Positions 1 through 46,935 of a stretch of 46,935 bases of DNA are shown here, one piece after another. A program made the position numbers and the translations under genes. Source of the DNA: Caldilinea sp. CFX5 (GTDB taxonomy: Bacteria; Chloroflexota; Anaerolineae; Caldilineales; Caldilineaceae). The DNA is taken from positions 1 to 46,935 of the forward strand of contig QWII01000128.1 of the NCBI GenBank assembly GCA_021405325.1, given 5' to 3'. The notes under the pieces were generated by a model. That model was not told the DNA's origin. It was given only the letters and a program-made list of their open reading frames with translations, and made no database searches. Each line of letters begins with the position of its first letter. Position 1 is the first letter of the stretch.

Positions 1-44
1 ACCTAGGAGACCCTGGCAGGGTGACAAGCTATCATCGAACTGCG

Positions 45-1634
45 TTAGCGGGTTGGCGGCAGATTGGCATAACGAGTCACGGTGCGCATAGGCGCCGGCG
101 GCTCGGCATAGGGGAAGCGGGTGCGCTTGTAGAGTTCCCAAAATTCCATGTGGTTGCGCACATATTCCTGGCTGGCATCGCGCCGGGGTTGGAAGTCCCA
201 ATGGGTCGGCTTACCCTGCAACAGAGCGTTGGCCACCAGACGGCGGCGACGTTGACTTTCGAGCACCTGTTGGCGCAACTGAGGTACGTTCCAGCGTTGC
301 GCCACGGCCTGCTGAAACTGTTGGCACAGCGCAGCAGAGGCCGGCAACGCAGCAAGATTGGCGACTTCGTTGGGATCAGTCGCCAGATCATAGAGTTGCG
401 GCGGGTCGCCTTCGGCGCAGATATATTTGTAACGCCCCTGCCGGATCATCAGGAGCGGGGTCGCTACACATTCGGCTAGATATTCACCGAGGACTGGCCG
501 GTCGTCCCAAGGCGCGCTGTTCGCTGCGCCGGTCAACAAGCCGAGCAAACTAGCGCCGTCCGGTGCAGCGGCCCAGGGTGCGCCTTGGCCGTCCGTCGCC
601 AGATCGACCAGGGTCGGCAAGAGATCGAGCAGCGAAACCGGGGCTGCCACCCGTTTAGGCGCCAAGCGGTGCGGTGCATGAAAAATCAACGGCACCCGCG
701 CCGACCATTCCAACCAGGACATTTTGTACCAGAGGCCATGTTCGCCCAACATCTCCCCATGATCGGCGGTGAAGATGACGACGGTGTCTTGGTCGCGACC
801 AGTGGCTCGTAAGGCGCGCAACAGGTGCCCGACCTTGTCGTCGATATAGCTGATGGCGCTGTAGTAGCCATGCCGGGCATCCCGAATATGTTGTTCGGTG
901 ATCGCATATTCATCAATAGCAAAGCAATCGAGCAAACGGCGGCTGTGGGCGTCGAGTTGGTCATACGCCGGCGTCACGGACGGCAGGTCGATCTCGTCAT
1001 CGGTATAGCGCTGCCAATACTCCGGCGTCACCAGATAGGGATCGTGCGGGTGGGTGAAGGAGACAACCAGACAGAAGGGACGCTCGTCTGTCGAGCGAGC
1101 CAGGTCATACAGTTTACGCACCCCTTGCAAGGCCACTTCGTCGTCGTAATCCAGATCCAGGGCGGCGGCGCATTGCCCGGCGGTCACGACACTGAACATG
1201 TTGTGATACCACTCCTGAATCCGCTCCGGGTGTTCCCAGTCGGGCGTCCAGGTGAAGTCGGCGGGGTAGATGTCGGTAGTCAGGCGCTCTTCAAAGCCAT
1301 GCAGTTGGTCGGCGCCGACAAAGTGCATTTTGCCGCAGAGGATAGTCTGGTAGCCCAGGTGGCGCAGGTAGTGTGCAAAGGTGGGCATCTGCGACGGCAT
1401 TTCGCTGGCGTTGTCATAGACGCCGGTGCGGGAAGGCAATTGACCGGTGAGCATCGAAAAGCGCGAAGGGGCGCAGAGGGGCGAGTTGCAGTAAGCATTT
1501 TCAAACACTACCCCGTTTTCGCCTAGTGCGGCAATATTCGGCGCTTTGACCACAGGGTGGCCGTAAGTAGGTAAGACTGGTGCAGCGCACTGGTCGGCTT
1601 GGATAATAAGAATGTTCGGCGGTTTGGCCGGCAT
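45..1634 (-). CDS. betC: Choline-sulfatase-like sulfatase
   Basis: A 529-residue alkaline-phosphatase-superfamily sulfatase, expected to hydrolyse a sulfate ester, probably choline-O-sulfate to choline and sulfate, in the cytoplasm (no signal peptide is visible). Metal-binding Asp14-Gln15 lies near the N terminus. The sulfatase signature C-A-P-S-R has Cys54 as the residue converted to formylglycine. A T-A-D-H-G-E metal-ligand segment follows in the middle. The stretches around S-G/C-G-K-M-H-F-V-G and H-G-F-E-E-R-L-T-T-D, and the C-terminal Y-V-R-N-H-M segment, are typical of BetC rather than of generic arylsulfatases. The ATG is preceded by GAGGA at a good distance. The gene follows the ATPase gene at 1671 by 36 bases and may be co-transcribed. 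Substrate assignment rests on recalled family similarity. Confidence 0.85.
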   Translation of the reverse strand: MPAKPPNILIIQADQCAAPVLPTYGHPVVKAPNIAALGENGVVFENAYCNSPLCAPSRFSMLTGQLPSRTGVYDNASEMPSQMPTFAHYLRHLGYQTILCGKMHFVGADQLHGFEERLTTDIYPADFTWTPDWEHPERIQEWYHNMFSVVTAGQCAAALDLDYDDEVALQGVRKLYDLARSTDERPFCLVVSFTHPHDPYLVTPEYWQRYTDDEIDLPSVTPAYDQLDAHSRRLLDCFAIDEYAITEQHIRDARHGYYSAISYIDDKVGHLLRALRATGRDQDTVVIFTADHGEMLGEHGLWYKMSWLEWSARVPLIFHAPHRLAPKRVAAPVSLLDLLPTLVDLATDGQGAPWAAAPDGASLLGLLTGAANSAPWDDRPVLGEYLAECVATPLLMIRQGRYKYICAEGDPPQLYDLATDPNEVANLAALPASAALCQQFQQAVAQRWNVPQLRQQVLESQRRRRLVANALLQGKPTHWDFQPRRDASQEYVRNHMEFWELYKRTRFPYAEPPAPMRTVTRYANLPPTR

Positions 1635-1670
1635 AAATTTTTCCTCTTTTACCCGTTGAAGCGAACGTGA

Positions 1671-3107
1671 TTATGAGGGCGTCAGGCTTAGATCCATGTC
1701 GATTGTCTGAAGATTTAACAGCAGCGCACCATCGACGGCGGCGCGTTCCTGCGCAGCGGCTGTAAAGCCGGTACGGGCAAAAAAGGCATAGGTGATTTGC
1801 CAACCTTCTTCACCCAACCGAGCAAGGACGCGGGGGCCACGTTCTTCAATCAAACTACGAATGACCTCAACGCCCACTAGATTAGCACCCCATTTACATT
1901 CACCGAGCAAAATTTTGCGTTCGCGCCAGTTGATCGCCACCACATCTATCTCACAATCAGTGGACCAGTGCCGCCCCACAGCATCCGGGATAAAGGAAAG
2001 GCGACCGGCAATGGCTTGCTCCAGCACCCAAGTACGACAGATCTCTTCAAAAGCCGTTTGACCGACAAAGGCGCGCAGCCCTTCGCTGATCAACTCCCAG
2101 AGACGATTGAGCAATCCTTGTTCCAAGAGAACACGATTGGCCGCCAGAAAGCGAAAGTAAAAGCGTAGGTAGGCATCATCCAGCACATAGCGGCCTTGCG
2201 TTGTCCGTTTACCTTTGGGCAAGGTGACCGGCATCTCCCGGCGAATAAAGGTCAGTTCTTGCAAGCGCGCCAGGTAGGTGCTGGCATGGTTTTTCGCCAA
2301 ACCGCTTTGTAGGGCAATTTCATCCAACGTGCGGGCGCCTTCGCCGATGGCGCGGATGATTGCCAGATAGTTAGCCGGCTCACGCACTTCGTCCTGGAGC
2401 AGAAAGAGCGGCTCATGTTGAAAGATGCTCAGCGGCGAGAGAATGACATCGCGCACATTAGTCGCCAGATTCACATCGTCGCTGAACTTCTCTAAATAAG
2501 CCGGAATGCCGCCCAGAATGGCATAGACAGCCACCCGTTGTTCAGCCGTGTACTGGGGATAAAACTGAATCAACGCACGAAAGGGTAATGGCTTCAACGC
2601 TAACTGCGCCGTCGTCCGCCCATAGAGCGGCGCACGATAGCTTAATAGCTCGACCATCATCCCTACTTGTGAGCCGGCCAGCACAAGGACGATCTGTATC
2701 TGTTTGAACTCATGATCCCAGGCATTTTGCAACAATGAAGTTAACGCCGGTTCAGCTTCGGCGGCATAGGGAAATTCATCGATAATCAAAATCAAGCGTT
2801 GATTGGTCGCCAATGTCGCTGCCGCGCGCAAGGCCGTCCCCCAAGTTGAGTAGGTAAAGAGCGGATCACGCGCTTGGCTCGGTTGTATACGTTGGTAGAT
2901 TGCTTGCGAAAAGGTGCGCAAGAGAAGAGCGGATGGTTCGCGCGCCGCTACCCAGTAGATAAAGGGCGTATTTGAACGTTTGGCCCACTCTAACAAGAGC
3001 GTTGTTTTGCCAACCCGCCGTCGCCCATAGGTGATGACAAATTGCGCCCCTGGTCGTTGGAGCAGTTGATTTAGTGCTTTGAGTTCGCGTTCGCGGTCAA
3101 CAAACAT
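1671..3107 (-). CDS. Archaeal-type ATPase with C-terminal DUF234 nuclease-like domain
   Basis: A 478-residue P-loop protein of the archaeal ATPase/DUF234 family. The N terminus has a Walker A (G-R-R-R-V-G-K-T-T, about residues 28-36) and a Walker B (L-I-L-I-I-D-E-F). A winged-helix region follows (about residues 280-320). The C-terminal DUF234 region contains D-C-E-I-D-V-V-A-x(9)-G-E-C-K-W, which looks like a PD-(D/E)xK nuclease core (D, then E-x-K). Such genes are widespread as single copies in archaea and Chloroflexota. Their role is unknown, and involvement in mobile-element biology or toxin-like functions has been suggested. A promoter and a perfect dyad lie directly upstream (3106-3176), so it may be self-regulated. 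No specific substrate can be given. Confidence 0.8.
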   Translation of the reverse strand: MFVDRERELKALNQLLQRPGAQFVITYGRRRVGKTTLLLEWAKRSNTPFIYWVAAREPSALLLRTFSQAIYQRIQPSQARDPLFTYSTWGTALRAAATLATNQRLILIIDEFPYAAEAEPALTSLLQNAWDHEFKQIQIVLVLAGSQVGMMVELLSYRAPLYGRTTAQLALKPLPFRALIQFYPQYTAEQRVAVYAILGGIPAYLEKFSDDVNLATNVRDVILSPLSIFQHEPLFLLQDEVREPANYLAIIRAIGEGARTLDEIALQSGLAKNHASTYLARLQELTFIRREMPVTLPKGKRTTQGRYVLDDAYLRFYFRFLAANRVLLEQGLLNRLWELISEGLRAFVGQTAFEEICRTWVLEQAIAGRLSFIPDAVGRHWSTDCEIDVVAINWRERKILLGECKWGANLVGVEVIRSLIEERGPRVLARLGEEGWQITYAFFARTGFTAAAQERAAVDGALLLNLQTIDMDLSLTPS

Positions 3108-3152
3108 AATCTAGTCCGAGCTCTGTATTAGACACAAGCTGGACTAGATTAT
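3106..3152. promoter_or_regulatory. Perfect 12-bp inverted repeat over the start of the ATPase gene
   Basis: ATAATCTAGTCC at 3106-3117 is matched by GGACTAGATTAT at 3141-3152. The right arm overlaps the predicted -10 box of the ATPase gene and the left arm touches its start codon. It could be an operator for autorepression or a 5' hairpin that hides the start codon. Confidence 0.5.
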
Positions 3153-3176
3153 AAGAGCAGATGGATAGAAAAGCAA
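3148..3176 (-). promoter_or_regulatory. Predicted sigma70-type promoter of the ATPase gene
   Basis: On the minus strand, TTGCTT (3171-3176) is separated by 17 bases from a consensus TATAAT (3148-3153), about 40 bases upstream of the ATG. The -35 is weak and the -10 perfect. Within the rest of the 188-base gap, only a GTGCGC/GCGCAC hairpin at 3195-3215 stands out; it has no T-tract and is a weak terminator candidate for the helicase gene. Confidence 0.5.
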
Positions 3177-3295
3177 ACGCAGCCTACTTTGACAGTGCGC
3201 TGTATTAAGGCGCACACAGTCCGCTATGGCTGCCATTCCTGTAAGATCCGAAGTAAAGATCGATTTTGAACAGTTCCTATACCCTATATCTCAAC

Positions 3296-5929
3296 TCACA
3301 CTGCCTGCAACTGGTCCGTGTCAAGCGGAAAGCGTTGGGGCGCATTTTGCCCTTCAAAGCGCACCCATAGCACCGGCGGCGACAGGGTCGGCAACACTTT
3401 GATTACCTTCCCCACCCCCAACTCAGCATGGCGCACCCGATCACCAACCGACCAGGTTGGCGAGGGCGCCGACAGTGTGACGGAACGGACGCCAAAAATC
3501 TTGGTGATCTGGCGTTGGAGAAAGGTTGGCTTGGCTTCGGTTGGCGTCAGTTCCAGATCGGGCAGGGGGAGCGGCGGCAGGGGACGCTTGTGGCCCAACA
3601 TCGCGCGCCACGGCTCGGCAAAATCGGGGGCGAGGTTGAGTTTGGTGAAAAGCTGCCGTTCGGCCACCGTGCGGAAGAAGCGCACCATGAGGGTAGCCGC
3701 CTCTTCCCGTTCCGTCGCCGGCCAGTTCATCCAGCCCTGAAAGTAGCTATGCAGATGCAGCGGGTGGAGATAGCGCGCCAGCGTTACCAAATCTTGCGTC
3801 GTCCAGGTGCTAGGCGCTTTCAAGATAGCGGCGGTGACATCGCGCACCGCCAACAAGAGCCATTTGTATTGCGCCTCTTCCAGAAAGGGAGAAAGGTCGG
3901 CCTCCTGAATGGCATGGAGATAGAGATCGCGCTGGGAACGGGTGATGGCGACATAGAGCAGACGTCGTTCTTCTTCCAGATTTTCCGCCGCTTTATAGGG
4001 AAAGAAGCCCTCATTGCAGTGGGGCACCATCACCACCGGCCACTCCCGCCCCTTGGCGCGAAAAATCGTGGTGATGACAACTTTGTTAGAACGATCTTCC
4101 ACCGCCACCTGCTCGTTCCGTTGCCCCAGTTGCCGCACCATTTGGAGGAAAGTGATCAGGTTGCCTTTGCCCTGAGCATAGTCAAGAAAGGCCGTCACCG
4201 TATCGGCTTTGGCAACGCCGCTTTCGGCAAAACCGCTCTCTTCTTCCAGAAAGCGCCGGTAGCCCAGCCGCTGCTCCAACTCAGTCAAGACGCGCACTGC
4301 CGGCCAGGTAGCGCGTGGGCCGCCCGGCAACGCCTCGACCAGCCAGAGCAGATCCGCCGCCAGCGCTTGCAACTTATCGGCCACGGTGGAACGGGTTTCG
4401 GCGGCAAAGAGGCGCAGTGCTTCGGAAAGAGGAACACGGCCTTTGCGAACGTACTCAAGGATTTTCTGACTGAGGTCGCGGCTGATGTAGCGTTTGGGTT
4501 GCCAGTAGATCTGCCGCCAACTGCTCTCCAACTGGCGCACCTGTTCGGCGGCCAGCTTCTCGCCGGCCAACAACATCTTTTCCAGAAAGGCCAGGCGGCA
4601 GTAATCGATGAGCGTTTGCACTTCCGGGCGCTGGTAGAAGGGCACATCGCCCTCGACAAGGTAGGGCAGATTGGCGGCCATCAACGCCTGCTCTACCGGC
4701 GGCGTCTGGGCGTAGACGCGCACCAAGACGGCGATTTTGTCGAGCGGGTGGCCCTGTTTTTGCGCCGCTTTGACCTGCTCGGCGATGGTGCGGCCCATGC
4801 GTTCGGCATCGGTGTGGCGCTGGAATTGGGTGACGCCGCCAAAGCCACGGGTCAGTTGCAACTGCTTTTCCCGCCGCCGCTGGTTGTGGCGGATGACGCC
4901 ATTGGCTAAGACCACCTGACCGGCCGTGCAGCGAAAGTTCTCAGTCATAAAATAGATCTTGGCCCGGTAACGCTGCTCAAAGTGGAGGATAAAATCGGCA
5001 TTCGCCCCTCGCCACTCATAGATGGTCTGGTCGTCGTCGCCGATCGCCATGTAGTTACGGTGAGGCGCCGTGATCAGGTCGAGCAGTTCGGACTGGGCCA
5101 GATTGACATCCTGAAACTCATCGACCAGCACACATTGATAGCGCCGCTGGATCTCACGCAGCAGGTCGGGGTGGCGCACCAACACTTCCCAACCGGTCAT
5201 CAGTTGGTCATCAAAGGTGAGCAGCCCATCGGTCAGCCGCACATCTTCGTAGAGGCGGTAGAGATCCAGGTACCAGTCCAAGCCTTTGGGCGGGGTCGCC
5301 TGGCGGGCAACAGGCGTCGCGGCCGCTGGTAGCGCCGCCTGCTGGAGATTGGCGTAGGCCAGTTGCCCCTTCCAGATGCCCAGCGTTGTCAGAAAGCGCT
5401 GGCGGTCAAAGTGGTTGAGTTCTTCGGTGTAGGCCACCTTTTGACTACGTGCAGCCGCTAATGTTTGGTTGAGAATGGTGTCGGTGGCGCTATCGATCTG
5501 GGCAAAGGCATTGGCTTTGAGCGTCGGCAAATGACCCTTTTGTTGGGCACGGGCAATAATCGAGCCGCCCAGGGCATGGAGCGTGCGAATTTCGACCTGC
5601 GCACAGCCATCCCACTGGTTCACCCGTTCGCGCAACTCCTCCGCCGCGCTGCGGTTAAAGGTGGTGGCGAGAATCTGTTGGGGCGGGAAGATCCCTTCCT
5701 GCACCAGCCGTCGGATGCGGTGGGCCATCGCCGTCGTCTTGCCCGCGCCGGCCACGGCAAAGACCAACGCCGGCCCTTTGTCATGGGCGACAATGGCGCG
5801 TTGCTGTGCGGTCAGGGCAATGGTCGCGCCGGCTGCACCATTGGTTGAGGCTTGTCGCCGCTCTCGATGGGTGTGGGGGGGAATGCCGTTAGTCATCTTG
5901 TCCTTCACTGTTGTTGGTTTCGTTACCAT
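3296..5929 (-). CDS. UvrD/PcrA-like superfamily 1 DNA helicase
   Basis: An 877-residue ATP-dependent 3'-5' helicase of the UvrD/Rep/PcrA group, acting in DNA repair or replication restart. Visible motifs in order are: the Q-motif region (T-A-Q-Q-R-A-I), Walker A (A-G-A-G-K-T), motif II (L-V-D-E-F-Q-D), motif III (G-D-D-D-Q-T-I-Y-E-W-R-G-A), motif V-like (A-K-G-R-E-W), and motif VI (R-R-L-L-Y-V-A-I-T-R). The C terminus ends in a V-G-D-R-V-R-H-x-x-L-G-V-G-K-V module like the RNA-polymerase-interacting tail of PcrA. The long middle part differs from canonical UvrD, so I give no gene symbol. The first ATG lies 7 bases after a TATAAT, consistent with a leaderless message. An alternative ATG is codon 12. 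Confidence 0.88.
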   Translation of the reverse strand: MVTKPTTVKDKMTNGIPPHTHRERRQASTNGAAGATIALTAQQRAIVAHDKGPALVFAVAGAGKTTAMAHRIRRLVQEGIFPPQQILATTFNRSAAEELRERVNQWDGCAQVEIRTLHALGGSIIARAQQKGHLPTLKANAFAQIDSATDTILNQTLAAARSQKVAYTEELNHFDRQRFLTTLGIWKGQLAYANLQQAALPAAATPVARQATPPKGLDWYLDLYRLYEDVRLTDGLLTFDDQLMTGWEVLVRHPDLLREIQRRYQCVLVDEFQDVNLAQSELLDLITAPHRNYMAIGDDDQTIYEWRGANADFILHFEQRYRAKIYFMTENFRCTAGQVVLANGVIRHNQRRREKQLQLTRGFGGVTQFQRHTDAERMGRTIAEQVKAAQKQGHPLDKIAVLVRVYAQTPPVEQALMAANLPYLVEGDVPFYQRPEVQTLIDYCRLAFLEKMLLAGEKLAAEQVRQLESSWRQIYWQPKRYISRDLSQKILEYVRKGRVPLSEALRLFAAETRSTVADKLQALAADLLWLVEALPGGPRATWPAVRVLTELEQRLGYRRFLEEESGFAESGVAKADTVTAFLDYAQGKGNLITFLQMVRQLGQRNEQVAVEDRSNKVVITTIFRAKGREWPVVMVPHCNEGFFPYKAAENLEEERRLLYVAITRSQRDLYLHAIQEADLSPFLEEAQYKWLLLAVRDVTAAILKAPSTWTTQDLVTLARYLHPLHLHSYFQGWMNWPATEREEAATLMVRFFRTVAERQLFTKLNLAPDFAEPWRAMLGHKRPLPPLPLPDLELTPTEAKPTFLQRQITKIFGVRSVTLSAPSPTWSVGDRVRHAELGVGKVIKVLPTLSPPVLWVRFEGQNAPQRFPLDTDQLQAV

Positions 5930-5936
5930 AGGTGCA

Positions 5937-5942
5937 TTATAC
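5937..5942 (-). promoter_or_regulatory. Minus-strand -10 box immediately before the helicase start codon
   Basis: A perfect TATAAT on the minus strand ends 7 bases before the ATG at 5929. Transcription would begin at or next to the start codon, so the message may be leaderless. No clear -35 box is visible. Confidence 0.4.
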
Positions 5943-5989
5943 CGCAGCCCGGCATAATTGCACGTTTGTTCGGGTAGATTGGAAATAGA

Positions 5990-6018
5990 TTGACAACTAG
6001 CCCCACCAGTGGCATAAT
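5990..6018 (+). promoter_or_regulatory. Strong predicted promoter of the Rpn-type nuclease gene
   Basis: TTGACA (5990-5995), a 17-base spacer, and CATAAT (6013-6018) lie about 60 bases upstream of the ATG at 6081. An AGGGGAAG ribosome-binding site sits at 6068-6075. Confidence 0.65.
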
Positions 6019-6080
6019 CAGCACATAACGTCTACACGTTGATTTGACGATTCGACCACGGAGTAATAGGGGAAGCAGCT

Positions 6081-6974
6081 ATGGCGCGCTATATCGACCC
6101 GAAAACCGATTTTGGGTTCAAACGCCTCTTTGCCCAAGAGGAAAGCAAAGACATTCTGAAACAATTCCTCTTTGATGTGCTGAAACTCGCCTATCCCATT
6201 CAGGAATTGACCTATATCCCGAATGAGCAGTTACCGCAAACGGCGGACGAGCGGATTGGCGTCTATGATGTCTATTGCACCGATCTGGTTGGCAACCGCT
6301 TTATTGTCGAGATGCAACGGGGTTACCAAACCTTTATTCGCGACCGCGTCCTCTATTACAGCACTTTTCCCATTGTGCATCAGGCCAAGAAGGGGACGAC
6401 CTGGCAATTTGAGTTGCTGCCGATTCACTGTATTGCGATTCTGAATTTTGCCATTGATACGGGGACAGAATATCTGCGTCGTATTCAACTCATGGATACG
6501 AAAGCCAAAACCGTCTTTTATGACAAACTGACCTATGTCTACATCGAGTTGCCAAAGTTTGGTAAACAACCCAGCGAACTGGCTGATGCCGCCGATCGCT
6601 GGGTCTACCTCCTCAAATATATGCCGGAACTCCAGGATATTCCCGCCGAACTGGCCAATGAACCTTTTACCCATGCCTTCGAGATTGCACAAGAGGCCGC
6701 CCTTTCGCCCAAAGAACGGCTCCTCTATGAAGCAAGCCTCAAGAGTGCGCGTGATGCCTACGCCGAAATCATGAGCGCCCGGCAGAAAGGCATGGAAGAA
6801 GGACGACAAGAAGGACGACAAGAAGGACGACAAGAAGGATTGGATGAAGGGCGGCTAGAAGGACGATTAGAAGAAAAATGGGCAACCGCACGTACCATGC
6901 GTGAATTGGGCATGGCAGTCGCCGTGATCAGTCAGGTAACCGGCTTGCCGACAGAAGAAATCGCACGCCTGTAG
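6081..6974 (+). CDS. Rpn-family PD-(D/E)xK nuclease (transposase-like)
   Basis: A 297-residue member of the Rpn/PD-(D/E)xK 'putative transposase' family (recombination-promoting nucleases such as RpnA). The N terminus M-A-R-Y-I-D-P-K-T-D-F-G-F-K-R-L-F is diagnostic. The nuclease core is seen as G-V-Y-D-V-Y-C-T-D followed by I-V-E-M-Q (the D...E-x-Q catalytic pattern, about residues 58-79). The C terminus has charged G-R-Q-E-type tetrapeptide repeats (about residues 240-262), a variable tail common in this family. It is expected to nick or cleave DNA, and its biological role is uncertain. It has its own promoter and is followed after 24 bases by the DUF58 gene. Confidence 0.85.
   Translation: MARYIDPKTDFGFKRLFAQEESKDILKQFLFDVLKLAYPIQELTYIPNEQLPQTADERIGVYDVYCTDLVGNRFIVEMQRGYQTFIRDRVLYYSTFPIVHQAKKGTTWQFELLPIHCIAILNFAIDTGTEYLRRIQLMDTKAKTVFYDKLTYVYIELPKFGKQPSELADAADRWVYLLKYMPELQDIPAELANEPFTHAFEIAQEAALSPKERLLYEASLKSARDAYAEIMSARQKGMEEGRQEGRQEGRQEGLDEGRLEGRLEEKWATARTMRELGMAVAVISQVTGLPTEEIARL
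6801..6836 (+). repeat. Three perfect 12-bp tandem repeats inside the Rpn-type gene
   Basis: GGACGACAAGAA occurs three times in a row (6801-6812, 6813-6824, 6825-6836), each encoding G-R-Q-E. In-frame slippage would change the length of the tail without breaking the gene. Confidence 0.95.
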
Positions 6975-6998
6975 GGTATCATCTCGGCAAGATTGGCA

Positions 6999-8345
6999 AT
7001 GACAAATTCGCCTGTCCCTGTACCAGCCGCATCATCCCAACGTCCCGACTCGCTGTTCACCGCCAGTTGGCGGGGCGGGTGGGGACGCAACCGCCGCTTG
7101 ACCATTGACACGAGCAAGGATACCCAATTTAGCGATGCCTGGATCGTCCTGGGGTTGATCCTCAGCATCATTGGGGTAGCGAGCAATAACGGCTTTTTTA
7201 CGGCCAGCGGGGTGGCGCTTTGGTTAGTTTCCGGGGTGGGGTGGCTGTGGAACCGACTGAGTTTGCTGGGGCTGCACTATGAACGCACCCTGAGCGAAGT
7301 GCGCGCCTTTCAGGGGGAGACGATCCAGTTGACGCTGGAGGTGCGCAACCAGAAACTCTTGCCGCTAACCTGGCTGCGCATTCGCGACACCTTCCCCGCT
7401 GAACTGCCGCTGGCGGACAAACAGTTGCAGGTCAATTCGGCGACGAACCTAGCCGAATTTCATAGCTTCTGGATGCCGGGCGCCTACCAGCGCATTCGCC
7501 GCACCTTTGCCATTGCCTGCACGACGCGCGGCTTTCACCACTTTGGCCCGGCCACTGTCACCACCGGCGACGGCTTCGGCTTTTTTGACACCGAGGTGCA
7601 ATGGACGGCGCAGCAGCGGTTGATTGTCTACCCGCGGCTCTATACGGTGGTCGAGTTGCGTTTGCCGAGCAAAAGCCCCTTTGGCGTCGTGCGTGCGCCG
7701 CAAAGTCTCTTTGAAGATCCGTTGCGCACCGTGGGCATTCGCGACTGGCAGAGCAGTGACAGCCAACGCCGCGTCCACTGGAAGGCCACGGCCCGCCAGC
7801 AACAGTTGCTCAGTCGCGTCTATGAGCCGAGTGAAGAGCAGCAGATCCAGCTCTTTCTCAATGTCACCACCATGGAACGCCACTGGCACGGCTACATCCC
7901 GGAGCTACAGGAGCGGGCGATCAGTGTGGCCGGTAGTCTGGCGGCCTTGGCGCTGGAAGAACGGCGCGCCACCGGCATCATCGCCAATGGCGCGCTCCCT
8001 GGCGGCGACCAGCCGATCCGCCTGTTGCCGGGGCGCAGTCCCAACCAACTGCTCCATATTTTGGAATTGCTGGCCGCCGTCACCCCCTTTGCCACCACGC
8101 CCATTGAAACCCTCTTGCTCACCGAAGCGCCACGAATGCCCTGGGGCGCCACGCTGGTGGTCGTCACCGCCATTGCCCATGAGGCGTTACTGGCAGTCTT
8201 GATTGAGTTGGCGGCAGCCGGGCGTCGGGTTGTCCTCTTTACCCTGGCCGAACAGCCACCCTCCTATTTGCCCAAGATCACCGTTTTTCACTTGCCCCAT
8301 CTGGTGGACGATCTGATTGCGCCAACGCAATTGACAGCGGGGTAG
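6999..8345 (+). CDS. DUF58 domain membrane-anchored protein
   Basis: A 448-residue DUF58 protein counted from the ATG at 6999; a TTG two codons upstream is an alternative start. Two hydrophobic segments (about residues 45-85) anchor it in the membrane. The domain then shows an immunoglobulin-like stretch (L-T-L-E-V-R-N) and the DUF58 hallmark R-x-W-x-x-x-D-x-x-R-R-V-H-W-K-A-T-A-R (about residues 245-265). The C terminus resembles a vWA-like fold. Family members usually sit beside a MoxR-type AAA+ ATPase and transglutaminase genes; neither is adjacent here. Function is unknown. No strong ribosome-binding site is visible. It converges on glmS with a palindromic spacer between them. Confidence 0.8.
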   Translation: MTNSPVPVPAASSQRPDSLFTASWRGGWGRNRRLTIDTSKDTQFSDAWIVLGLILSIIGVASNNGFFTASGVALWLVSGVGWLWNRLSLLGLHYERTLSEVRAFQGETIQLTLEVRNQKLLPLTWLRIRDTFPAELPLADKQLQVNSATNLAEFHSFWMPGAYQRIRRTFAIACTTRGFHHFGPATVTTGDGFGFFDTEVQWTAQQRLIVYPRLYTVVELRLPSKSPFGVVRAPQSLFEDPLRTVGIRDWQSSDSQRRVHWKATARQQQLLSRVYEPSEEQQIQLFLNVTTMERHWHGYIPELQERAISVAGSLAALALEERRATGIIANGALPGGDQPIRLLPGRSPNQLLHILELLAAVTPFATTPIETLLLTEAPRMPWGATLVVVTAIAHEALLAVLIELAAAGRRVVLFTLAEQPPSYLPKITVFHLPHLVDDLIAPTQLTAG

Positions 8346-8349
8346 GGAA

Positions 8350-8440
8350 GGGAAATAGGTAGATAGGTAGACAGGTAGACAGGTATTGTTGACAAAGTCC
8401 CTATTTCCTGTCTACCTATTTCCCTGTGTACCTGTCTACC
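8350..8440. terminator. Palindromic repeat spacer between convergent genes, likely bidirectional terminator
   Basis: Between the stops of the DUF58 gene and glmS, GGGAAATAGGTAGA (8350-8363) pairs perfectly with 8411-8424. GGTAGACAGGTA (8366-8377) pairs with 8429-8440. The arms are built from short GGTAGA/GGTAGACA tandem units. The position between two 3' ends fits a bidirectional terminator, although no clean T-tract is present. Confidence 0.5.
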
Positions 8441-8443
8441 CAT

Positions 8444-10303
8444 CTACTCCACCGTCACACTCTTCGCCAGGTTGCGCGGCTGATCGACATCGGCGCCGCG
8501 GCGGACGGCGATTTCGTAGGCCAGGATCTGGAGCGGCATGACGGCGAGAATCGGCGTGAGCAGTTCATGGATCTTGGGGATCGGCATGATGATGTCAGCT
8601 TTGCTGCGGATGTAGTCATCATCGGCGTGGGCGACAGCGAGAACAGCGCCGCGGCGCGCCTTGACCTGCTCGACCTGGCTGACCATCTTGTCATAGACGC
8701 TGTCGCGCGGGGCGATGACGACGGTGGGCATTCGCTCATCGATGAGGGCGATGGGGCCATGTTTCATCTCACCGGCAGGATAGCCCTCGGCGTGGATGTA
8801 GCTGATCTCTTTGAGTTTGAGCGCCCCTTCGCGGGCAATCGCATAGTTGATGCCGCGGCCCAAGTAGAGGAAATTATGAAATTCATGGAATTGTTCGGCC
8901 AACTGGCGATAGAAACCGCTCTGCCACGCCTCTTCCAAGAGGGTGCCGGCCAGCCCCGGTAGAGTGGCGACCGCTTGTAACAATTCGACCCGTTCGGCAA
9001 CAGTCAACGTACCTCGCTCCTGCCCTAGATAGAGCGCCAGCAGGAAGAGATCTGTCACCGAAGCGGTAAAGGCTTTGGTGCTGGCGACGCCGATCTCCGG
9101 GCCGGCCTGCATGTAGATAACGCCGTCACAGACGCGCGCCGCCTGACTGCCGATAGCGTTGACAATGGCTGCAGTAAAGGCGCCGCCGTGGCGCGCTTCC
9201 TCTAGCGCCGCCAGCGTATCGACTGTTTCACCGCTCTGGGTAATCGCCAGCACCAGATGATTGGGCGTCACAATCGGCGCGCGATAGCGAAATTCGCTGG
9301 CGTAGTCCACCTCCACGGGCAGGCGGGCCAGCCGTTCAATCAGATATTTGCCGACCAGACCGGCGTAATAGCTGGTGCCACAGGCGACAATGGTCACTTT
9401 CTCAATCGTTTGCAATCGCGCGGCGCTGAGGTTGAGCGTATCCAACACCACGCGCTGCTGGACAAAGTCGAGCCGGCTGCGCAAGGTATCGGTCAAGCTG
9501 CGCCCTTGCTCGAAGATCTCTTTTTGCATGTAATGGGCGAATTGGCCCTTTTCGGCCGCCTGGGGATCCCAGTCGATGGTGGTGGTGTTTTTTTGCAGAG
9601 GTTGCCCGTTGAGATCTAGGTATTCGACGCCGTCGCGGGTGATGACGGCCATCTGCCGTGTCTCCAGAAAGGCAACCTGACGGGTGTGTTGCAGAAGGGC
9701 GGGAATGTCGCTGGCGATAAAAGTTTCATCCTCGCCCAGGCCGATGGCGACGCCGCCGGCATTGCCCAAGCGGGCCGCGATCAGGCGATCCGGGTAATCT
9801 TCGCTCAGGACGACAATGGCGCTTGGCCCTTTCAACTCGCCCAGCGTTTTGCGCACAGCGGCAGTCAAGTCGCCGGCGCAGCCGTTGTTGTAATAGCGAT
9901 GCACCAGATGGACGATCACTTCGGTGTCGGTGTCGCTCTGGAAGACATAGCCTTCATTTTGCAAACGGCTACGCAATTCGGCAAAGTTCTCGACAATGCC
10001 ATTTTGCACGACAACAATGCGCCCATCGGGGCTGCGGTGCGGATGGGCATTGCGCTGGCTCGGCGACCCATGGGTGGCCCAGCGGGTATGCCCGACGGCC
10101 ACTGCCCCTTCGACCGGCGCCTCTTCTAGCACTTTGGCGAGATTGCCTAATTTGCCCACTTCGCGCCGAATTTGAATGGCGCCATCCTCGCCCAACACAG
10201 CCAGGCCGGCTGAATCATAACCACGATACTCTAACTGACGCAAACCATTCAAGACAATGGGCGCGGCGGGACGCGCGCCGATATAGCCGACAATACCACA
10301 CAT
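8444..10303 (-). CDS. glmS: Glutamine--fructose-6-phosphate aminotransferase (isomerizing)
   Basis: A 619-residue GlmS converts fructose 6-phosphate and glutamine to glucosamine 6-phosphate, the entry to UDP-GlcNAc and cell-envelope synthesis. The start is fixed by the N terminus M-C-G-I-V-G-Y-I-G: Cys2 becomes the N-terminal catalytic nucleophile of the glutaminase domain after Met removal. Further family motifs are R-G-Y-D-S-A-G, G-H-T-R-W-A-T-H-G, two SIS isomerase domains (C-G-T-S-Y-Y-A-G; A-I-T-Q-S-G-E-T-V-D-T; L-G-R-G-I-N-Y) and the C-terminal L-A-K-S-V-T-V-E. An AAGGAG site lies 9 bases before the ATG. An upstream in-frame extension to 10555 is open but non-coding leader. The roughly 690-base leader contains a candidate glmS ribozyme. 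Confidence 0.97.
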   Translation of the reverse strand: MCGIVGYIGARPAAPIVLNGLRQLEYRGYDSAGLAVLGEDGAIQIRREVGKLGNLAKVLEEAPVEGAVAVGHTRWATHGSPSQRNAHPHRSPDGRIVVVQNGIVENFAELRSRLQNEGYVFQSDTDTEVIVHLVHRYYNNGCAGDLTAAVRKTLGELKGPSAIVVLSEDYPDRLIAARLGNAGGVAIGLGEDETFIASDIPALLQHTRQVAFLETRQMAVITRDGVEYLDLNGQPLQKNTTTIDWDPQAAEKGQFAHYMQKEIFEQGRSLTDTLRSRLDFVQQRVVLDTLNLSAARLQTIEKVTIVACGTSYYAGLVGKYLIERLARLPVEVDYASEFRYRAPIVTPNHLVLAITQSGETVDTLAALEEARHGGAFTAAIVNAIGSQAARVCDGVIYMQAGPEIGVASTKAFTASVTDLFLLALYLGQERGTLTVAERVELLQAVATLPGLAGTLLEEAWQSGFYRQLAEQFHEFHNFLYLGRGINYAIAREGALKLKEISYIHAEGYPAGEMKHGPIALIDERMPTVVIAPRDSVYDKMVSQVEQVKARRGAVLAVAHADDDYIRSKADIIMPIPKIHELLTPILAVMPLQILAYEIAVRRGADVDQPRNLAKSVTVE

Positions 10304-10454
10304 TGGCGTATGCTCCTTGAAAGCAAGGCGTTGGCAGGCTGGCTCTTTGTCTCCCGGCCAGATGACAGGGTGACGAGCGCCGATTGCGCCAACGCCGAAC
10401 ACGTTATCAAAATTGATTGGGCCAACTGCCTTTGACTGGTCGATCCAATGATCC

Positions 10455-10546
10455 TCCCGTAGGGGCGCACCTTTGCGGTCACCCCAAGCTTGCCGGTGAA
10501 TGGAGGGCGACCACAAGGGTCGGTTGCCTTCTAGGCGCCTACGGGA
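10455..10546. repeat. Palindrome-bounded intergenic repeat element in the glmS leader
   Basis: About 92 bases bounded by near-perfect inverted ends: TCCCGTAGGGGCGC at 10455-10468 against GGCGCCTACGGGA at 10534-10546. Internal GGGCGACC/GGGTCGGTTGCC motifs add secondary stems. It looks like a short REP/MITE-like intergenic element inserted between the ribozyme and the glmS start codon. No coding capacity is seen. Confidence 0.5.
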
Positions 10547-10683
10547 TAAGATCAAACGAAATCCGCACCGTACTCGTAGCCAAGTTCAGTCAAAGGATTC
10601 CACTGCTTCGTGTATTCTGTGCCGCCGGTTGCCCAGTGGTTTTGACACGTGCTTGTCCAAGGGTTGGATAGAGGAAAGATAGT

Positions 10684-10924
10684 CCAAAGCCAGGTGGCTT
10701 TGGGGCAGGCTAGTGGAAACAGCCTGAGGGCATCCGCTGATTGATCGATTTTCCCGGCGACACCATGATGAGTCACGGTTGGTTGCCGGTTAACCCCCAT
10801 TGCGCGCTTGCAATGGCGGGAACCCCCTCCTCGTCACCCGTAGACGATTGCTTGCCGCCTACTCAGCCTACTCGGCGGTAGGCTGGAAGAATCTGGTTGC
10901 AATCGGCCAAACGGGCCATGCGCT
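10684..10924 (-). ncRNA. Candidate glmS ribozyme
   Basis: The minus strand carries, in the correct order, the core of the self-cleaving glmS ribozyme activated by glucosamine 6-phosphate. Cleavage would fall between A(10924) and G(10923) in AGCGC-A-TGG. A P1 helix follows (CCCGT/ACGGG, 10911-10915 with 10837-10841, then CGATTGC/GCAATCG, 10899-10905 with 10845-10851), with an extra perfect AGCCTAC/GTAGGCT hairpin in its loop. Directly after P1 comes TGACGAGG (10829-10836). The conserved ATCGA...TCAGCGGATG core ends at about 10728 and is followed by CCCTC. P3-like (CAGGCT/AGCCTG) and P4-like (CCAAAGCC/GGCTTTGG, 10684-10691) hairpins come next. About 70 bases with two extra hairpins interrupt the segment between GGGGGTT and ATCGA. 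Position upstream of glmS supports the call. Confidence 0.8.
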
Positions 10925-10996
10925 CTCTTCCCTATAGAATTTATTTTCTTACGCTAGGCGCCTCCTATTGTGCTCATGGTTTCCGTACGCGGCCCC

Positions 10997-11025
10997 AGTC
11001 TAGCACAAAAATGGAGGGTTGACAA
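10997..11025 (-). promoter_or_regulatory. Predicted glmS promoter
   Basis: On the minus strand TTGTCA (11020-11025), a 17-base spacer and TAGACT (10997-11002) place the transcript start near 10990, some 65 bases before the ribozyme cleavage site. GGGTTG-A-CAACCC at 11016-11028 forms a small palindrome over the -35 box. Confidence 0.6.
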
Positions 11026-11143
11026 CCCCCTTTTGGCTGTAAGTACCTGACAAAATTCCTACTGTATCATGGATGATCGCGGCGGATTGACTGAATTCTC
11101 AGCAGCAACCGCCATACATCGCTGAACGTCCCTTTTTGACGCT

Positions 11144-11173
11144 TTGACGACAAGGGCGGCTTTTGCCTATAAT
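11144..11173 (+). promoter_or_regulatory. Predicted promoter of sixA-rpiA
   Basis: TTGACG (11144-11149), an 18-base spacer and a perfect TATAAT (11168-11173) lie 45 bases upstream of the sixA ATG, which has GAGGA as ribosome-binding site. Confidence 0.65.
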
Positions 11174-11218
11174 GGTAGCAATCGGCTCGTCAGCCATTGA
11201 CCAACCTGAGGAAGTGCA

Positions 11219-11737
11219 ATGAAGACTTTATCCATTATTCGTCACGCCAAAGCAGTGTCACCGGAAGAAGCGCCTAATGATTTTGAACGCTCCCTAACCA
11301 AGCGAGGGCAGAAAGATGCGCTGCAACTCGGCCAGATCCTGGCGGCCCTATCGCCGGAAATTGATTGGTTGATTAGTTCACCCGCCCTGCGCACGCGCGA
11401 AACTACCGAATTGGTAACCAAAGCGCTTACCTATAGTAAGCCGATTCAGTGGGCGGAGAGCGCCTATCTCGCCGAGGCGGACCAATGGCTGACGCTGCTC
11501 AAACAAGCGCCGCCGGAAGCCCAACATATCGCCATTGTCGGCCATAACCCCGGCTTGAGCGATCTCGTGGCGGGATTGGCGGCGGGCGCGGCGACCCATC
11601 TAAACTTTCACCTGCCTACCGCCGCTATTGCCCACCTGGAATTAGAGATTTTTTGGTGGAATCAAATCCGCTGGGGCTGCGGCCAACTGATCCTCCTCCT
11701 ACCGCCCAAATTATTACGCAAAGTGCAAGAAAGTTAA
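11219..11737 (+). CDS. sixA: Histidine phosphatase, SixA-like
   Basis: A 172-residue member of the histidine phosphatase (phosphoglycerate-mutase-like) superfamily. The phosphate-binding R8-H9-A motif near the N terminus, the conserved L-T-K-R-G-Q-K-D-A segment, S-S-P-A-L-R-T-R-E-T and the second histidine in V-G-H-N-P-G-L-S-D-L match phosphohistidine phosphatase SixA, which removes phosphate from phosphohistidine in phosphorelay or PTS proteins. Length fits the family (about 160 residues). It has its own promoter and precedes rpiA by five bases, so the two are co-transcribed. The physiological substrate cannot be read from sequence. Confidence 0.88.
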   Translation: MKTLSIIRHAKAVSPEEAPNDFERSLTKRGQKDALQLGQILAALSPEIDWLISSPALRTRETTELVTKALTYSKPIQWAESAYLAEADQWLTLLKQAPPEAQHIAIVGHNPGLSDLVAGLAAGAATHLNFHLPTAAIAHLELEIFWWNQIRWGCGQLILLLPPKLLRKVQES

Positions 11738-11742
11738 ACATC

Positions 11743-12447
11743 ATGAGCAGTGACCCAAATCAGCAGAAACAGCTGGCCGCCGATCACGCCGCTAGTTATG
11801 TCCAATCGGGTATGGTCATCGGTCTTGGCACCGGATCGACGGCGATCCTCTTCCTCCGCCGGCTGGCCGAACGGTTGGCGGCCGGCGATCTGACCAACAT
11901 TGTCGGCATCCCCACCTCCAGCCAGATTGCAACGGAGGCCGCACGGTTACACTTTCCCTTGACCACCCTGGAAGAACAGCCGGTGCTCGATCTGACCGTT
12001 GATGGCGCCGATGAAGTGGATCCCCAGTTGAATCTGATCAAAGGCGGCGGCGGCGCATTGCTACGCGAAAAAATTGTCGCCCAAGCCAGCAAGCGAGAAG
12101 TGATCATTGTCGATGAAGCCAAACTCTCGCCAGTGTTAGGCACCAAATGGCACGTACCAATCGAAGTGATACCCTTTGGCTGGCGCACCCAAGCCGCTTA
12201 TTTAACCGGCTTAGGCGCCAAAGTTGTCCTCCGCCAGGCCAAAGAGGGCGCCTCCTTTGTCACCGACCAGGGCAACTATATTCTCGACACCCACTTCGGT
12301 CTGATTCATGACCCGGCCGCGCTGGCCCAAACCCTTAACCAACGCGTCGGCATTGTCGAACATGGTCTCTTTGTCAAACTGGCCCACGAAGTCATCGTCG
12401 GCGGAAGCGCTGGCGTACGGATTTTGCGACCAGCCGGTATAAACTAG
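11743..12447 (+). CDS. rpiA: Ribose-5-phosphate isomerase A
   Basis: A 234-residue RpiA interconverts ribose 5-phosphate and ribulose 5-phosphate in the pentose phosphate pathway. Family signatures are G-L-G-T-G-S-T-A (about residues 25-32), I-P-T-S-S-Q-I, V-D-G-A-D-E-V-D-P and K-G-G-G-G-A-L-L-R-E-K-I, with the catalytic Asp and Glu in those motifs. The ATG at 11743 gives the normal family N terminus. An open stretch of 30 codons upstream overlaps sixA and is not used. The gene is five bases after sixA. Confidence 0.95.
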   Translation: MSSDPNQQKQLAADHAASYVQSGMVIGLGTGSTAILFLRRLAERLAAGDLTNIVGIPTSSQIATEAARLHFPLTTLEEQPVLDLTVDGADEVDPQLNLIKGGGGALLREKIVAQASKREVIIVDEAKLSPVLGTKWHVPIEVIPFGWRTQAAYLTGLGAKVVLRQAKEGASFVTDQGNYILDTHFGLIHDPAALAQTLNQRVGIVEHGLFVKLAHEVIVGGSAGVRILRPAGIN

Positions 12448-12469
12448 TGACTCACAAATTTGATCGCTA

Positions 12470-12515
12470 GAGATAAAGAGATTGGTTCGACGTAATCTCG
12501 CAATCTCTTTATCTC
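12470..12515. terminator. Perfect 15-bp inverted repeat after rpiA, possible terminator
   Basis: GAGATAAAGAGATTG (12470-12484) pairs perfectly with 12501-12515 around a 16-base loop, and the right arm continues with a further TTTATCTC copy. AT-rich stem, no T-tract. It lies 23 bases after the rpiA stop and before the next gene, so a terminator or attenuator is possible. Confidence 0.45.
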
Positions 12516-12562
12516 TTTATCTCCCCACTCTGCCCTACAATCTATTCAATAAGGACAAAACA

Positions 12563-13702
12563 ATGGCTGCTACCGACACAACCGATATTTACGCTGATTT
12601 TGGCATCAAGCAGGTGATCAACGCCATGGGCCATGTGACGCTGCTGGGCGGCTCGATGCTGTCACCGGCCGTACAGGCGGCAATGGAAGCGGCAAACCGG
12701 GGGTATGCCCCCTTGGAAGAAGTACTGGACAAAACCGGCGCGACGATTGCAAACTTGGTCGGCGCTGAACATGCAATGGTGACATCGGGTTGTTTTGCCG
12801 CGCTGGTGCTGGGCATTTCCAGTCTGATGACCGGCGATGACCGGGAAAAGATCGGGCGTCTGCCTGATACGACCGGTATGAAGAACGAGATTCTGCTGCA
12901 AAAACGACAGCGCTATCACTATGACCGCTGTATCACCGTACCCGGCGGCAAGATGGTGGAAGTGGGCGACGAAAACGGCGCCACAGCCGCGCAACTGGAA
13001 GCGGCGATTGGCCCCAATACCGCCGGCATTTTGCATTATGCCCGTGGCGAAACCGTAGCCGGCGTTCTGCAACTGGCCGAGGTGGTGGCGCTTGCTAAAC
13101 GTAAAGGGGTGGGCGTGGTGGTCGATGCCGCGTCGGAGATCTACCCGATTGAACGGATGCACTATGTCGCGCAGAGCGGGGCCGATTTGGTCTGTTTCGG
13201 CGCCAAATATTTGGGGGCGCAAAATTCTGCCGGTATCCTCTGTGGTCGCAAAGAATTGATTCATGCCGCCAAGCTCAACAGCTTTATCGGCTACGAGGCG
13301 CAACGGTCGCGCAGTATGGGGCGCGGCTACAAGCTCGACCGCCAGGAGGTGATCGGCGTCACGGTGGCGCTCAAGGAATGGTTGACGATGGATCACGAGG
13401 AGCGCTTACAACAACAGAGTGATCGCATCGCCGTCATCCGCAATGCCCTGGCCGACCTGCCCCATGTGCAAACCGAAGAAGCGTGGAATCCGGAGCGGGA
13501 AGCGTGGATTCAACTGCGCATTACAGTCGAGGGCGCCGATGATCCCAAACTCAACGCCCTCTGCGAAGAGTTGCGCACCGGCGACCCCAGCATCTGGCTG
13601 CGTCCCACCTTTGAAGGGGGCCAAATCGCCGTGATGGTCAACACTCTGCAAGAAGGCGAAACCGAAATAGTGGCGCGCCGCCTGCGGGAGGTGTTGGCAT
13701 GA
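12563..13702 (+). CDS. SelA/DgaE-like PLP-dependent enzyme
   Basis: A 379-residue fold-type I PLP enzyme of the SelA/DgaE branch (L-seryl-tRNA selenium transferase-like proteins, often really lyases or transferases on amino sugars or amino acids). Visible features are an N-terminal V-I-N-A-M-G-H-V-T, the segment M-V-T-S-G-C-F-A-A (PLP phosphate region), Asp188 in V-V-V-D-A-A (pairs with the pyridine nitrogen) and the probable Schiff-base Lys215 in F-G-A-K-Y-L-G-A-Q-N. Start chosen at the ATG preceded by AAGGA. True SelA is unlikely: no tRNA-binding N-terminal extension and no selenium genes nearby. Its stop overlaps the start of the opine-dehydrogenase-like gene (ATGA), so the pair probably acts on one substrate, which is unknown. 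Confidence 0.8.
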   Translation: MAATDTTDIYADFGIKQVINAMGHVTLLGGSMLSPAVQAAMEAANRGYAPLEEVLDKTGATIANLVGAEHAMVTSGCFAALVLGISSLMTGDDREKIGRLPDTTGMKNEILLQKRQRYHYDRCITVPGGKMVEVGDENGATAAQLEAAIGPNTAGILHYARGETVAGVLQLAEVVALAKRKGVGVVVDAASEIYPIERMHYVAQSGADLVCFGAKYLGAQNSAGILCGRKELIHAAKLNSFIGYEAQRSRSMGRGYKLDRQEVIGVTVALKEWLTMDHEERLQQQSDRIAVIRNALADLPHVQTEEAWNPEREAWIQLRITVEGADDPKLNALCEELRTGDPSIWLRPTFEGGQIAVMVNTLQEGETEIVARRLREVLA

Positions 13703-14820
13703 GCCAGGCTCTCACCATTCTGGGGGGCGGCAACACGGCCTTTGCGGTCGCCGCCAACTTGGCCCTGCGCGGCCTGACCGTTACGATTTATGAACACCCG
13801 GCCTATGCTGAGATGTTGGAGCCGATCCGGCAAAGCGCCACCATTCGATTGGTTGGCGTGGCGGAACAGGGCAAGGCCAAAGTAGCGCGTGTCACCGAAA
13901 GCCTGACCGAGGCGCTGGCCAATGATCTGCTCCTGCTCATTGTGCCGGCCTACGCCCATAAGCCCTTTGCCGAACTCTGCGCCCCCCACCTGCGCAATGG
14001 GCACATGATCGTGATGACGCCAGGCACATTGGGCGCTTTGGAGTTTGCGCAAATCGTGCGCGCCGCCGGCAACACAAGTGACATCGCCTTTGCCGAAACC
14101 GACACCGCACCCTATGTCTGCCGCAAAACGGCGCCTGACACCGCAACCATCTGGGGCGTAGTCAGCACTTTAGGCTTGGGCGTCTACCCGGCGACCAAGA
14201 CGGAAGCGGTGGCGGACGCCGTTGCCGAAATTTTCACCACCACCGGACGCAACGGCGCGCCGACAGCGATCAGCCCTTATCCCAATGTCTTGGTCAGCGG
14301 TCTCTGCGCCATGAACCCCGTGGTGCATCCGCCCGGTGTGTTGATGAATGCCGGACGCGTCGAATATAGCCGGGGCGACTTCTATTTTTACGAAGAAGGC
14401 GTGACGCCGACGGTAGCGCAGGTAATCTATGGCGTCGATGCCGAGCGGCGGGCGATTGGTCGGGCGCTGGGCTTTGACCTGCTGCCGGTTGATGCCGCCT
14501 TTCACGCCGCCGGCTTTGGCCCCAAGGGCGATCTCTGGGCGACCATCAACGGCAGCCGCATGTTGACCCAGTTGCGGGCGCCGGGGGCGATCAACACGCG
14601 CTGGCTGACCGAGGATATACCCTATGGGCTGGCAGCATGGAGTTGTTTAGGTAAACAATTGGGCGTAGCAACGCCGTTAATGGACGCGCTGGTAACGCTG
14701 GCCGGTGTGGCGCTAGGCCAGGATTTCTGGCGCCTGGCGCGCACACCGGCGCAATTAGGTATTGCCGGGCTAGATGCCCGCCAATTAGTGCAGTACGCTC
14801 AGCACGAAAGCAGAGGCTGA
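13699..14820 (+). CDS. NAD(P)-dependent octopine/nopaline dehydrogenase-family protein
   Basis: A 373-residue protein with an N-terminal Rossmann domain (L-G-G-G-N-T-A-F, residues 8-15) and the C-terminal helical domain of the NAD/NADP octopine/nopaline dehydrogenase family. The mid-region N-P-V-V-H-P-P-G-V-L-M-N-A-G matches the family's conserved H-P segment with its catalytic His. Such enzymes reductively join an amino acid and a 2-oxo acid to give opines, or act on related imines. Translationally coupled by a 4-base overlap to the upstream SelA-like enzyme. The specific opine-like substrate cannot be deduced. It ends one base before a convergent membrane-protein gene. Confidence 0.82.
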   Translation: MSQALTILGGGNTAFAVAANLALRGLTVTIYEHPAYAEMLEPIRQSATIRLVGVAEQGKAKVARVTESLTEALANDLLLLIVPAYAHKPFAELCAPHLRNGHMIVMTPGTLGALEFAQIVRAAGNTSDIAFAETDTAPYVCRKTAPDTATIWGVVSTLGLGVYPATKTEAVADAVAEIFTTTGRNGAPTAISPYPNVLVSGLCAMNPVVHPPGVLMNAGRVEYSRGDFYFYEEGVTPTVAQVIYGVDAERRAIGRALGFDLLPVDAAFHAAGFGPKGDLWATINGSRMLTQLRAPGAINTRWLTEDIPYGLAAWSCLGKQLGVATPLMDALVTLAGVALGQDFWRLARTPAQLGIAGLDARQLVQYAQHESRG

Positions 14821-14821
14821 C

Positions 14822-15268
14822 CTACCCATTGGGCCGAATCTGGAGGTAAGAATAGCCAGCCGCAACCGCGGTCCCCAACCAGGTCGTCCCCGAATTACCC
14901 AGGGTAACGTTGCTTTCCGGATAGAGCATAACGCCCACAATGAGCGATACGACCCCGATAAATACCCATGCCCCCAGGTAGAAGAAGACGATGTACGTAT
15001 AAAATTGCCGTACCCGCTCACTGGCGCTATCGGCGACCAAGCGACGGGTTGGACTCTGCCCCGGTGGCGTAATGGCAAGTTGGGTGACGACAAGGGCCGA
15101 CACCAAGCCACCGACGGTCGTGTGGATGTTGATCGTGCCTTCCGTCAGCGGCAATGTAAACCATTGGTAGACATCGTTGAGTAACAAAACGGTAGTAAAT
15201 AAATAGAGTAACAACAAGAGAAAGGTAACAATTGCGCCAAAGCGTTCGGCTAACGATGAGTTTGCCAT
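14822..15268 (-). CDS. Small integral membrane protein of unknown function
   Basis: A 148-residue protein with about four hydrophobic segments (near residues 12-32, 48-68, 90-112 and 122-142). I do not recognise the family. The C terminus ends in a polar tail I-R-P-N-G. An A-rich N terminus follows an ATG preceded by AAGGAAA. Its 3' end is one base from the 3' end of the convergent opine-dehydrogenase-like gene. Upstream, at 15296-15357, lies a nested inverted repeat. It is on the same strand as the injection-system cluster but separated from it by about 180 bases with terminator-like structures, so it is probably not part of it. Confidence 0.65.
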   Translation of the reverse strand: MANSSLAERFGAIVTFLLLLLYLFTTVLLLNDVYQWFTLPLTEGTINIHTTVGGLVSALVVTQLAITPPGQSPTRRLVADSASERVRQFYTYIVFFYLGAWVFIGVVSLIVGVMLYPESNVTLGNSGTTWLGTAVAAGYSYLQIRPNG

Positions 15269-15295
15269 AATTTCCTTCTTTCGTCCTTGTATGCC

Positions 15296-15357
15296 GACGA
15301 GCGCCAGGAAGTAACACGCTTCACAGCGATAACCAGTTACTTTCTGTACTGCTCGTC
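15296..15357. repeat. Nested inverted repeat upstream of the membrane-protein gene
   Basis: GACGAGC (15296-15302) pairs with GCTCGTC (15351-15357), and inside it AAGTAAC (15309-15315) pairs with GTTACTT (15336-15342). It could be an operator or a 5' structure of the membrane-protein gene at 14822-15268. Confidence 0.4.
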
Positions 15358-15370
15358 AGTCTAAAATTGA

Positions 15371-15426
15371 AGGTGTTGGCCAGTCGGTTTCGCCCTAACC
15401 AACTACCAGACCAACTAGCCAACACC
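15371..15426 (-). terminator. Candidate terminator at the end of the injection-system operon
   Basis: Read on the minus strand, GGTGTTGGC and GCCAACACC (15418-15426 and 15372-15380) form a nine-base stem, followed by TTCAATTTTAG. It lies about 25 bases after the last gene of the cluster, and the T-rich run is only moderate. Confidence 0.45.
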
Positions 15427-15450
15427 CCTTCCGTTGAACTACCGGGGCTT

Positions 15451-15654
15451 TTAAGGGTTCGCCCCTGGGGCAGACTTGGCGGATGCGACATCGTCCCTGC
15501 CCAATTCCTCCTCCAACACTTGAATCGCCCCGGTGATGCGCAGGAGCGTCTCCCGGAGATTGGCTTGCTTTGCTTCTAGCTCAGCCAGCACGCGTTGCCC
15601 GGTGCTGAACTCGGCTTTTAGTTCTTGAAGACGTTTCTCTAACTGTTGGCGCAT
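15451..15654 (-). CDS. Short coiled-coil protein, last gene of the injection-system cluster
   Basis: A 67-residue, strongly helical protein. Heptad-like L/I spacing runs from about residue 5 to 55 (L-E-K-R-L-Q-E-L, L-A-E-L-E-A-K-Q, I-T-G-A-I-Q-V-L-E-E-E-L), predicting a coiled coil, with a short disordered tail. Start chosen at the ATG at 15654, preceded by GGGAG; an upstream ATG at 15672 would lengthen it by six residues. It overlaps the end of the S74 fibre gene by 16 bases, so it is translated from the same message. Role unknown; small coiled-coil proteins at fibre ends could be chaperones or assembly clamps. Confidence 0.65.
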   Translation of the reverse strand: MRQQLEKRLQELKAEFSTGQRVLAELEAKQANLRETLLRITGAIQVLEEELGRDDVASAKSAPGANP

Positions 15655-17618
15655 GACAAATTTCTCCCACACACGTCGATTTTGGCATCAGTAGACCGCA
15701 GTCGGTGAACTTCCGCCTGCAAGTCGGTCAACAGCTTCTGTTGCTCACACACCACCTTACTTAGCGCGGCAATGATCGGTGTAAGCGAAACAGCCTTTCG
15801 ATCGGCGGTTGCGGCGGCGGCAGGCACATCTTCGGCAATAAACCCCAGATGGTTCGTTTTTTGTTCGTCAGCGCGATAGTTGAAGCGAACAGGGGCCAAG
15901 TTGCTAATCAACTCCACCGCTTCAGCCGCAGACAGATCCACAACATTTTCCTTGAGCATACGTGACGATTCTTGTGCTATCGTCGTATAGAGGAGCGTGT
16001 TCACATGGAGGGTGGTAATGCGGACTGGCGGTTTATTACCGTTATTAATCCACAACTCAGCGCCAATCGATTGGAGATCTAACACACTGCCATCGGCTCT
16101 GATGTCAATCGATTGGTTGGTCCCTCTTTTCTGTAGACGAATTCTACCGCCAATCACATGGAGAGCAGTCTCTGGCGTCGTCGTTCCAATTCCAACATTG
16201 CCACTATCTTTACTAATGGTAAGACGCGTTTTAGCCCCTGTGTCATCCATTGTCTGTAAGCTCAAATCAGCATTATGGCTACTAATTTCACCCCCAGCGA
16301 CACCGATCCTTTTGTTAAAGTAGAAGCCGGCCTCGCCATTGGTGTAAAAGTGTGACCAAAATCGATTGGCAGGCCCTAACACCAGAAACGCATGGGGCGT
16401 CTCGATACGCAGCATGCCATTGCCATGTTCACTTGTGGCATTACCGGTGAGCTGCGTTCGGTTGGTAAGATTGAGGGCGCCGCTGCCGATCCCGACCTTT
16501 AGTTGGGTAGTGACAATGCCGCTGTCCTCTTTCCAAGAACTGGCGCCGCCGGAGCCGGGCGAACCCGGCTCGCCCCGTGGAATTTGTAGATGCAACCGTT
16601 GGTTGCCCTCCGGCGTGCCAAGGCTTTCCAGGCGCGCGGTCGCCTGGCTGCCGGGCGCCCCGGTCTGTACCGCCACCTCGGTGATCCCCGGCCCCCGCGC
16701 GCCGGCTTTGCCATCAGCGCCATTGGCGCCGTTTTCGCCGCGCGGGATCTGGAGCTTCAAACGTTTGTTGCTGTCCGGGCCAGCCGTATCTTCCAGTTCG
16801 GCTGTGGCTTCGCTGCCGGGGACGCCCGTCTTTACGGTCACTTGGGTAATACCCGGCCCTGGCCGCCCCGGATCGCCTTGCAGACCGGTCTTATCGCCCT
16901 TCCACTCACGCCGGCTACTGATCACTTCCGCACCACCGACCAGAATGCCCTGCGTGACACTTAACGCACCGCCGACGGCTAAGGTGTTATCATTGCTGCT
17001 GACCCTGACGGCTTCCATTGTCGTTACGGCATTCTCCTTTACAACAGGACGGCGAAACGTGACGGTTTCGCCCAAGAGCCGACGACGGGCCTGTTCCGTG
17101 TTATCATCAGGATTGCGATCACGCAGCGCCACAACCTTACCGTTCCGGTCAATCTCGGCAATGGCTAAGACGAGGAAGGGAACATTGGCCAATACGTCCC
17201 CATCCAACTCGGCGCGGGTGCGCAAGCGCAGCCAAGGCGCCTGCTCTAGCCGATCGGCTGGTCCCGTATCCGGCCCCGGCAGCACAGACTGGGGCAGCAC
17301 AGAGAAACGGACCGTGACATAGACCGTGTCCCCACCCAGGTTGCCGGTGAGCAACTCGACTGGCGTTTTGGTCGGGCTGTGTTCCCCCCCCGGCGGATCG
17401 GCGCCCCGATCACCGTAGCCGTTGGTCGGCAGCACGATCAGCCGCCCCGCCTGATCAATCGCCACGCCGGGCTGCACCGTGATCGTTGAGCCGTCGGCGC
17501 TCACTTCCAAGCCGCGGGCAATCCCCCAATCGTGTAGCGCCAGATGATGTAACTGCATTTGTGCATTGACGCTCTTGTAATCTTCCCCAATGATTCGGAT
17601 GTACTCTTCGTTGCCCAT
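15639..17618 (-). CDS. Fibre protein with collagen-like segments and S74 intramolecular chaperone domain
   Basis: A 659-residue fibre. Residues about 20-190 form an attachment domain shared with three other proteins here ([17 protein letters not shown], later D-T-V-Y-V-T-V-R-F and R-L-E-Q-A-P-W-L-R). Short Gly-Xaa-Yaa collagen-like stretches alternate with two related beta segments ending L-Q-I-P-R-G-E (about residues 245-350). The C terminus from residue 551 (S-S-R-M-L-K-E-N-V, then L-G-F-I-A-E-D-V-P and a coiled coil) is a peptidase S74-type intramolecular chaperone, which in phage tail spikes trimerises the fibre and then cuts itself off. The expected role is target-cell binding. A CAGGAG site precedes the ATG. 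Confidence 0.85.
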   Translation of the reverse strand: MGNEEYIRIIGEDYKSVNAQMQLHHLALHDWGIARGLEVSADGSTITVQPGVAIDQAGRLIVLPTNGYGDRGADPPGGEHSPTKTPVELLTGNLGGDTVYVTVRFSVLPQSVLPGPDTGPADRLEQAPWLRLRTRAELDGDVLANVPFLVLAIAEIDRNGKVVALRDRNPDDNTEQARRRLLGETVTFRRPVVKENAVTTMEAVRVSSNDNTLAVGGALSVTQGILVGGAEVISSRREWKGDKTGLQGDPGRPGPGITQVTVKTGVPGSEATAELEDTAGPDSNKRLKLQIPRGENGANGADGKAGARGPGITEVAVQTGAPGSQATARLESLGTPEGNQRLHLQIPRGEPGSPGSGGASSWKEDSGIVTTQLKVGIGSGALNLTNRTQLTGNATSEHGNGMLRIETPHAFLVLGPANRFWSHFYTNGEAGFYFNKRIGVAGGEISSHNADLSLQTMDDTGAKTRLTISKDSGNVGIGTTTPETALHVIGGRIRLQKRGTNQSIDIRADGSVLDLQSIGAELWINNGNKPPVRITTLHVNTLLYTTIAQESSRMLKENVVDLSAAEAVELISNLAPVRFNYRADEQKTNHLGFIAEDVPAAAATADRKAVSLTPIIAALSKVVCEQQKLLTDLQAEVHRLRSTDAKIDVCGRNLSCANS

Positions 17619-17670
17619 TGATATCTCCTGATCATCTTGGTGGTATAACGACTCAGCTTCAGGTGCGCAG

Positions 17671-18222
17671 TTATGGACGAGGGATAAATTCCAACACCAG
17701 CGACCCCTCTTCGGCGCCCTCCGCCGTGGCGCGCACCGTGACCGAAACCGTCTCCAGCGCAGCGGTCAACTCGACAAGCGCTCTGCCGGCAATGGCGGTT
17801 ACTTTGCGGCTGGAGAGGGCGCCGCCAGTGGTACGGAAGGTAAATGGGATCGTCTGGGGGACGACTTTGCCATGAATATCGCGCAATTCCGCCGTAATGG
17901 TGGCCTTGCTTTGACCATCGGCCACCACTTCCGGGAGACCGTCGCCGTCGGTGTCGGGCGCATCGGTGGTCAGCTTGATGCGCAAGGGAGGCGCTTTCTT
18001 CTCAAGGCCAATCGGTGCGCCTTGGTCATCAAGCTTAAATTGCCACCCCTCCATATTCGCCGCATACTTGAGCGAGTCTGTAACATAAAGATACCCCCAT
18101 TCAGTATGGTCGGCGTTTGGGTATAGCTCCTCGATTGTTGGTTCGCGCCATTGCCCATTGTCGAAGACCTTGGTGGCGACCCCGACCAATTCGTTTGCGC
18201 CTTTTTTGTAAATGACGATCAT
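17671..18222 (-). CDS. Protein with bacterial Ig-like (invasin/Big_1-type) domain
   Basis: A 183-residue protein. The N-terminal 70 residues are unrecognised. D-T-D-G-D-G-L-P-E-V (about residues 90-99) is a calcium-loop-like motif. The remainder (V-A-D-G-Q-S-K-A-T-I-T-A-E-L-R-D, P-F-T-F-R-T-T-G-G-A-L, ending R-A-T-A-E-G) reads as one invasin/Big_1-type Ig-like domain. Preceded by AAGGAAAGG. It sits between two fibre genes on the same strand, so it is probably a structural or adhesive accessory of the particle. No signal peptide is visible, consistent with release by particle assembly rather than Sec. Confidence 0.7.
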   Translation of the reverse strand: MIVIYKKGANELVGVATKVFDNGQWREPTIEELYPNADHTEWGYLYVTDSLKYAANMEGWQFKLDDQGAPIGLEKKAPPLRIKLTTDAPDTDGDGLPEVVADGQSKATITAELRDIHGKVVPQTIPFTFRTTGGALSSRKVTAIAGRALVELTAALETVSVTVRATAEGAEEGSLVLEFIPRP

Positions 18223-18296
18223 GCCGCCTTTCCTTTCTGGTGAAAACCTGTTTTCCTCTACTGCGCCTTGTCGTCATCGGCGGCAAAGCGCCCCAA

Positions 18297-20225
18297 TCAC
18301 CAGCCGCCTTTTTTGGCAATGGCCACACCGGTTACCACAATAGCATCGTCTGGCGATGCAGCGATCGTACCGTCGGGCTGCGCCAAACAATGGACGCTAG
18401 TACCTGCCGCCGGGATCACAATTAGCTTAAAGGTGGCGAAAAATACACATTCTTCTTTCGTAAAACCACTAGGTATGGGAATGCTCTGCCCGTTTTTCAA
18501 CCCTGTACCTACGGCAATGCCGACTTCACGCGGCAAAACCCCGGCGGCCAGCTTGGCGAACGTCACGGCGCCATCGGCCAGTTCCGCCGTACCCACACTG
18601 CCATCCTGAATTTTGGCGGCGGTGACAGTATTGTTAGCCAGCTTGGCCGTGGTCACCGCGCCATCGGCCAGGTTGGCGTTGGTGACAGCGCCAGCGGCCA
18701 GTTTCGCCGGGGTGACAGCCGCATCCGCAAGTTTGTTCGTAACGACGCTGCCATCCTGAAGCTTGGCAGTCTGTACCGCATTATCAGCCAACTTAGCTGT
18801 AGTTACCGCGCCATTCGCCAATTTGCCGGCAACCACGCTGCCGTCCTGAAGTTTGTCAGCAGCAACACTGTTAGCAGCAAGCTTGGCGCCTGTCACCGCG
18901 AGCGCGGCCAGTTTATTGCTACTGACGGCGTTGTCCTGAATTTTGGCGGTGGTGACGGCATTGTTCGCCAGCGCCGCTTCGGTGATGGCGCTGCCGGCCA
19001 CTTTGCCAGCGGTGATCGCACCATTCTGGAGGTGGGCTCTCGTCACGGCGTCACTGGCGATCTTGGGCGCGGTGATGGCTGCATCGGCTATTTTGAGCGT
19101 GGTCACGGCGCCAGCGGCCAGGGCGTTGACGCCGACACTGCCGGCCTGCAACTTGGCAGCAGTGACAGCCAGGTCGGCCAGCTTGCCCGTAGTGACACTG
19201 CCTTCCACCAGTTTTGCCGTGGTGACTGCGCTATCGGCCAGCGCCGCTTCGCCCACCGCGCCCACCTGTAACTTGGCCGCCGTCACGGCGCCATCACGCA
19301 GTTGGGCCGTGTTGACCAAATCAGCGGCGAGATTGCCCTGGAGGAGACCAATGACCGTCAGCGCCCCGCCAAAGTGAACATCGCCGCCCTCCACCTTGAG
19401 TTGGTTGGGGCCTGGGTTAGGGGCGCCAATACTCATCTGGTCAGCCGTCAGCAAGCCCACCGTGGTGTTACCCGTCACACGCAAGGCCCCGCCAACCGTG
19501 GTTTGCGGGGCCTTGATGCGCAGCGCATCCCCATCCCCCAGGGCGATTTCAGCGACGCCGAGCGTTTTGACGGTCATGCCGTCCACAGCCGCGCGCTCAA
19601 AGGCCAGCCGCGCGACCCGTTCGCCCAGCAGACGACGGCGATGTGGCTCGGCGGGATCGTTATCGTCGCGTTCGCGTAAGGCCACGACGCGGCCGTTCTG
19701 ATCAATATCGGCGATCGCCAAGACAAGAAACGGAATCCCAGCGATTTCGTCGCCGACCAGCTCGGCGCGCGTGCGCCTGCGTAGCCAGGGCGCCTGCTCC
19801 AGCCGCTCAGCCGGCCCAGTGTCGGGCGCCGGCAGCGCAGACTGGGGTACCTCGGCGAAGCGGATGGTGACATAGACCGTGTCGCCACCTAGGTTGCCGG
19901 TGGGCAAGGGGACGGGTGTCCTGATCAGGTCGTGTTGACCGGCCAACGGATTGGCGCCGATGTTGCCATAGCCGCCGCTCGCCAGCACAATCAGTTGCCC
20001 TTGTTGGTCAATGGCCACACCGGGCTGCACGGTGAGTTCCGAACCACTGGCGCTCACCTCCAGCCCGCGCGCAATGCCCCAGTCGTGCAGCGCCAGATGG
20101 TGCAACTGCAACTGCGGCAGATGATGCCCGACAAAATCGTGGCGGTGGTCGCTCGTGTCATGGGTCACCGCTGTGCTATCGGGGTAGTCCGTTCGCGCAC
20201 TTCTGGGATAGGATAGGTTTGTCAT
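18297..20225 (-). CDS. Fibre protein with 25 ten-residue repeats
   Basis: A 642-residue fibre. Residues 1-205 are the shared attachment domain ([23 protein letters not shown]). Residues 310-559 consist of 25 consecutive ten-residue repeats with consensus [A/Q]-D-G-A-V-T-T-A-K-L. The last 83 residues are a compact distal domain rich in beta-type sequence (T-A-A-S-P-D-D-A-I-V-V-T-G-V-A). Start chosen at the ATG with a GAGGAG site; a GTG six codons upstream would place the site inside the gene. Such repeats occur in phage tail fibres and probably form an elongated trimeric shaft, an inference. Confidence 0.8.
   Translation of the reverse strand: MTNLSYPRSARTDYPDSTAVTHDTSDHRHDFVGHHLPQLQLHHLALHDWGIARGLEVSASGSELTVQPGVAIDQQGQLIVLASGGYGNIGANPLAGQHDLIRTPVPLPTGNLGGDTVYVTIRFAEVPQSALPAPDTGPAERLEQAPWLRRRTRAELVGDEIAGIPFLVLAIADIDQNGRVVALRERDDNDPAEPHRRRLLGERVARLAFERAAVDGMTVKTLGVAEIALGDGDALRIKAPQTTVGGALRVTGNTTVGLLTADQMSIGAPNPGPNQLKVEGGDVHFGGALTVIGLLQGNLAADLVNTAQLRDGAVTAAKLQVGAVGEAALADSAVTTAKLVEGSVTTGKLADLAVTAAKLQAGSVGVNALAAGAVTTLKIADAAITAPKIASDAVTRAHLQNGAITAGKVAGSAITEAALANNAVTTAKIQDNAVSSNKLAALAVTGAKLAANSVAADKLQDGSVVAGKLANGAVTTAKLADNAVQTAKLQDGSVVTNKLADAAVTPAKLAAGAVTNANLADGAVTTAKLANNTVTAAKIQDGSVGTAELADGAVTFAKLAAGVLPREVGIAVGTGLKNGQSIPIPSGFTKEECVFFATFKLIVIPAAGTSVHCLAQPDGTIAASPDDAIVVTGVAIAKKGGW
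18549..19298 (-). repeat. Coding array of 25 thirty-base units
   Basis: Encodes residues 310-559 of the fibre at 18297-20225. Each unit is about 30 bases for a ten-residue motif with V-T and K-L at fixed positions. Units are diverged, not identical. Confidence 0.85.
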
Positions 20226-20314
20226 CGCTCTCTCCTCTACCACAATGATAAACGGATCGATTCATCTTTTTTCAAGTTGGCGTACAAAACACTAGTACAG
20301 AGCGGCCTAAGTAA

Positions 20315-20367
20315 GCCAGTAGTTCAGTAGGACAGTAAGTCAGTCACTGTCTCACTGTCTCACTGGC
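20315..20367. repeat. Palindromic spacer between ATP-grasp and fibre genes
   Basis: GCCAGT (20315-20320) pairs with ACTGGC (20362-20367) and GACAGT (20331-20336) with ACTGTC (20346-20351). The region consists of short CAGTA/ACTGTCTC units. The rest of the 156-base gap (20226-20381) shows nothing else. Confidence 0.5.
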
Positions 20368-20381
20368 AACTATGGGTTTAT

Positions 20382-21305
20382 TTACGCCGTGGCCGTAATC
20401 GGTTGGCCGGAGGCGTTTTCCACAAAGAGCCATTGGCCGGCCGGGTTGATCTCTAGAAAGACATACTGCCCGTCGGGCGTCAACCGCATGTCAATAGCGC
20501 CATAGGCCAGACCCAGTTGCGCCATCAAGGCCAACAGGCGCGCGTTTACTTCCGCCGGCAAGTCCACGGCTTTGATGCGCGCATTGGCAATATCCATGCG
20601 AAAATCATAAGGATAGGCCGTTTCCTGAGAGTAGATGGCCGCCGGAAAAATGGTGTCGCCAACGACGGTAATGCGCAGGTCGTATACGGCTGGAATGTAT
20701 TCTTGAAAGATGCTCGGCGCGTAGCGGACATTATCAAGGAGATCAACTTCGTCACGCCGCAGCAGGCGGGTTTCGCGCCATTCCTCCTGCGTGGCGGAAA
20801 AGGTTTTGTAGATAGTCTTGTCCACGCCGCAACTTTCGACAAAGTGACGCACCTGCTGCGGATCATTGGAGACCAGCGTCGCCGGGATGGTTAACCCAAC
20901 CTGTTGCGCCACGCGCAGTTGGTAGAGCTTGCGGCTGGCCGTTTCTGTCCGCACAGGGTGATTGACCCAATAGGGATCCAGGAGATGCCAGAGGCCGGCC
21001 CAGGTTTCGGCAATTTCATTGTAAGCAAAGGCGCGATGCGAAGGGCGCGCCAGGGCGGCATGGAGGCCAAAGGGCTGGGGGCGGCGCCACCAAAGCGCAC
21101 CACATTGGGCCAGATCCAGTGTACCCAGGGCGCTTCCGGCAAGAACGAGGGATGCCGGCGCCCCCGTAGGAAAGGCAACCGTTAGGGTAAGCCCTTGGGG
21201 GAAGTGGGAGAGATCGAGCAGCGTGGCCGGCGCCCCTTGCTCGGTCAGCACTTTCAACACGGCAGTGGCATGGCCGTCATGCGCAGCAGAAACAACGAGG
21301 ATCAT
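20382..21305 (-). CDS. ATP-grasp ligase of the MvdC/MvdD (graspetide macrocyclase) type
   Basis: A 307-residue ATP-grasp enzyme. The pre-ATP-grasp domain carries W72-W73-R74-R75-P76, like the W-x-R-R-P signature of RiPP ATP-grasp ligases. The grasp domain has K167, E202-Y, D209/R211, R236/D238, D272 and the metal-binding E285-I-N287-P-A-G-Q, as in MvdD-like enzymes that make omega-ester or omega-amide crosslinks between Thr/Ser/Lys and Asp/Glu side chains. Its ATG overlaps the stop of the upstream fibre gene (ATGA), and that fibre ends in T-x-K-x-x-D-D repeats, so the fibre is the likely substrate. No transporter, GNAT or separate precursor gene is adjacent. Other ATP-grasp roles such as glutamate-tail ligation remain possible. 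Confidence 0.82.
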   Translation of the reverse strand: MILVVSAAHDGHATAVLKVLTEQGAPATLLDLSHFPQGLTLTVAFPTGAPASLVLAGSALGTLDLAQCGALWWRRPQPFGLHAALARPSHRAFAYNEIAETWAGLWHLLDPYWVNHPVRTETASRKLYQLRVAQQVGLTIPATLVSNDPQQVRHFVESCGVDKTIYKTFSATQEEWRETRLLRRDEVDLLDNVRYAPSIFQEYIPAVYDLRITVVGDTIFPAAIYSQETAYPYDFRMDIANARIKAVDLPAEVNARLLALMAQLGLAYGAIDMRLTPDGQYVFLEINPAGQWLFVENASGQPITATA

Positions 21306-23467
21306 GACGGGTCCCCTTTCATGAGTGTTTCATATTCCGCCAGCAAATCGGCATAACTTTGTTGCAGCGCGGCCAACTGCTGCGTTTGCGCCTCACTCAA
21401 CGCCTGGGTTGCACCTTGTTGCTCAAGCGCCCGAATCAGCAGCGTATGTTGCACCAGTTGCTGGGCCAGCGCCGCCAGTTCGCTCTGGCGTAAGGCAGGA
21501 TGGGATGCCAGCCAGGCCATCGTATGATGCGGCGTGGCTAAGGCGAAGGGTGCGGCCGCTAGATTGGACGCCTGGTGCGGTTCAGGAGATCGGTTAATAA
21601 CCATATCCTCCAGCTTTTTGACGGTGTTGCCATCATCGAAGTTTTTAATCGTGGTGAAATCATCACTGTTTTTGTTTGTGAAGGTATCAACTTGCGGGTC
21701 AGTAAGCGGATCATCCTGGTCCTTGATTGTAAATTGATCAGTTTGTGGGTCGGTAGTCCCATCATCGCGGAACTTTAACGTCATTTGATCATCTCGCGGA
21801 AGGGTTATTATATCCTGGCCGGGTGCTGTTGGTGCATCGGCGATTGGATCGGTTGGCGCCGGCTCTTCCAACTTGGCAACCCGCGCTTGCAGATCCGCTA
21901 GCCCTTGCAGCAAACCGGAAAGGGTGGACTGTACACTTTGCGCCAATTTATTCTCGTTGACCGCACCATCGGCCAATTCGGCGCTCCCCACACTACCATC
22001 TTGAAGCTTGGCGGCAGTGACCGCCTTGTCGGCCAATTTGACGGTGTCCACCGCGCCATCCGCCAATTTGACGCCCGTGACGGCGCTGTCGGCGAGTTTC
22101 GCCAGGGTGACAGCCGCATCAGCGAGTTTGTTCGTACTAATGCTTTTATCTTGTATTTTGGTGGTTTGTACAGCATTATCAGCCAACTTAGCTGCGGATA
22201 CCGCGCCATCGGCCAATTTGCCGTCAACGACACTGCCATCCTGAAGTTTGGCGGCCGTCACCGCGCGATCAGCCAGCTTGGCGCTATTGATAGCACTGTC
22301 TTGAATTTTAGGGGTAGTGACGGCGTTATTGGCCAGCGCGGTTTCGGTAATGGCGCCATTCTGGAGGTGAGCGCTTGTCACCGCCTCATTCGCTAACTTG
22401 GTTGTAGTGATGGCGCGGTCCGCCACTTTGAGCGTGGTCACGGCACCGTTGGCCAAGGCACGGTCGTCGATGCTCCCCACCTGCACCTTGCTAGCGGTAA
22501 TGGCGCCATCGGCCAGCTTGGTCGTAGTGACACTGCTATCTTGAAGCTTAGCGGTGGCGACTGCGTTGTTGGCCACTTTTGCGCCGGTCACGGCGTCGTT
22601 GGCCAGCGCCGCTGCCCCCACAGCACCGGCTTGCAGTTTGGCGGCGCTCACGGCGCCATCGCGCAGTTGGTCAGTATTGACCAAATCGGCAGCGAGATTG
22701 CCCTGGAGGATGCCAGTAACCGTCAACGCGCCACCGACCGTGGTTTGCGGGGCGGTGATACGTAGCTCGTCACCAGCGCCTAGGGCAATCTCGGCGCCAG
22801 CGAGTGTCTTGACGGTCATCCCCTCTACAGCGGCCCGGTCGAAGGCCAGCCGCGCGACCCGCTCGCCCAGCAGCCGGCGGCGATGTTGCTCGGCCGGGTC
22901 ATTGTCGTCGCGTTCGCGCAGCGCCACGACACGGTCGTTCTGGTCGATGTCGGCAATGGCCAAGACCAGGAATGGCACCCCTGCCGCTTCGTCCCCTACC
23001 AACTCGGCGCGGGTGCGCAGGCGCAGCCAGGGCGCCTGCTCCAATCGCTCTGCCGGTCCGGTGTCCGGCGCCGGCAGCACAGACTGGGGGATCTCCGAGA
23101 AGCGGATGATGACATAGACCGTGTCACCCCCCATGTTGCTTGTTAATAAGCGCACCGGCGCCTTGAGCGGATTGTATTGCCCGGCCAGGGGGTTGCCGCC
23201 CGTATCGCCATAGCCGCCACTGGCCAGCACGATCAGTTGGCCCTGTTGGTCAACCGCCACGCCAGGCTCCACGGTGAGTGTCGTGTCACTGGCGCTCACT
23301 TCCAGGCCGCGCGCAATGCCCCAGTCGTGCAGCGCCAGGTGGTGCAGCCGCATTTGCGGCAGATGATGCCCGACAAAATCATGACGATGGTCGCTCGTGT
23401 CATGGGGCACCGCTGTACTATCAGGATAGTCGGTTCGCGCCGTTCTGGAATACGATAGATTTGTCAT
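21302..23467 (-). CDS. Fibre protein with ten-residue repeats and C-terminal graspetide-like core
   Basis: A 721-residue fibre. Residues 1-205 are the shared attachment domain. Residues 269-508 contain 24 ten-residue repeats (consensus A-D-G-A-V-T-A-A-K-L), and a short coiled coil follows at about 512-534. Residues 555-621 carry six T-x-K-x-x-D-D-like units. The last 100 residues are mainly helical and Gln/Leu-rich. Start chosen at the ATG preceded by AAGGAG (residue 19 of the longest open frame). The gene overlaps the ATP-grasp gene by four bases. I infer that the core units are crosslinked after translation, making a stiffened or protease-resistant loop on the fibre. An unmodified metal-binding or acidic linker is the alternative. 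Confidence 0.82.
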   Translation of the reverse strand: MTNLSYSRTARTDYPDSTAVPHDTSDHRHDFVGHHLPQMRLHHLALHDWGIARGLEVSASDTTLTVEPGVAVDQQGQLIVLASGGYGDTGGNPLAGQYNPLKAPVRLLTSNMGGDTVYVIIRFSEIPQSVLPAPDTGPAERLEQAPWLRLRTRAELVGDEAAGVPFLVLAIADIDQNDRVVALRERDDNDPAEQHRRRLLGERVARLAFDRAAVEGMTVKTLAGAEIALGAGDELRITAPQTTVGGALTVTGILQGNLAADLVNTDQLRDGAVSAAKLQAGAVGAAALANDAVTGAKVANNAVATAKLQDSSVTTTKLADGAITASKVQVGSIDDRALANGAVTTLKVADRAITTTKLANEAVTSAHLQNGAITETALANNAVTTPKIQDSAINSAKLADRAVTAAKLQDGSVVDGKLADGAVSAAKLADNAVQTTKIQDKSISTNKLADAAVTLAKLADSAVTGVKLADGAVDTVKLADKAVTAAKLQDGSVGSAELADGAVNENKLAQSVQSTLSGLLQGLADLQARVAKLEEPAPTDPIADAPTAPGQDIITLPRDDQMTLKFRDDGTTDPQTDQFTIKDQDDPLTDPQVDTFTNKNSDDFTTIKNFDDGNTVKKLEDMVINRSPEPHQASNLAAAPFALATPHHTMAWLASHPALRQSELAALAQQLVQHTLLIRALEQQGATQALSEAQTQQLAALQQSYADLLAEYETLMKGDPS
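21605..21805 (-). other. Graspetide-like core repeat region
   Basis: Encodes residues 555-621 of the fibre. The units are T555-L-P-R-D-D, T563-L-K-F-R-D-D, T580-I-K-D-Q-D-D, T597-N-K-N-S-D-D, T606-I-K-N-F-D-D and T615-V-K-K-L-E-D. The Thr spacing is 8, 17, 17, 9 and 9. Microviridin cores have a similar T-x-K followed by acidic residues. Confidence 0.6.
21944..22663 (-). repeat. Coding array of 24 thirty-base units
   Basis: Encodes residues 269-508 of the fibre at 21302-23467; same ten-residue motif family as in the fibre at 18297-20225. Confidence 0.85.
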
Positions 23468-23526
23468 CAATTTCTCCTTTACCGCAATTGTAAGCAAATG
23501 AACGCATTCGCCTGACCCCACAGCTT

Positions 23527-25320
23527 CTACAAACTGTCTTCGCTGCTATCGCGCTGGTGCATATAGGTGATGCCACGGGTTTCCGGCTGATCATAGGCAC
23601 GGGGATAGAGATATTTCCCTTTGACTTCGGCACTCTTTTCTTCTTCCGGTACGATGCGATTGGCATTGGCAACGGGATCTTTTCGAATGCCGGTCACCTG
23701 CCAAGCGACTTCCATATGCGGGCTGCCGCCGGCGATCTTAAAACGATTCGCTTGCATCTTTTGCGCAATATAGAGGCCGGGGGCCGGTACACCGAGGGCA
23801 GTTAACTGATAACAAAGATTAGCGTTAATTGCTTCAAACCACTGCGGTAAGTCGACCCACGCTTCGCCCTGGTCATCTAACGTAACAACACCATCATATA
23901 TATTTTTCATGTCGGGCGATTCAACGAAAGAATGGTTGAGATATTTGTTCGCCGGATCAAGGGGGTGATCGATCTGGAAGCCGCCGCTACTTTTGGTAAG
24001 ACGCCCACGGATGTCCACATCACCCAAGAATTGGGCGGCGATACGTGGTACACGATCGTAATCCAAACGTCCAGCAACAAGCGCCGGCGCTGTATTTTCA
24101 TGCCGTGCAACATTCACAAAAAATTCAGCAGCACTGCCAAGACCGGCATTTACTGCATAGAGTGCGGCCCATTTATTATCTTTGTTTTCGACACGGAATT
24201 CTCCAGCCCGTCCAGCATCTCCATCTATACCGACATAAAGTGCTGACTGACGCTTTTGTTTGACCGGGATGATGACCCCGCCTTTCGCTACTGTTTCGCC
24301 ATATTGAGGTTTATCCTCCCAGAAACTTGTTCCTGGATCACCCCTGTCTCCTTTTTCCCCTTGAGGGCCTTGCGGGCCACGCCCACCTTGCAAACCTTGG
24401 GGACCGCGTTCACCTTGCGGTCCTCGCTCACCTTGCGCACCGCGTTCACCCTGAATGCCTTGCAACCCTTGGGGACCGCGCTCACCCTGCGGACCTGGTG
24501 GCCCCTGCGGCCCGCGTTCACCCTGGAGGCCGGCTTTTTCACCTTTCCACTCACGCCGACTGTTGATGACTTCGACACCCTCGACCATGATGCGCTGTGC
24601 GACGTTCAGAGGGCCATGGACAGCGAAGGTGTTATTCTGGCCGGCGCCGACTGTGACGACGTCCACTGTCGTCACCTGATTGTCTTGCACAACAGGACGG
24701 CGGAAGCTGAGAGTTTCGCCCAGCAGACGACGGCAATGTTGCTCGGCCGGGTCGTTATCGTCGCGCACACGCAGCGCCACGACACGGCCATTCTGGTCAA
24801 TGTCGGCAATCGCCAAGACCAGGAATGGCACCCCTGCCGCTTCGTCTCCTAGCAACTCGGCGCGGGTGCGCAGGCGCAGCCAGGGCGCCTGTTCCAGTCG
24901 GTTGGCCGGCCCGGTGTCCGGCGCCGGTAATACCGATTGGGGTAACGCCGAGAAGCGAATGGTAATATAGACCGTGTCACCACCCAGGTTGCCGGTAAAC
25001 AAGGGCGCCGGTGTTTTCACTGGGTTGTGCTGCCCGGCCAGAGGGTCGGCGCCGGCGTCACCGTAGCCCCCGCTCGCCAGCACAATCAGTTGGCCCTGTT
25101 GATCGATTGCCACCCCAGGCTGCACCGTGAGTGTTGAGCCAGTAGCGCTCACTTCCAGCCCGCGCGCAATGCCCCAGTCATGCAGCGCCAGATGGTGCAG
25201 CCGCATTTGCGGCAGATGATACCCAATAAAATCGTGCCGATGATCGTCGGTGGTATGGGTAGCCGCCGTACTGTCGGGATAATCGGTCTTTGAAAGCCTT
25301 GAGTATTGCTGGCTGTTCAT
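23527..25320 (-). CDS. Fibre protein with collagen-like segment
   Basis: A 597-residue fibre. Residues 1-205 are the shared attachment domain ([23 protein letters not shown]). Residues 263-330 are about 22 uninterrupted Gly-Xaa-Yaa triplets (G-P-Q-G-E-R-type), a trimeric collagen-like shaft. The distal part contains a beta-rich region and a conserved-looking [21 protein letters not shown] segment with following domain, which I recall as a C-terminal domain of other bacterial surface and fibre proteins. Start chosen at the ATG with GAGGAG; an earlier ATG 12 codons upstream lacks a site. Expected to bind a target surface. Confidence 0.82.
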
Positions 25321-25403
25321 AATCACTCCTCTCCGCGCCGGTGACATCTGCACCACCCCGTTTCGACAGCCGACGGACCAGCAATGATGCAGCTATTGCG
25401 TTT

Positions 25404-25652
25404 TTATTCAGTTTCGATATCAATTCGTTGCGAAGTACATTCGGTAATCGCGCCATCGGTCTCGATCCGGTACTTTTTACCCGCGGCAACGCCTTGCAGT
25501 AATTCAGTGACGCCCGGACTCTCATCATAGCGGACCATGTCGCCATTCTCATCGATGATTCTAACATAGCTCTGCTGACCAGATAACTTGATCAAAAGGT
25601 AGTTGTCTCCCGATTTTACCTGGGCCGTTGCTTTTTTCTTTGACTTTGCCAT
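25404..25652 (-). CDS. Small protein of unknown function in the fibre block
   Basis: An 82-residue protein with a lysine-rich N terminus (M-A-K-S-K-K-K), then a beta-strand-rich body (Y-L-L-I-K-L-S, S-Y-V-R-I-I-D, K-Y-R-I-E-T-D) with one Cys. AGGAG precedes the ATG. Eleven bases separate it from the upstream fibre-like gene. I do not recognise the family. Its position suggests an accessory subunit or assembly factor of the particle. Confidence 0.65.
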   Translation of the reverse strand: MAKSKKKATAQVKSGDNYLLIKLSGQQSYVRIIDENGDMVRYDESPGVTELLQGVAAGKKYRIETDGAITECTSQRIDIETE

Positions 25653-25663
25653 AGCGCTCTCTC

Positions 25664-26812
25664 CTACTCATCGGTATATGCAAACTCCACTGCCACCAAA
25701 TAGATGCGCGCCGTTTTTGATGCCGTCACCTTGAGAGCAAGGCCATGAATGTTGGGCGTCAGCTTCTGTTTCGTGGGCGTAATCCCAAACGCCGGTCTGA
25801 AATCACCCGCTGTGGGTGTGATTCTCTGCGGTTGATCAAATAACAGGATCGAATCCTCGCGGTTAAAACCAGCGCGATAGAATTCAAGTGTAATTTCCCC
25901 CTCATTCGTTGTGCCATAGATTTGAATTTGGGTGACGCGACGAACTCCCGGCAGCACTGGGATCTCCATGACGCCTACAGCACCATCTGCTTCAGACGAC
26001 GAATGGGTAATGGCGTGCACAAATTCTTTGGGTTCTGTACCAAATTTCTTAGGCAAGAAAGCTAACCGCATCCACCCCGACACCTGCCCTCCACTCTGGA
26101 TTTGTTGCAATAATTTTGTCTCCAGCTTCTCGGCGCTAATTGTTTTATCAGCGATCTGTGTACCGGTCACGGCCTGATCGCTAATATGGTTAGTCCGAAT
26201 GGCCTTGTCGGCAAGCTGCTCGCCGGTCACCGCCTTGGGGCCTAAATGGGCAGTGGCAAAGCTGCGCTGATCCACTGGATCGCCCTTGATGGTGCGGTCA
26301 TCGTTGCGTTGAATCTGGGCCAGCAAAATTGATGCGCCGGTAGGGCGGGTAGTGCTGGCAATGATCCGCACGCCTTCGATGATCCGAGTCGGCTTGCCTT
26401 CAATACCAGGGTCTGTACTGGGGACGCCTGCCTGTTCGTTGTGTGTGATCGCAATAAAGACTTCGCCGCTGCCGCCGATATCTTTCAGCTCAATCTCAAG
26501 CCCATCCGCCGTAGCGCGGATCGGTTGGGTGAGATTCTGATCAATATGTTCAGGCATTGCGAGCAGGGCAGTCATGCCCTCGGCTAATTCGACCTCGCGA
26601 TGCTCGCCATCCACCGCTTTACCGAGGGTGACGCGCACCTTGGTGCCGGCAACCTTTTGCACGACCAATCCTTCCACAACCCCTTGTGTATGCAAGAGGC
26701 GATTGTGCTGCCGCAAGCGGTCCACATGATAGCGCTGCGCGGTTTTGAAGTCTTCTTCGCGCAAGAATTGGTGGCTGAAATAGTTCATTCCTGTCACTTG
26801 TTCGCCTGTCAT
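25664..26812 (-). CDS. Fibre or adaptor protein with a distinct attachment domain
   Basis: A 382-residue protein. The N terminus (Y-F-S-H-Q-F-L-R-E-E-D-F, then R-Y-H-V-D-R-L-R-Q-H-N-R-L-L-H and G-V-V-E-G-L-V-V, about residues 10-60) matches an eCIS family that I recall as a short attachment domain with the pattern H-N-R-L-L-H...G-V-V-x-G-L. It is related in logic, and probably in fold, to the [17 protein letters not shown] domain of the four fibres. Residues about 190-245 contain four or five of the ten-residue A-V-T-x-x-Q-L repeats. The C-terminal 130 residues form an unrecognised beta-rich domain. It may be the first link between the baseplate and the longer fibres. Confidence 0.72.
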   Translation of the reverse strand: MTGEQVTGMNYFSHQFLREEDFKTAQRYHVDRLRQHNRLLHTQGVVEGLVVQKVAGTKVRVTLGKAVDGEHREVELAEGMTALLAMPEHIDQNLTQPIRATADGLEIELKDIGGSGEVFIAITHNEQAGVPSTDPGIEGKPTRIIEGVRIIASTTRPTGASILLAQIQRNDDRTIKGDPVDQRSFATAHLGPKAVTGEQLADKAIRTNHISDQAVTGTQIADKTISAEKLETKLLQQIQSGGQVSGWMRLAFLPKKFGTEPKEFVHAITHSSSEADGAVGVMEIPVLPGVRRVTQIQIYGTTNEGEITLEFYRAGFNREDSILLFDQPQRITPTAGDFRPAFGITPTKQKLTPNIHGLALKVTASKTARIYLVAVEFAYTDE

Positions 26813-26828
26813 CGTCTACTCTCTTTCG

Positions 26829-28547
26829 CTATGCGAATGAATCGCCTGGAATGGTCAACGGCGCGCCACCGACAAGCGTGGTGTCGCCGACACGTGCGCC
26901 CACTTCATGCGTGTAATCCACCCCGATCTGCATGGGATGCCCCTGGATGCGCAATTGATAATCTGTATGGGCCGGTCGCTCCTGTTCGAGGGCGGCGCGC
27001 GCCGTTTGGATCAGTTCCTGCAAGCCGTCCCGGTGGTAAAGCCGGCTGTTACGGGGGTTCGTCACCAGATTCACCCAGAAGAAAGAAGGCAGACTGCCGC
27101 CGATCACCGTGTTCAGGCCAACAGTGGAAACCAACCCGATCTGTAAGGGATTGGCCGGGGCGTAGATAGTAATCGCGGCAACCTCTTCGCGCAAGTAGGT
27201 GCGCAGAAAAGCTTCGACGCCCGGTTTGGTGCCGCGCCAGGGCCAGATCCGGCCGGCCACGCGCAGCAACTCGCGGTTCCACCGTTCCCCCCGGTCGGGG
27301 CGCAGGGCCAGCCCCACCCAGCCGGCCAGCCATTGTAAAAAGGCCCGGCCTCCCCCGACCGGCGCCAGATGCACAACCGGCGCACCGGTGTCATAAGTGC
27401 CCGTGAGCGCTGGGGTCACACTGAGGGTGGACTGCCCCTTTTCCTGGTTTGTCGTTACGGCTACCACCTGCACATATTCCGGAGTTGCACCGCGGCCAAC
27501 CCGCAACACATCGCCAACTGTCGCATCGAGAAAAGCGGCCTGTGTCTCCTCAATCACCAGTGTGTTCGCTGTCGCCGGTTTGGCCAGCGCCGCCTCCCCC
27601 ACCACAGTTCCCAACACACGAATCGCCGTGCCCGTGGCGTGGGCAAAGCGGAGGGGCTGACGCAGATGTAAACCGGCGCGCCAGACGGCAGGAGTTGGTC
27701 CGGCGGCTGGGAGCGCGTCCACTTGCACAAATTCGACCGCCGTTGGATCGCTGTCCTGAATATGCAGCAGATCATTCACTTGTAGCCCGCTATGGGTATC
27801 GACTTCGATTAGCTCCGCCTGCGCCAAGGCGGGGCTGCGTAGCACCAATTCGGCGCCATCGTGTTGGGCATAGGCAAAGGCAGCCGGCGGCGTCGCCACC
27901 GGCATGGGCTGCATCATCGCAACTGGTTCGCCCACCGCATGGGACGATTGCAGCGGCGGGGCAATGGTCAGGGTAACGCCTTTGACCTCCTCTACCTGCG
28001 CATATTCAGTCGTTTCATCATCGCCGATGCGCAGGATGGCGCCCACCTCAACCCCCAGTTGCGGCGCATCCATGACCGTTAGCGCAGTCGCGCCGCTGCC
28101 AACCCCCAGGCTCAGGGCAGCAGCCGCAACGGGTCTACCCACCACGACCACGCGGGCCCCCGCCGTATGGGGAAAACGCAACGCACGGCGCAGGTGAACT
28201 GCCGACGGCAGTAACGCCAAGTCGGAAGCTTCCACTTCATCGATCTCGACAAATTCGCACGGCGTTTCCGGTTCAGCTTGTAGCTGTAGAATATCACCTG
28301 GGCAGAGACCAGCAGCGCTGTCGAGCAGCAATGTACACTCTTCCGCCGCCACAGCGACCGCCACTAGGGGCGTCGGGGTCAGCGCAAAGAGATCAGGCAG
28401 GGCGTCCAGTTCGCTTTGCACGCCGGCAAAGAGCTGTTCAAAGACGCCCAAAAAGGCGCTCAGGAAATTAGCCCCCTCGCGCGCATTGGTGCGCAAAATG
28501 GCCGGTAGATATTCAGAAAAGGGTGTCATCGCCTGCTGCACGGCCAT
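26829..28547 (-). CDS. Tail/baseplate protein, P2 gpI-like (TIGR02242-type)
   Basis: A 572-residue protein. The N terminus (Y-L-P-A-I-L-R, F-L-S-A-F-L-G-V-F-E) and the region from about residue 400 (F-L-Q-W-L-A-G-W-V-G-L-A-L, then W-P-W-R-G-T-K-P-G-V-E-A-F-L) match the phage tail protein domain of eCIS and P2 gpI-type baseplate components that connect the baseplate to fibres (Afp12-like). Between them, at about residues 72-138, 155-212, 246-312 and 328-395, lie four copies of a recurrent beta-rich module also inserted in the sheath and Pvc16-like proteins. GGGAGG precedes the ATG. The gpI-like core is longer than usual because of these insertions. Confidence 0.85.
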   Translation of the reverse strand: MAVQQAMTPFSEYLPAILRTNAREGANFLSAFLGVFEQLFAGVQSELDALPDLFALTPTPLVAVAVAAEECTLLLDSAAGLCPGDILQLQAEPETPCEFVEIDEVEASDLALLPSAVHLRRALRFPHTAGARVVVVGRPVAAAALSLGVGSGATALTVMDAPQLGVEVGAILRIGDDETTEYAQVEEVKGVTLTIAPPLQSSHAVGEPVAMMQPMPVATPPAAFAYAQHDGAELVLRSPALAQAELIEVDTHSGLQVNDLLHIQDSDPTAVEFVQVDALPAAGPTPAVWRAGLHLRQPLRFAHATGTAIRVLGTVVGEAALAKPATANTLVIEETQAAFLDATVGDVLRVGRGATPEYVQVVAVTTNQEKGQSTLSVTPALTGTYDTGAPVVHLAPVGGGRAFLQWLAGWVGLALRPDRGERWNRELLRVAGRIWPWRGTKPGVEAFLRTYLREEVAAITIYAPANPLQIGLVSTVGLNTVIGGSLPSFFWVNLVTNPRNSRLYHRDGLQELIQTARAALEQERPAHTDYQLRIQGHPMQIGVDYTHEVGARVGDTTLVGGAPLTIPGDSFA

Positions 28548-28590
28548 TCACGATCCTCCCTATTTCATCCTTGATCGTTTGTAATTACAA

Positions 28591-28679
28591 ACCCCACCCT
28601 AACCCTCCCCTGAAAAAGGGAGGGAATTGTCCTGTCGTCAACAATTCCTCCCCTTCACAGGGGGAGGTTAGGAGGGGGT
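28591..28679. repeat. About 90-bp imperfect palindrome between baseplate and gpI genes
   Basis: ACCCCACCCTAACC at 28591 is nearly complementary to GGTTAGGAGGGGGT ending at 28679 (12 of 14 positions), with inner GGGAATTGT/ACAATTCC arms around a ten-base loop. It resembles a widespread C-rich intergenic palindrome. It lies in a 155-base gap inside the operon that otherwise shows nothing. Confidence 0.6.
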
Positions 28680-28702
28680 AGCTTGGTAGTTACCTTGAGC
28701 GT

Positions 28703-29626
28703 TTAATCTTTGATCGTCACAACAACAGCGCCGGAACGGGCCAGGAGCGCCTGGGGCGGAATCGTGATATTCCCTCCTACCAGCGTACCTGGCGCCTGGG
28801 TTGCCAATGCTAAGCTTTCCACATGGTCCACCTTAGCCATGCTCTCCAGCCGTTGATAGAGTTCCGAGCGATAGAGCGCACGGCCAAAGGGCCAGCCGTT
28901 ACCGTCCACACCACCGCGCAAGGGGTGTAGAAAGTCGCGGATCGTGCGTTCAATCTCACCTTTCGTCAGACCACTGCCCGGCTTCCGCACCACGCTGACC
29001 GTCACGTCCACCGGCACATAGAGCGGCCCAATGACATGGAGGCGGGTCGTAAGCAGAGAGTGTGGCAGCAGACCTCTATAAATGTCATCGGCCAGTGCTA
29101 GCGTTGGCATTGGCCCTGGTTTATTCGTGTGGTCAGGCTCGTCGGGTTCGTCCGGCACAACAATCAGCAGCGCGGCCACCGGGGGCTGCGCTGCTGCCGC
29201 CTGAGCGTCTGTGACCGGCATGTGATAGTGGGTAAAGGCCGTGCGCGCCAACCGCGTACCCTGCGCCAGCGCCACGGCACGCGCCAACGCTTCAAATTCG
29301 TCGGCGGTGACGGCGCGCTTGCTCTGGTCAAGTTGGTTCAAGATGCGTTCCAGCGTGTGATCCAGCGTCTCGCCCTGGGTTGCCGGGGCGCGCTCGCTAC
29401 AGCCATCCGCCAGCCGCAGAAATTGGGCAATGCCCGCCGCCGGCAACTGGTTGAGCTGAAAGATGGCAGACTCGGTCAGCCAGGCAAACAACTCCAGCAG
29501 GGTGATGCCCGGATCGGACAGGTTATGATTGGTCCAGCGTTGGCTATAACGCGGAATCAGCGAGCGCCCTTCATCGACCAGTTGCTCAAAGGTGCGATCA
29601 TCCAGATTGGGTACAGGCAACGGCAT
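28703..29626 (-). CDS. Baseplate J-like protein
   Basis: A 307-residue baseplate wedge protein. The N terminus has L-P-V-P-N-L-D-D-R-T-F-E-Q-L-V-D-E and the conserved N-H-N-L-S-D-P-G-I-T-L-L-E-L-F-A-W-L-T-E (about residues 33-51), the signature of the putative baseplate assembly protein family (Afp11/P2 gpJ-like). The C terminus, F-L-H-P-L-R-G-G-V-D-G-N-G-W-P-F-G-R-A-L-Y-R-S-E, is shared with the C terminus of the larger neighbour. It is short for this family. AGGAG is placed within the end of the upstream gene, and the two genes are separated by three bases. Confidence 0.9.
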   Translation of the reverse strand: MPLPVPNLDDRTFEQLVDEGRSLIPRYSQRWTNHNLSDPGITLLELFAWLTESAIFQLNQLPAAGIAQFLRLADGCSERAPATQGETLDHTLERILNQLDQSKRAVTADEFEALARAVALAQGTRLARTAFTHYHMPVTDAQAAAAQPPVAALLIVVPDEPDEPDHTNKPGPMPTLALADDIYRGLLPHSLLTTRLHVIGPLYVPVDVTVSVVRKPGSGLTKGEIERTIRDFLHPLRGGVDGNGWPFGRALYRSELYQRLESMAKVDHVESLALATQAPGTLVGGNITIPPQALLARSGAVVVTIKD

Positions 29627-29629
29627 CGC

Positions 29630-32600
29630 TCACACTCTCCTTTCCGCCACAGCCACCGGCGAACGCAAGGTAACGGTGTGCTGGCCGGCATAGACCAGAT
29701 AAAATTCCGGCACGCGCAGGCGTTCGCCCAGGGCCAGACGTTGCTGCTCGTCGCGTTTCAACTGCAATCCCTGGGGGTTGGTCTGTTGGGGGCTGCTGAT
29801 CAGAACGGACGGCAACCCATCCTGCTCAGTTTGCGCTTCAAACCCGCGCACCACGAGCAGATCTACCAGCGCCCCCTGGGCAATGTGGTTGACCAACACC
29901 GACCGTACCGGACTGGCCGTCGTTGTAATCACCGTTCCCGCGGCGTAGTCAGTCTGGGCGCGAAACGGTTCGACGCGCAAGGTATTGCCCGTAATGGTGC
30001 GAATAGTCGTCTCTACGACGTTTAGCCCGGCGCCCAGGCGGATGCGTTCACCTTCATGAAAGAGCGTCACCATCGCCGCGTCCAGGGGCGCGCCTTGGGC
30101 AATCGCTTCGGCCACCACCGCCGTCACCAGGTGATCGGCTGTTGACAGGGTGCTGCCCGGTGGATAACGCACCACAGCAGCCGGTGGCGGCGCCTCAAAG
30201 GTTAAGGGCAGGGTCGCGACCGTAGGCTTGAAGCGCAGACTTTCCACATGCTCTACGCCGGGCAAGGCTTCAAAGGCGGCATAGAGTTCTGACAAAAAGA
30301 CATCACGGCCCAATGCCCAGCCATCGCCCGCCGGCCCACCGGTCAGCGGGTGGAGGAAGGCATCCAAGGCGGCCACTACGGCATTGCGCACGGCGTCACC
30401 CTGCGCCGGATTGACCGGGACAATCTCCGCCTCGATCTCGACGGGCAGATAACCAGGGCCAATGACGTTGAAGCGCACGGGCGCAACGCCGGTGAGGGTT
30501 GCCAGGCCGCGCGTTTGGAGATCGGCCGTCACTTCACGAATCAATTGAGGAGACGGCAGCAATTTCTTGTCCGGCCCGGCGGGCACAATGATGAGCGTGA
30601 GCCAACCACGCTCCGCCGCAAGCGCCCGGTTACGATTGGGCAGACAGGTGGCGCGCGCCACACGCGTGCCCGCCGCCTGACGGGCCAGCCATTCAAAGTC
30701 ACCGGCTGTCACGGCATGACCGCGATGTCTGAGCGTCTGCGGGCCTCGTTCTTGTGCGGCGGCCAGCGTTTCGGCAGTAGCGCCGCCATCGGCCGCCATT
30801 GGATTGGTGACCGCGGCAATGTAGGGGATCGACGTTTTTAGTTGCGTAATGGCGCCGGCCGGTTGGTTGCCCGCCGCACCGCCGCCGGCCCGATAGCGTT
30901 CGCAGACAATGTTATCGCGACCGACGGGCGGAATCAGCCCATGCACCCCATCGCCAAAGAAGAGCTGACCGGTGATGCGGTCCAGGGCATAGTGCCGACT
31001 GCGGGCGCCGGATTGATGCAGACTTTTCACTTCATGCCAGCGCACCCACAGCCCGCGCGGCTCCCCTGCCCCTGGCCGATCTTGCACCGCGTCGGCGCCT
31101 TCTTCCTGCTGAATCACCGCTTCTTCGGCGGCAGCCGGCCGTTCCGGCTCCTGCACCCAAATGCGCTGACCGGCTAGAACCGGCGCTTTGGCCAACTGCA
31201 TCACCTGATGCTTGCGCCCGTTGCTTGATCCCAATACTTCGTTCTGCACAGTCGTCGCCTGGAGCGCTTCCACCGCGTTTAAGAAGAGACCGCTGATCCA
31301 GGTCGTCGTCTCCGTACCCGGCGGCGCGCTTTCATCCGCCAGCGGTGATGGGGCCGTGTCTTGCCCCGCTTGCATGCGCAACCAATAGTACGGGGGAAGG
31401 GCGAACAGGGGGGTGGCCGCCAGATCCGGCGGTCCAATCAACTGAACGCCGCCGGACTGGGTCAGGTTGGCGGTGTGGTCAAGCACCAAAGTCAGCGCTA
31501 CCCATTGGCGGCCATTGTAATATTGCCAGAAGACAGGCGCCGGCGCGCCGTTGACGGCAGGAGGATTCGCCACCGGCAATTTCTCCACAAATTGGCGCGG
31601 CGGCGCGACAACGTAGAGACTCACCGCACTGTTGGGCAATTTGCGATCAAAGCCCAGATAAAAGGTTGGGCGCGCTTCGGGCGCGCTGACCAGGAGCGGC
31701 GCCGGTAAGGCGGCGTTCTGGTTGGCGACCGTGAGATCCTGATCCATAAAGCCATTGCGCGTCATGACAAGGGGTTGGATGGCCGCCTGCTCATAGGCAT
31801 AGGCCAGGGTCAACGTCTGCAAGACCGGGGCATTCAAGTTACCGGTGTCTTGCTTCTGGCGAAATCCCTTGGTTGGATCAGTCCGGTCCACCGGCATAAA
31901 CTCCGCCGGCCGGCCAAAATCGCCGGACGCCAGCCGTACACGCACCCAATAGCTGCGCCGGCCCGCCACCTCAACCGCGGCCATGTCATCCGGGATCGTA
32001 AAGACAACCTCGCCGTCACGCTGCCAGCCCTGCGTGGAATCCGCGATCTGTTCGGTAGTCAATTTGTCGGGCGTAAAATCGGCCGTGAAAGAGCGTTCCA
32101 CTTGCCCCAAGCGCCGCCAGCCGTGCGGCGTGCCGTACTCCCAAAGTAAGCGGAAGGGTGACGCCTCAGCCTTGCCGCCGTCATCGCGCGAGACGCCGGG
32201 CGTGGGTACGCCGGGAGTGCTGAAATTCAAAAAGAGATGCACCGTCGCCCCGCGCTGGGCAAAGACTTCCTGGCTGGCAAGGTAGAAAGCGTCGTTGCGT
32301 TTCGGCTGGAGGCCCAACGGGGGAAAAGGCTTGCTGATATCGAGCAGCGCCGCCCCGCTGGCGCCGGCATCGGGGGGCAGGCCGCGCAGAAGATGAACGG
32401 CGCGCACCAGGGGCGCCCGCTGGTAATTGGCGCCGGTGACACGCACACGCAGCCAGTAGCTGTCTGTGACCGCGCCCGCGCCGGCCGGTTTGCCAAAGCC
32501 CAGGTCCGCCGGGCGCACAAAGCTGATCCGCCCGCTCCGCTGTAAACGTGCGGTGGAATCGGCGATTTCTTCCGCTCTGATCGCTTGCCAGGCCGTACCG

Positions 32601-33733
32601 TTCCAATACTCCCAGGCCAGTTGCAACGCCGCTGGCGCCACCGCCGGGTTGACCAGATCAAAGAGCAAGTGCAGGTGCGCATTGGCTTCAGCGAAGCCCA
32701 CAGCGCTGGCAAGCCGGAACTCGGCGCCGACGACACCGTTCGCGCCAAAAGGCTGGAAGTCGGCGGTAAAGTCTACAGGCGTACCGGCAGCCAGCCCCTG
32801 CTCCGGGCGAATGGCGCTTTGGGCGCGCAGGGCAACCGCTTGCGGGGTGAAGTCGGTTGTAAGGGGGTCTTGCCTTTTTGTCAATGGTCGCCGGGTCACT
32901 GCGCGCAGCCACCGCCCCGGCGTGGCGACGCCCGGCGCCGTCTCCCGGAGATCGCCAACGTCGAGGAGCGTCACCGGGCTAAAGGAAAGACGGTAGCTCT
33001 GCGCCGCGCTAAGGAGCTGGGGTGCCGGCAAGGGCTGCCACTGCTGGTTCTGCCATAGCTCCCAACGCAGATCGGGGAGTGCTTTGACAAACGGATCGGC
33101 AGGCGCAGGCTGGCGGACAGTCAGCTCCACCAAAAGCCGTCCCGGCTGGCGGACAAAGAGCGGTCGTTCCACCGGCGCGCCCAGCAACAGCATGTGGTCA
33201 AGCCGACGGTTGCCGGCAAAGGGTGTAAAGGTCACCGCTTCCTCGCCGCGCACCGTGGCCGTCCAGCAGGCGTAGCGATCCTGGAGCGGATCGACCGTAT
33301 AGCCGGCCACTATCTGGGCCGCCACCACATTCAGATCCTGTTCCGTCTCATAGATGACCGCCGCTTGCTTTTCGCTCTGCACGGTGGCAACCTGGGCGCC
33401 TTGGGGGACAAAACCGGTGGCGCCGGCCTTGGGCGATAAGGTAAAGACCAGTGGCGCACGCGCGGCGCCCGGCGGCAGACGACCGACGCCAAGCAGATCG
33501 AGAAAGGCCAGCAGATTCTTGGTCGGCGTCTGGTTCAGGCGTTGCAATAGAATTTCCAGATAATGGGCAAAGACGGCGGTCAGCGCCTGCCGGGCATCGT
33601 CGGGCGCGGCGGTGCGACCGGCGCCTACGGCCAGTTGCGGCCAGGGCAGACCACGGCGCTGCGCCGCTGTCCTGAGTTGCTGGACAAGTTCGTCAAAGGT
33701 GCGTGGATCGATCACCGGTGCTGTAGTTGCCAT
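29630..33733 (-). CDS. Large baseplate assembly protein (gpJ-like)
   Basis: A 1367-residue baseplate protein. The N terminus resembles phage baseplate wedge proteins with L-L-A-F-L-D-L-L-G-V. The middle is beta-rich, with repeated W-E-Y-W-N-G-T-A-W, L-W-E-Y-G-T and Y-W-L-R-V-R-V units. The C-terminal region carries the baseplate-J motif F-L-H-P-L-T-G-G-P-A-G-D-G-W-A-L-G-R-D-V-F, also found in the smaller partner. Such large proteins occur in eCIS as the principal wedge component (TIGR02243-type). Start is the ATG sharing its A with the stop of the gp25 gene (TGATG). The TTG one codon upstream is an alternative. Confidence 0.85.
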   Translation of the reverse strand: MATTAPVIDPRTFDELVQQLRTAAQRRGLPWPQLAVGAGRTAAPDDARQALTAVFAHYLEILLQRLNQTPTKNLLAFLDLLGVGRLPPGAARAPLVFTLSPKAGATGFVPQGAQVATVQSEKQAAVIYETEQDLNVVAAQIVAGYTVDPLQDRYACWTATVRGEEAVTFTPFAGNRRLDHMLLLGAPVERPLFVRQPGRLLVELTVRQPAPADPFVKALPDLRWELWQNQQWQPLPAPQLLSAAQSYRLSFSPVTLLDVGDLRETAPGVATPGRWLRAVTRRPLTKRQDPLTTDFTPQAVALRAQSAIRPEQGLAAGTPVDFTADFQPFGANGVVGAEFRLASAVGFAEANAHLHLLFDLVNPAVAPAALQLAWEYWNGTAWQAIRAEEIADSTARLQRSGRISFVRPADLGFGKPAGAGAVTDSYWLRVRVTGANYQRAPLVRAVHLLRGLPPDAGASGAALLDISKPFPPLGLQPKRNDAFYLASQEVFAQRGATVHLFLNFSTPGVPTPGVSRDDGGKAEASPFRLLWEYGTPHGWRRLGQVERSFTADFTPDKLTTEQIADSTQGWQRDGEVVFTIPDDMAAVEVAGRRSYWVRVRLASGDFGRPAEFMPVDRTDPTKGFRQKQDTGNLNAPVLQTLTLAYAYEQAAIQPLVMTRNGFMDQDLTVANQNAALPAPLLVSAPEARPTFYLGFDRKLPNSAVSLYVVAPPRQFVEKLPVANPPAVNGAPAPVFWQYYNGRQWVALTLVLDHTANLTQSGGVQLIGPPDLAATPLFALPPYYWLRMQAGQDTAPSPLADESAPPGTETTTWISGLFLNAVEALQATTVQNEVLGSSNGRKHQVMQLAKAPVLAGQRIWVQEPERPAAAEEAVIQQEEGADAVQDRPGAGEPRGLWVRWHEVKSLHQSGARSRHYALDRITGQLFFGDGVHGLIPPVGRDNIVCERYRAGGGAAGNQPAGAITQLKTSIPYIAAVTNPMAADGGATAETLAAAQERGPQTLRHRGHAVTAGDFEWLARQAAGTRVARATCLPNRNRALAAERGWLTLIIVPAGPDKKLLPSPQLIREVTADLQTRGLATLTGVAPVRFNVIGPGYLPVEIEAEIVPVNPAQGDAVRNAVVAALDAFLHPLTGGPAGDGWALGRDVFLSELYAAFEALPGVEHVESLRFKPTVATLPLTFEAPPPAAVVRYPPGSTLSTADHLVTAVVAEAIAQGAPLDAAMVTLFHEGERIRLGAGLNVVETTIRTITGNTLRVEPFRAQTDYAAGTVITTTASPVRSVLVNHIAQGALVDLLVVRGFEAQTEQDGLPSVLISSPQQTNPQGLQLKRDEQQRLALGERLRVPEFYLVYAGQHTVTLRSPVAVAERRV

Positions 33734-34143
33734 CAAACACCGCTTCTTTCCAGATAAAATGGATAGACCAGGTTAAAGACATTGTTGGTGTTGCGCACAC
33801 GATACTGGAGGTGAACCAGCAATTTCTGCGCTTCGGCGCGATCCTGGGTCACCTGCACTTCCAGCACTTGAATGCGCGGCTCCCAATCCACCAACGCTTC
33901 GCGCACCTCATAGCTGATCAGCGCGGCGGTCGTTGTGTCATTGGGGGCGAAGACCAGATCGTGAATGCCGCAGCCAAAGGTCGGGTGCATCAACCGTTCT
34001 CCCTTGGCCGTGCCGATGATCAGAAAGATGGACTGGCGCACCGACTCCTCGAGCTGCGCCAGTTGAATATGGTCTTCGGCGTCGGTTGCAATCGGAAAGG
34101 CCCAGCCTACGCCGAGAAATTCATGGCCGCTGCCGTTGGACAT
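33733..34143 (-). CDS. gp25/GPW-family baseplate protein
   Basis: A 136-residue baseplate wedge protein of the T4 gp25/P2 gpW family (Afp9-like). It joins the sheath base to the wedge. Visible family features are G-W-A-F-P-I near the N terminus, the L-E-E-S-V-R-Q-S-I-F-L-I-I-G-T segment and G-E-R-L-M-H-P-T-F-G-C-G-I-H-D-L-V-F (about residues 48-65), the conserved lysozyme-like fold core. The ATG at 34143 has GGGGAG; the longer open frame to 34293 runs through the preceding spacer and is not used. Confidence 0.93.
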   Translation of the reverse strand: MSNGSGHEFLGVGWAFPIATDAEDHIQLAQLEESVRQSIFLIIGTAKGERLMHPTFGCGIHDLVFAPNDTTTAALISYEVREALVDWEPRIQVLEVQVTQDRAEAQKLLVHLQYRVRNTNNVFNLVYPFYLERSGV

Positions 34144-34223
34144 TATACTTCTCCCCGGAATCGTGACAAGGTGACAGGGTGGGTTCGCTAGTCGGTCTAC
34201 TGATTTCCACCCTGCTATACGAA

Positions 34224-34613
34224 TCAACCGCCAATCATAACCGTGCCGACGGCGATGATGCTGCCGGCGGGTAGATCGGACGGATCGTTGCAAGTTAACA
34301 CTGTATCGCCGCTGCGTGCGGCGGGTTTGCCGTTGATCATGACGGTGGCGCTGCCGGTCTGGATCGTTCCACGGTTGGTGGGCGGCTTGACAAAGGCGCC
34401 GCCGCTGGGCAGGTGCGCCGGCGTATTGGTGGCGGTGCTGCCCTGTGTTGCCGCCGGCTTGCCCATGATCATCACATCGCTGCTGAGGCTGCCGTCAATC
34501 ATCCCGCTAAAAGGATGGGGGATCAGCACCGGCGACACCGGGCCGGACGGTTGGATGAGATGCATATCGACTGCCATCACTTGGTCGCCTTGTTTGGCGG
34601 CTGGTTGCGCCAT
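34224..34613 (-). CDS. PAAR-domain spike tip protein
   Basis: A 129-residue PAAR-type protein that sharpens the spike. Gly/Pro/Ala-rich repeats (K-Q-G-D-x-V, M-I-M-G-K-P-A-A-T-Q-G, M-I-N-G-K-P-A-A-R-S-G-D) are the PAAR-motif pattern, with a zinc-binding Cys/His pair expected. AAGGAGG precedes the ATG. The gene lies between gp25 and the gpV-like spike gene, the usual arrangement. No extra toxin domain is fused. Confidence 0.93.
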   Translation of the reverse strand: MAQPAAKQGDQVMAVDMHLIQPSGPVSPVLIPHPFSGMIDGSLSSDVMIMGKPAATQGSTATNTPAHLPSGGAFVKPPTNRGTIQTGSATVMINGKPAARSGDTVLTCNDPSDLPAGSIIAVGTVMIGG

Positions 34614-34658
34614 CGCGTTTCCTCCTTACCTCACCTGATGCCCGCATAATATCAGTAA

Positions 34659-35312
34659 TTAATTGATATTTACCATCGGTTGACCTTTAATGTTGACGCT
34701 CTGGCCTTCGGTATCTAAGGCGCCGGTTGCCTTGATCTTGACATCAGCGCTGGCTTCCAGGTTGATCGTCTTGGCGCGGATTGCCACGGCGCCTTGTTCG
34801 GCGGTGATGTCAAGATCGCCGCCGGAGGTAATCACAATCTTCTTGCCCGCCATGTCAATCACCACCTTTTGCTTGCCCTCTTTGTCGGCAATCTCGATCT
34901 TTTCGGCGCCGGCGCTGTCATCCAACAGGATCGTCAGGCCGCTGCGCGATTTGATCAGGCGCTGATTATTTTCACCATCGGCGTTGGTCAGCGGCGGCTT
35001 GTCCTTGCCGTTCCAGAGCGCACCAACGACAAAGGGGGTGCGCAGATTGCCATGTTCAAAGGCGAGCAGCACTTCATCATCGACCTCGGGCAAATAGAAG
35101 GCGCCTCGTTCGTTACCGGCCATCAACGTCGCCACGCGCGCCCAGTTGCTCTCCGCCTCCTCTGCCAGCCAGGGCAGCTTCACTTTGACCCGGCCCAACT
35201 GTTCCGGATCCTGGTTGTCGGTCACAATGCCGACGACCACCCCGTAGATGCGGCCGCTGGCATCGGCCAATGTCTGCTGGCGTGTAGGCCAGAGTGACGA
35301 AAGGGTATTCAT
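34659..35312 (-). CDS. Baseplate spike protein, gpV/VgrG-like
   Basis: A 217-residue spike protein. The N-terminal half is an OB-fold (G-R-I-Y-G-V-V-V-G-I-V-T-D-N-Q-D-P, then G-R-V-K-V-K-L-P-W-L and V-G-A-L-W-N-G), the gp5 domain. The C-terminal half (from about residue 130) is repetitive beta-helix (I-E-I-A-D-K-E-G, I-T-S-G-G-D-L-D-I-T, I-K-A-T-G-A-L-D), forming the needle capped by the PAAR tip. It overlaps the gpD-like gene by ATGA. The length is typical for eCIS spikes. Confidence 0.95.
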   Translation of the reverse strand: MNTLSSLWPTRQQTLADASGRIYGVVVGIVTDNQDPEQLGRVKVKLPWLAEEAESNWARVATLMAGNERGAFYLPEVDDEVLLAFEHGNLRTPFVVGALWNGKDKPPLTNADGENNQRLIKSRSGLTILLDDSAGAEKIEIADKEGKQKVVIDMAGKKIVITSGGDLDITAEQGAVAIRAKTINLEASADVKIKATGALDTEGQSVNIKGQPMVNIN

Positions 35313-36364
35313 GCCGCATTTCTCCTCAGCCGCAGGTGCGTAGCGAATTGCCCATCCCAGACATGGGTCAGGTGGGTGATATAGTAGAGACCGCTAAACC
35401 GTTGCCCCAACCCGCCGATCTCCACCACGGCGCCGGCCTTGAGCGCCGGGTCGCCCACCGCGGTTGCTTCACCAGTGATATAGTTGAGGGCAATATCATC
35501 CAACATGCCCTTGGCCAACAGGTCAGCTTCATTTTGTGTGGCGACGATTTGATCGACCACCGTCAGGGTCTTGGGGCCAAAGAGCGCCTGGACGGCGGCC
35601 GGGCCATTGCGCCGGCCTTGCATGGCGCCGGTCACGTCACTGGCCTGCGCCCGCCCCACCAGCGGTTGCTTGGCTTTGGCGTCCCAACTGCGCACAGTCA
35701 CCTGGCTCACCTGTTCGGCAGTGCTCAGATAGGCATAAAAGTTCATCAAGCCATGCAAGAAATCCAGCGTCACCGTTTTGCCCAGATTGTGCTTGACCTT
35801 GCGAAAATGCAGGGTCTTGTCTGCCACCCACAACTCATAGCCAATCGCGCGCGCCCGTCCTAACAAAAAATCGATATCGGTCTGGTTGATCTGCAAGAGG
35901 TAGGGGTGGATTTCACCGCTATCCTCCACATCCGGTGACAGCTCCAACTCACCGGCAAGCTGCTGCGCCACATCGCTATCTTTGACCTGGAGATAGGAGC
36001 GAGTGCGGCGGCCGCGGCGAAAACGATGCAGCCGATCACAGCCGCGCACGGTCAGCAGCGCCCGCACCTGTTCCGGGAAGAGCAGTTCAAGCCCTGTAAT
36101 CTCGCCGATCATCACGGTTTCGACCGCCTCGACATAGCCCAGTTGAATTTCGACGAGACTGCCCGGATCAAAGAGCGTCTCATCGCTCCATTTGACTTGC
36201 TGGGCTTCCATATCCCAGTTATTGAGTTCAATGGCAAACGCGCCGGCGCTGTCCAGGCTCTCCTCGACCACAATACGCGTAACCGCGCCGCGCGCCGCCG
36301 GCGGCAGATCACTCCGGTTGACGCGGATTGAAAAGGCAGGGGTTGTTGCAGCACGATCGGGCAT
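35309..36364 (-). CDS. Baseplate hub protein, gpD/gp27-like (late control protein D)
   Basis: A 351-residue hub protein that links the spike trimer to the tube. Family traits are the N-terminal A-F-S-I-R-V-N and L-N-N-W-D segments, the L-T-V-R-G-C-D-R-L-H-R-F-R-R-G-R-R-T-R-S-Y segment (about residues 103-123), and I-N-Q-T-D-I-D-F-L-L (about residues 159-168). It overlaps the spike gene by four bases and starts six bases after the LysM protein gene, with GGAG ahead of the ATG. Confidence 0.93.
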   Translation of the reverse strand: MPDRAATTPAFSIRVNRSDLPPAARGAVTRIVVEESLDSAGAFAIELNNWDMEAQQVKWSDETLFDPGSLVEIQLGYVEAVETVMIGEITGLELLFPEQVRALLTVRGCDRLHRFRRGRRTRSYLQVKDSDVAQQLAGELELSPDVEDSGEIHPYLLQINQTDIDFLLGRARAIGYELWVADKTLHFRKVKHNLGKTVTLDFLHGLMNFYAYLSTAEQVSQVTVRSWDAKAKQPLVGRAQASDVTGAMQGRRNGPAAVQALFGPKTLTVVDQIVATQNEADLLAKGMLDDIALNYITGEATAVGDPALKAGAVVEIGGLGQRFSGLYYITHLTHVWDGQFATHLRLRRNAA

Positions 36365-36370
36365 TGGACG

Positions 36371-37039
36371 TTACTCCACCGAGGGAATGATTAAGACTTG
36401 CCCCGCCTTTAGCTCGCGCGGGTTGATAATTTGGTTCGCTTCGGCAATCGGCCGCCACCGCGCCGGATTTTTATACTCTTCGTCGGCAATGCTCCACAAG
36501 GAGTCGCCCTGTTTGACGACGCGCGTTCTGGCCTGTAAGGGCGAATTGCGATGGCGCCGGGTTTCGCGCAACTGTCGCTCCGGGTCCTTCACTTCTTTGA
36601 ATTGCACATCCAACGTTGCGCGTACCGGTGTGCCATTTTCCAAAAACATGGTAAACTTCTGGGTAATGCTCTCCATGACACCGGTGAAGGGCAAGCCGGC
36701 ATAGGCGTCCATTGTCGGCCCCCAGGTGATCGTACAGACAGGTGGGCGATCTTTGCCTTCCGCCACTTCGGCCAACTTGGCAATCTGCTTGGTGAATTGG
36801 CGCACATCCTTGTTGCCCGTATTCTCATAGCTATCAAATTGCAGCGAGAGCGATAGGGTGCGCGAGCCGCCGCTGTCAAATTGAACCTGCGGCAGATCCA
36901 GGCCGCGGGCTTTACTCTCCTTCCAGTTCACTCGTTTCTGCAAGGTGTACTGGTTCGGATTAAAAAAGATGCGCGTCTCGGCGCTGGCCTCAATGGTTTC
37001 ATTGGCATCGGTTTTAATCACCACACGGGTTAGCGCCAT
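36371..37039 (-). CDS. CIS tube-initiator/baseplate protein with C-terminal LysM
   Basis: A 222-residue protein. The first 160 residues match the 'CIS tube protein' family (Afp7/Pvc7): I-F-F-N-P-N-Q-Y-T-L-Q-K-R-V-N-W, L-S-L-S-L-Q-F-D-S-Y-E, and T-W-G-P-T-M. A LysM domain follows (V-K-Q-G-D-S-L-W-S-I-A-D-E, about residues 175-220). It is thought to sit between hub and tube, and LysM may hold the baseplate or bind peptidoglycan. Its start overlaps the end of the DUF4157 gene by ten bases. Confidence 0.93.
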   Translation of the reverse strand: MALTRVVIKTDANETIEASAETRIFFNPNQYTLQKRVNWKESKARGLDLPQVQFDSGGSRTLSLSLQFDSYENTGNKDVRQFTKQIAKLAEVAEGKDRPPVCTITWGPTMDAYAGLPFTGVMESITQKFTMFLENGTPVRATLDVQFKEVKDPERQLRETRRHRNSPLQARTRVVKQGDSLWSIADEEYKNPARWRPIAEANQIINPRELKAGQVLIIPSVE

Positions 37040-39000
37040 AGTTGGATCCCTCTCCGTTCTTGTTCAAAGCGTTGGCGGCGCTCAATCCAGGTATAGACTT
37101 GTTGGGCCAGCCGCTCCAGATCCACCGGCGGCGCGGCATTGGCGGCGGATGGTGGGGTGGGGCCGGGCGTTCCGGCCGCCGGCGTCACCGGCCGGCTGGC
37201 GCTCTCTTCTTGGCGCAGGGGGGCGGTGGTCAGCGTATGGGTAGGCCAAGCCAGATGCAGGCGTGGGAAAGCGCTATCGCCGCCTGGCGCTGCCAGCACA
37301 GGGTCGGCGCTGCGTGAGCCATGGACGTAACCGGCGCCTACGGCGCCATAGCTTCCCCCCAGCGACGATGACGGCGCGCCGCGCAACAGCAGCGCCGTGC
37401 CTGTTTGCGCCTCCTGCTCCAGGGTGCGCTGCTGCATGGCCGTAAGCGCCCCGGCAGCCAGGGGCAGACCGCCCGGCTGTTGACGCACATGCAGCAGTTC
37501 ATGCAGCAGCAAAGCCTGGCCCGCCTGGGTCTGGGGCTGAAAGCGGCCGGCGGCAAAGAAAATATGGGAGCCGACGGTAAACGCCTGGGCATGCATATGC
37601 GCAGCCAGGGCCGCGGCGCCACTGTCCGTATGCAGACGCACCGTCCCTAGATCAAAGCCGACGGTTTTTTCCAGCCGCGTGCGCAACCCAGGTTCGACCG
37701 CGCTGCCGCGCGACAGCCGTTGTGCCGGCGGTCGCTGCCCCGCCGGTGGGGCCGTGGCGGCCTCATTTGCCGTTCGCGGCTGAAGGGTCATGGGCACGGC
37801 TTCGGCGTTGCCAGGCCAGGGCGCGACCGCGGCCCCAAGCTGCGGCAGCGGTTGTGACACAGGGACGGCGCCTGGCGGCGGCGCAATCCGGAGAGCAGTT
37901 GCCAACCGGCGTAACTGGGTGCCTGGTGGTGGTTCAGCGCCAAGAGGGCGATAGGCGGCGCGGTCCAGGGCCTGGGTGGCCGAGGGCAGCCGTGGCCCAT
38001 TCACTGGTAAGCGTGGCACTGGTGACACAGGCGCCGTCACCCTGAGCCGGGCCGGCTGTTCCTGCGCCTGTCTGACAAGGGTGCGCGCAGGGGTTGACCC
38101 TATCTGCGCGACTGGCGGTGCGTGTGCCGGTAACAACCACCCAATCGGCTGTTGCGCCGGCAGCGCCATACCGCCGGCGCCCCAATCGGAAGTGGAGGAC
38201 AGCGGCGACGGCCCCATCGACCGGTTGGATCGGAACAGCATGCCTGCCGTCCGGCCAAATAGAGTCGGCGACAATCGGGGCGCTTCAGTGCGCACGGCCA
38301 GGGAAAGAGGACGACACAGAAAGGGCAGGACGATCGGTTGTCGCTCCGATGCCGCCGGTTGCATTGGCAGGAAGGGGATAGCCCCGGTGCGCCACAGCGC
38401 AGCACGATTGTCATGGATAAGCGCCGAGTGTACCGGCCCCGACGGCTCGCTGATCGGTGGTGGCGTCCCCGGCAATCCAGCATTCAGGTACGCTGGCCGC
38501 TGGGCCATAGGCGCCAATCGGGCCAGCGCCGGCAGAGACGCCGGTGCGAACGGCGCCGCGGTTGACCAAACTGGGTGCGGTACGCCGGGCATTACGATCC
38601 CCCAGGCTTGTGCAGCAGTCACCGCCTGGTTACGCTGGGGCCTTCCCATTGCACCGGATGGCGACAGCAGTTCAAAGGCGTTGCGCCCAGCGTGTGGCAA
38701 CATAGTTGCCAGTGCAGCCGTTCCAGATCGGATGAGCGGCGGCATTTCCGGCTGGTGGGCCAGGCGATAGGCCAAACGCAGCAAGGGCCAGCGAAAGGTT
38801 GCAGCCTGTCGATCCAGACTCAGCAGGCGCAGCCGATGGTGCGCTTGCCGGCTGATCAACCTGGTGGCGGCCGCCACCGTCGTCAAGGCGGATCTGGCCC
38901 GCGGCGCGCCCGGCCAGCGCGTCTGGCGCTGTTGCAACTGGTTTAACAGTGGCGGTTGTATGGGTGCTTTAGGATTGGTTAACTTTAACATCGAATCCAT
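37030..39000 (-). CDS. eCIS core DUF4157 protein, Pro/Ala-rich
   Basis: A 656-residue protein. The first about 420 residues are low-complexity Pro/Ala/Arg-rich. Then follows a DUF4157 ('eCIS core') domain, about residues 430-510, with V-G-F-D-L-G-T-V-R-L-H-T and the zinc-protease-like H500-E-L-L-H504, within A-L-L-L-H-E-L-L-H-V-R-Q-Q-P-G-G. The C-terminal 140 residues are disordered. DUF4157 is frequent in eCIS clusters, including on payloads; whether it is a protease, a cargo-processing factor or cargo is unsettled. Two possible starts, ATG at 39000 (GGAG ten bases upstream) or 38991; I chose 39000. It overlaps both neighbours. Confidence 0.85.
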   Translation of the reverse strand: MDSMLKLTNPKAPIQPPLLNQLQQRQTRWPGAPRARSALTTVAAATRLISRQAHHRLRLLSLDRQAATFRWPLLRLAYRLAHQPEMPPLIRSGTAALATMLPHAGRNAFELLSPSGAMGRPQRNQAVTAAQAWGIVMPGVPHPVWSTAAPFAPASLPALARLAPMAQRPAYLNAGLPGTPPPISEPSGPVHSALIHDNRAALWRTGAIPFLPMQPAASERQPIVLPFLCRPLSLAVRTEAPRLSPTLFGRTAGMLFRSNRSMGPSPLSSTSDWGAGGMALPAQQPIGWLLPAHAPPVAQIGSTPARTLVRQAQEQPARLRVTAPVSPVPRLPVNGPRLPSATQALDRAAYRPLGAEPPPGTQLRRLATALRIAPPPGAVPVSQPLPQLGAAVAPWPGNAEAVPMTLQPRTANEAATAPPAGQRPPAQRLSRGSAVEPGLRTRLEKTVGFDLGTVRLHTDSGAAALAAHMHAQAFTVGSHIFFAAGRFQPQTQAGQALLLHELLHVRQQPGGLPLAAGALTAMQQRTLEQEAQTGTALLLRGAPSSSLGGSYGAVGAGYVHGSRSADPVLAAPGGDSAFPRLHLAWPTHTLTTAPLRQEESASRPVTPAAGTPGPTPPSAANAAPPVDLERLAQQVYTWIERRQRFEQERRGIQLWR

Positions 39001-39415
39001 CGTGTACAAGCTCCAACGTTTCCAGCGCAATGGCGCTGTTGTCGGCCTTCAGATCCGGCCCGATCCATTTCACAGGATAGGCATTCTTAAAAGTCCAGCG
39101 CCACTGCTCTTGGCCCTGGCTATCCAACAGCAGCACATTGACCATTTTGCGCTTGACGTTGCCCTGCACCACATCTTTGTGCCATTGCCAAAGCACATCG
39201 GAGGTGGTGATGCCATGTTTCAGGGTGAGGTTGGTATATTTGCTGCTCTTGGGCAGCCGATGCACCGTGTCGTTGACGCCCCCTTCCTGAATCTCTTCGA
39301 CCTCGGTTTCCACCTGCAAGCCGGCGCATTCCGAGAAACCGGCCTCGATCAAACTATCGATCTCGATTTTGAAGCGAAAGGCAAAGAGCGGGTCGGTTCG
39401 TTGTCCATTAGCCAT
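38969..39415 (-). CDS. Inner tube protein (gp19-like), second copy
   Basis: A 148-residue tube protein of the T4 gp19/phage tail tube family (Afp5-like). Visible are F-R-F-K-I-E-I-D, A-G-F-S-E-C-A-G-L-Q, R-L-P-K-S-S-K-Y-T-N-L-T-L-K-H-G, W-H-K-D-V-V-Q-G, and the terminal strand. It is related to the first tube protein at 39954 in overall layout. The two tube proteins probably occupy different rings, the second nearer the baseplate. The gene follows the DUF6760-like frame by three bases. Confidence 0.93.
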   Translation of the reverse strand: MANGQRTDPLFAFRFKIEIDSLIEAGFSECAGLQVETEVEEIQEGGVNDTVHRLPKSSKYTNLTLKHGITTSDVLWQWHKDVVQGNVKRKMVNVLLLDSQGQEQWRWTFKNAYPVKWIGPDLKADNSAIALETLELVHDGFDVKVNQS

Positions 39416-39418
39416 GAG

Positions 39419-39583
39419 TTAGCGGTCTGCTTTCTCGCTCAACTTGCGATTGATCTTGGAAATCTCCTCCACCCAGCGGCGGCGTTCGCGATGCTCCAGG
39501 GTAAAGATGGTCGCATGATCCCAATGAAAATGGTAGGCAATAAACGCTACCTCCTCGTGCAGGGCCTCAAGAGGGTAGCGGCT
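39419..39583 (-). CDS. DUF6760-like small frame lacking a start codon
   Basis: A 54-codon frame reading S-R-Y-P-L-E-A-L-H-E-E-V-A-F-I-A-Y-H-F-H, then W-D-H and R-E-R-R-R-W-V-E-E-I-S-K-I-N, ending A-D-R. This is the DUF6760 pattern (E-E-V-A-F-x-A-Y-x-F-H-W ... E-H-x-E-R-R-R-W) seen in eCIS clusters. The open frame runs back only to a TAA near 39621, with no in-frame ATG, GTG or TTG before the domain. It is in the -1 frame relative to the upstream chaperone-like gene, whose TAA is at 39583-39585. A -1 slip on GGGGG (39591-39595) would give a 179-residue fusion. A sequencing or assembly indel in that G run or a non-AUG start are alternatives. Confidence 0.75.
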   Translation of the reverse strand, partial: SRYPLEALHEEVAFIAYHFHWDHATIFTLEHRERRRWVEEISKINRKLSEKADR

Positions 39584-39957
39584 TAAACTTCCCCCGCGCC
39601 GGTCATCTCCATCTCGAATTTATGATCGCAGCGCGGGCAGACCACTTTGATCAACGGTGTTCCCGTGTTATTAATCCGATTATAAAAATCTTGGAGATAG
39701 GAAAGATCGGCGGCAAACAACCCTTCCACCACTTGCGGGTTTACACCGGACAAGGAGCCCAAGCGGGTGATCACGCGCGACAAGACGATGATCACGAGAT
39801 AAGCCGGATTCGTCTGGACGCGTGGATCCTTGAGCGGCAAAATCTCATCGCCGGCCGTGGCCAGCCGCATGATCCCTTCGCGATGGAGATTGCCCTGGTT
39901 GTCAATGTAACCGCGCGGGAGGGTAAACGGAAATTCGGTCTGCAATACGGTATTCAT
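39583..39957 (-). CDS. Tail assembly chaperone-like protein
   Basis: A 124-residue protein. The N terminus resembles phage tail assembly proteins (F-P-F-T-L-P-R-G-Y-I-D; M-R-L-A-T-A-G-D-E-I). A C-P-R-C-D-H pair near the C terminus (about residues 109-114) looks like half a zinc site. Located between the two tube genes, where phages place the tail assembly chaperone pair. The start overlaps the stop of tube protein 1 by ATGA. It ends T-G-A-G-E-V just after the run of five G, so a -1 frameshift into the DUF6760 frame is possible, as in lambda G/GT. Chaperone identity is inferred from position and similarity. Confidence 0.7.
   Translation of the reverse strand: MNTVLQTEFPFTLPRGYIDNQGNLHREGIMRLATAGDEILPLKDPRVQTNPAYLVIIVLSRVITRLGSLSGVNPQVVEGLFAADLSYLQDFYNRINNTGTPLIKVVCPRCDHKFEMEMTGAGEV
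39588..39595 (-). other. Possible -1 frameshift slip site
   Basis: GGGGGAAG on the minus strand, read in the chaperone-like frame as G-CG-GGG-GAA-G. The P-site GGG codon re-pairs perfectly after a -1 slip, while the A-site GAA re-pairs imperfectly with GGA. It is less ideal than the lambda GGGAAAG heptamer. Confidence 0.4.
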
Positions 39958-40376
39958 CGCGTGCGTTTAACCTCCTCGCAGGTGATGGTCAAGGTGGTGA
40001 TGGCGACATCGTTGCCCTTGGCGTTAAAATCAGGGGTGTCGATCTTGCTGGGCCAGGCTTTGTCACATTGCCAGCGCGCGGTTTCACTGCCGGTCTCGTC
40101 AAGGGCGATGATGTAGACCGTCTTCCGCTCGATTTTGCCGTCCACCACATCCTGCCGCCAGTTAAAGAGCCGGGTGTCGTCGGTCAGCCCCCACTTCAGG
40201 GTGATGTCGCCAGCCTTGGTCAGGCCCGGCAATTTGCGCACATGGGGCGGATCTTTGCCTTCGCGATATTCGATCACATCGGATGTCGTGTCGAAACCGC
40301 TGGCCTCACTAAAGCCGGCATCGGTAATGCCATCCATCTCGATCCGGAAACGAAAGTTACGCAATGGGTCTGCCAT
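39954..40376 (-). CDS. Inner tube protein (gp19-like), first copy
   Basis: A 140-residue tail tube protein (Afp1-like). Visible are F-R-F-R-I-E-M-D-G-I, A-G-F-S-E-A-S-G-F-D, V-R-K-L-P-G-L-T-K-A-G-D-I-T-L-K-W-G, and N-W-R-Q-D-V-V-D-G, the gp19 tube pattern also seen in the second tube protein. AGGAG precedes the ATG. The gene lies downstream of the sheath gene, separated by a palindromic spacer. Confidence 0.93.
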   Translation of the reverse strand: MADPLRNFRFRIEMDGITDAGFSEASGFDTTSDVIEYREGKDPPHVRKLPGLTKAGDITLKWGLTDDTRLFNWRQDVVDGKIERKTVYIIALDETGSETARWQCDKAWPSKIDTPDFNAKGNDVAITTLTITCEEVKRTR

Positions 40377-40396
40377 AATTCACTCCTGTTTTGAAA

Positions 40397-40473
40397 ATAG
40401 TCCGTAGTCCGTAGCCCGTAGCCCGTAGTCCGCAGTCCGTTGTATCGACTCGGGACTCTGGACTACGGACTAT
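40397..40473. repeat. Tandem and inverted repeat between sheath and tube genes
   Basis: Six TAGTCCG-type seven-base units run from 40398 to 40439. The 14-base ATAGTCCGTAGTCC (40397-40410) is matched perfectly by its inverted copy at 40460-40473. A strong intra-operon hairpin in a 127-base gap. It could attenuate transcription or protect the tube message. Confidence 0.6.
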
Positions 40474-40503
40474 GAAAGGTCTGAAGCCCACGAAGAAATT
40501 CTA

Positions 40504-43167
40504 TTAAGACTCGGCAACTTGTGAACCGCGCGGCATTTGGGTGACGCGGAAGATCACAAATTCAGCCGGTTTGACCGGTGCGATGCCGATCAACATAATG
40601 ACGCGGCCATTGTCAATGTCATCCTGAGTCATCGTTTCTCCCAGGCCGATTTTGACAAAGAACGCTTCCGCCGCCGTTGCACCCTGTAACATACCGGCTC
40701 GCCACTGAGTTGTCAGGAAAGCGTTGACACTGCCACGCAACCGTTCCCACAGCGGCAGATCATTGGGTTCAAAGACCGCATACTGGGTGGCGTTGTCGAT
40801 CGAATGTTCCAGGAAGATAAAGAGGCGGCGCACATTGACATAGCGCCACGCCGGGTCGCTGGAAATGGTGCGGGCGCCCCAGACCCGGATGCCACGCCCC
40901 GGAAAAGCGCGCACCGCATTGATCCCCTTGGGGTTGAGGACATCTTGTTGGGCTTGGGTCACGGTGGCCTGCAAGGCGCGCACCTGGGCAACCACGGTAT
41001 TGGCCGGCGCTTTATGCACCCCCACTTCGCTGTCGGTACGCGCATAGACGCCACAAAGATGGCCGGCCGGCGGGGCGAAGACCGGCTTCTTTTCCAGCGG
41101 GTCAAAGATCTGGATCCACGGGTAGTAGAGCGCGGCATACTTGGAATCATAGAGCGAGCGCTGGGTCTGCACATTATCCAAGGTGGCGTTGCCCTCGGCG
41201 TCGAGCAACGCAAAGCGATAGCGATCCCGCTCGGCGTGGGCAATCAGCGCCAACTGCACATTTTGCGAAGTCTGCCCCGGCACAGCCACCAGGCTGATGT
41301 CCGACTGGTTAAAGAGCGCGTAGAGACCCGTCCGTTGGTCGGCGTCGGCGGCGTCGCTGCCGATGTACACCTCATCGCCAACCGGCAGGCCATCGGCGCC
41401 ACCCCCCAGACGCCATTCGGCGGCGAGCATAGGCGGCGGGGTGTTCTCGGCGGCTTCCACATGCACCAACTTGGAGGCGCCGTTGATCACACGGGCAAAG
41501 TAACGGCTATGGCGGACATCCATCGACAGATTGCTAAAGACCTCCAGCGTATCGGCATAGGCGATGCGCAAGGTAAACTCAAGCGTGCGCACCTGGCGTT
41601 TCCAGAGTTCCGGGGCCGCCGGATCGATCACCGATATGGCAGCAGCCGGCAGGCCACCGGCGAGATAGACTTTGGCGCCCTCGACCCGGCTGACAGTTGC
41701 CGACACATTCCCCGGCAGTTGCAGGATGGCGCCAACCTCAATACCCTGCGCCGTGACCAGTTCCAGATAGCTGTCACCTTTGGCTTTGATCACCGCCTGG
41801 GCAATGCTGGCCGGTTCGCTTTGGACAAGAATCTCATTGCCCCAAGCGCCGACTTCCGGGTAGCGATTGGGGTCGGGATCAGCGGGGCCGGCCACCAGTT
41901 GCAAAGAGCCTGGCAATAGGCGCAACAGCGTTTGCGTCGGATGGGGATAGCGCAGCGGACGCAACAAGGTGAGGGTCGCGCTATCGACAGCCTTTACCTC
42001 GCCATATTCCGTATTCGGGCCATCCAATAATTCCAGGATTGACCCCGCACTCAGCCCTTGCGCCGAACTAACCGTCACCTTGTCGCTGCCCTGCTCGACA
42101 GCGGCAGCCAGGGTTGCGCTCGGTGGCGCCACCAGGGCTGGGGCAATCAACGTTGCTTCGGTTGCTTCCAGCCCGGCGCGGGTCACCGGCTCATCGGCGA
42201 CATGGGCCGCTTTCAGCGGTGGCGCAATCTCAAAGGTATTGATGGTTTTCTTTGTCACTTGTACAAATTCCGGCGCGGCGTCGCCAAGCTTCACCCAGTC
42301 CCCGGCAAACAGACCAGAGTCCGCAGAGAGCTGAATCTGCGTCGCCCCTGCGGCGGCGGCCGCCGTCAGCGTGACATCCCCCTCGGTCGTCGCCACCAAG
42401 GCCAATAGCCGCACCCCCGGGCCATGAGAAAAGCGGAGGACGGCGGCCAAGGGGATTTCAACCGGATCATCCGTGGCAGGAATCGCGCCCAATTGGATAA
42501 TCTCGCGATTGTTCCCATCATCAAGAAGATAGGACGCGTCTTGCAGCAGTCCGGCTTTCTTGTCCACACGAATTTTGGGTGCACCCTGGGCATTGGCGAC
42601 ATCCCCGCCCGTTTTGGGCAGCTTCAAGACCGTTACCCCGGCGCCATGCGCTTTGCTCAAGCCCTGGGCGAGTTCAATGCGATCCGTAAAGCGGCTGATC
42701 TTTACCTGCTCCTGCTGATTGCCATCATCGATGAGCAGGTCGTCACCCGGGGCCAGCCCTGTCCAATCAGCGAGCGTTATGGCGTTCTCTCCCTGTTGCG
42801 CCGGTTGGCGTAAGGTGCGCCGTGCATTGCCGCCGGCCGACAACCGGGCATGGGCCACATTGGTGATCTGGTTATTGGTGCGCTCTACGGCGCCCACCCG
42901 CACGACATAGGCGCGCTTGCCGCCATTGGCGAAAAAACCATCCATGGCATAGGGCAGCCAACGTTGCGCGCCATAGGCGCGTTCGCCCAGGAAACCGCCA
43001 AATGTACGGAGATATTCTCCAAAGTTCGTAACCAACACCGGCTTATTGACGGGTCCGCGGCGGGTGACGCCAACAAAACCGGTGGTGCTTGTGCTTACCC
43101 CTTCGATCGGCTTGGCGCCTAGGTCGATCTCTTCCACATAGACGCCTGGTGCTAAATACTCTGGCAT
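40504..43167 (-). CDS. Contractile tail sheath protein
   Basis: An 887-residue sheath (Afp2-like). The N terminus M-P-E-Y-L-A-P-G-V-Y-V-E-E-I and T-G-F-V-G-V-T-R-R-G-P, and the C-terminal V-N-V-R-R-L-F-I-F-L-E-H-S-I and W-R-A-G-M-L-Q-G segments are classic sheath motifs. A canonical G-A-W-G-N-E segment at about residue 440 resumes the core. Between, about residues 127-182, 203-256, 276-332, 360-418 and a degenerate 465-512, are copies of the recurrent beta-rich module, which make this sheath far longer than the usual 350-550 residues; they probably decorate the outside. A strong AAGGGGGT precedes the ATG. Only one sheath gene is in the window. Confidence 0.95.
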   Translation of the reverse strand: MPEYLAPGVYVEEIDLGAKPIEGVSTSTTGFVGVTRRGPVNKPVLVTNFGEYLRTFGGFLGERAYGAQRWLPYAMDGFFANGGKRAYVVRVGAVERTNNQITNVAHARLSAGGNARRTLRQPAQQGENAITLADWTGLAPGDDLLIDDGNQQEQVKISRFTDRIELAQGLSKAHGAGVTVLKLPKTGGDVANAQGAPKIRVDKKAGLLQDASYLLDDGNNREIIQLGAIPATDDPVEIPLAAVLRFSHGPGVRLLALVATTEGDVTLTAAAAAGATQIQLSADSGLFAGDWVKLGDAAPEFVQVTKKTINTFEIAPPLKAAHVADEPVTRAGLEATEATLIAPALVAPPSATLAAAVEQGSDKVTVSSAQGLSAGSILELLDGPNTEYGEVKAVDSATLTLLRPLRYPHPTQTLLRLLPGSLQLVAGPADPDPNRYPEVGAWGNEILVQSEPASIAQAVIKAKGDSYLELVTAQGIEVGAILQLPGNVSATVSRVEGAKVYLAGGLPAAAISVIDPAAPELWKRQVRTLEFTLRIAYADTLEVFSNLSMDVRHSRYFARVINGASKLVHVEAAENTPPPMLAAEWRLGGGADGLPVGDEVYIGSDAADADQRTGLYALFNQSDISLVAVPGQTSQNVQLALIAHAERDRYRFALLDAEGNATLDNVQTQRSLYDSKYAALYYPWIQIFDPLEKKPVFAPPAGHLCGVYARTDSEVGVHKAPANTVVAQVRALQATVTQAQQDVLNPKGINAVRAFPGRGIRVWGARTISSDPAWRYVNVRRLFIFLEHSIDNATQYAVFEPNDLPLWERLRGSVNAFLTTQWRAGMLQGATAAEAFFVKIGLGETMTQDDIDNGRVIMLIGIAPVKPAEFVIFRVTQMPRGSQVAES
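41914..42789 (-). other. Insertion of recurrent modules in the sheath gene
   Basis: Encodes sheath residues 127-418, four consecutive beta-rich modules of about 55-60 residues with pattern L-x-x-G-D-x-L-x-x-D-D-G ... E-F-V-x-V ... P-L-x-x-x-H. Confidence 0.7.
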
Positions 43168-43195
43168 GTTGTCTACCCCCTTCTGGTGATTGTCT

Positions 43196-45085
43196 TTATG
43201 GCTTCAACCCGATACGATAGTCCGCCTGGCTTGCGGCCGGCACCTGCACCTCCTTTTCCAGCGCCTGGTAGCCAGGCGCAACGACTTGCAACAGGTAGGG
43301 TCCGGCGGCAAGATTGACAAAGGTAAAGCGCCCATCGGCATCGGTGGCGGCCTGCAAACGGTCAACGGTGGCGGCGGCTTTTTTTTCCGACAAGATGACG
43401 CGCGCGCCGGCAATGGGCTGTGCCGGCGCCGCTTCTTCACAAACCCAGCCGCCGATGGTAAAGAACGTTTCCGCCGCCCCCCGGATCGCGCCCGGTCTGG
43501 CGGTGACGGCGGTGATCTGCACGGCAGCCGACTGCTCGGCGTGATCAAGCAGCACAAGTTCACCGGCGCTGACCAACGCCCGCTGCCGCCTGCGCGCCGC
43601 CTCCTCGGCCGCCAGTTCGCCGACGAGCCGCAGCTCTTGTGCAGCCGGCGCGGCGGCCAGTTCCAACCAGCCAATCACGTCGGCCGGCGTCACCTGGCGC
43701 AAGGCGCTGCCCTGGCCATGATTATTGCGCAAGGGCGGCGTCACCGGAACGGGCTGACCGGCGGTGGCCGCCTGTAACCGGCAAAACTCGACATCCGGCC
43801 CGACGCCGACCATCACTAGCGTATCAGCGACGACGGGGCTATCAAGCACCATGGTGGCGCCGGGCTGAGCCGCCGGTTGGGCTAAGCGGGTCTGGCCGGC
43901 GGGGTCGGGCGGGCGCGCCGCCAAAGTACGCTTGAAGAGATTACGCTGGGCGCGATGGGGAAAACGCAGCGCCGGGCGCACGGCCAGGGTCATCTCATTG
44001 ACTGTCTTCTCTCGAATTTCCTGGACGATCACAACTTCGCTCTGTTCGCCGTCAGCCAGCAGTAACACGGTATCGACCGCTACGTTATCGCTGGCGGTGA
44101 CCCGCACGGTCTGGGCGGCGGTCGCGGTCGCCGCCACCAGGCGGGTGACAATGGGATCGCTTTCCGGCGTCGTAACACGACGGATCGGAATCGGATCAGC
44201 CGTGGGATCGTGCGCAAATTGGAGCGGCGGCGTCACCGTAACCGTTACCGTCGGCTCATCACCCACGATTTCGCCCAGCCGGACAAATTCAGACGCATCG
44301 CCGTCGTCGATCAAGACCCATTCATTGGCAACCAGCGGCTGCACTTGTTGGATCTGCAAGCGGTGGGGCGAAGCGAAAACCGGCGCGGCCAGGTGTGCGA
44401 TCGGCGCCGGGGTCAGCCCCAGACGGCGCAGCCGCGTTCCTTGGGCATAGCCCTGGAAGAGCGCCGGCCGTACATCCAGGCGATAGAGCAAGCCGCCACG
44501 CAAACCAACGCCAAAGGTGCGCGCAACCACCGGCGTCAAAGCCCAGGGTTCATCGGTGGCGGCCGTCGGATCGACGGCGACGGTCACGACCAGTTGGATG
44601 GCCGGGCGCGGCGGCTGGCGTAGCGCGCCCCAGAATTCAGCGGGATTGCGCATGCCGTCCGGTTGCGCCACCAACGTCGGCAAGGGCGCTTCCTGCCCAA
44701 TCAGCGATCCTTGCAACAGCTCCGCCGGAATGGTCGGATAGCGCAGCAAGGTGCGCAAGATGCGCCCCAGCCAGGTATGTTCTTCGACTACATCGGCGGT
44801 CGTTGCTGTACTCCAGACCGTAACCATATAGAAAAAGTCCATGCGCACTTTGGGCCGCTGCTTGATCAGACGGCCATCGGGCTGGCGCACCACCGGCCAT
44901 TCCGGCGAACGCAGGTCGTGATTCTCACGCAGATCATAGAGATAGAGATTCACGGCGACACCGGTCAATTGGGACAAGGTGGCGCGAAAGTGGTCGTCGG
45001 GCACGGCAAAGCTGATGATTTGATCGACCAGCGGCACGCCATCGCGCAACAACTGCTGCAAGGTGCGATCCAGGTCTTGAATCAT
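43196..45085 (-). CDS. Pvc16/DUF4255 protein with inserted beta-rich modules and CarboxypepD-like domain
   Basis: A 629-residue protein. Residues 1-220 match DUF4255/Pvc16 N-terminal domain (D-L-D-R-T-L-Q-Q-L-L, L-S-Q-L-T-G-V-A-V-N-L-Y-L-Y-D-L-R-E-N, W-P-V-V-R, P-R-P-A-I-Q-L-V-V-T-V). This is the terminator/cap-type component. Residues 241-304, 324-388, 409-466 and a degenerate 480-530 are the recurrent beta module. Residues 545-629 form a carboxypeptidase-regulatory-like beta domain (G-W-V-C-E, A-T-D-A-D-G-R-F-T-F-V-N-L-A-A-G-P-Y-L-L). It overlaps the YkgJ gene by four bases. Confidence 0.85.
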   Translation of the reverse strand: MIQDLDRTLQQLLRDGVPLVDQIISFAVPDDHFRATLSQLTGVAVNLYLYDLRENHDLRSPEWPVVRQPDGRLIKQRPKVRMDFFYMVTVWSTATTADVVEEHTWLGRILRTLLRYPTIPAELLQGSLIGQEAPLPTLVAQPDGMRNPAEFWGALRQPPRPAIQLVVTVAVDPTAATDEPWALTPVVARTFGVGLRGGLLYRLDVRPALFQGYAQGTRLRRLGLTPAPIAHLAAPVFASPHRLQIQQVQPLVANEWVLIDDGDASEFVRLGEIVGDEPTVTVTVTPPLQFAHDPTADPIPIRRVTTPESDPIVTRLVAATATAAQTVRVTASDNVAVDTVLLLADGEQSEVVIVQEIREKTVNEMTLAVRPALRFPHRAQRNLFKRTLAARPPDPAGQTRLAQPAAQPGATMVLDSPVVADTLVMVGVGPDVEFCRLQAATAGQPVPVTPPLRNNHGQGSALRQVTPADVIGWLELAAAPAAQELRLVGELAAEEAARRRQRALVSAGELVLLDHAEQSAAVQITAVTARPGAIRGAAETFFTIGGWVCEEAAPAQPIAGARVILSEKKAAATVDRLQAATDADGRFTFVNLAAGPYLLQVVAPGYQALEKEVQVPAASQADYRIGLKP

Positions 45086-45753
45086 GCCTCGTCACCCCCT
45101 TCCCCAAAGCGTTGCGCCAGATCCGGGTTGATGATCATCTGGTCGAAATCCTGCCAGATGCGCTGATCTTTACGACAATCATAGGCGCGACAGGCCAGCG
45201 GCCGATGGGCATAGACGGAACAGGCGCAGGCGCCGTCGGTCAGATGGGTGCAATACCCTTGCTTCGTCTGCCGAATCATGTAGGGATGGGCAAAATCCCA
45301 TTGGACAATGCCCTCCTCCACATCCTGGCGGGAAAGGGCGAATTGCAGCCGGCAACAAGCCGCCCGGCAGTGGGCGATACGGCTGGCGCAGTCGATGGTA
45401 ACGGGTTGGTCGAAGGTGTACTTGTCATATTCCGGCTCCATGCGCACAACGCCCATGCCGTCGTTGCGGAACTTTTCGGCCAGCCGTTCCATCACCTGTC
45501 GTTTGCGCTCATTCAACTCCTCTTCGGTGAGCAGCCCCTTTTCGATAAGCAGTTCGATCAACGCATAGGCAAAGGCCGTCACCTCCAGCGTCTTGCTGGT
45601 GTTGGCGTTGGCGCGATGGTGGGTGTAGCGCAAGCCACTGGCAATTTCTTCGTGAAGATCGTCACAACCGTTTTGTTGCTCGTTACTGAGTATGCTTAAC
45701 GTAGAATTGTGCGCATCTACTCTGATCATTGATGCATCCGCTGCTGTATCCAT
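45082..45753 (-). CDS. YkgJ-type cysteine-cluster protein
   Basis: A 223-residue protein. The C-terminal half holds a Cys pattern C-x(6)-C-x(3)-C-C ... C-x(8)-C-x-C ... C-x(4)-C (T-I-D-C, A-H-C-R-A-A-C-C, G-Y-C-T, G-A-C-A-C, A-C-R-A-Y-D-C), as in YkgJ/Fe-S or zinc-binding proteins of unknown function. The N-terminal half is helical (E-V-T-A-F-A-Y-A-L-I-E-L-L-I-E-K-G-L-L). AAAGGA precedes the ATG at 45753; an upstream ATG is present at 45777. It overlaps the Pvc16 gene. It may be an assembly or modification factor, but its role is unproven. Confidence 0.75.
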   Translation of the reverse strand: MDTAADASMIRVDAHNSTLSILSNEQQNGCDDLHEEIASGLRYTHHRANANTSKTLEVTAFAYALIELLIEKGLLTEEELNERKRQVMERLAEKFRNDGMGVVRMEPEYDKYTFDQPVTIDCASRIAHCRAACCRLQFALSRQDVEEGIVQWDFAHPYMIRQTKQGYCTHLTDGACACSVYAHRPLACRAYDCRKDQRIWQDFDQMIINPDLAQRFGEGGDEA

Positions 45754-45775
45754 TACGCTTTTCCTTTCACAGAGC

Positions 45776-45790
45776 AATTACGGTGTAATT
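45776..45790. promoter_or_regulatory. Small palindrome before the YkgJ gene
   Basis: AATTAC-GGT-GTAATT (45776-45790) lies 22 bases upstream of the YkgJ start. Arms of six bases. A possible operator, but short and unproven. No convincing -35/-10 pair is visible in 45754-45839. Confidence 0.3.
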
Positions 45791-45839
45791 ACCTATGCGT
45801 TTGCCCCTTCGACGGTGTATGTTAGGCTGACAGGAGGCA

Positions 45840-46935
45840 TTATGGCACAAGCCGCCTTACATCTCTCAGTCCCGGTGTTGGCTCGAAATATAATCTTCGT
45901 GCAAAGTCCTGGTCTTGCAATGCACCGGAAGGATAGGCGCTAGCTGGAGCATGGATTGTCCAGCCACTGTCTGAAAGATCGCGAATGCCGCCGATGGTTG
46001 TATCTTGATGAAGTTTCGTCCAATAGATGTGAGCGCTTTGTAACCCTTTCTCGCTTCCCTGACTCCCTTTGATTTCACGCAGCATTCCTGCCAGTAGCGA
46101 GCAACACGCGTCACATGGACTCATATGAAAGTTTCTAATTTCAATCCTTTCTATATTCTGTTTGACTAGTGGTTGACTAGCAAGCCATAGGTCAAACTGA
46201 TATTCAGCATGAGAAGTTGAATCACGTTGGGACAACTTATCCTGTGACGTGTTCCAAGTGACGGCGCGTATTGTAGACGAAGATGGATTGGCTGGCGGCA
46301 AAATTACACCGAGCGCGTGTAATCTTGTTCGGTCTCTGCGGACATCGGCAGGAATAATGCCTGGCTGTACCGGGATCGGTTGCCGCATTGTCAATTGCAC
46401 GGCTGTCGTTACTGAGCGCCCTTCCGGTGTATCTGCTGCGGCAGCCGTTCGCAATTCGCCAAGAGGAAATGCAGGGCTTGCTTCGCCATAAATTGTAAAT
46501 GCGCCTGCTGCCGACCTTGGACCTATATAAAGCCGTCTCAGCCCCTGCGGCTGAAATTGGGCTGTGATCTCACGCAGCACTCGTTCAACTTCAGCTTGCG
46601 CTTGTATGCTCCGTAAGCGCTCTCGCAACACGGTTTGCACCTGTTGGCGCATATCACCTTGCGTTGGAGAAAGCCCAGGGGTACGCGCAGATGTATCGGG
46701 GCGAGTTGGCGCTCCGCCACTGTCTGTCGTCGTTGCACCAGATGGCCTACGTCCTGATGGTGCGGCTCCTTGCGTTGCTGTCACAGGACGGGCTGCTGGC
46801 AATGGTGAACCCGGACGAGTGTCGGGGCGCGCTGCGCCAGTCGGTGTGGCTCCCGGTCGCGCCGGCACACCGGCTTGACGTCCTGCCGGCGCGCCGGCGA
46901 CTTGGGCGCGCGCCGGGGCAGGTTGCGCCGCACGT
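45840..46935 (-). CDS. Deaminase-domain protein, candidate eCIS payload (5' partial)
   Basis: The frame is open to the right edge, so the start is outside the window. From the last in-frame GTG at 46868, the numbering is: residues 1-70 Pro/Ala/Arg/Thr-rich and probably disordered, about 75-105 helical, and then a domain ending at 342. Near its end are H220-A-E222 and P251-C252-D-A-C255, the zinc and proton-transfer residues of the cytidine deaminase superfamily. A nearby W-N-T-S-Q and I-E-I-R-N-F-H fit the fold. Polymorphic toxins with such deaminases mutate nucleic acids in target cells. Position at the head of the eCIS cluster and no signal peptide suggest a cargo. No immunity gene is seen downstream. 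Confidence 0.7.
   Translation of the reverse strand, partial: RAAQPAPARAQVAGAPAGRQAGVPARPGATPTGAARPDTRPGSPLPAARPVTATQGAAPSGRRPSGATTTDSGGAPTRPDTSARTPGLSPTQGDMRQQVQTVLRERLRSIQAQAEVERVLREITAQFQPQGLRRLYIGPRSAAGAFTIYGEASPAFPLGELRTAAAADTPEGRSVTTAVQLTMRQPIPVQPGIIPADVRRDRTRLHALGVILPPANPSSSTIRAVTWNTSQDKLSQRDSTSHAEYQFDLWLASQPLVKQNIERIEIRNFHMSPCDACCSLLAGMLREIKGSQGSEKGLQSAHIYWTKLHQDTTIGGIRDLSDSGWTIHAPASAYPSGALQDQDFARRLYFEPTPGLRDVRRLVP

What the first reader, a model, noticed from the sequence alone, without database searches (positions are those of the whole stretch)
20382..23467. Injection-system fibre with a graspetide-like core beside its own ATP-grasp ligase
The fibre at 21302-23467 ends in six repeated units, T-L-P-R-D-D, T-L-K-F-R-D-D, T-I-K-D-Q-D-D, T-N-K-N-S-D-D, T-I-K-N-F-D-D and T-V-K-K-L-E-D (residues 555-621). 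The Thr/Lys donors followed by paired acidic residues resemble microviridin-type cores. The next gene overlaps it by ATGA and encodes an ATP-grasp ligase with W-W-R-R-P and E-I-N-P-A-G-Q motifs typical of side-chain crosslinking RiPP enzymes. Inference: a structural fibre is crosslinked by a dedicated macrocyclase, which would stiffen the tip or make it protease-resistant, or create a new receptor-binding loop. I know of no described contractile particle with such a modification. The C-terminal 100 residues could serve as a follower recognition region (a P-F-A-L at 640-643 is weakly reminiscent of leader motifs).
Basis: partly seen in the sequence, partly recalled or inferred. Interest (0 to 1): 0.94.

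Follow-up and report, generated by a model that had tools for sequence, protein, structure and literature searches.

The report
Injection-fibre tip with crosslinking tail
One tail-fibre gene of a bacterial contractile injection system ends in a repeat-bearing tail that other bacteria attach to peptidases, with a microviridin-type ligase gene directly behind it, so the fibre tip is predicted to be stitched into small side-chain rings, a modification for which we found no report in an injection particle.

Summary
Fibre 21302-23467 (-) ends in T-x-K-x-x-[D/E]-D repeats, and its stop overlaps the start of ligase 20382-21305 by ATGA. The ligase is of graspetide type: PF21068 passes its cut-off, the best solved relative is the microviridin macrocyclase MdnC, and its model matches MdnC at TM 0.86. 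The array is larger than reported: ten T-x4-[D/E] units, five with Lys.

The main new result: this tail is one example of a portable module. Of 40 genome loci with a ligase relative, 29 have an intact large gene directly upstream; these end in acid repeats (weak in two) and 28 of 29 have a Pro-Phe motif after them. Of 20 given to Pfam, 19 are peptidases of several folds (one a weak match) and one a tyrosinase. The window and P0122 are the only fibre carriers seen. Lys3 and acid7 co-occur within proteins.

Crosslinking is inferred; no mass data exist. Its use to the particle is open. A 2022 survey saw such ligases beside peptidases but predicted no precursor; here the peptidases look like the precursors, though identity of the families could not be checked.

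The parts
21302..23467 (-). Tail-fibre gene (721 aa): CIS13-like N-terminal region, ADGAV/LADGAV-type repeat shaft, then core array and putative follower
   Evidence: NCBIfam CIS13_fam weak hit (2.7e-6, 26.9 bits, cut-off 370) and position in the fibre block
21605..21853 (-). Core array: ten T-x4-[DE] units, five of them T-x-K-x-x-[DE]-D (residues 539-621)
   Evidence: low-confidence, probably disordered in the model
21518..21550 (-). Putative ligase-recognition motif PFALATPHHTM (P640, F641)
   Evidence: PF motif in 28 of 29 and TPHH in 18 of 29 intact carriers; invariant in a chosen 15-row alignment; fits the published Phhx(1,2)h leader motif
21302..21538 (-). Helical end of the follower tail
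   Evidence: AlphaFold helices, block pLDDT 78-97 over model residues 141-210; aligned in carriers of other folds
20382..21305 (-). Graspetide-type ATP-grasp ligase (307 aa), predicted to crosslink the fibre tail
   Evidence: PF21068 above cut-off; TIGR04187, TIGR04184, TIGR04185 best but below cut-offs; 5ig9 best PDB; model pLDDT 93.6
18297..20243 (-). Paralogous fibre with LADGAV-type repeats, no core or follower
23527..25356 (-). Paralogous fibre with collagen-like repeats, no core or follower
   Evidence: PF01391
15639..17618 (-). Paralogous fibre ending in an S74 chaperone domain, no core or follower
   Evidence: PF13884
25664..45085 (-). Rest of the contractile injection system: CIS13/CIS12-like, baseplate J, gp25, PAAR, VgrG-like, LysM tube protein, eCIS_core protein, tube proteins, sheath, Pvc16-like

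Best explanation
A contractile injection system of an unnamed bacterium carries, on one of its four related tail fibres, a graspetide-like module (an array of ten Thr-x4-acid units followed by a putative C-terminal recognition tail) with a graspetide-type ligase gene overlapping it by four bases, and this ligase is predicted to crosslink the fibre tip by side-chain esters and amides. SHOWN by sequence: the array, the follower motif, the ligase family, and the same module-plus-ligase pair on unrelated enzymes in other phyla. INFERRED: the ligase binds the PFALATPHH follower and works on the core N-terminal to it; Thr(i) to Asp/Glu(i+5) would give lactones and Lys(i) to Asp/Glu(i+4) lactams, up to 15 rings, each losing 18 Da. 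INFERRED, weaker: the ring-bearing segment acts as a stiff, protease-resistant tip or linker, one of several alternative fibre endings of the particle (the others: collagen-like, S74, plain repeat shaft).
For: Ligase family: PF21068 28.9 bits (cut-off 27); TIGR04187 235 bits against RimK family 42; MdnC 5ig9 9.5e-41; model pLDDT 93.6, TM 0.86 to 5ig9, 0.69 to RimK. Module: of 40 genome loci found, 29 gave an intact large upstream ORF; these carry T- or K-led acid repeats (weak in L027 and L031), with a PF motif after them in 28 of 29 (not L027); L053 is a 30th such pair. Of the 29, 20 were given to Pfam and all 20 matched an enzyme family: 5 M43, 2 astacin, 3 subtilase, 8 trypsin-like, 1 weak S7-like, 1 tyrosinase. 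Spacing in 22 proteins: Thr to acid at i+5 180 times, 41 expected (i+6 83, 40 expected); Lys to acid at i+3 89 and i+4 93, about 20 expected. Covariation: in 14 proteins that mix both unit kinds, 52 units have Lys3 and acid7 together, 32.8 expected, 0 of 100,000 within-protein shuffles reach it. Tree: the 45 carrier-clade ligases (window, 22 with known carriers, 22 database proteins of unknown context) stand apart from all 8 outgroup ligases used, one of them microviridin-type. Second fibre: P0122 keeps units and follower, 75% identical over the tail.
Against: No mass spectrometry exists; crosslinking is inferred. The ligase misses the curated cut-offs of all NCBIfam models it matches. Natural C-terminal followers were not met in the passages read of four graspetide papers. 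The TPHH part of the follower is absent in 11 of 29 carriers. Lys3 without acid7 occurs (4 of 227 units) and acid7 without Lys3 (8 of 227); units were chosen by T-x4-[DE], and tandem duplication makes them non-independent. Only two fibre carriers are known, and P0122's neighbouring genes could not be read. Clade support for the carrier-linked ligases is modest (94/76, 84/79), the root is arbitrary and several outgroup branches are long.
Confidence: 0.77

Rival explanations
1. The tail is a graspetide precursor that is cut off and released: the fibre gene has only captured a core, and the product is a free crosslinked peptide, perhaps a protease inhibitor like the microviridins.
For: All characterised graspetides were called protease inhibitors in a 2022 survey (PMC8939145 passages); 19 of 20 carriers given to Pfam are peptidases. 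Some neighbours recur within a carrier kind (a protein of about 105 aa before 5 of 6 M43 carriers), so extra processing genes are not excluded for those.
Against: No gene recurs across carrier kinds among 23 neighbourhoods compared; one carrier is a tyrosinase and one a fibre, with no peptidase domain to inhibit; no Gly-Gly occurs in fibre residues 480-721.
Confidence: 0.13
2. The ligase is a RimK-like enzyme that adds single residues or poly-glutamate to the fibre or another protein, and the repeats are an unrelated acidic, metal-binding or flexible linker.
For: RimK-family profiles also match, weakly (41.8 bits); repeats are Asp-rich.
Against: Microviridin-type profiles and structures score far higher; repeats and ligase co-occur across phyla on unrelated proteins; Lys3-acid7 covariation.
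Confidence: 0.06
3. The crosslinks are between fibre chains rather than within one chain: the ligase would staple the subunits of a fibre trimer to each other at the tip.
For: Tail fibres of this type are usually trimers (general knowledge, not tested); a helix, modelled with low confidence, precedes the core; donor and acceptor lie in every unit, so both readings fit.
Against: The short fixed spacings i+5 and i+4 and the enzyme carriers fit rings within one chain.
Confidence: 0.1

Closest known systems
Corallotide (graspetide group 15, PMC13097080; passages read)
   Same: Large precursor with five repeated K-x3-D units closed as Lys-Asp amides by a TIGR04187 ligase
   Different: Free-standing precursor with an N-terminal domain, hydroxylated by an oxygenase that the ligase needs for full activity; no Thr-x4-Asp unit or C-terminal follower in the passages read; not on a fibre
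Microviridins (MdnA with MdnB and MdnC)
   Same: Ligase fold and sequence (5ig9); Thr and Lys donors, Asp/Glu acceptors; P-F recognition motif
   Different: Short peptide with PFFARFL leader before the core (order seen in L057), two ligases; here the motif lies after the core, on a 721-residue structural protein, with one ligase
Peptidase-linked graspetide ligases (branches 7 and 8 of PMC8939145; group 32 of PMC13097080; passages read)
   Same: Ligases next to peptidases of several unrelated families
   Different: No precursor was predicted for branches 7 and 8; here the large upstream protein itself carries core and follower. Whether our family is one of those branches or group 32 could not be checked
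eCIS tail fibres (catalogue PMC12923769; passages read)
   Same: Fibres with interchangeable endings; collagen-like and S74 endings are described there
   Different: 'crosslink' and 'isopeptide' do not occur in its main text (other spellings not searched), nor 'ATP-grasp' with 'contractile injection system' in any held paper

Membership tests
Graspetide (RiPP with side-chain lactone/lactam rings) | MvdC/MvdD-type ATP-grasp ligase beside the precursor | tested here: met
   but below NCBIfam curated cut-offs
Graspetide (RiPP with side-chain lactone/lactam rings) | Core with Ser/Thr/Lys donors N-terminal to Asp/Glu acceptors | tested here: met
Graspetide (RiPP with side-chain lactone/lactam rings) | Recognition sequence with P-hydrophobic-hydrophobic motif | tested here: met
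   PFALA present, but after the core; published for about half of precursors
Graspetide (RiPP with side-chain lactone/lactam rings) | Rings formed (loss of 18 Da each) | not testable with these tools
   needs co-expression and mass spectrometry
Microviridin | Short precursor with N-terminal PFFARFL leader and microviridin core, two ligases | tested here: not met
   721 aa fibre, motif C-terminal, one ligase, different core
TIGR04187 (GRASP_SAV_5884) maturase subfamily | Score at or above the curated cut-off of 350 bits | tested here: not met
   235 bits
Extracellular contractile injection system | Sheath, tube, spike, baseplate J, gp25, eCIS_core protein in one cluster | tested here: met
Extracellular contractile injection system | AAA+ ATPase of the cluster | tested here: inconclusive
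   none among the structural-cluster ORFs scanned (not every small ORF was scanned); an AAA protein at 1671-3107 is distant and was not tested for this; the cluster may go on beyond the window

The most novel reading that the evidence does not exclude
Bacteria own a portable 'stapling tag': a C-terminal core-plus-follower module with its dedicated ligase that has been fused to peptidases of several folds, a tyrosinase and an injection-system fibre, to turn flexible tails of whole folded proteins into chains of covalent side-chain rings; on the fibre it builds a covalently stapled tip, the first such part of a contractile injection particle, and on the peptidases it explains the missing precursors of peptidase-linked graspetide ligases.
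Probability: 0.6. Interest if true: 0.9.

Novelty: new variant of a known kind. Interest (0 to 1): 0.84.

Why it matters
Graspetides are known as peptides, the characterised ones mostly protease inhibitors. A ligase family that modifies the tails of large folded proteins would change what such enzymes are for, give a natural counterpart to the engineered follower constructs of 2026 (PMC13003496), offer precursors for peptidase-linked ligases that had none, and add a covalent modification to the parts list of contractile injection systems. It is directly testable with two genes in E. coli.

Tried and rejected
Own-genome search: none held. Viral contigs: no relative of ligase or fibre confirmed. 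Phages: two records with distant ligases, not followed. Plasmids: 81 records with a match, 30 listed, 5 fetched; of these five, only L053 (55% identity) has the module; L054 and L055 show no such upstream protein, L056 has another acidic array, L057 a microviridin-like precursor. Sampling of genomes at E <= 1e-60: 1 of 400 (phylum of L001), 1 of 347 (phylum of L004), 2 of 343 (phylum of L003), 1 of 250 (order of L002); all five are loci already known, so no new carrier kind came from these. Collagen-fibre search gave 10 of 301 genomes, C-terminal domain only, not followed. Tail model: mean pLDDT 61, only the end helices confident, so no fold search was made with it.

Rejected: RimK reading; protease-inhibitor-in-cis as a general rule, because of the tyrosinase and fibre carriers. 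Neighbourhoods: one search suggested that only carrier and ligase recur, but its gene picking lost several ligases, so it was redone with all frames. That corrected it: no gene recurs across carrier kinds, but a protein of about 105 aa precedes 5 of 6 M43 carriers (L002, L003, L004, L009, L053), and some genes are shared by two loci (L006 and L027; L010 and L026; L010 and L028). Two further groups of 3 and 4 loci look like chance or opposite-strand frames and were not examined. The pattern for the follower was faulty and was replaced.

Papers: search listings; passages of PMC8939145, PMC12291112, PMC13097080, PMC13003496, PMC12923769; no paper was read whole. No held paper has both 'contractile injection system' and 'ATP-grasp'; 'isopeptide' with 'tail fiber', 'phage' and 'intramolecular' gave none. 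Only open-licence papers are searched, so absence in print is not proven.

Rows dropped before counts: the spacing test left out L011, L013, L015, L016, L017, L024, L025, L030 and all P rows; one search left out L011, L013, L015, L016, L023, L024, L025, L030 and P0244 as near-duplicates. Of the 40 loci, L008 (broken frame) and L014 (cut) show the module but gave no intact ORF; L032 and L034-L037 show no such carrier; L033 and L038-L040 are fragments. Pfam was run on 20 of the 29 carriers. Confidence was lowered by 0.01 and the first rival raised by 0.01 because of the neighbours found.
Full report
WHAT IS THERE. The window holds, on the minus strand, a contractile injection system: Pvc16-like protein, sheath, tube proteins, eCIS_core protein, LysM tube protein, VgrG-like proteins, PAAR, gp25, baseplate J, CIS12/CIS13-like proteins and four related fibres. 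One fibre, 21302-23467, ends differently from the others: ten T-x4-[D/E] units (residues 539-621), of which five are T-x-K-x-x-[D/E]-D, then PFALATPHHTMAW and a helical tail. The other fibres and the CIS13-like protein have no T-x-K-x-x-[D/E][D/E] and no TPHH motif. The next gene overlaps by ATGA and encodes a 307-residue ATP-grasp protein.

THE ENZYME. PF21068 (MvdD pre-ATP-grasp) passes its gathering score. Among NCBIfam models TIGR04187, MvdD and MvdC score 235, 186 and 183 bits, all below their curated cut-offs; the RimK family scores 42. The best solved relative by sequence is 5ig9, the microviridin macrocyclase MdnC with its precursor. The AlphaFold model (pLDDT 93.6) matches it with TM 0.86, CdnC with 0.85, PruB with 0.81, PsnB with about 0.8 and RimK with 0.69. 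In the 37 aligned ligases W72, R74, R75, P76, E285, N287 and G290 are invariant.

THE MODULE IS PORTABLE. A scan of one genome per species gave 40 loci with a relative of the ligase. In the 29 with an intact large upstream gene, that protein ends in T- or K-led acid repeats (weak in L027 and L031); a Pro-Phe motif follows in 28 of 29 and the fuller PF-x-x-x-TPHH in 18 of 29. Twenty of the 29 were given to Pfam: five M43 peptidases, two astacins, three subtilases, eight trypsin-like, one weak S7-like match and one tyrosinase. A plasmid relative (L053) has the same pair without annotation. No other gene recurs across carrier kinds in 23 neighbourhoods; within the M43 kind a protein of about 105 aa precedes 5 of 6 carriers. 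In the ligase tree M43-linked enzymes form one group, the trypsin-linked ones a few groups, and the window ligase, P0001 and P0002 lie in a 14-row group (97/91) with the tyrosinase-linked one; all eight outgroup ligases, one of microviridin type, lie outside the carrier set, though support for that set is modest (94/76), the root is arbitrary and several outgroup branches are long. The fibre module was found in one further protein, P0122 (a length- and word-limited search, whose other four hits were M43 peptidases), whose units differ in filler residues while Thr, Lys and acid positions are kept.

LIKELY CHEMISTRY. In 22 proteins Thr-to-acid distances peak at i+5 (180 seen, 41 expected) and Lys-to-acid at i+3 and i+4 (89 and 93, about 20 expected). 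Within 14 proteins that mix unit kinds, Lys3 and acid7 go together in 52 units, 32.8 expected, never reached in 100,000 shuffles; tandem copying makes units non-independent, so this is support and not proof. K-x3-D is the spacing shown by NMR for corallotide (PMC13097080, passages). So the inferred rings are Thr1-acid6 esters and Lys3-acid7 amides. All this is inference until masses are measured.

FOLLOWER. Known graspetide leaders precede the core; a P-h-h-x(1,2)-h motif was found in about half of precursors (PMC8939145). An engineered fuscimiditide precursor is still modified when its leader is moved behind the core (PMC13003496). Here the motif (PFALA) and its tail follow the core by nature. 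The Nostoc plasmid stretch L057, which has no annotation in the collection, shows the usual order, PFFARFL then core, beside a distant ligase.

WHAT IT DOES FOR THE PARTICLE. Not known. The fibre block offers several endings (collagen-like, S74, repeat shaft, module-bearing tail). The simplest reading is a stiff, protease-resistant end or linker. Release of a free peptide is less likely, as no gene recurs across carrier kinds and the fibre tail has no Gly-Gly. Stapling between chains of a fibre trimer is possible.

COMPARED WITH WHAT IS KNOWN. It works like a graspetide system and meets the sequence-level features tested; it is not a microviridin. A 2022 survey found two ligase branches beside unrelated peptidases and could predict no precursors (PMC8939145); a 2026 survey lists a group with diverse neighbouring proteases (PMC13097080). 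The present data suggest that in such loci the peptidase itself carries the core, but whether these are the same families could not be checked here. No paper in the library holds both 'contractile injection system' and 'ATP-grasp'.

Noticed in passing
L001 8406-9851: A tyrosinase from an uncultured Chloroflexi bacterium ends in TLKFxDD repeats and PFVLATPHHS, next to the ligase closest to the window's among the genome loci: a non-peptidase enzyme carrier.
   Followed up: partly
L002-L031, upstream genes: Peptidases of several folds carry the core themselves, which may be the missing precursors of peptidase-linked graspetide ligases; by eye the frames begin without an obvious signal peptide, though start codons are uncertain.
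   Followed up: partly
L002 7897-8205, L003 8029-8352, L004 8099-8413, L009 7744-8061, L053 4066-4401: A protein of about 105 aa is conserved directly before five of six M43 carriers; function unknown, absent from the window.
   Followed up: no
L010, L011, L013, L015-L017 upstream genes: Core arrays without Lys (TSILDD, TNVLRD) in Marivita and related alphaproteobacteria: predicted ester-only versions.
   Followed up: partly
window 37030-39030: eCIS_core domain protein of 666 aa inside the cluster, possible cargo.
   Followed up: no
window 45840-46868: Weak match (below cut-off) to an AID/APOBEC-like deaminase clade beside the injection system.
   Followed up: no
window 23527-25356: Fibre with a collagen-like Gly-x-y stretch; its C-terminal domain recurs in 10 of 301 genomes of the phylum of L001.
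   Followed up: no
L056 3079-3984: Croceicoccus plasmid protein with repeated acidic stretches directly before a distant MvdC/MvdD-type ligase; looks like another array precursor.
   Followed up: no
L057 3521-3718: Microviridin-like precursor (PFFARFL, then TYKYPSDLED) on a Nostoc plasmid, not annotated in the collection.
   Followed up: no
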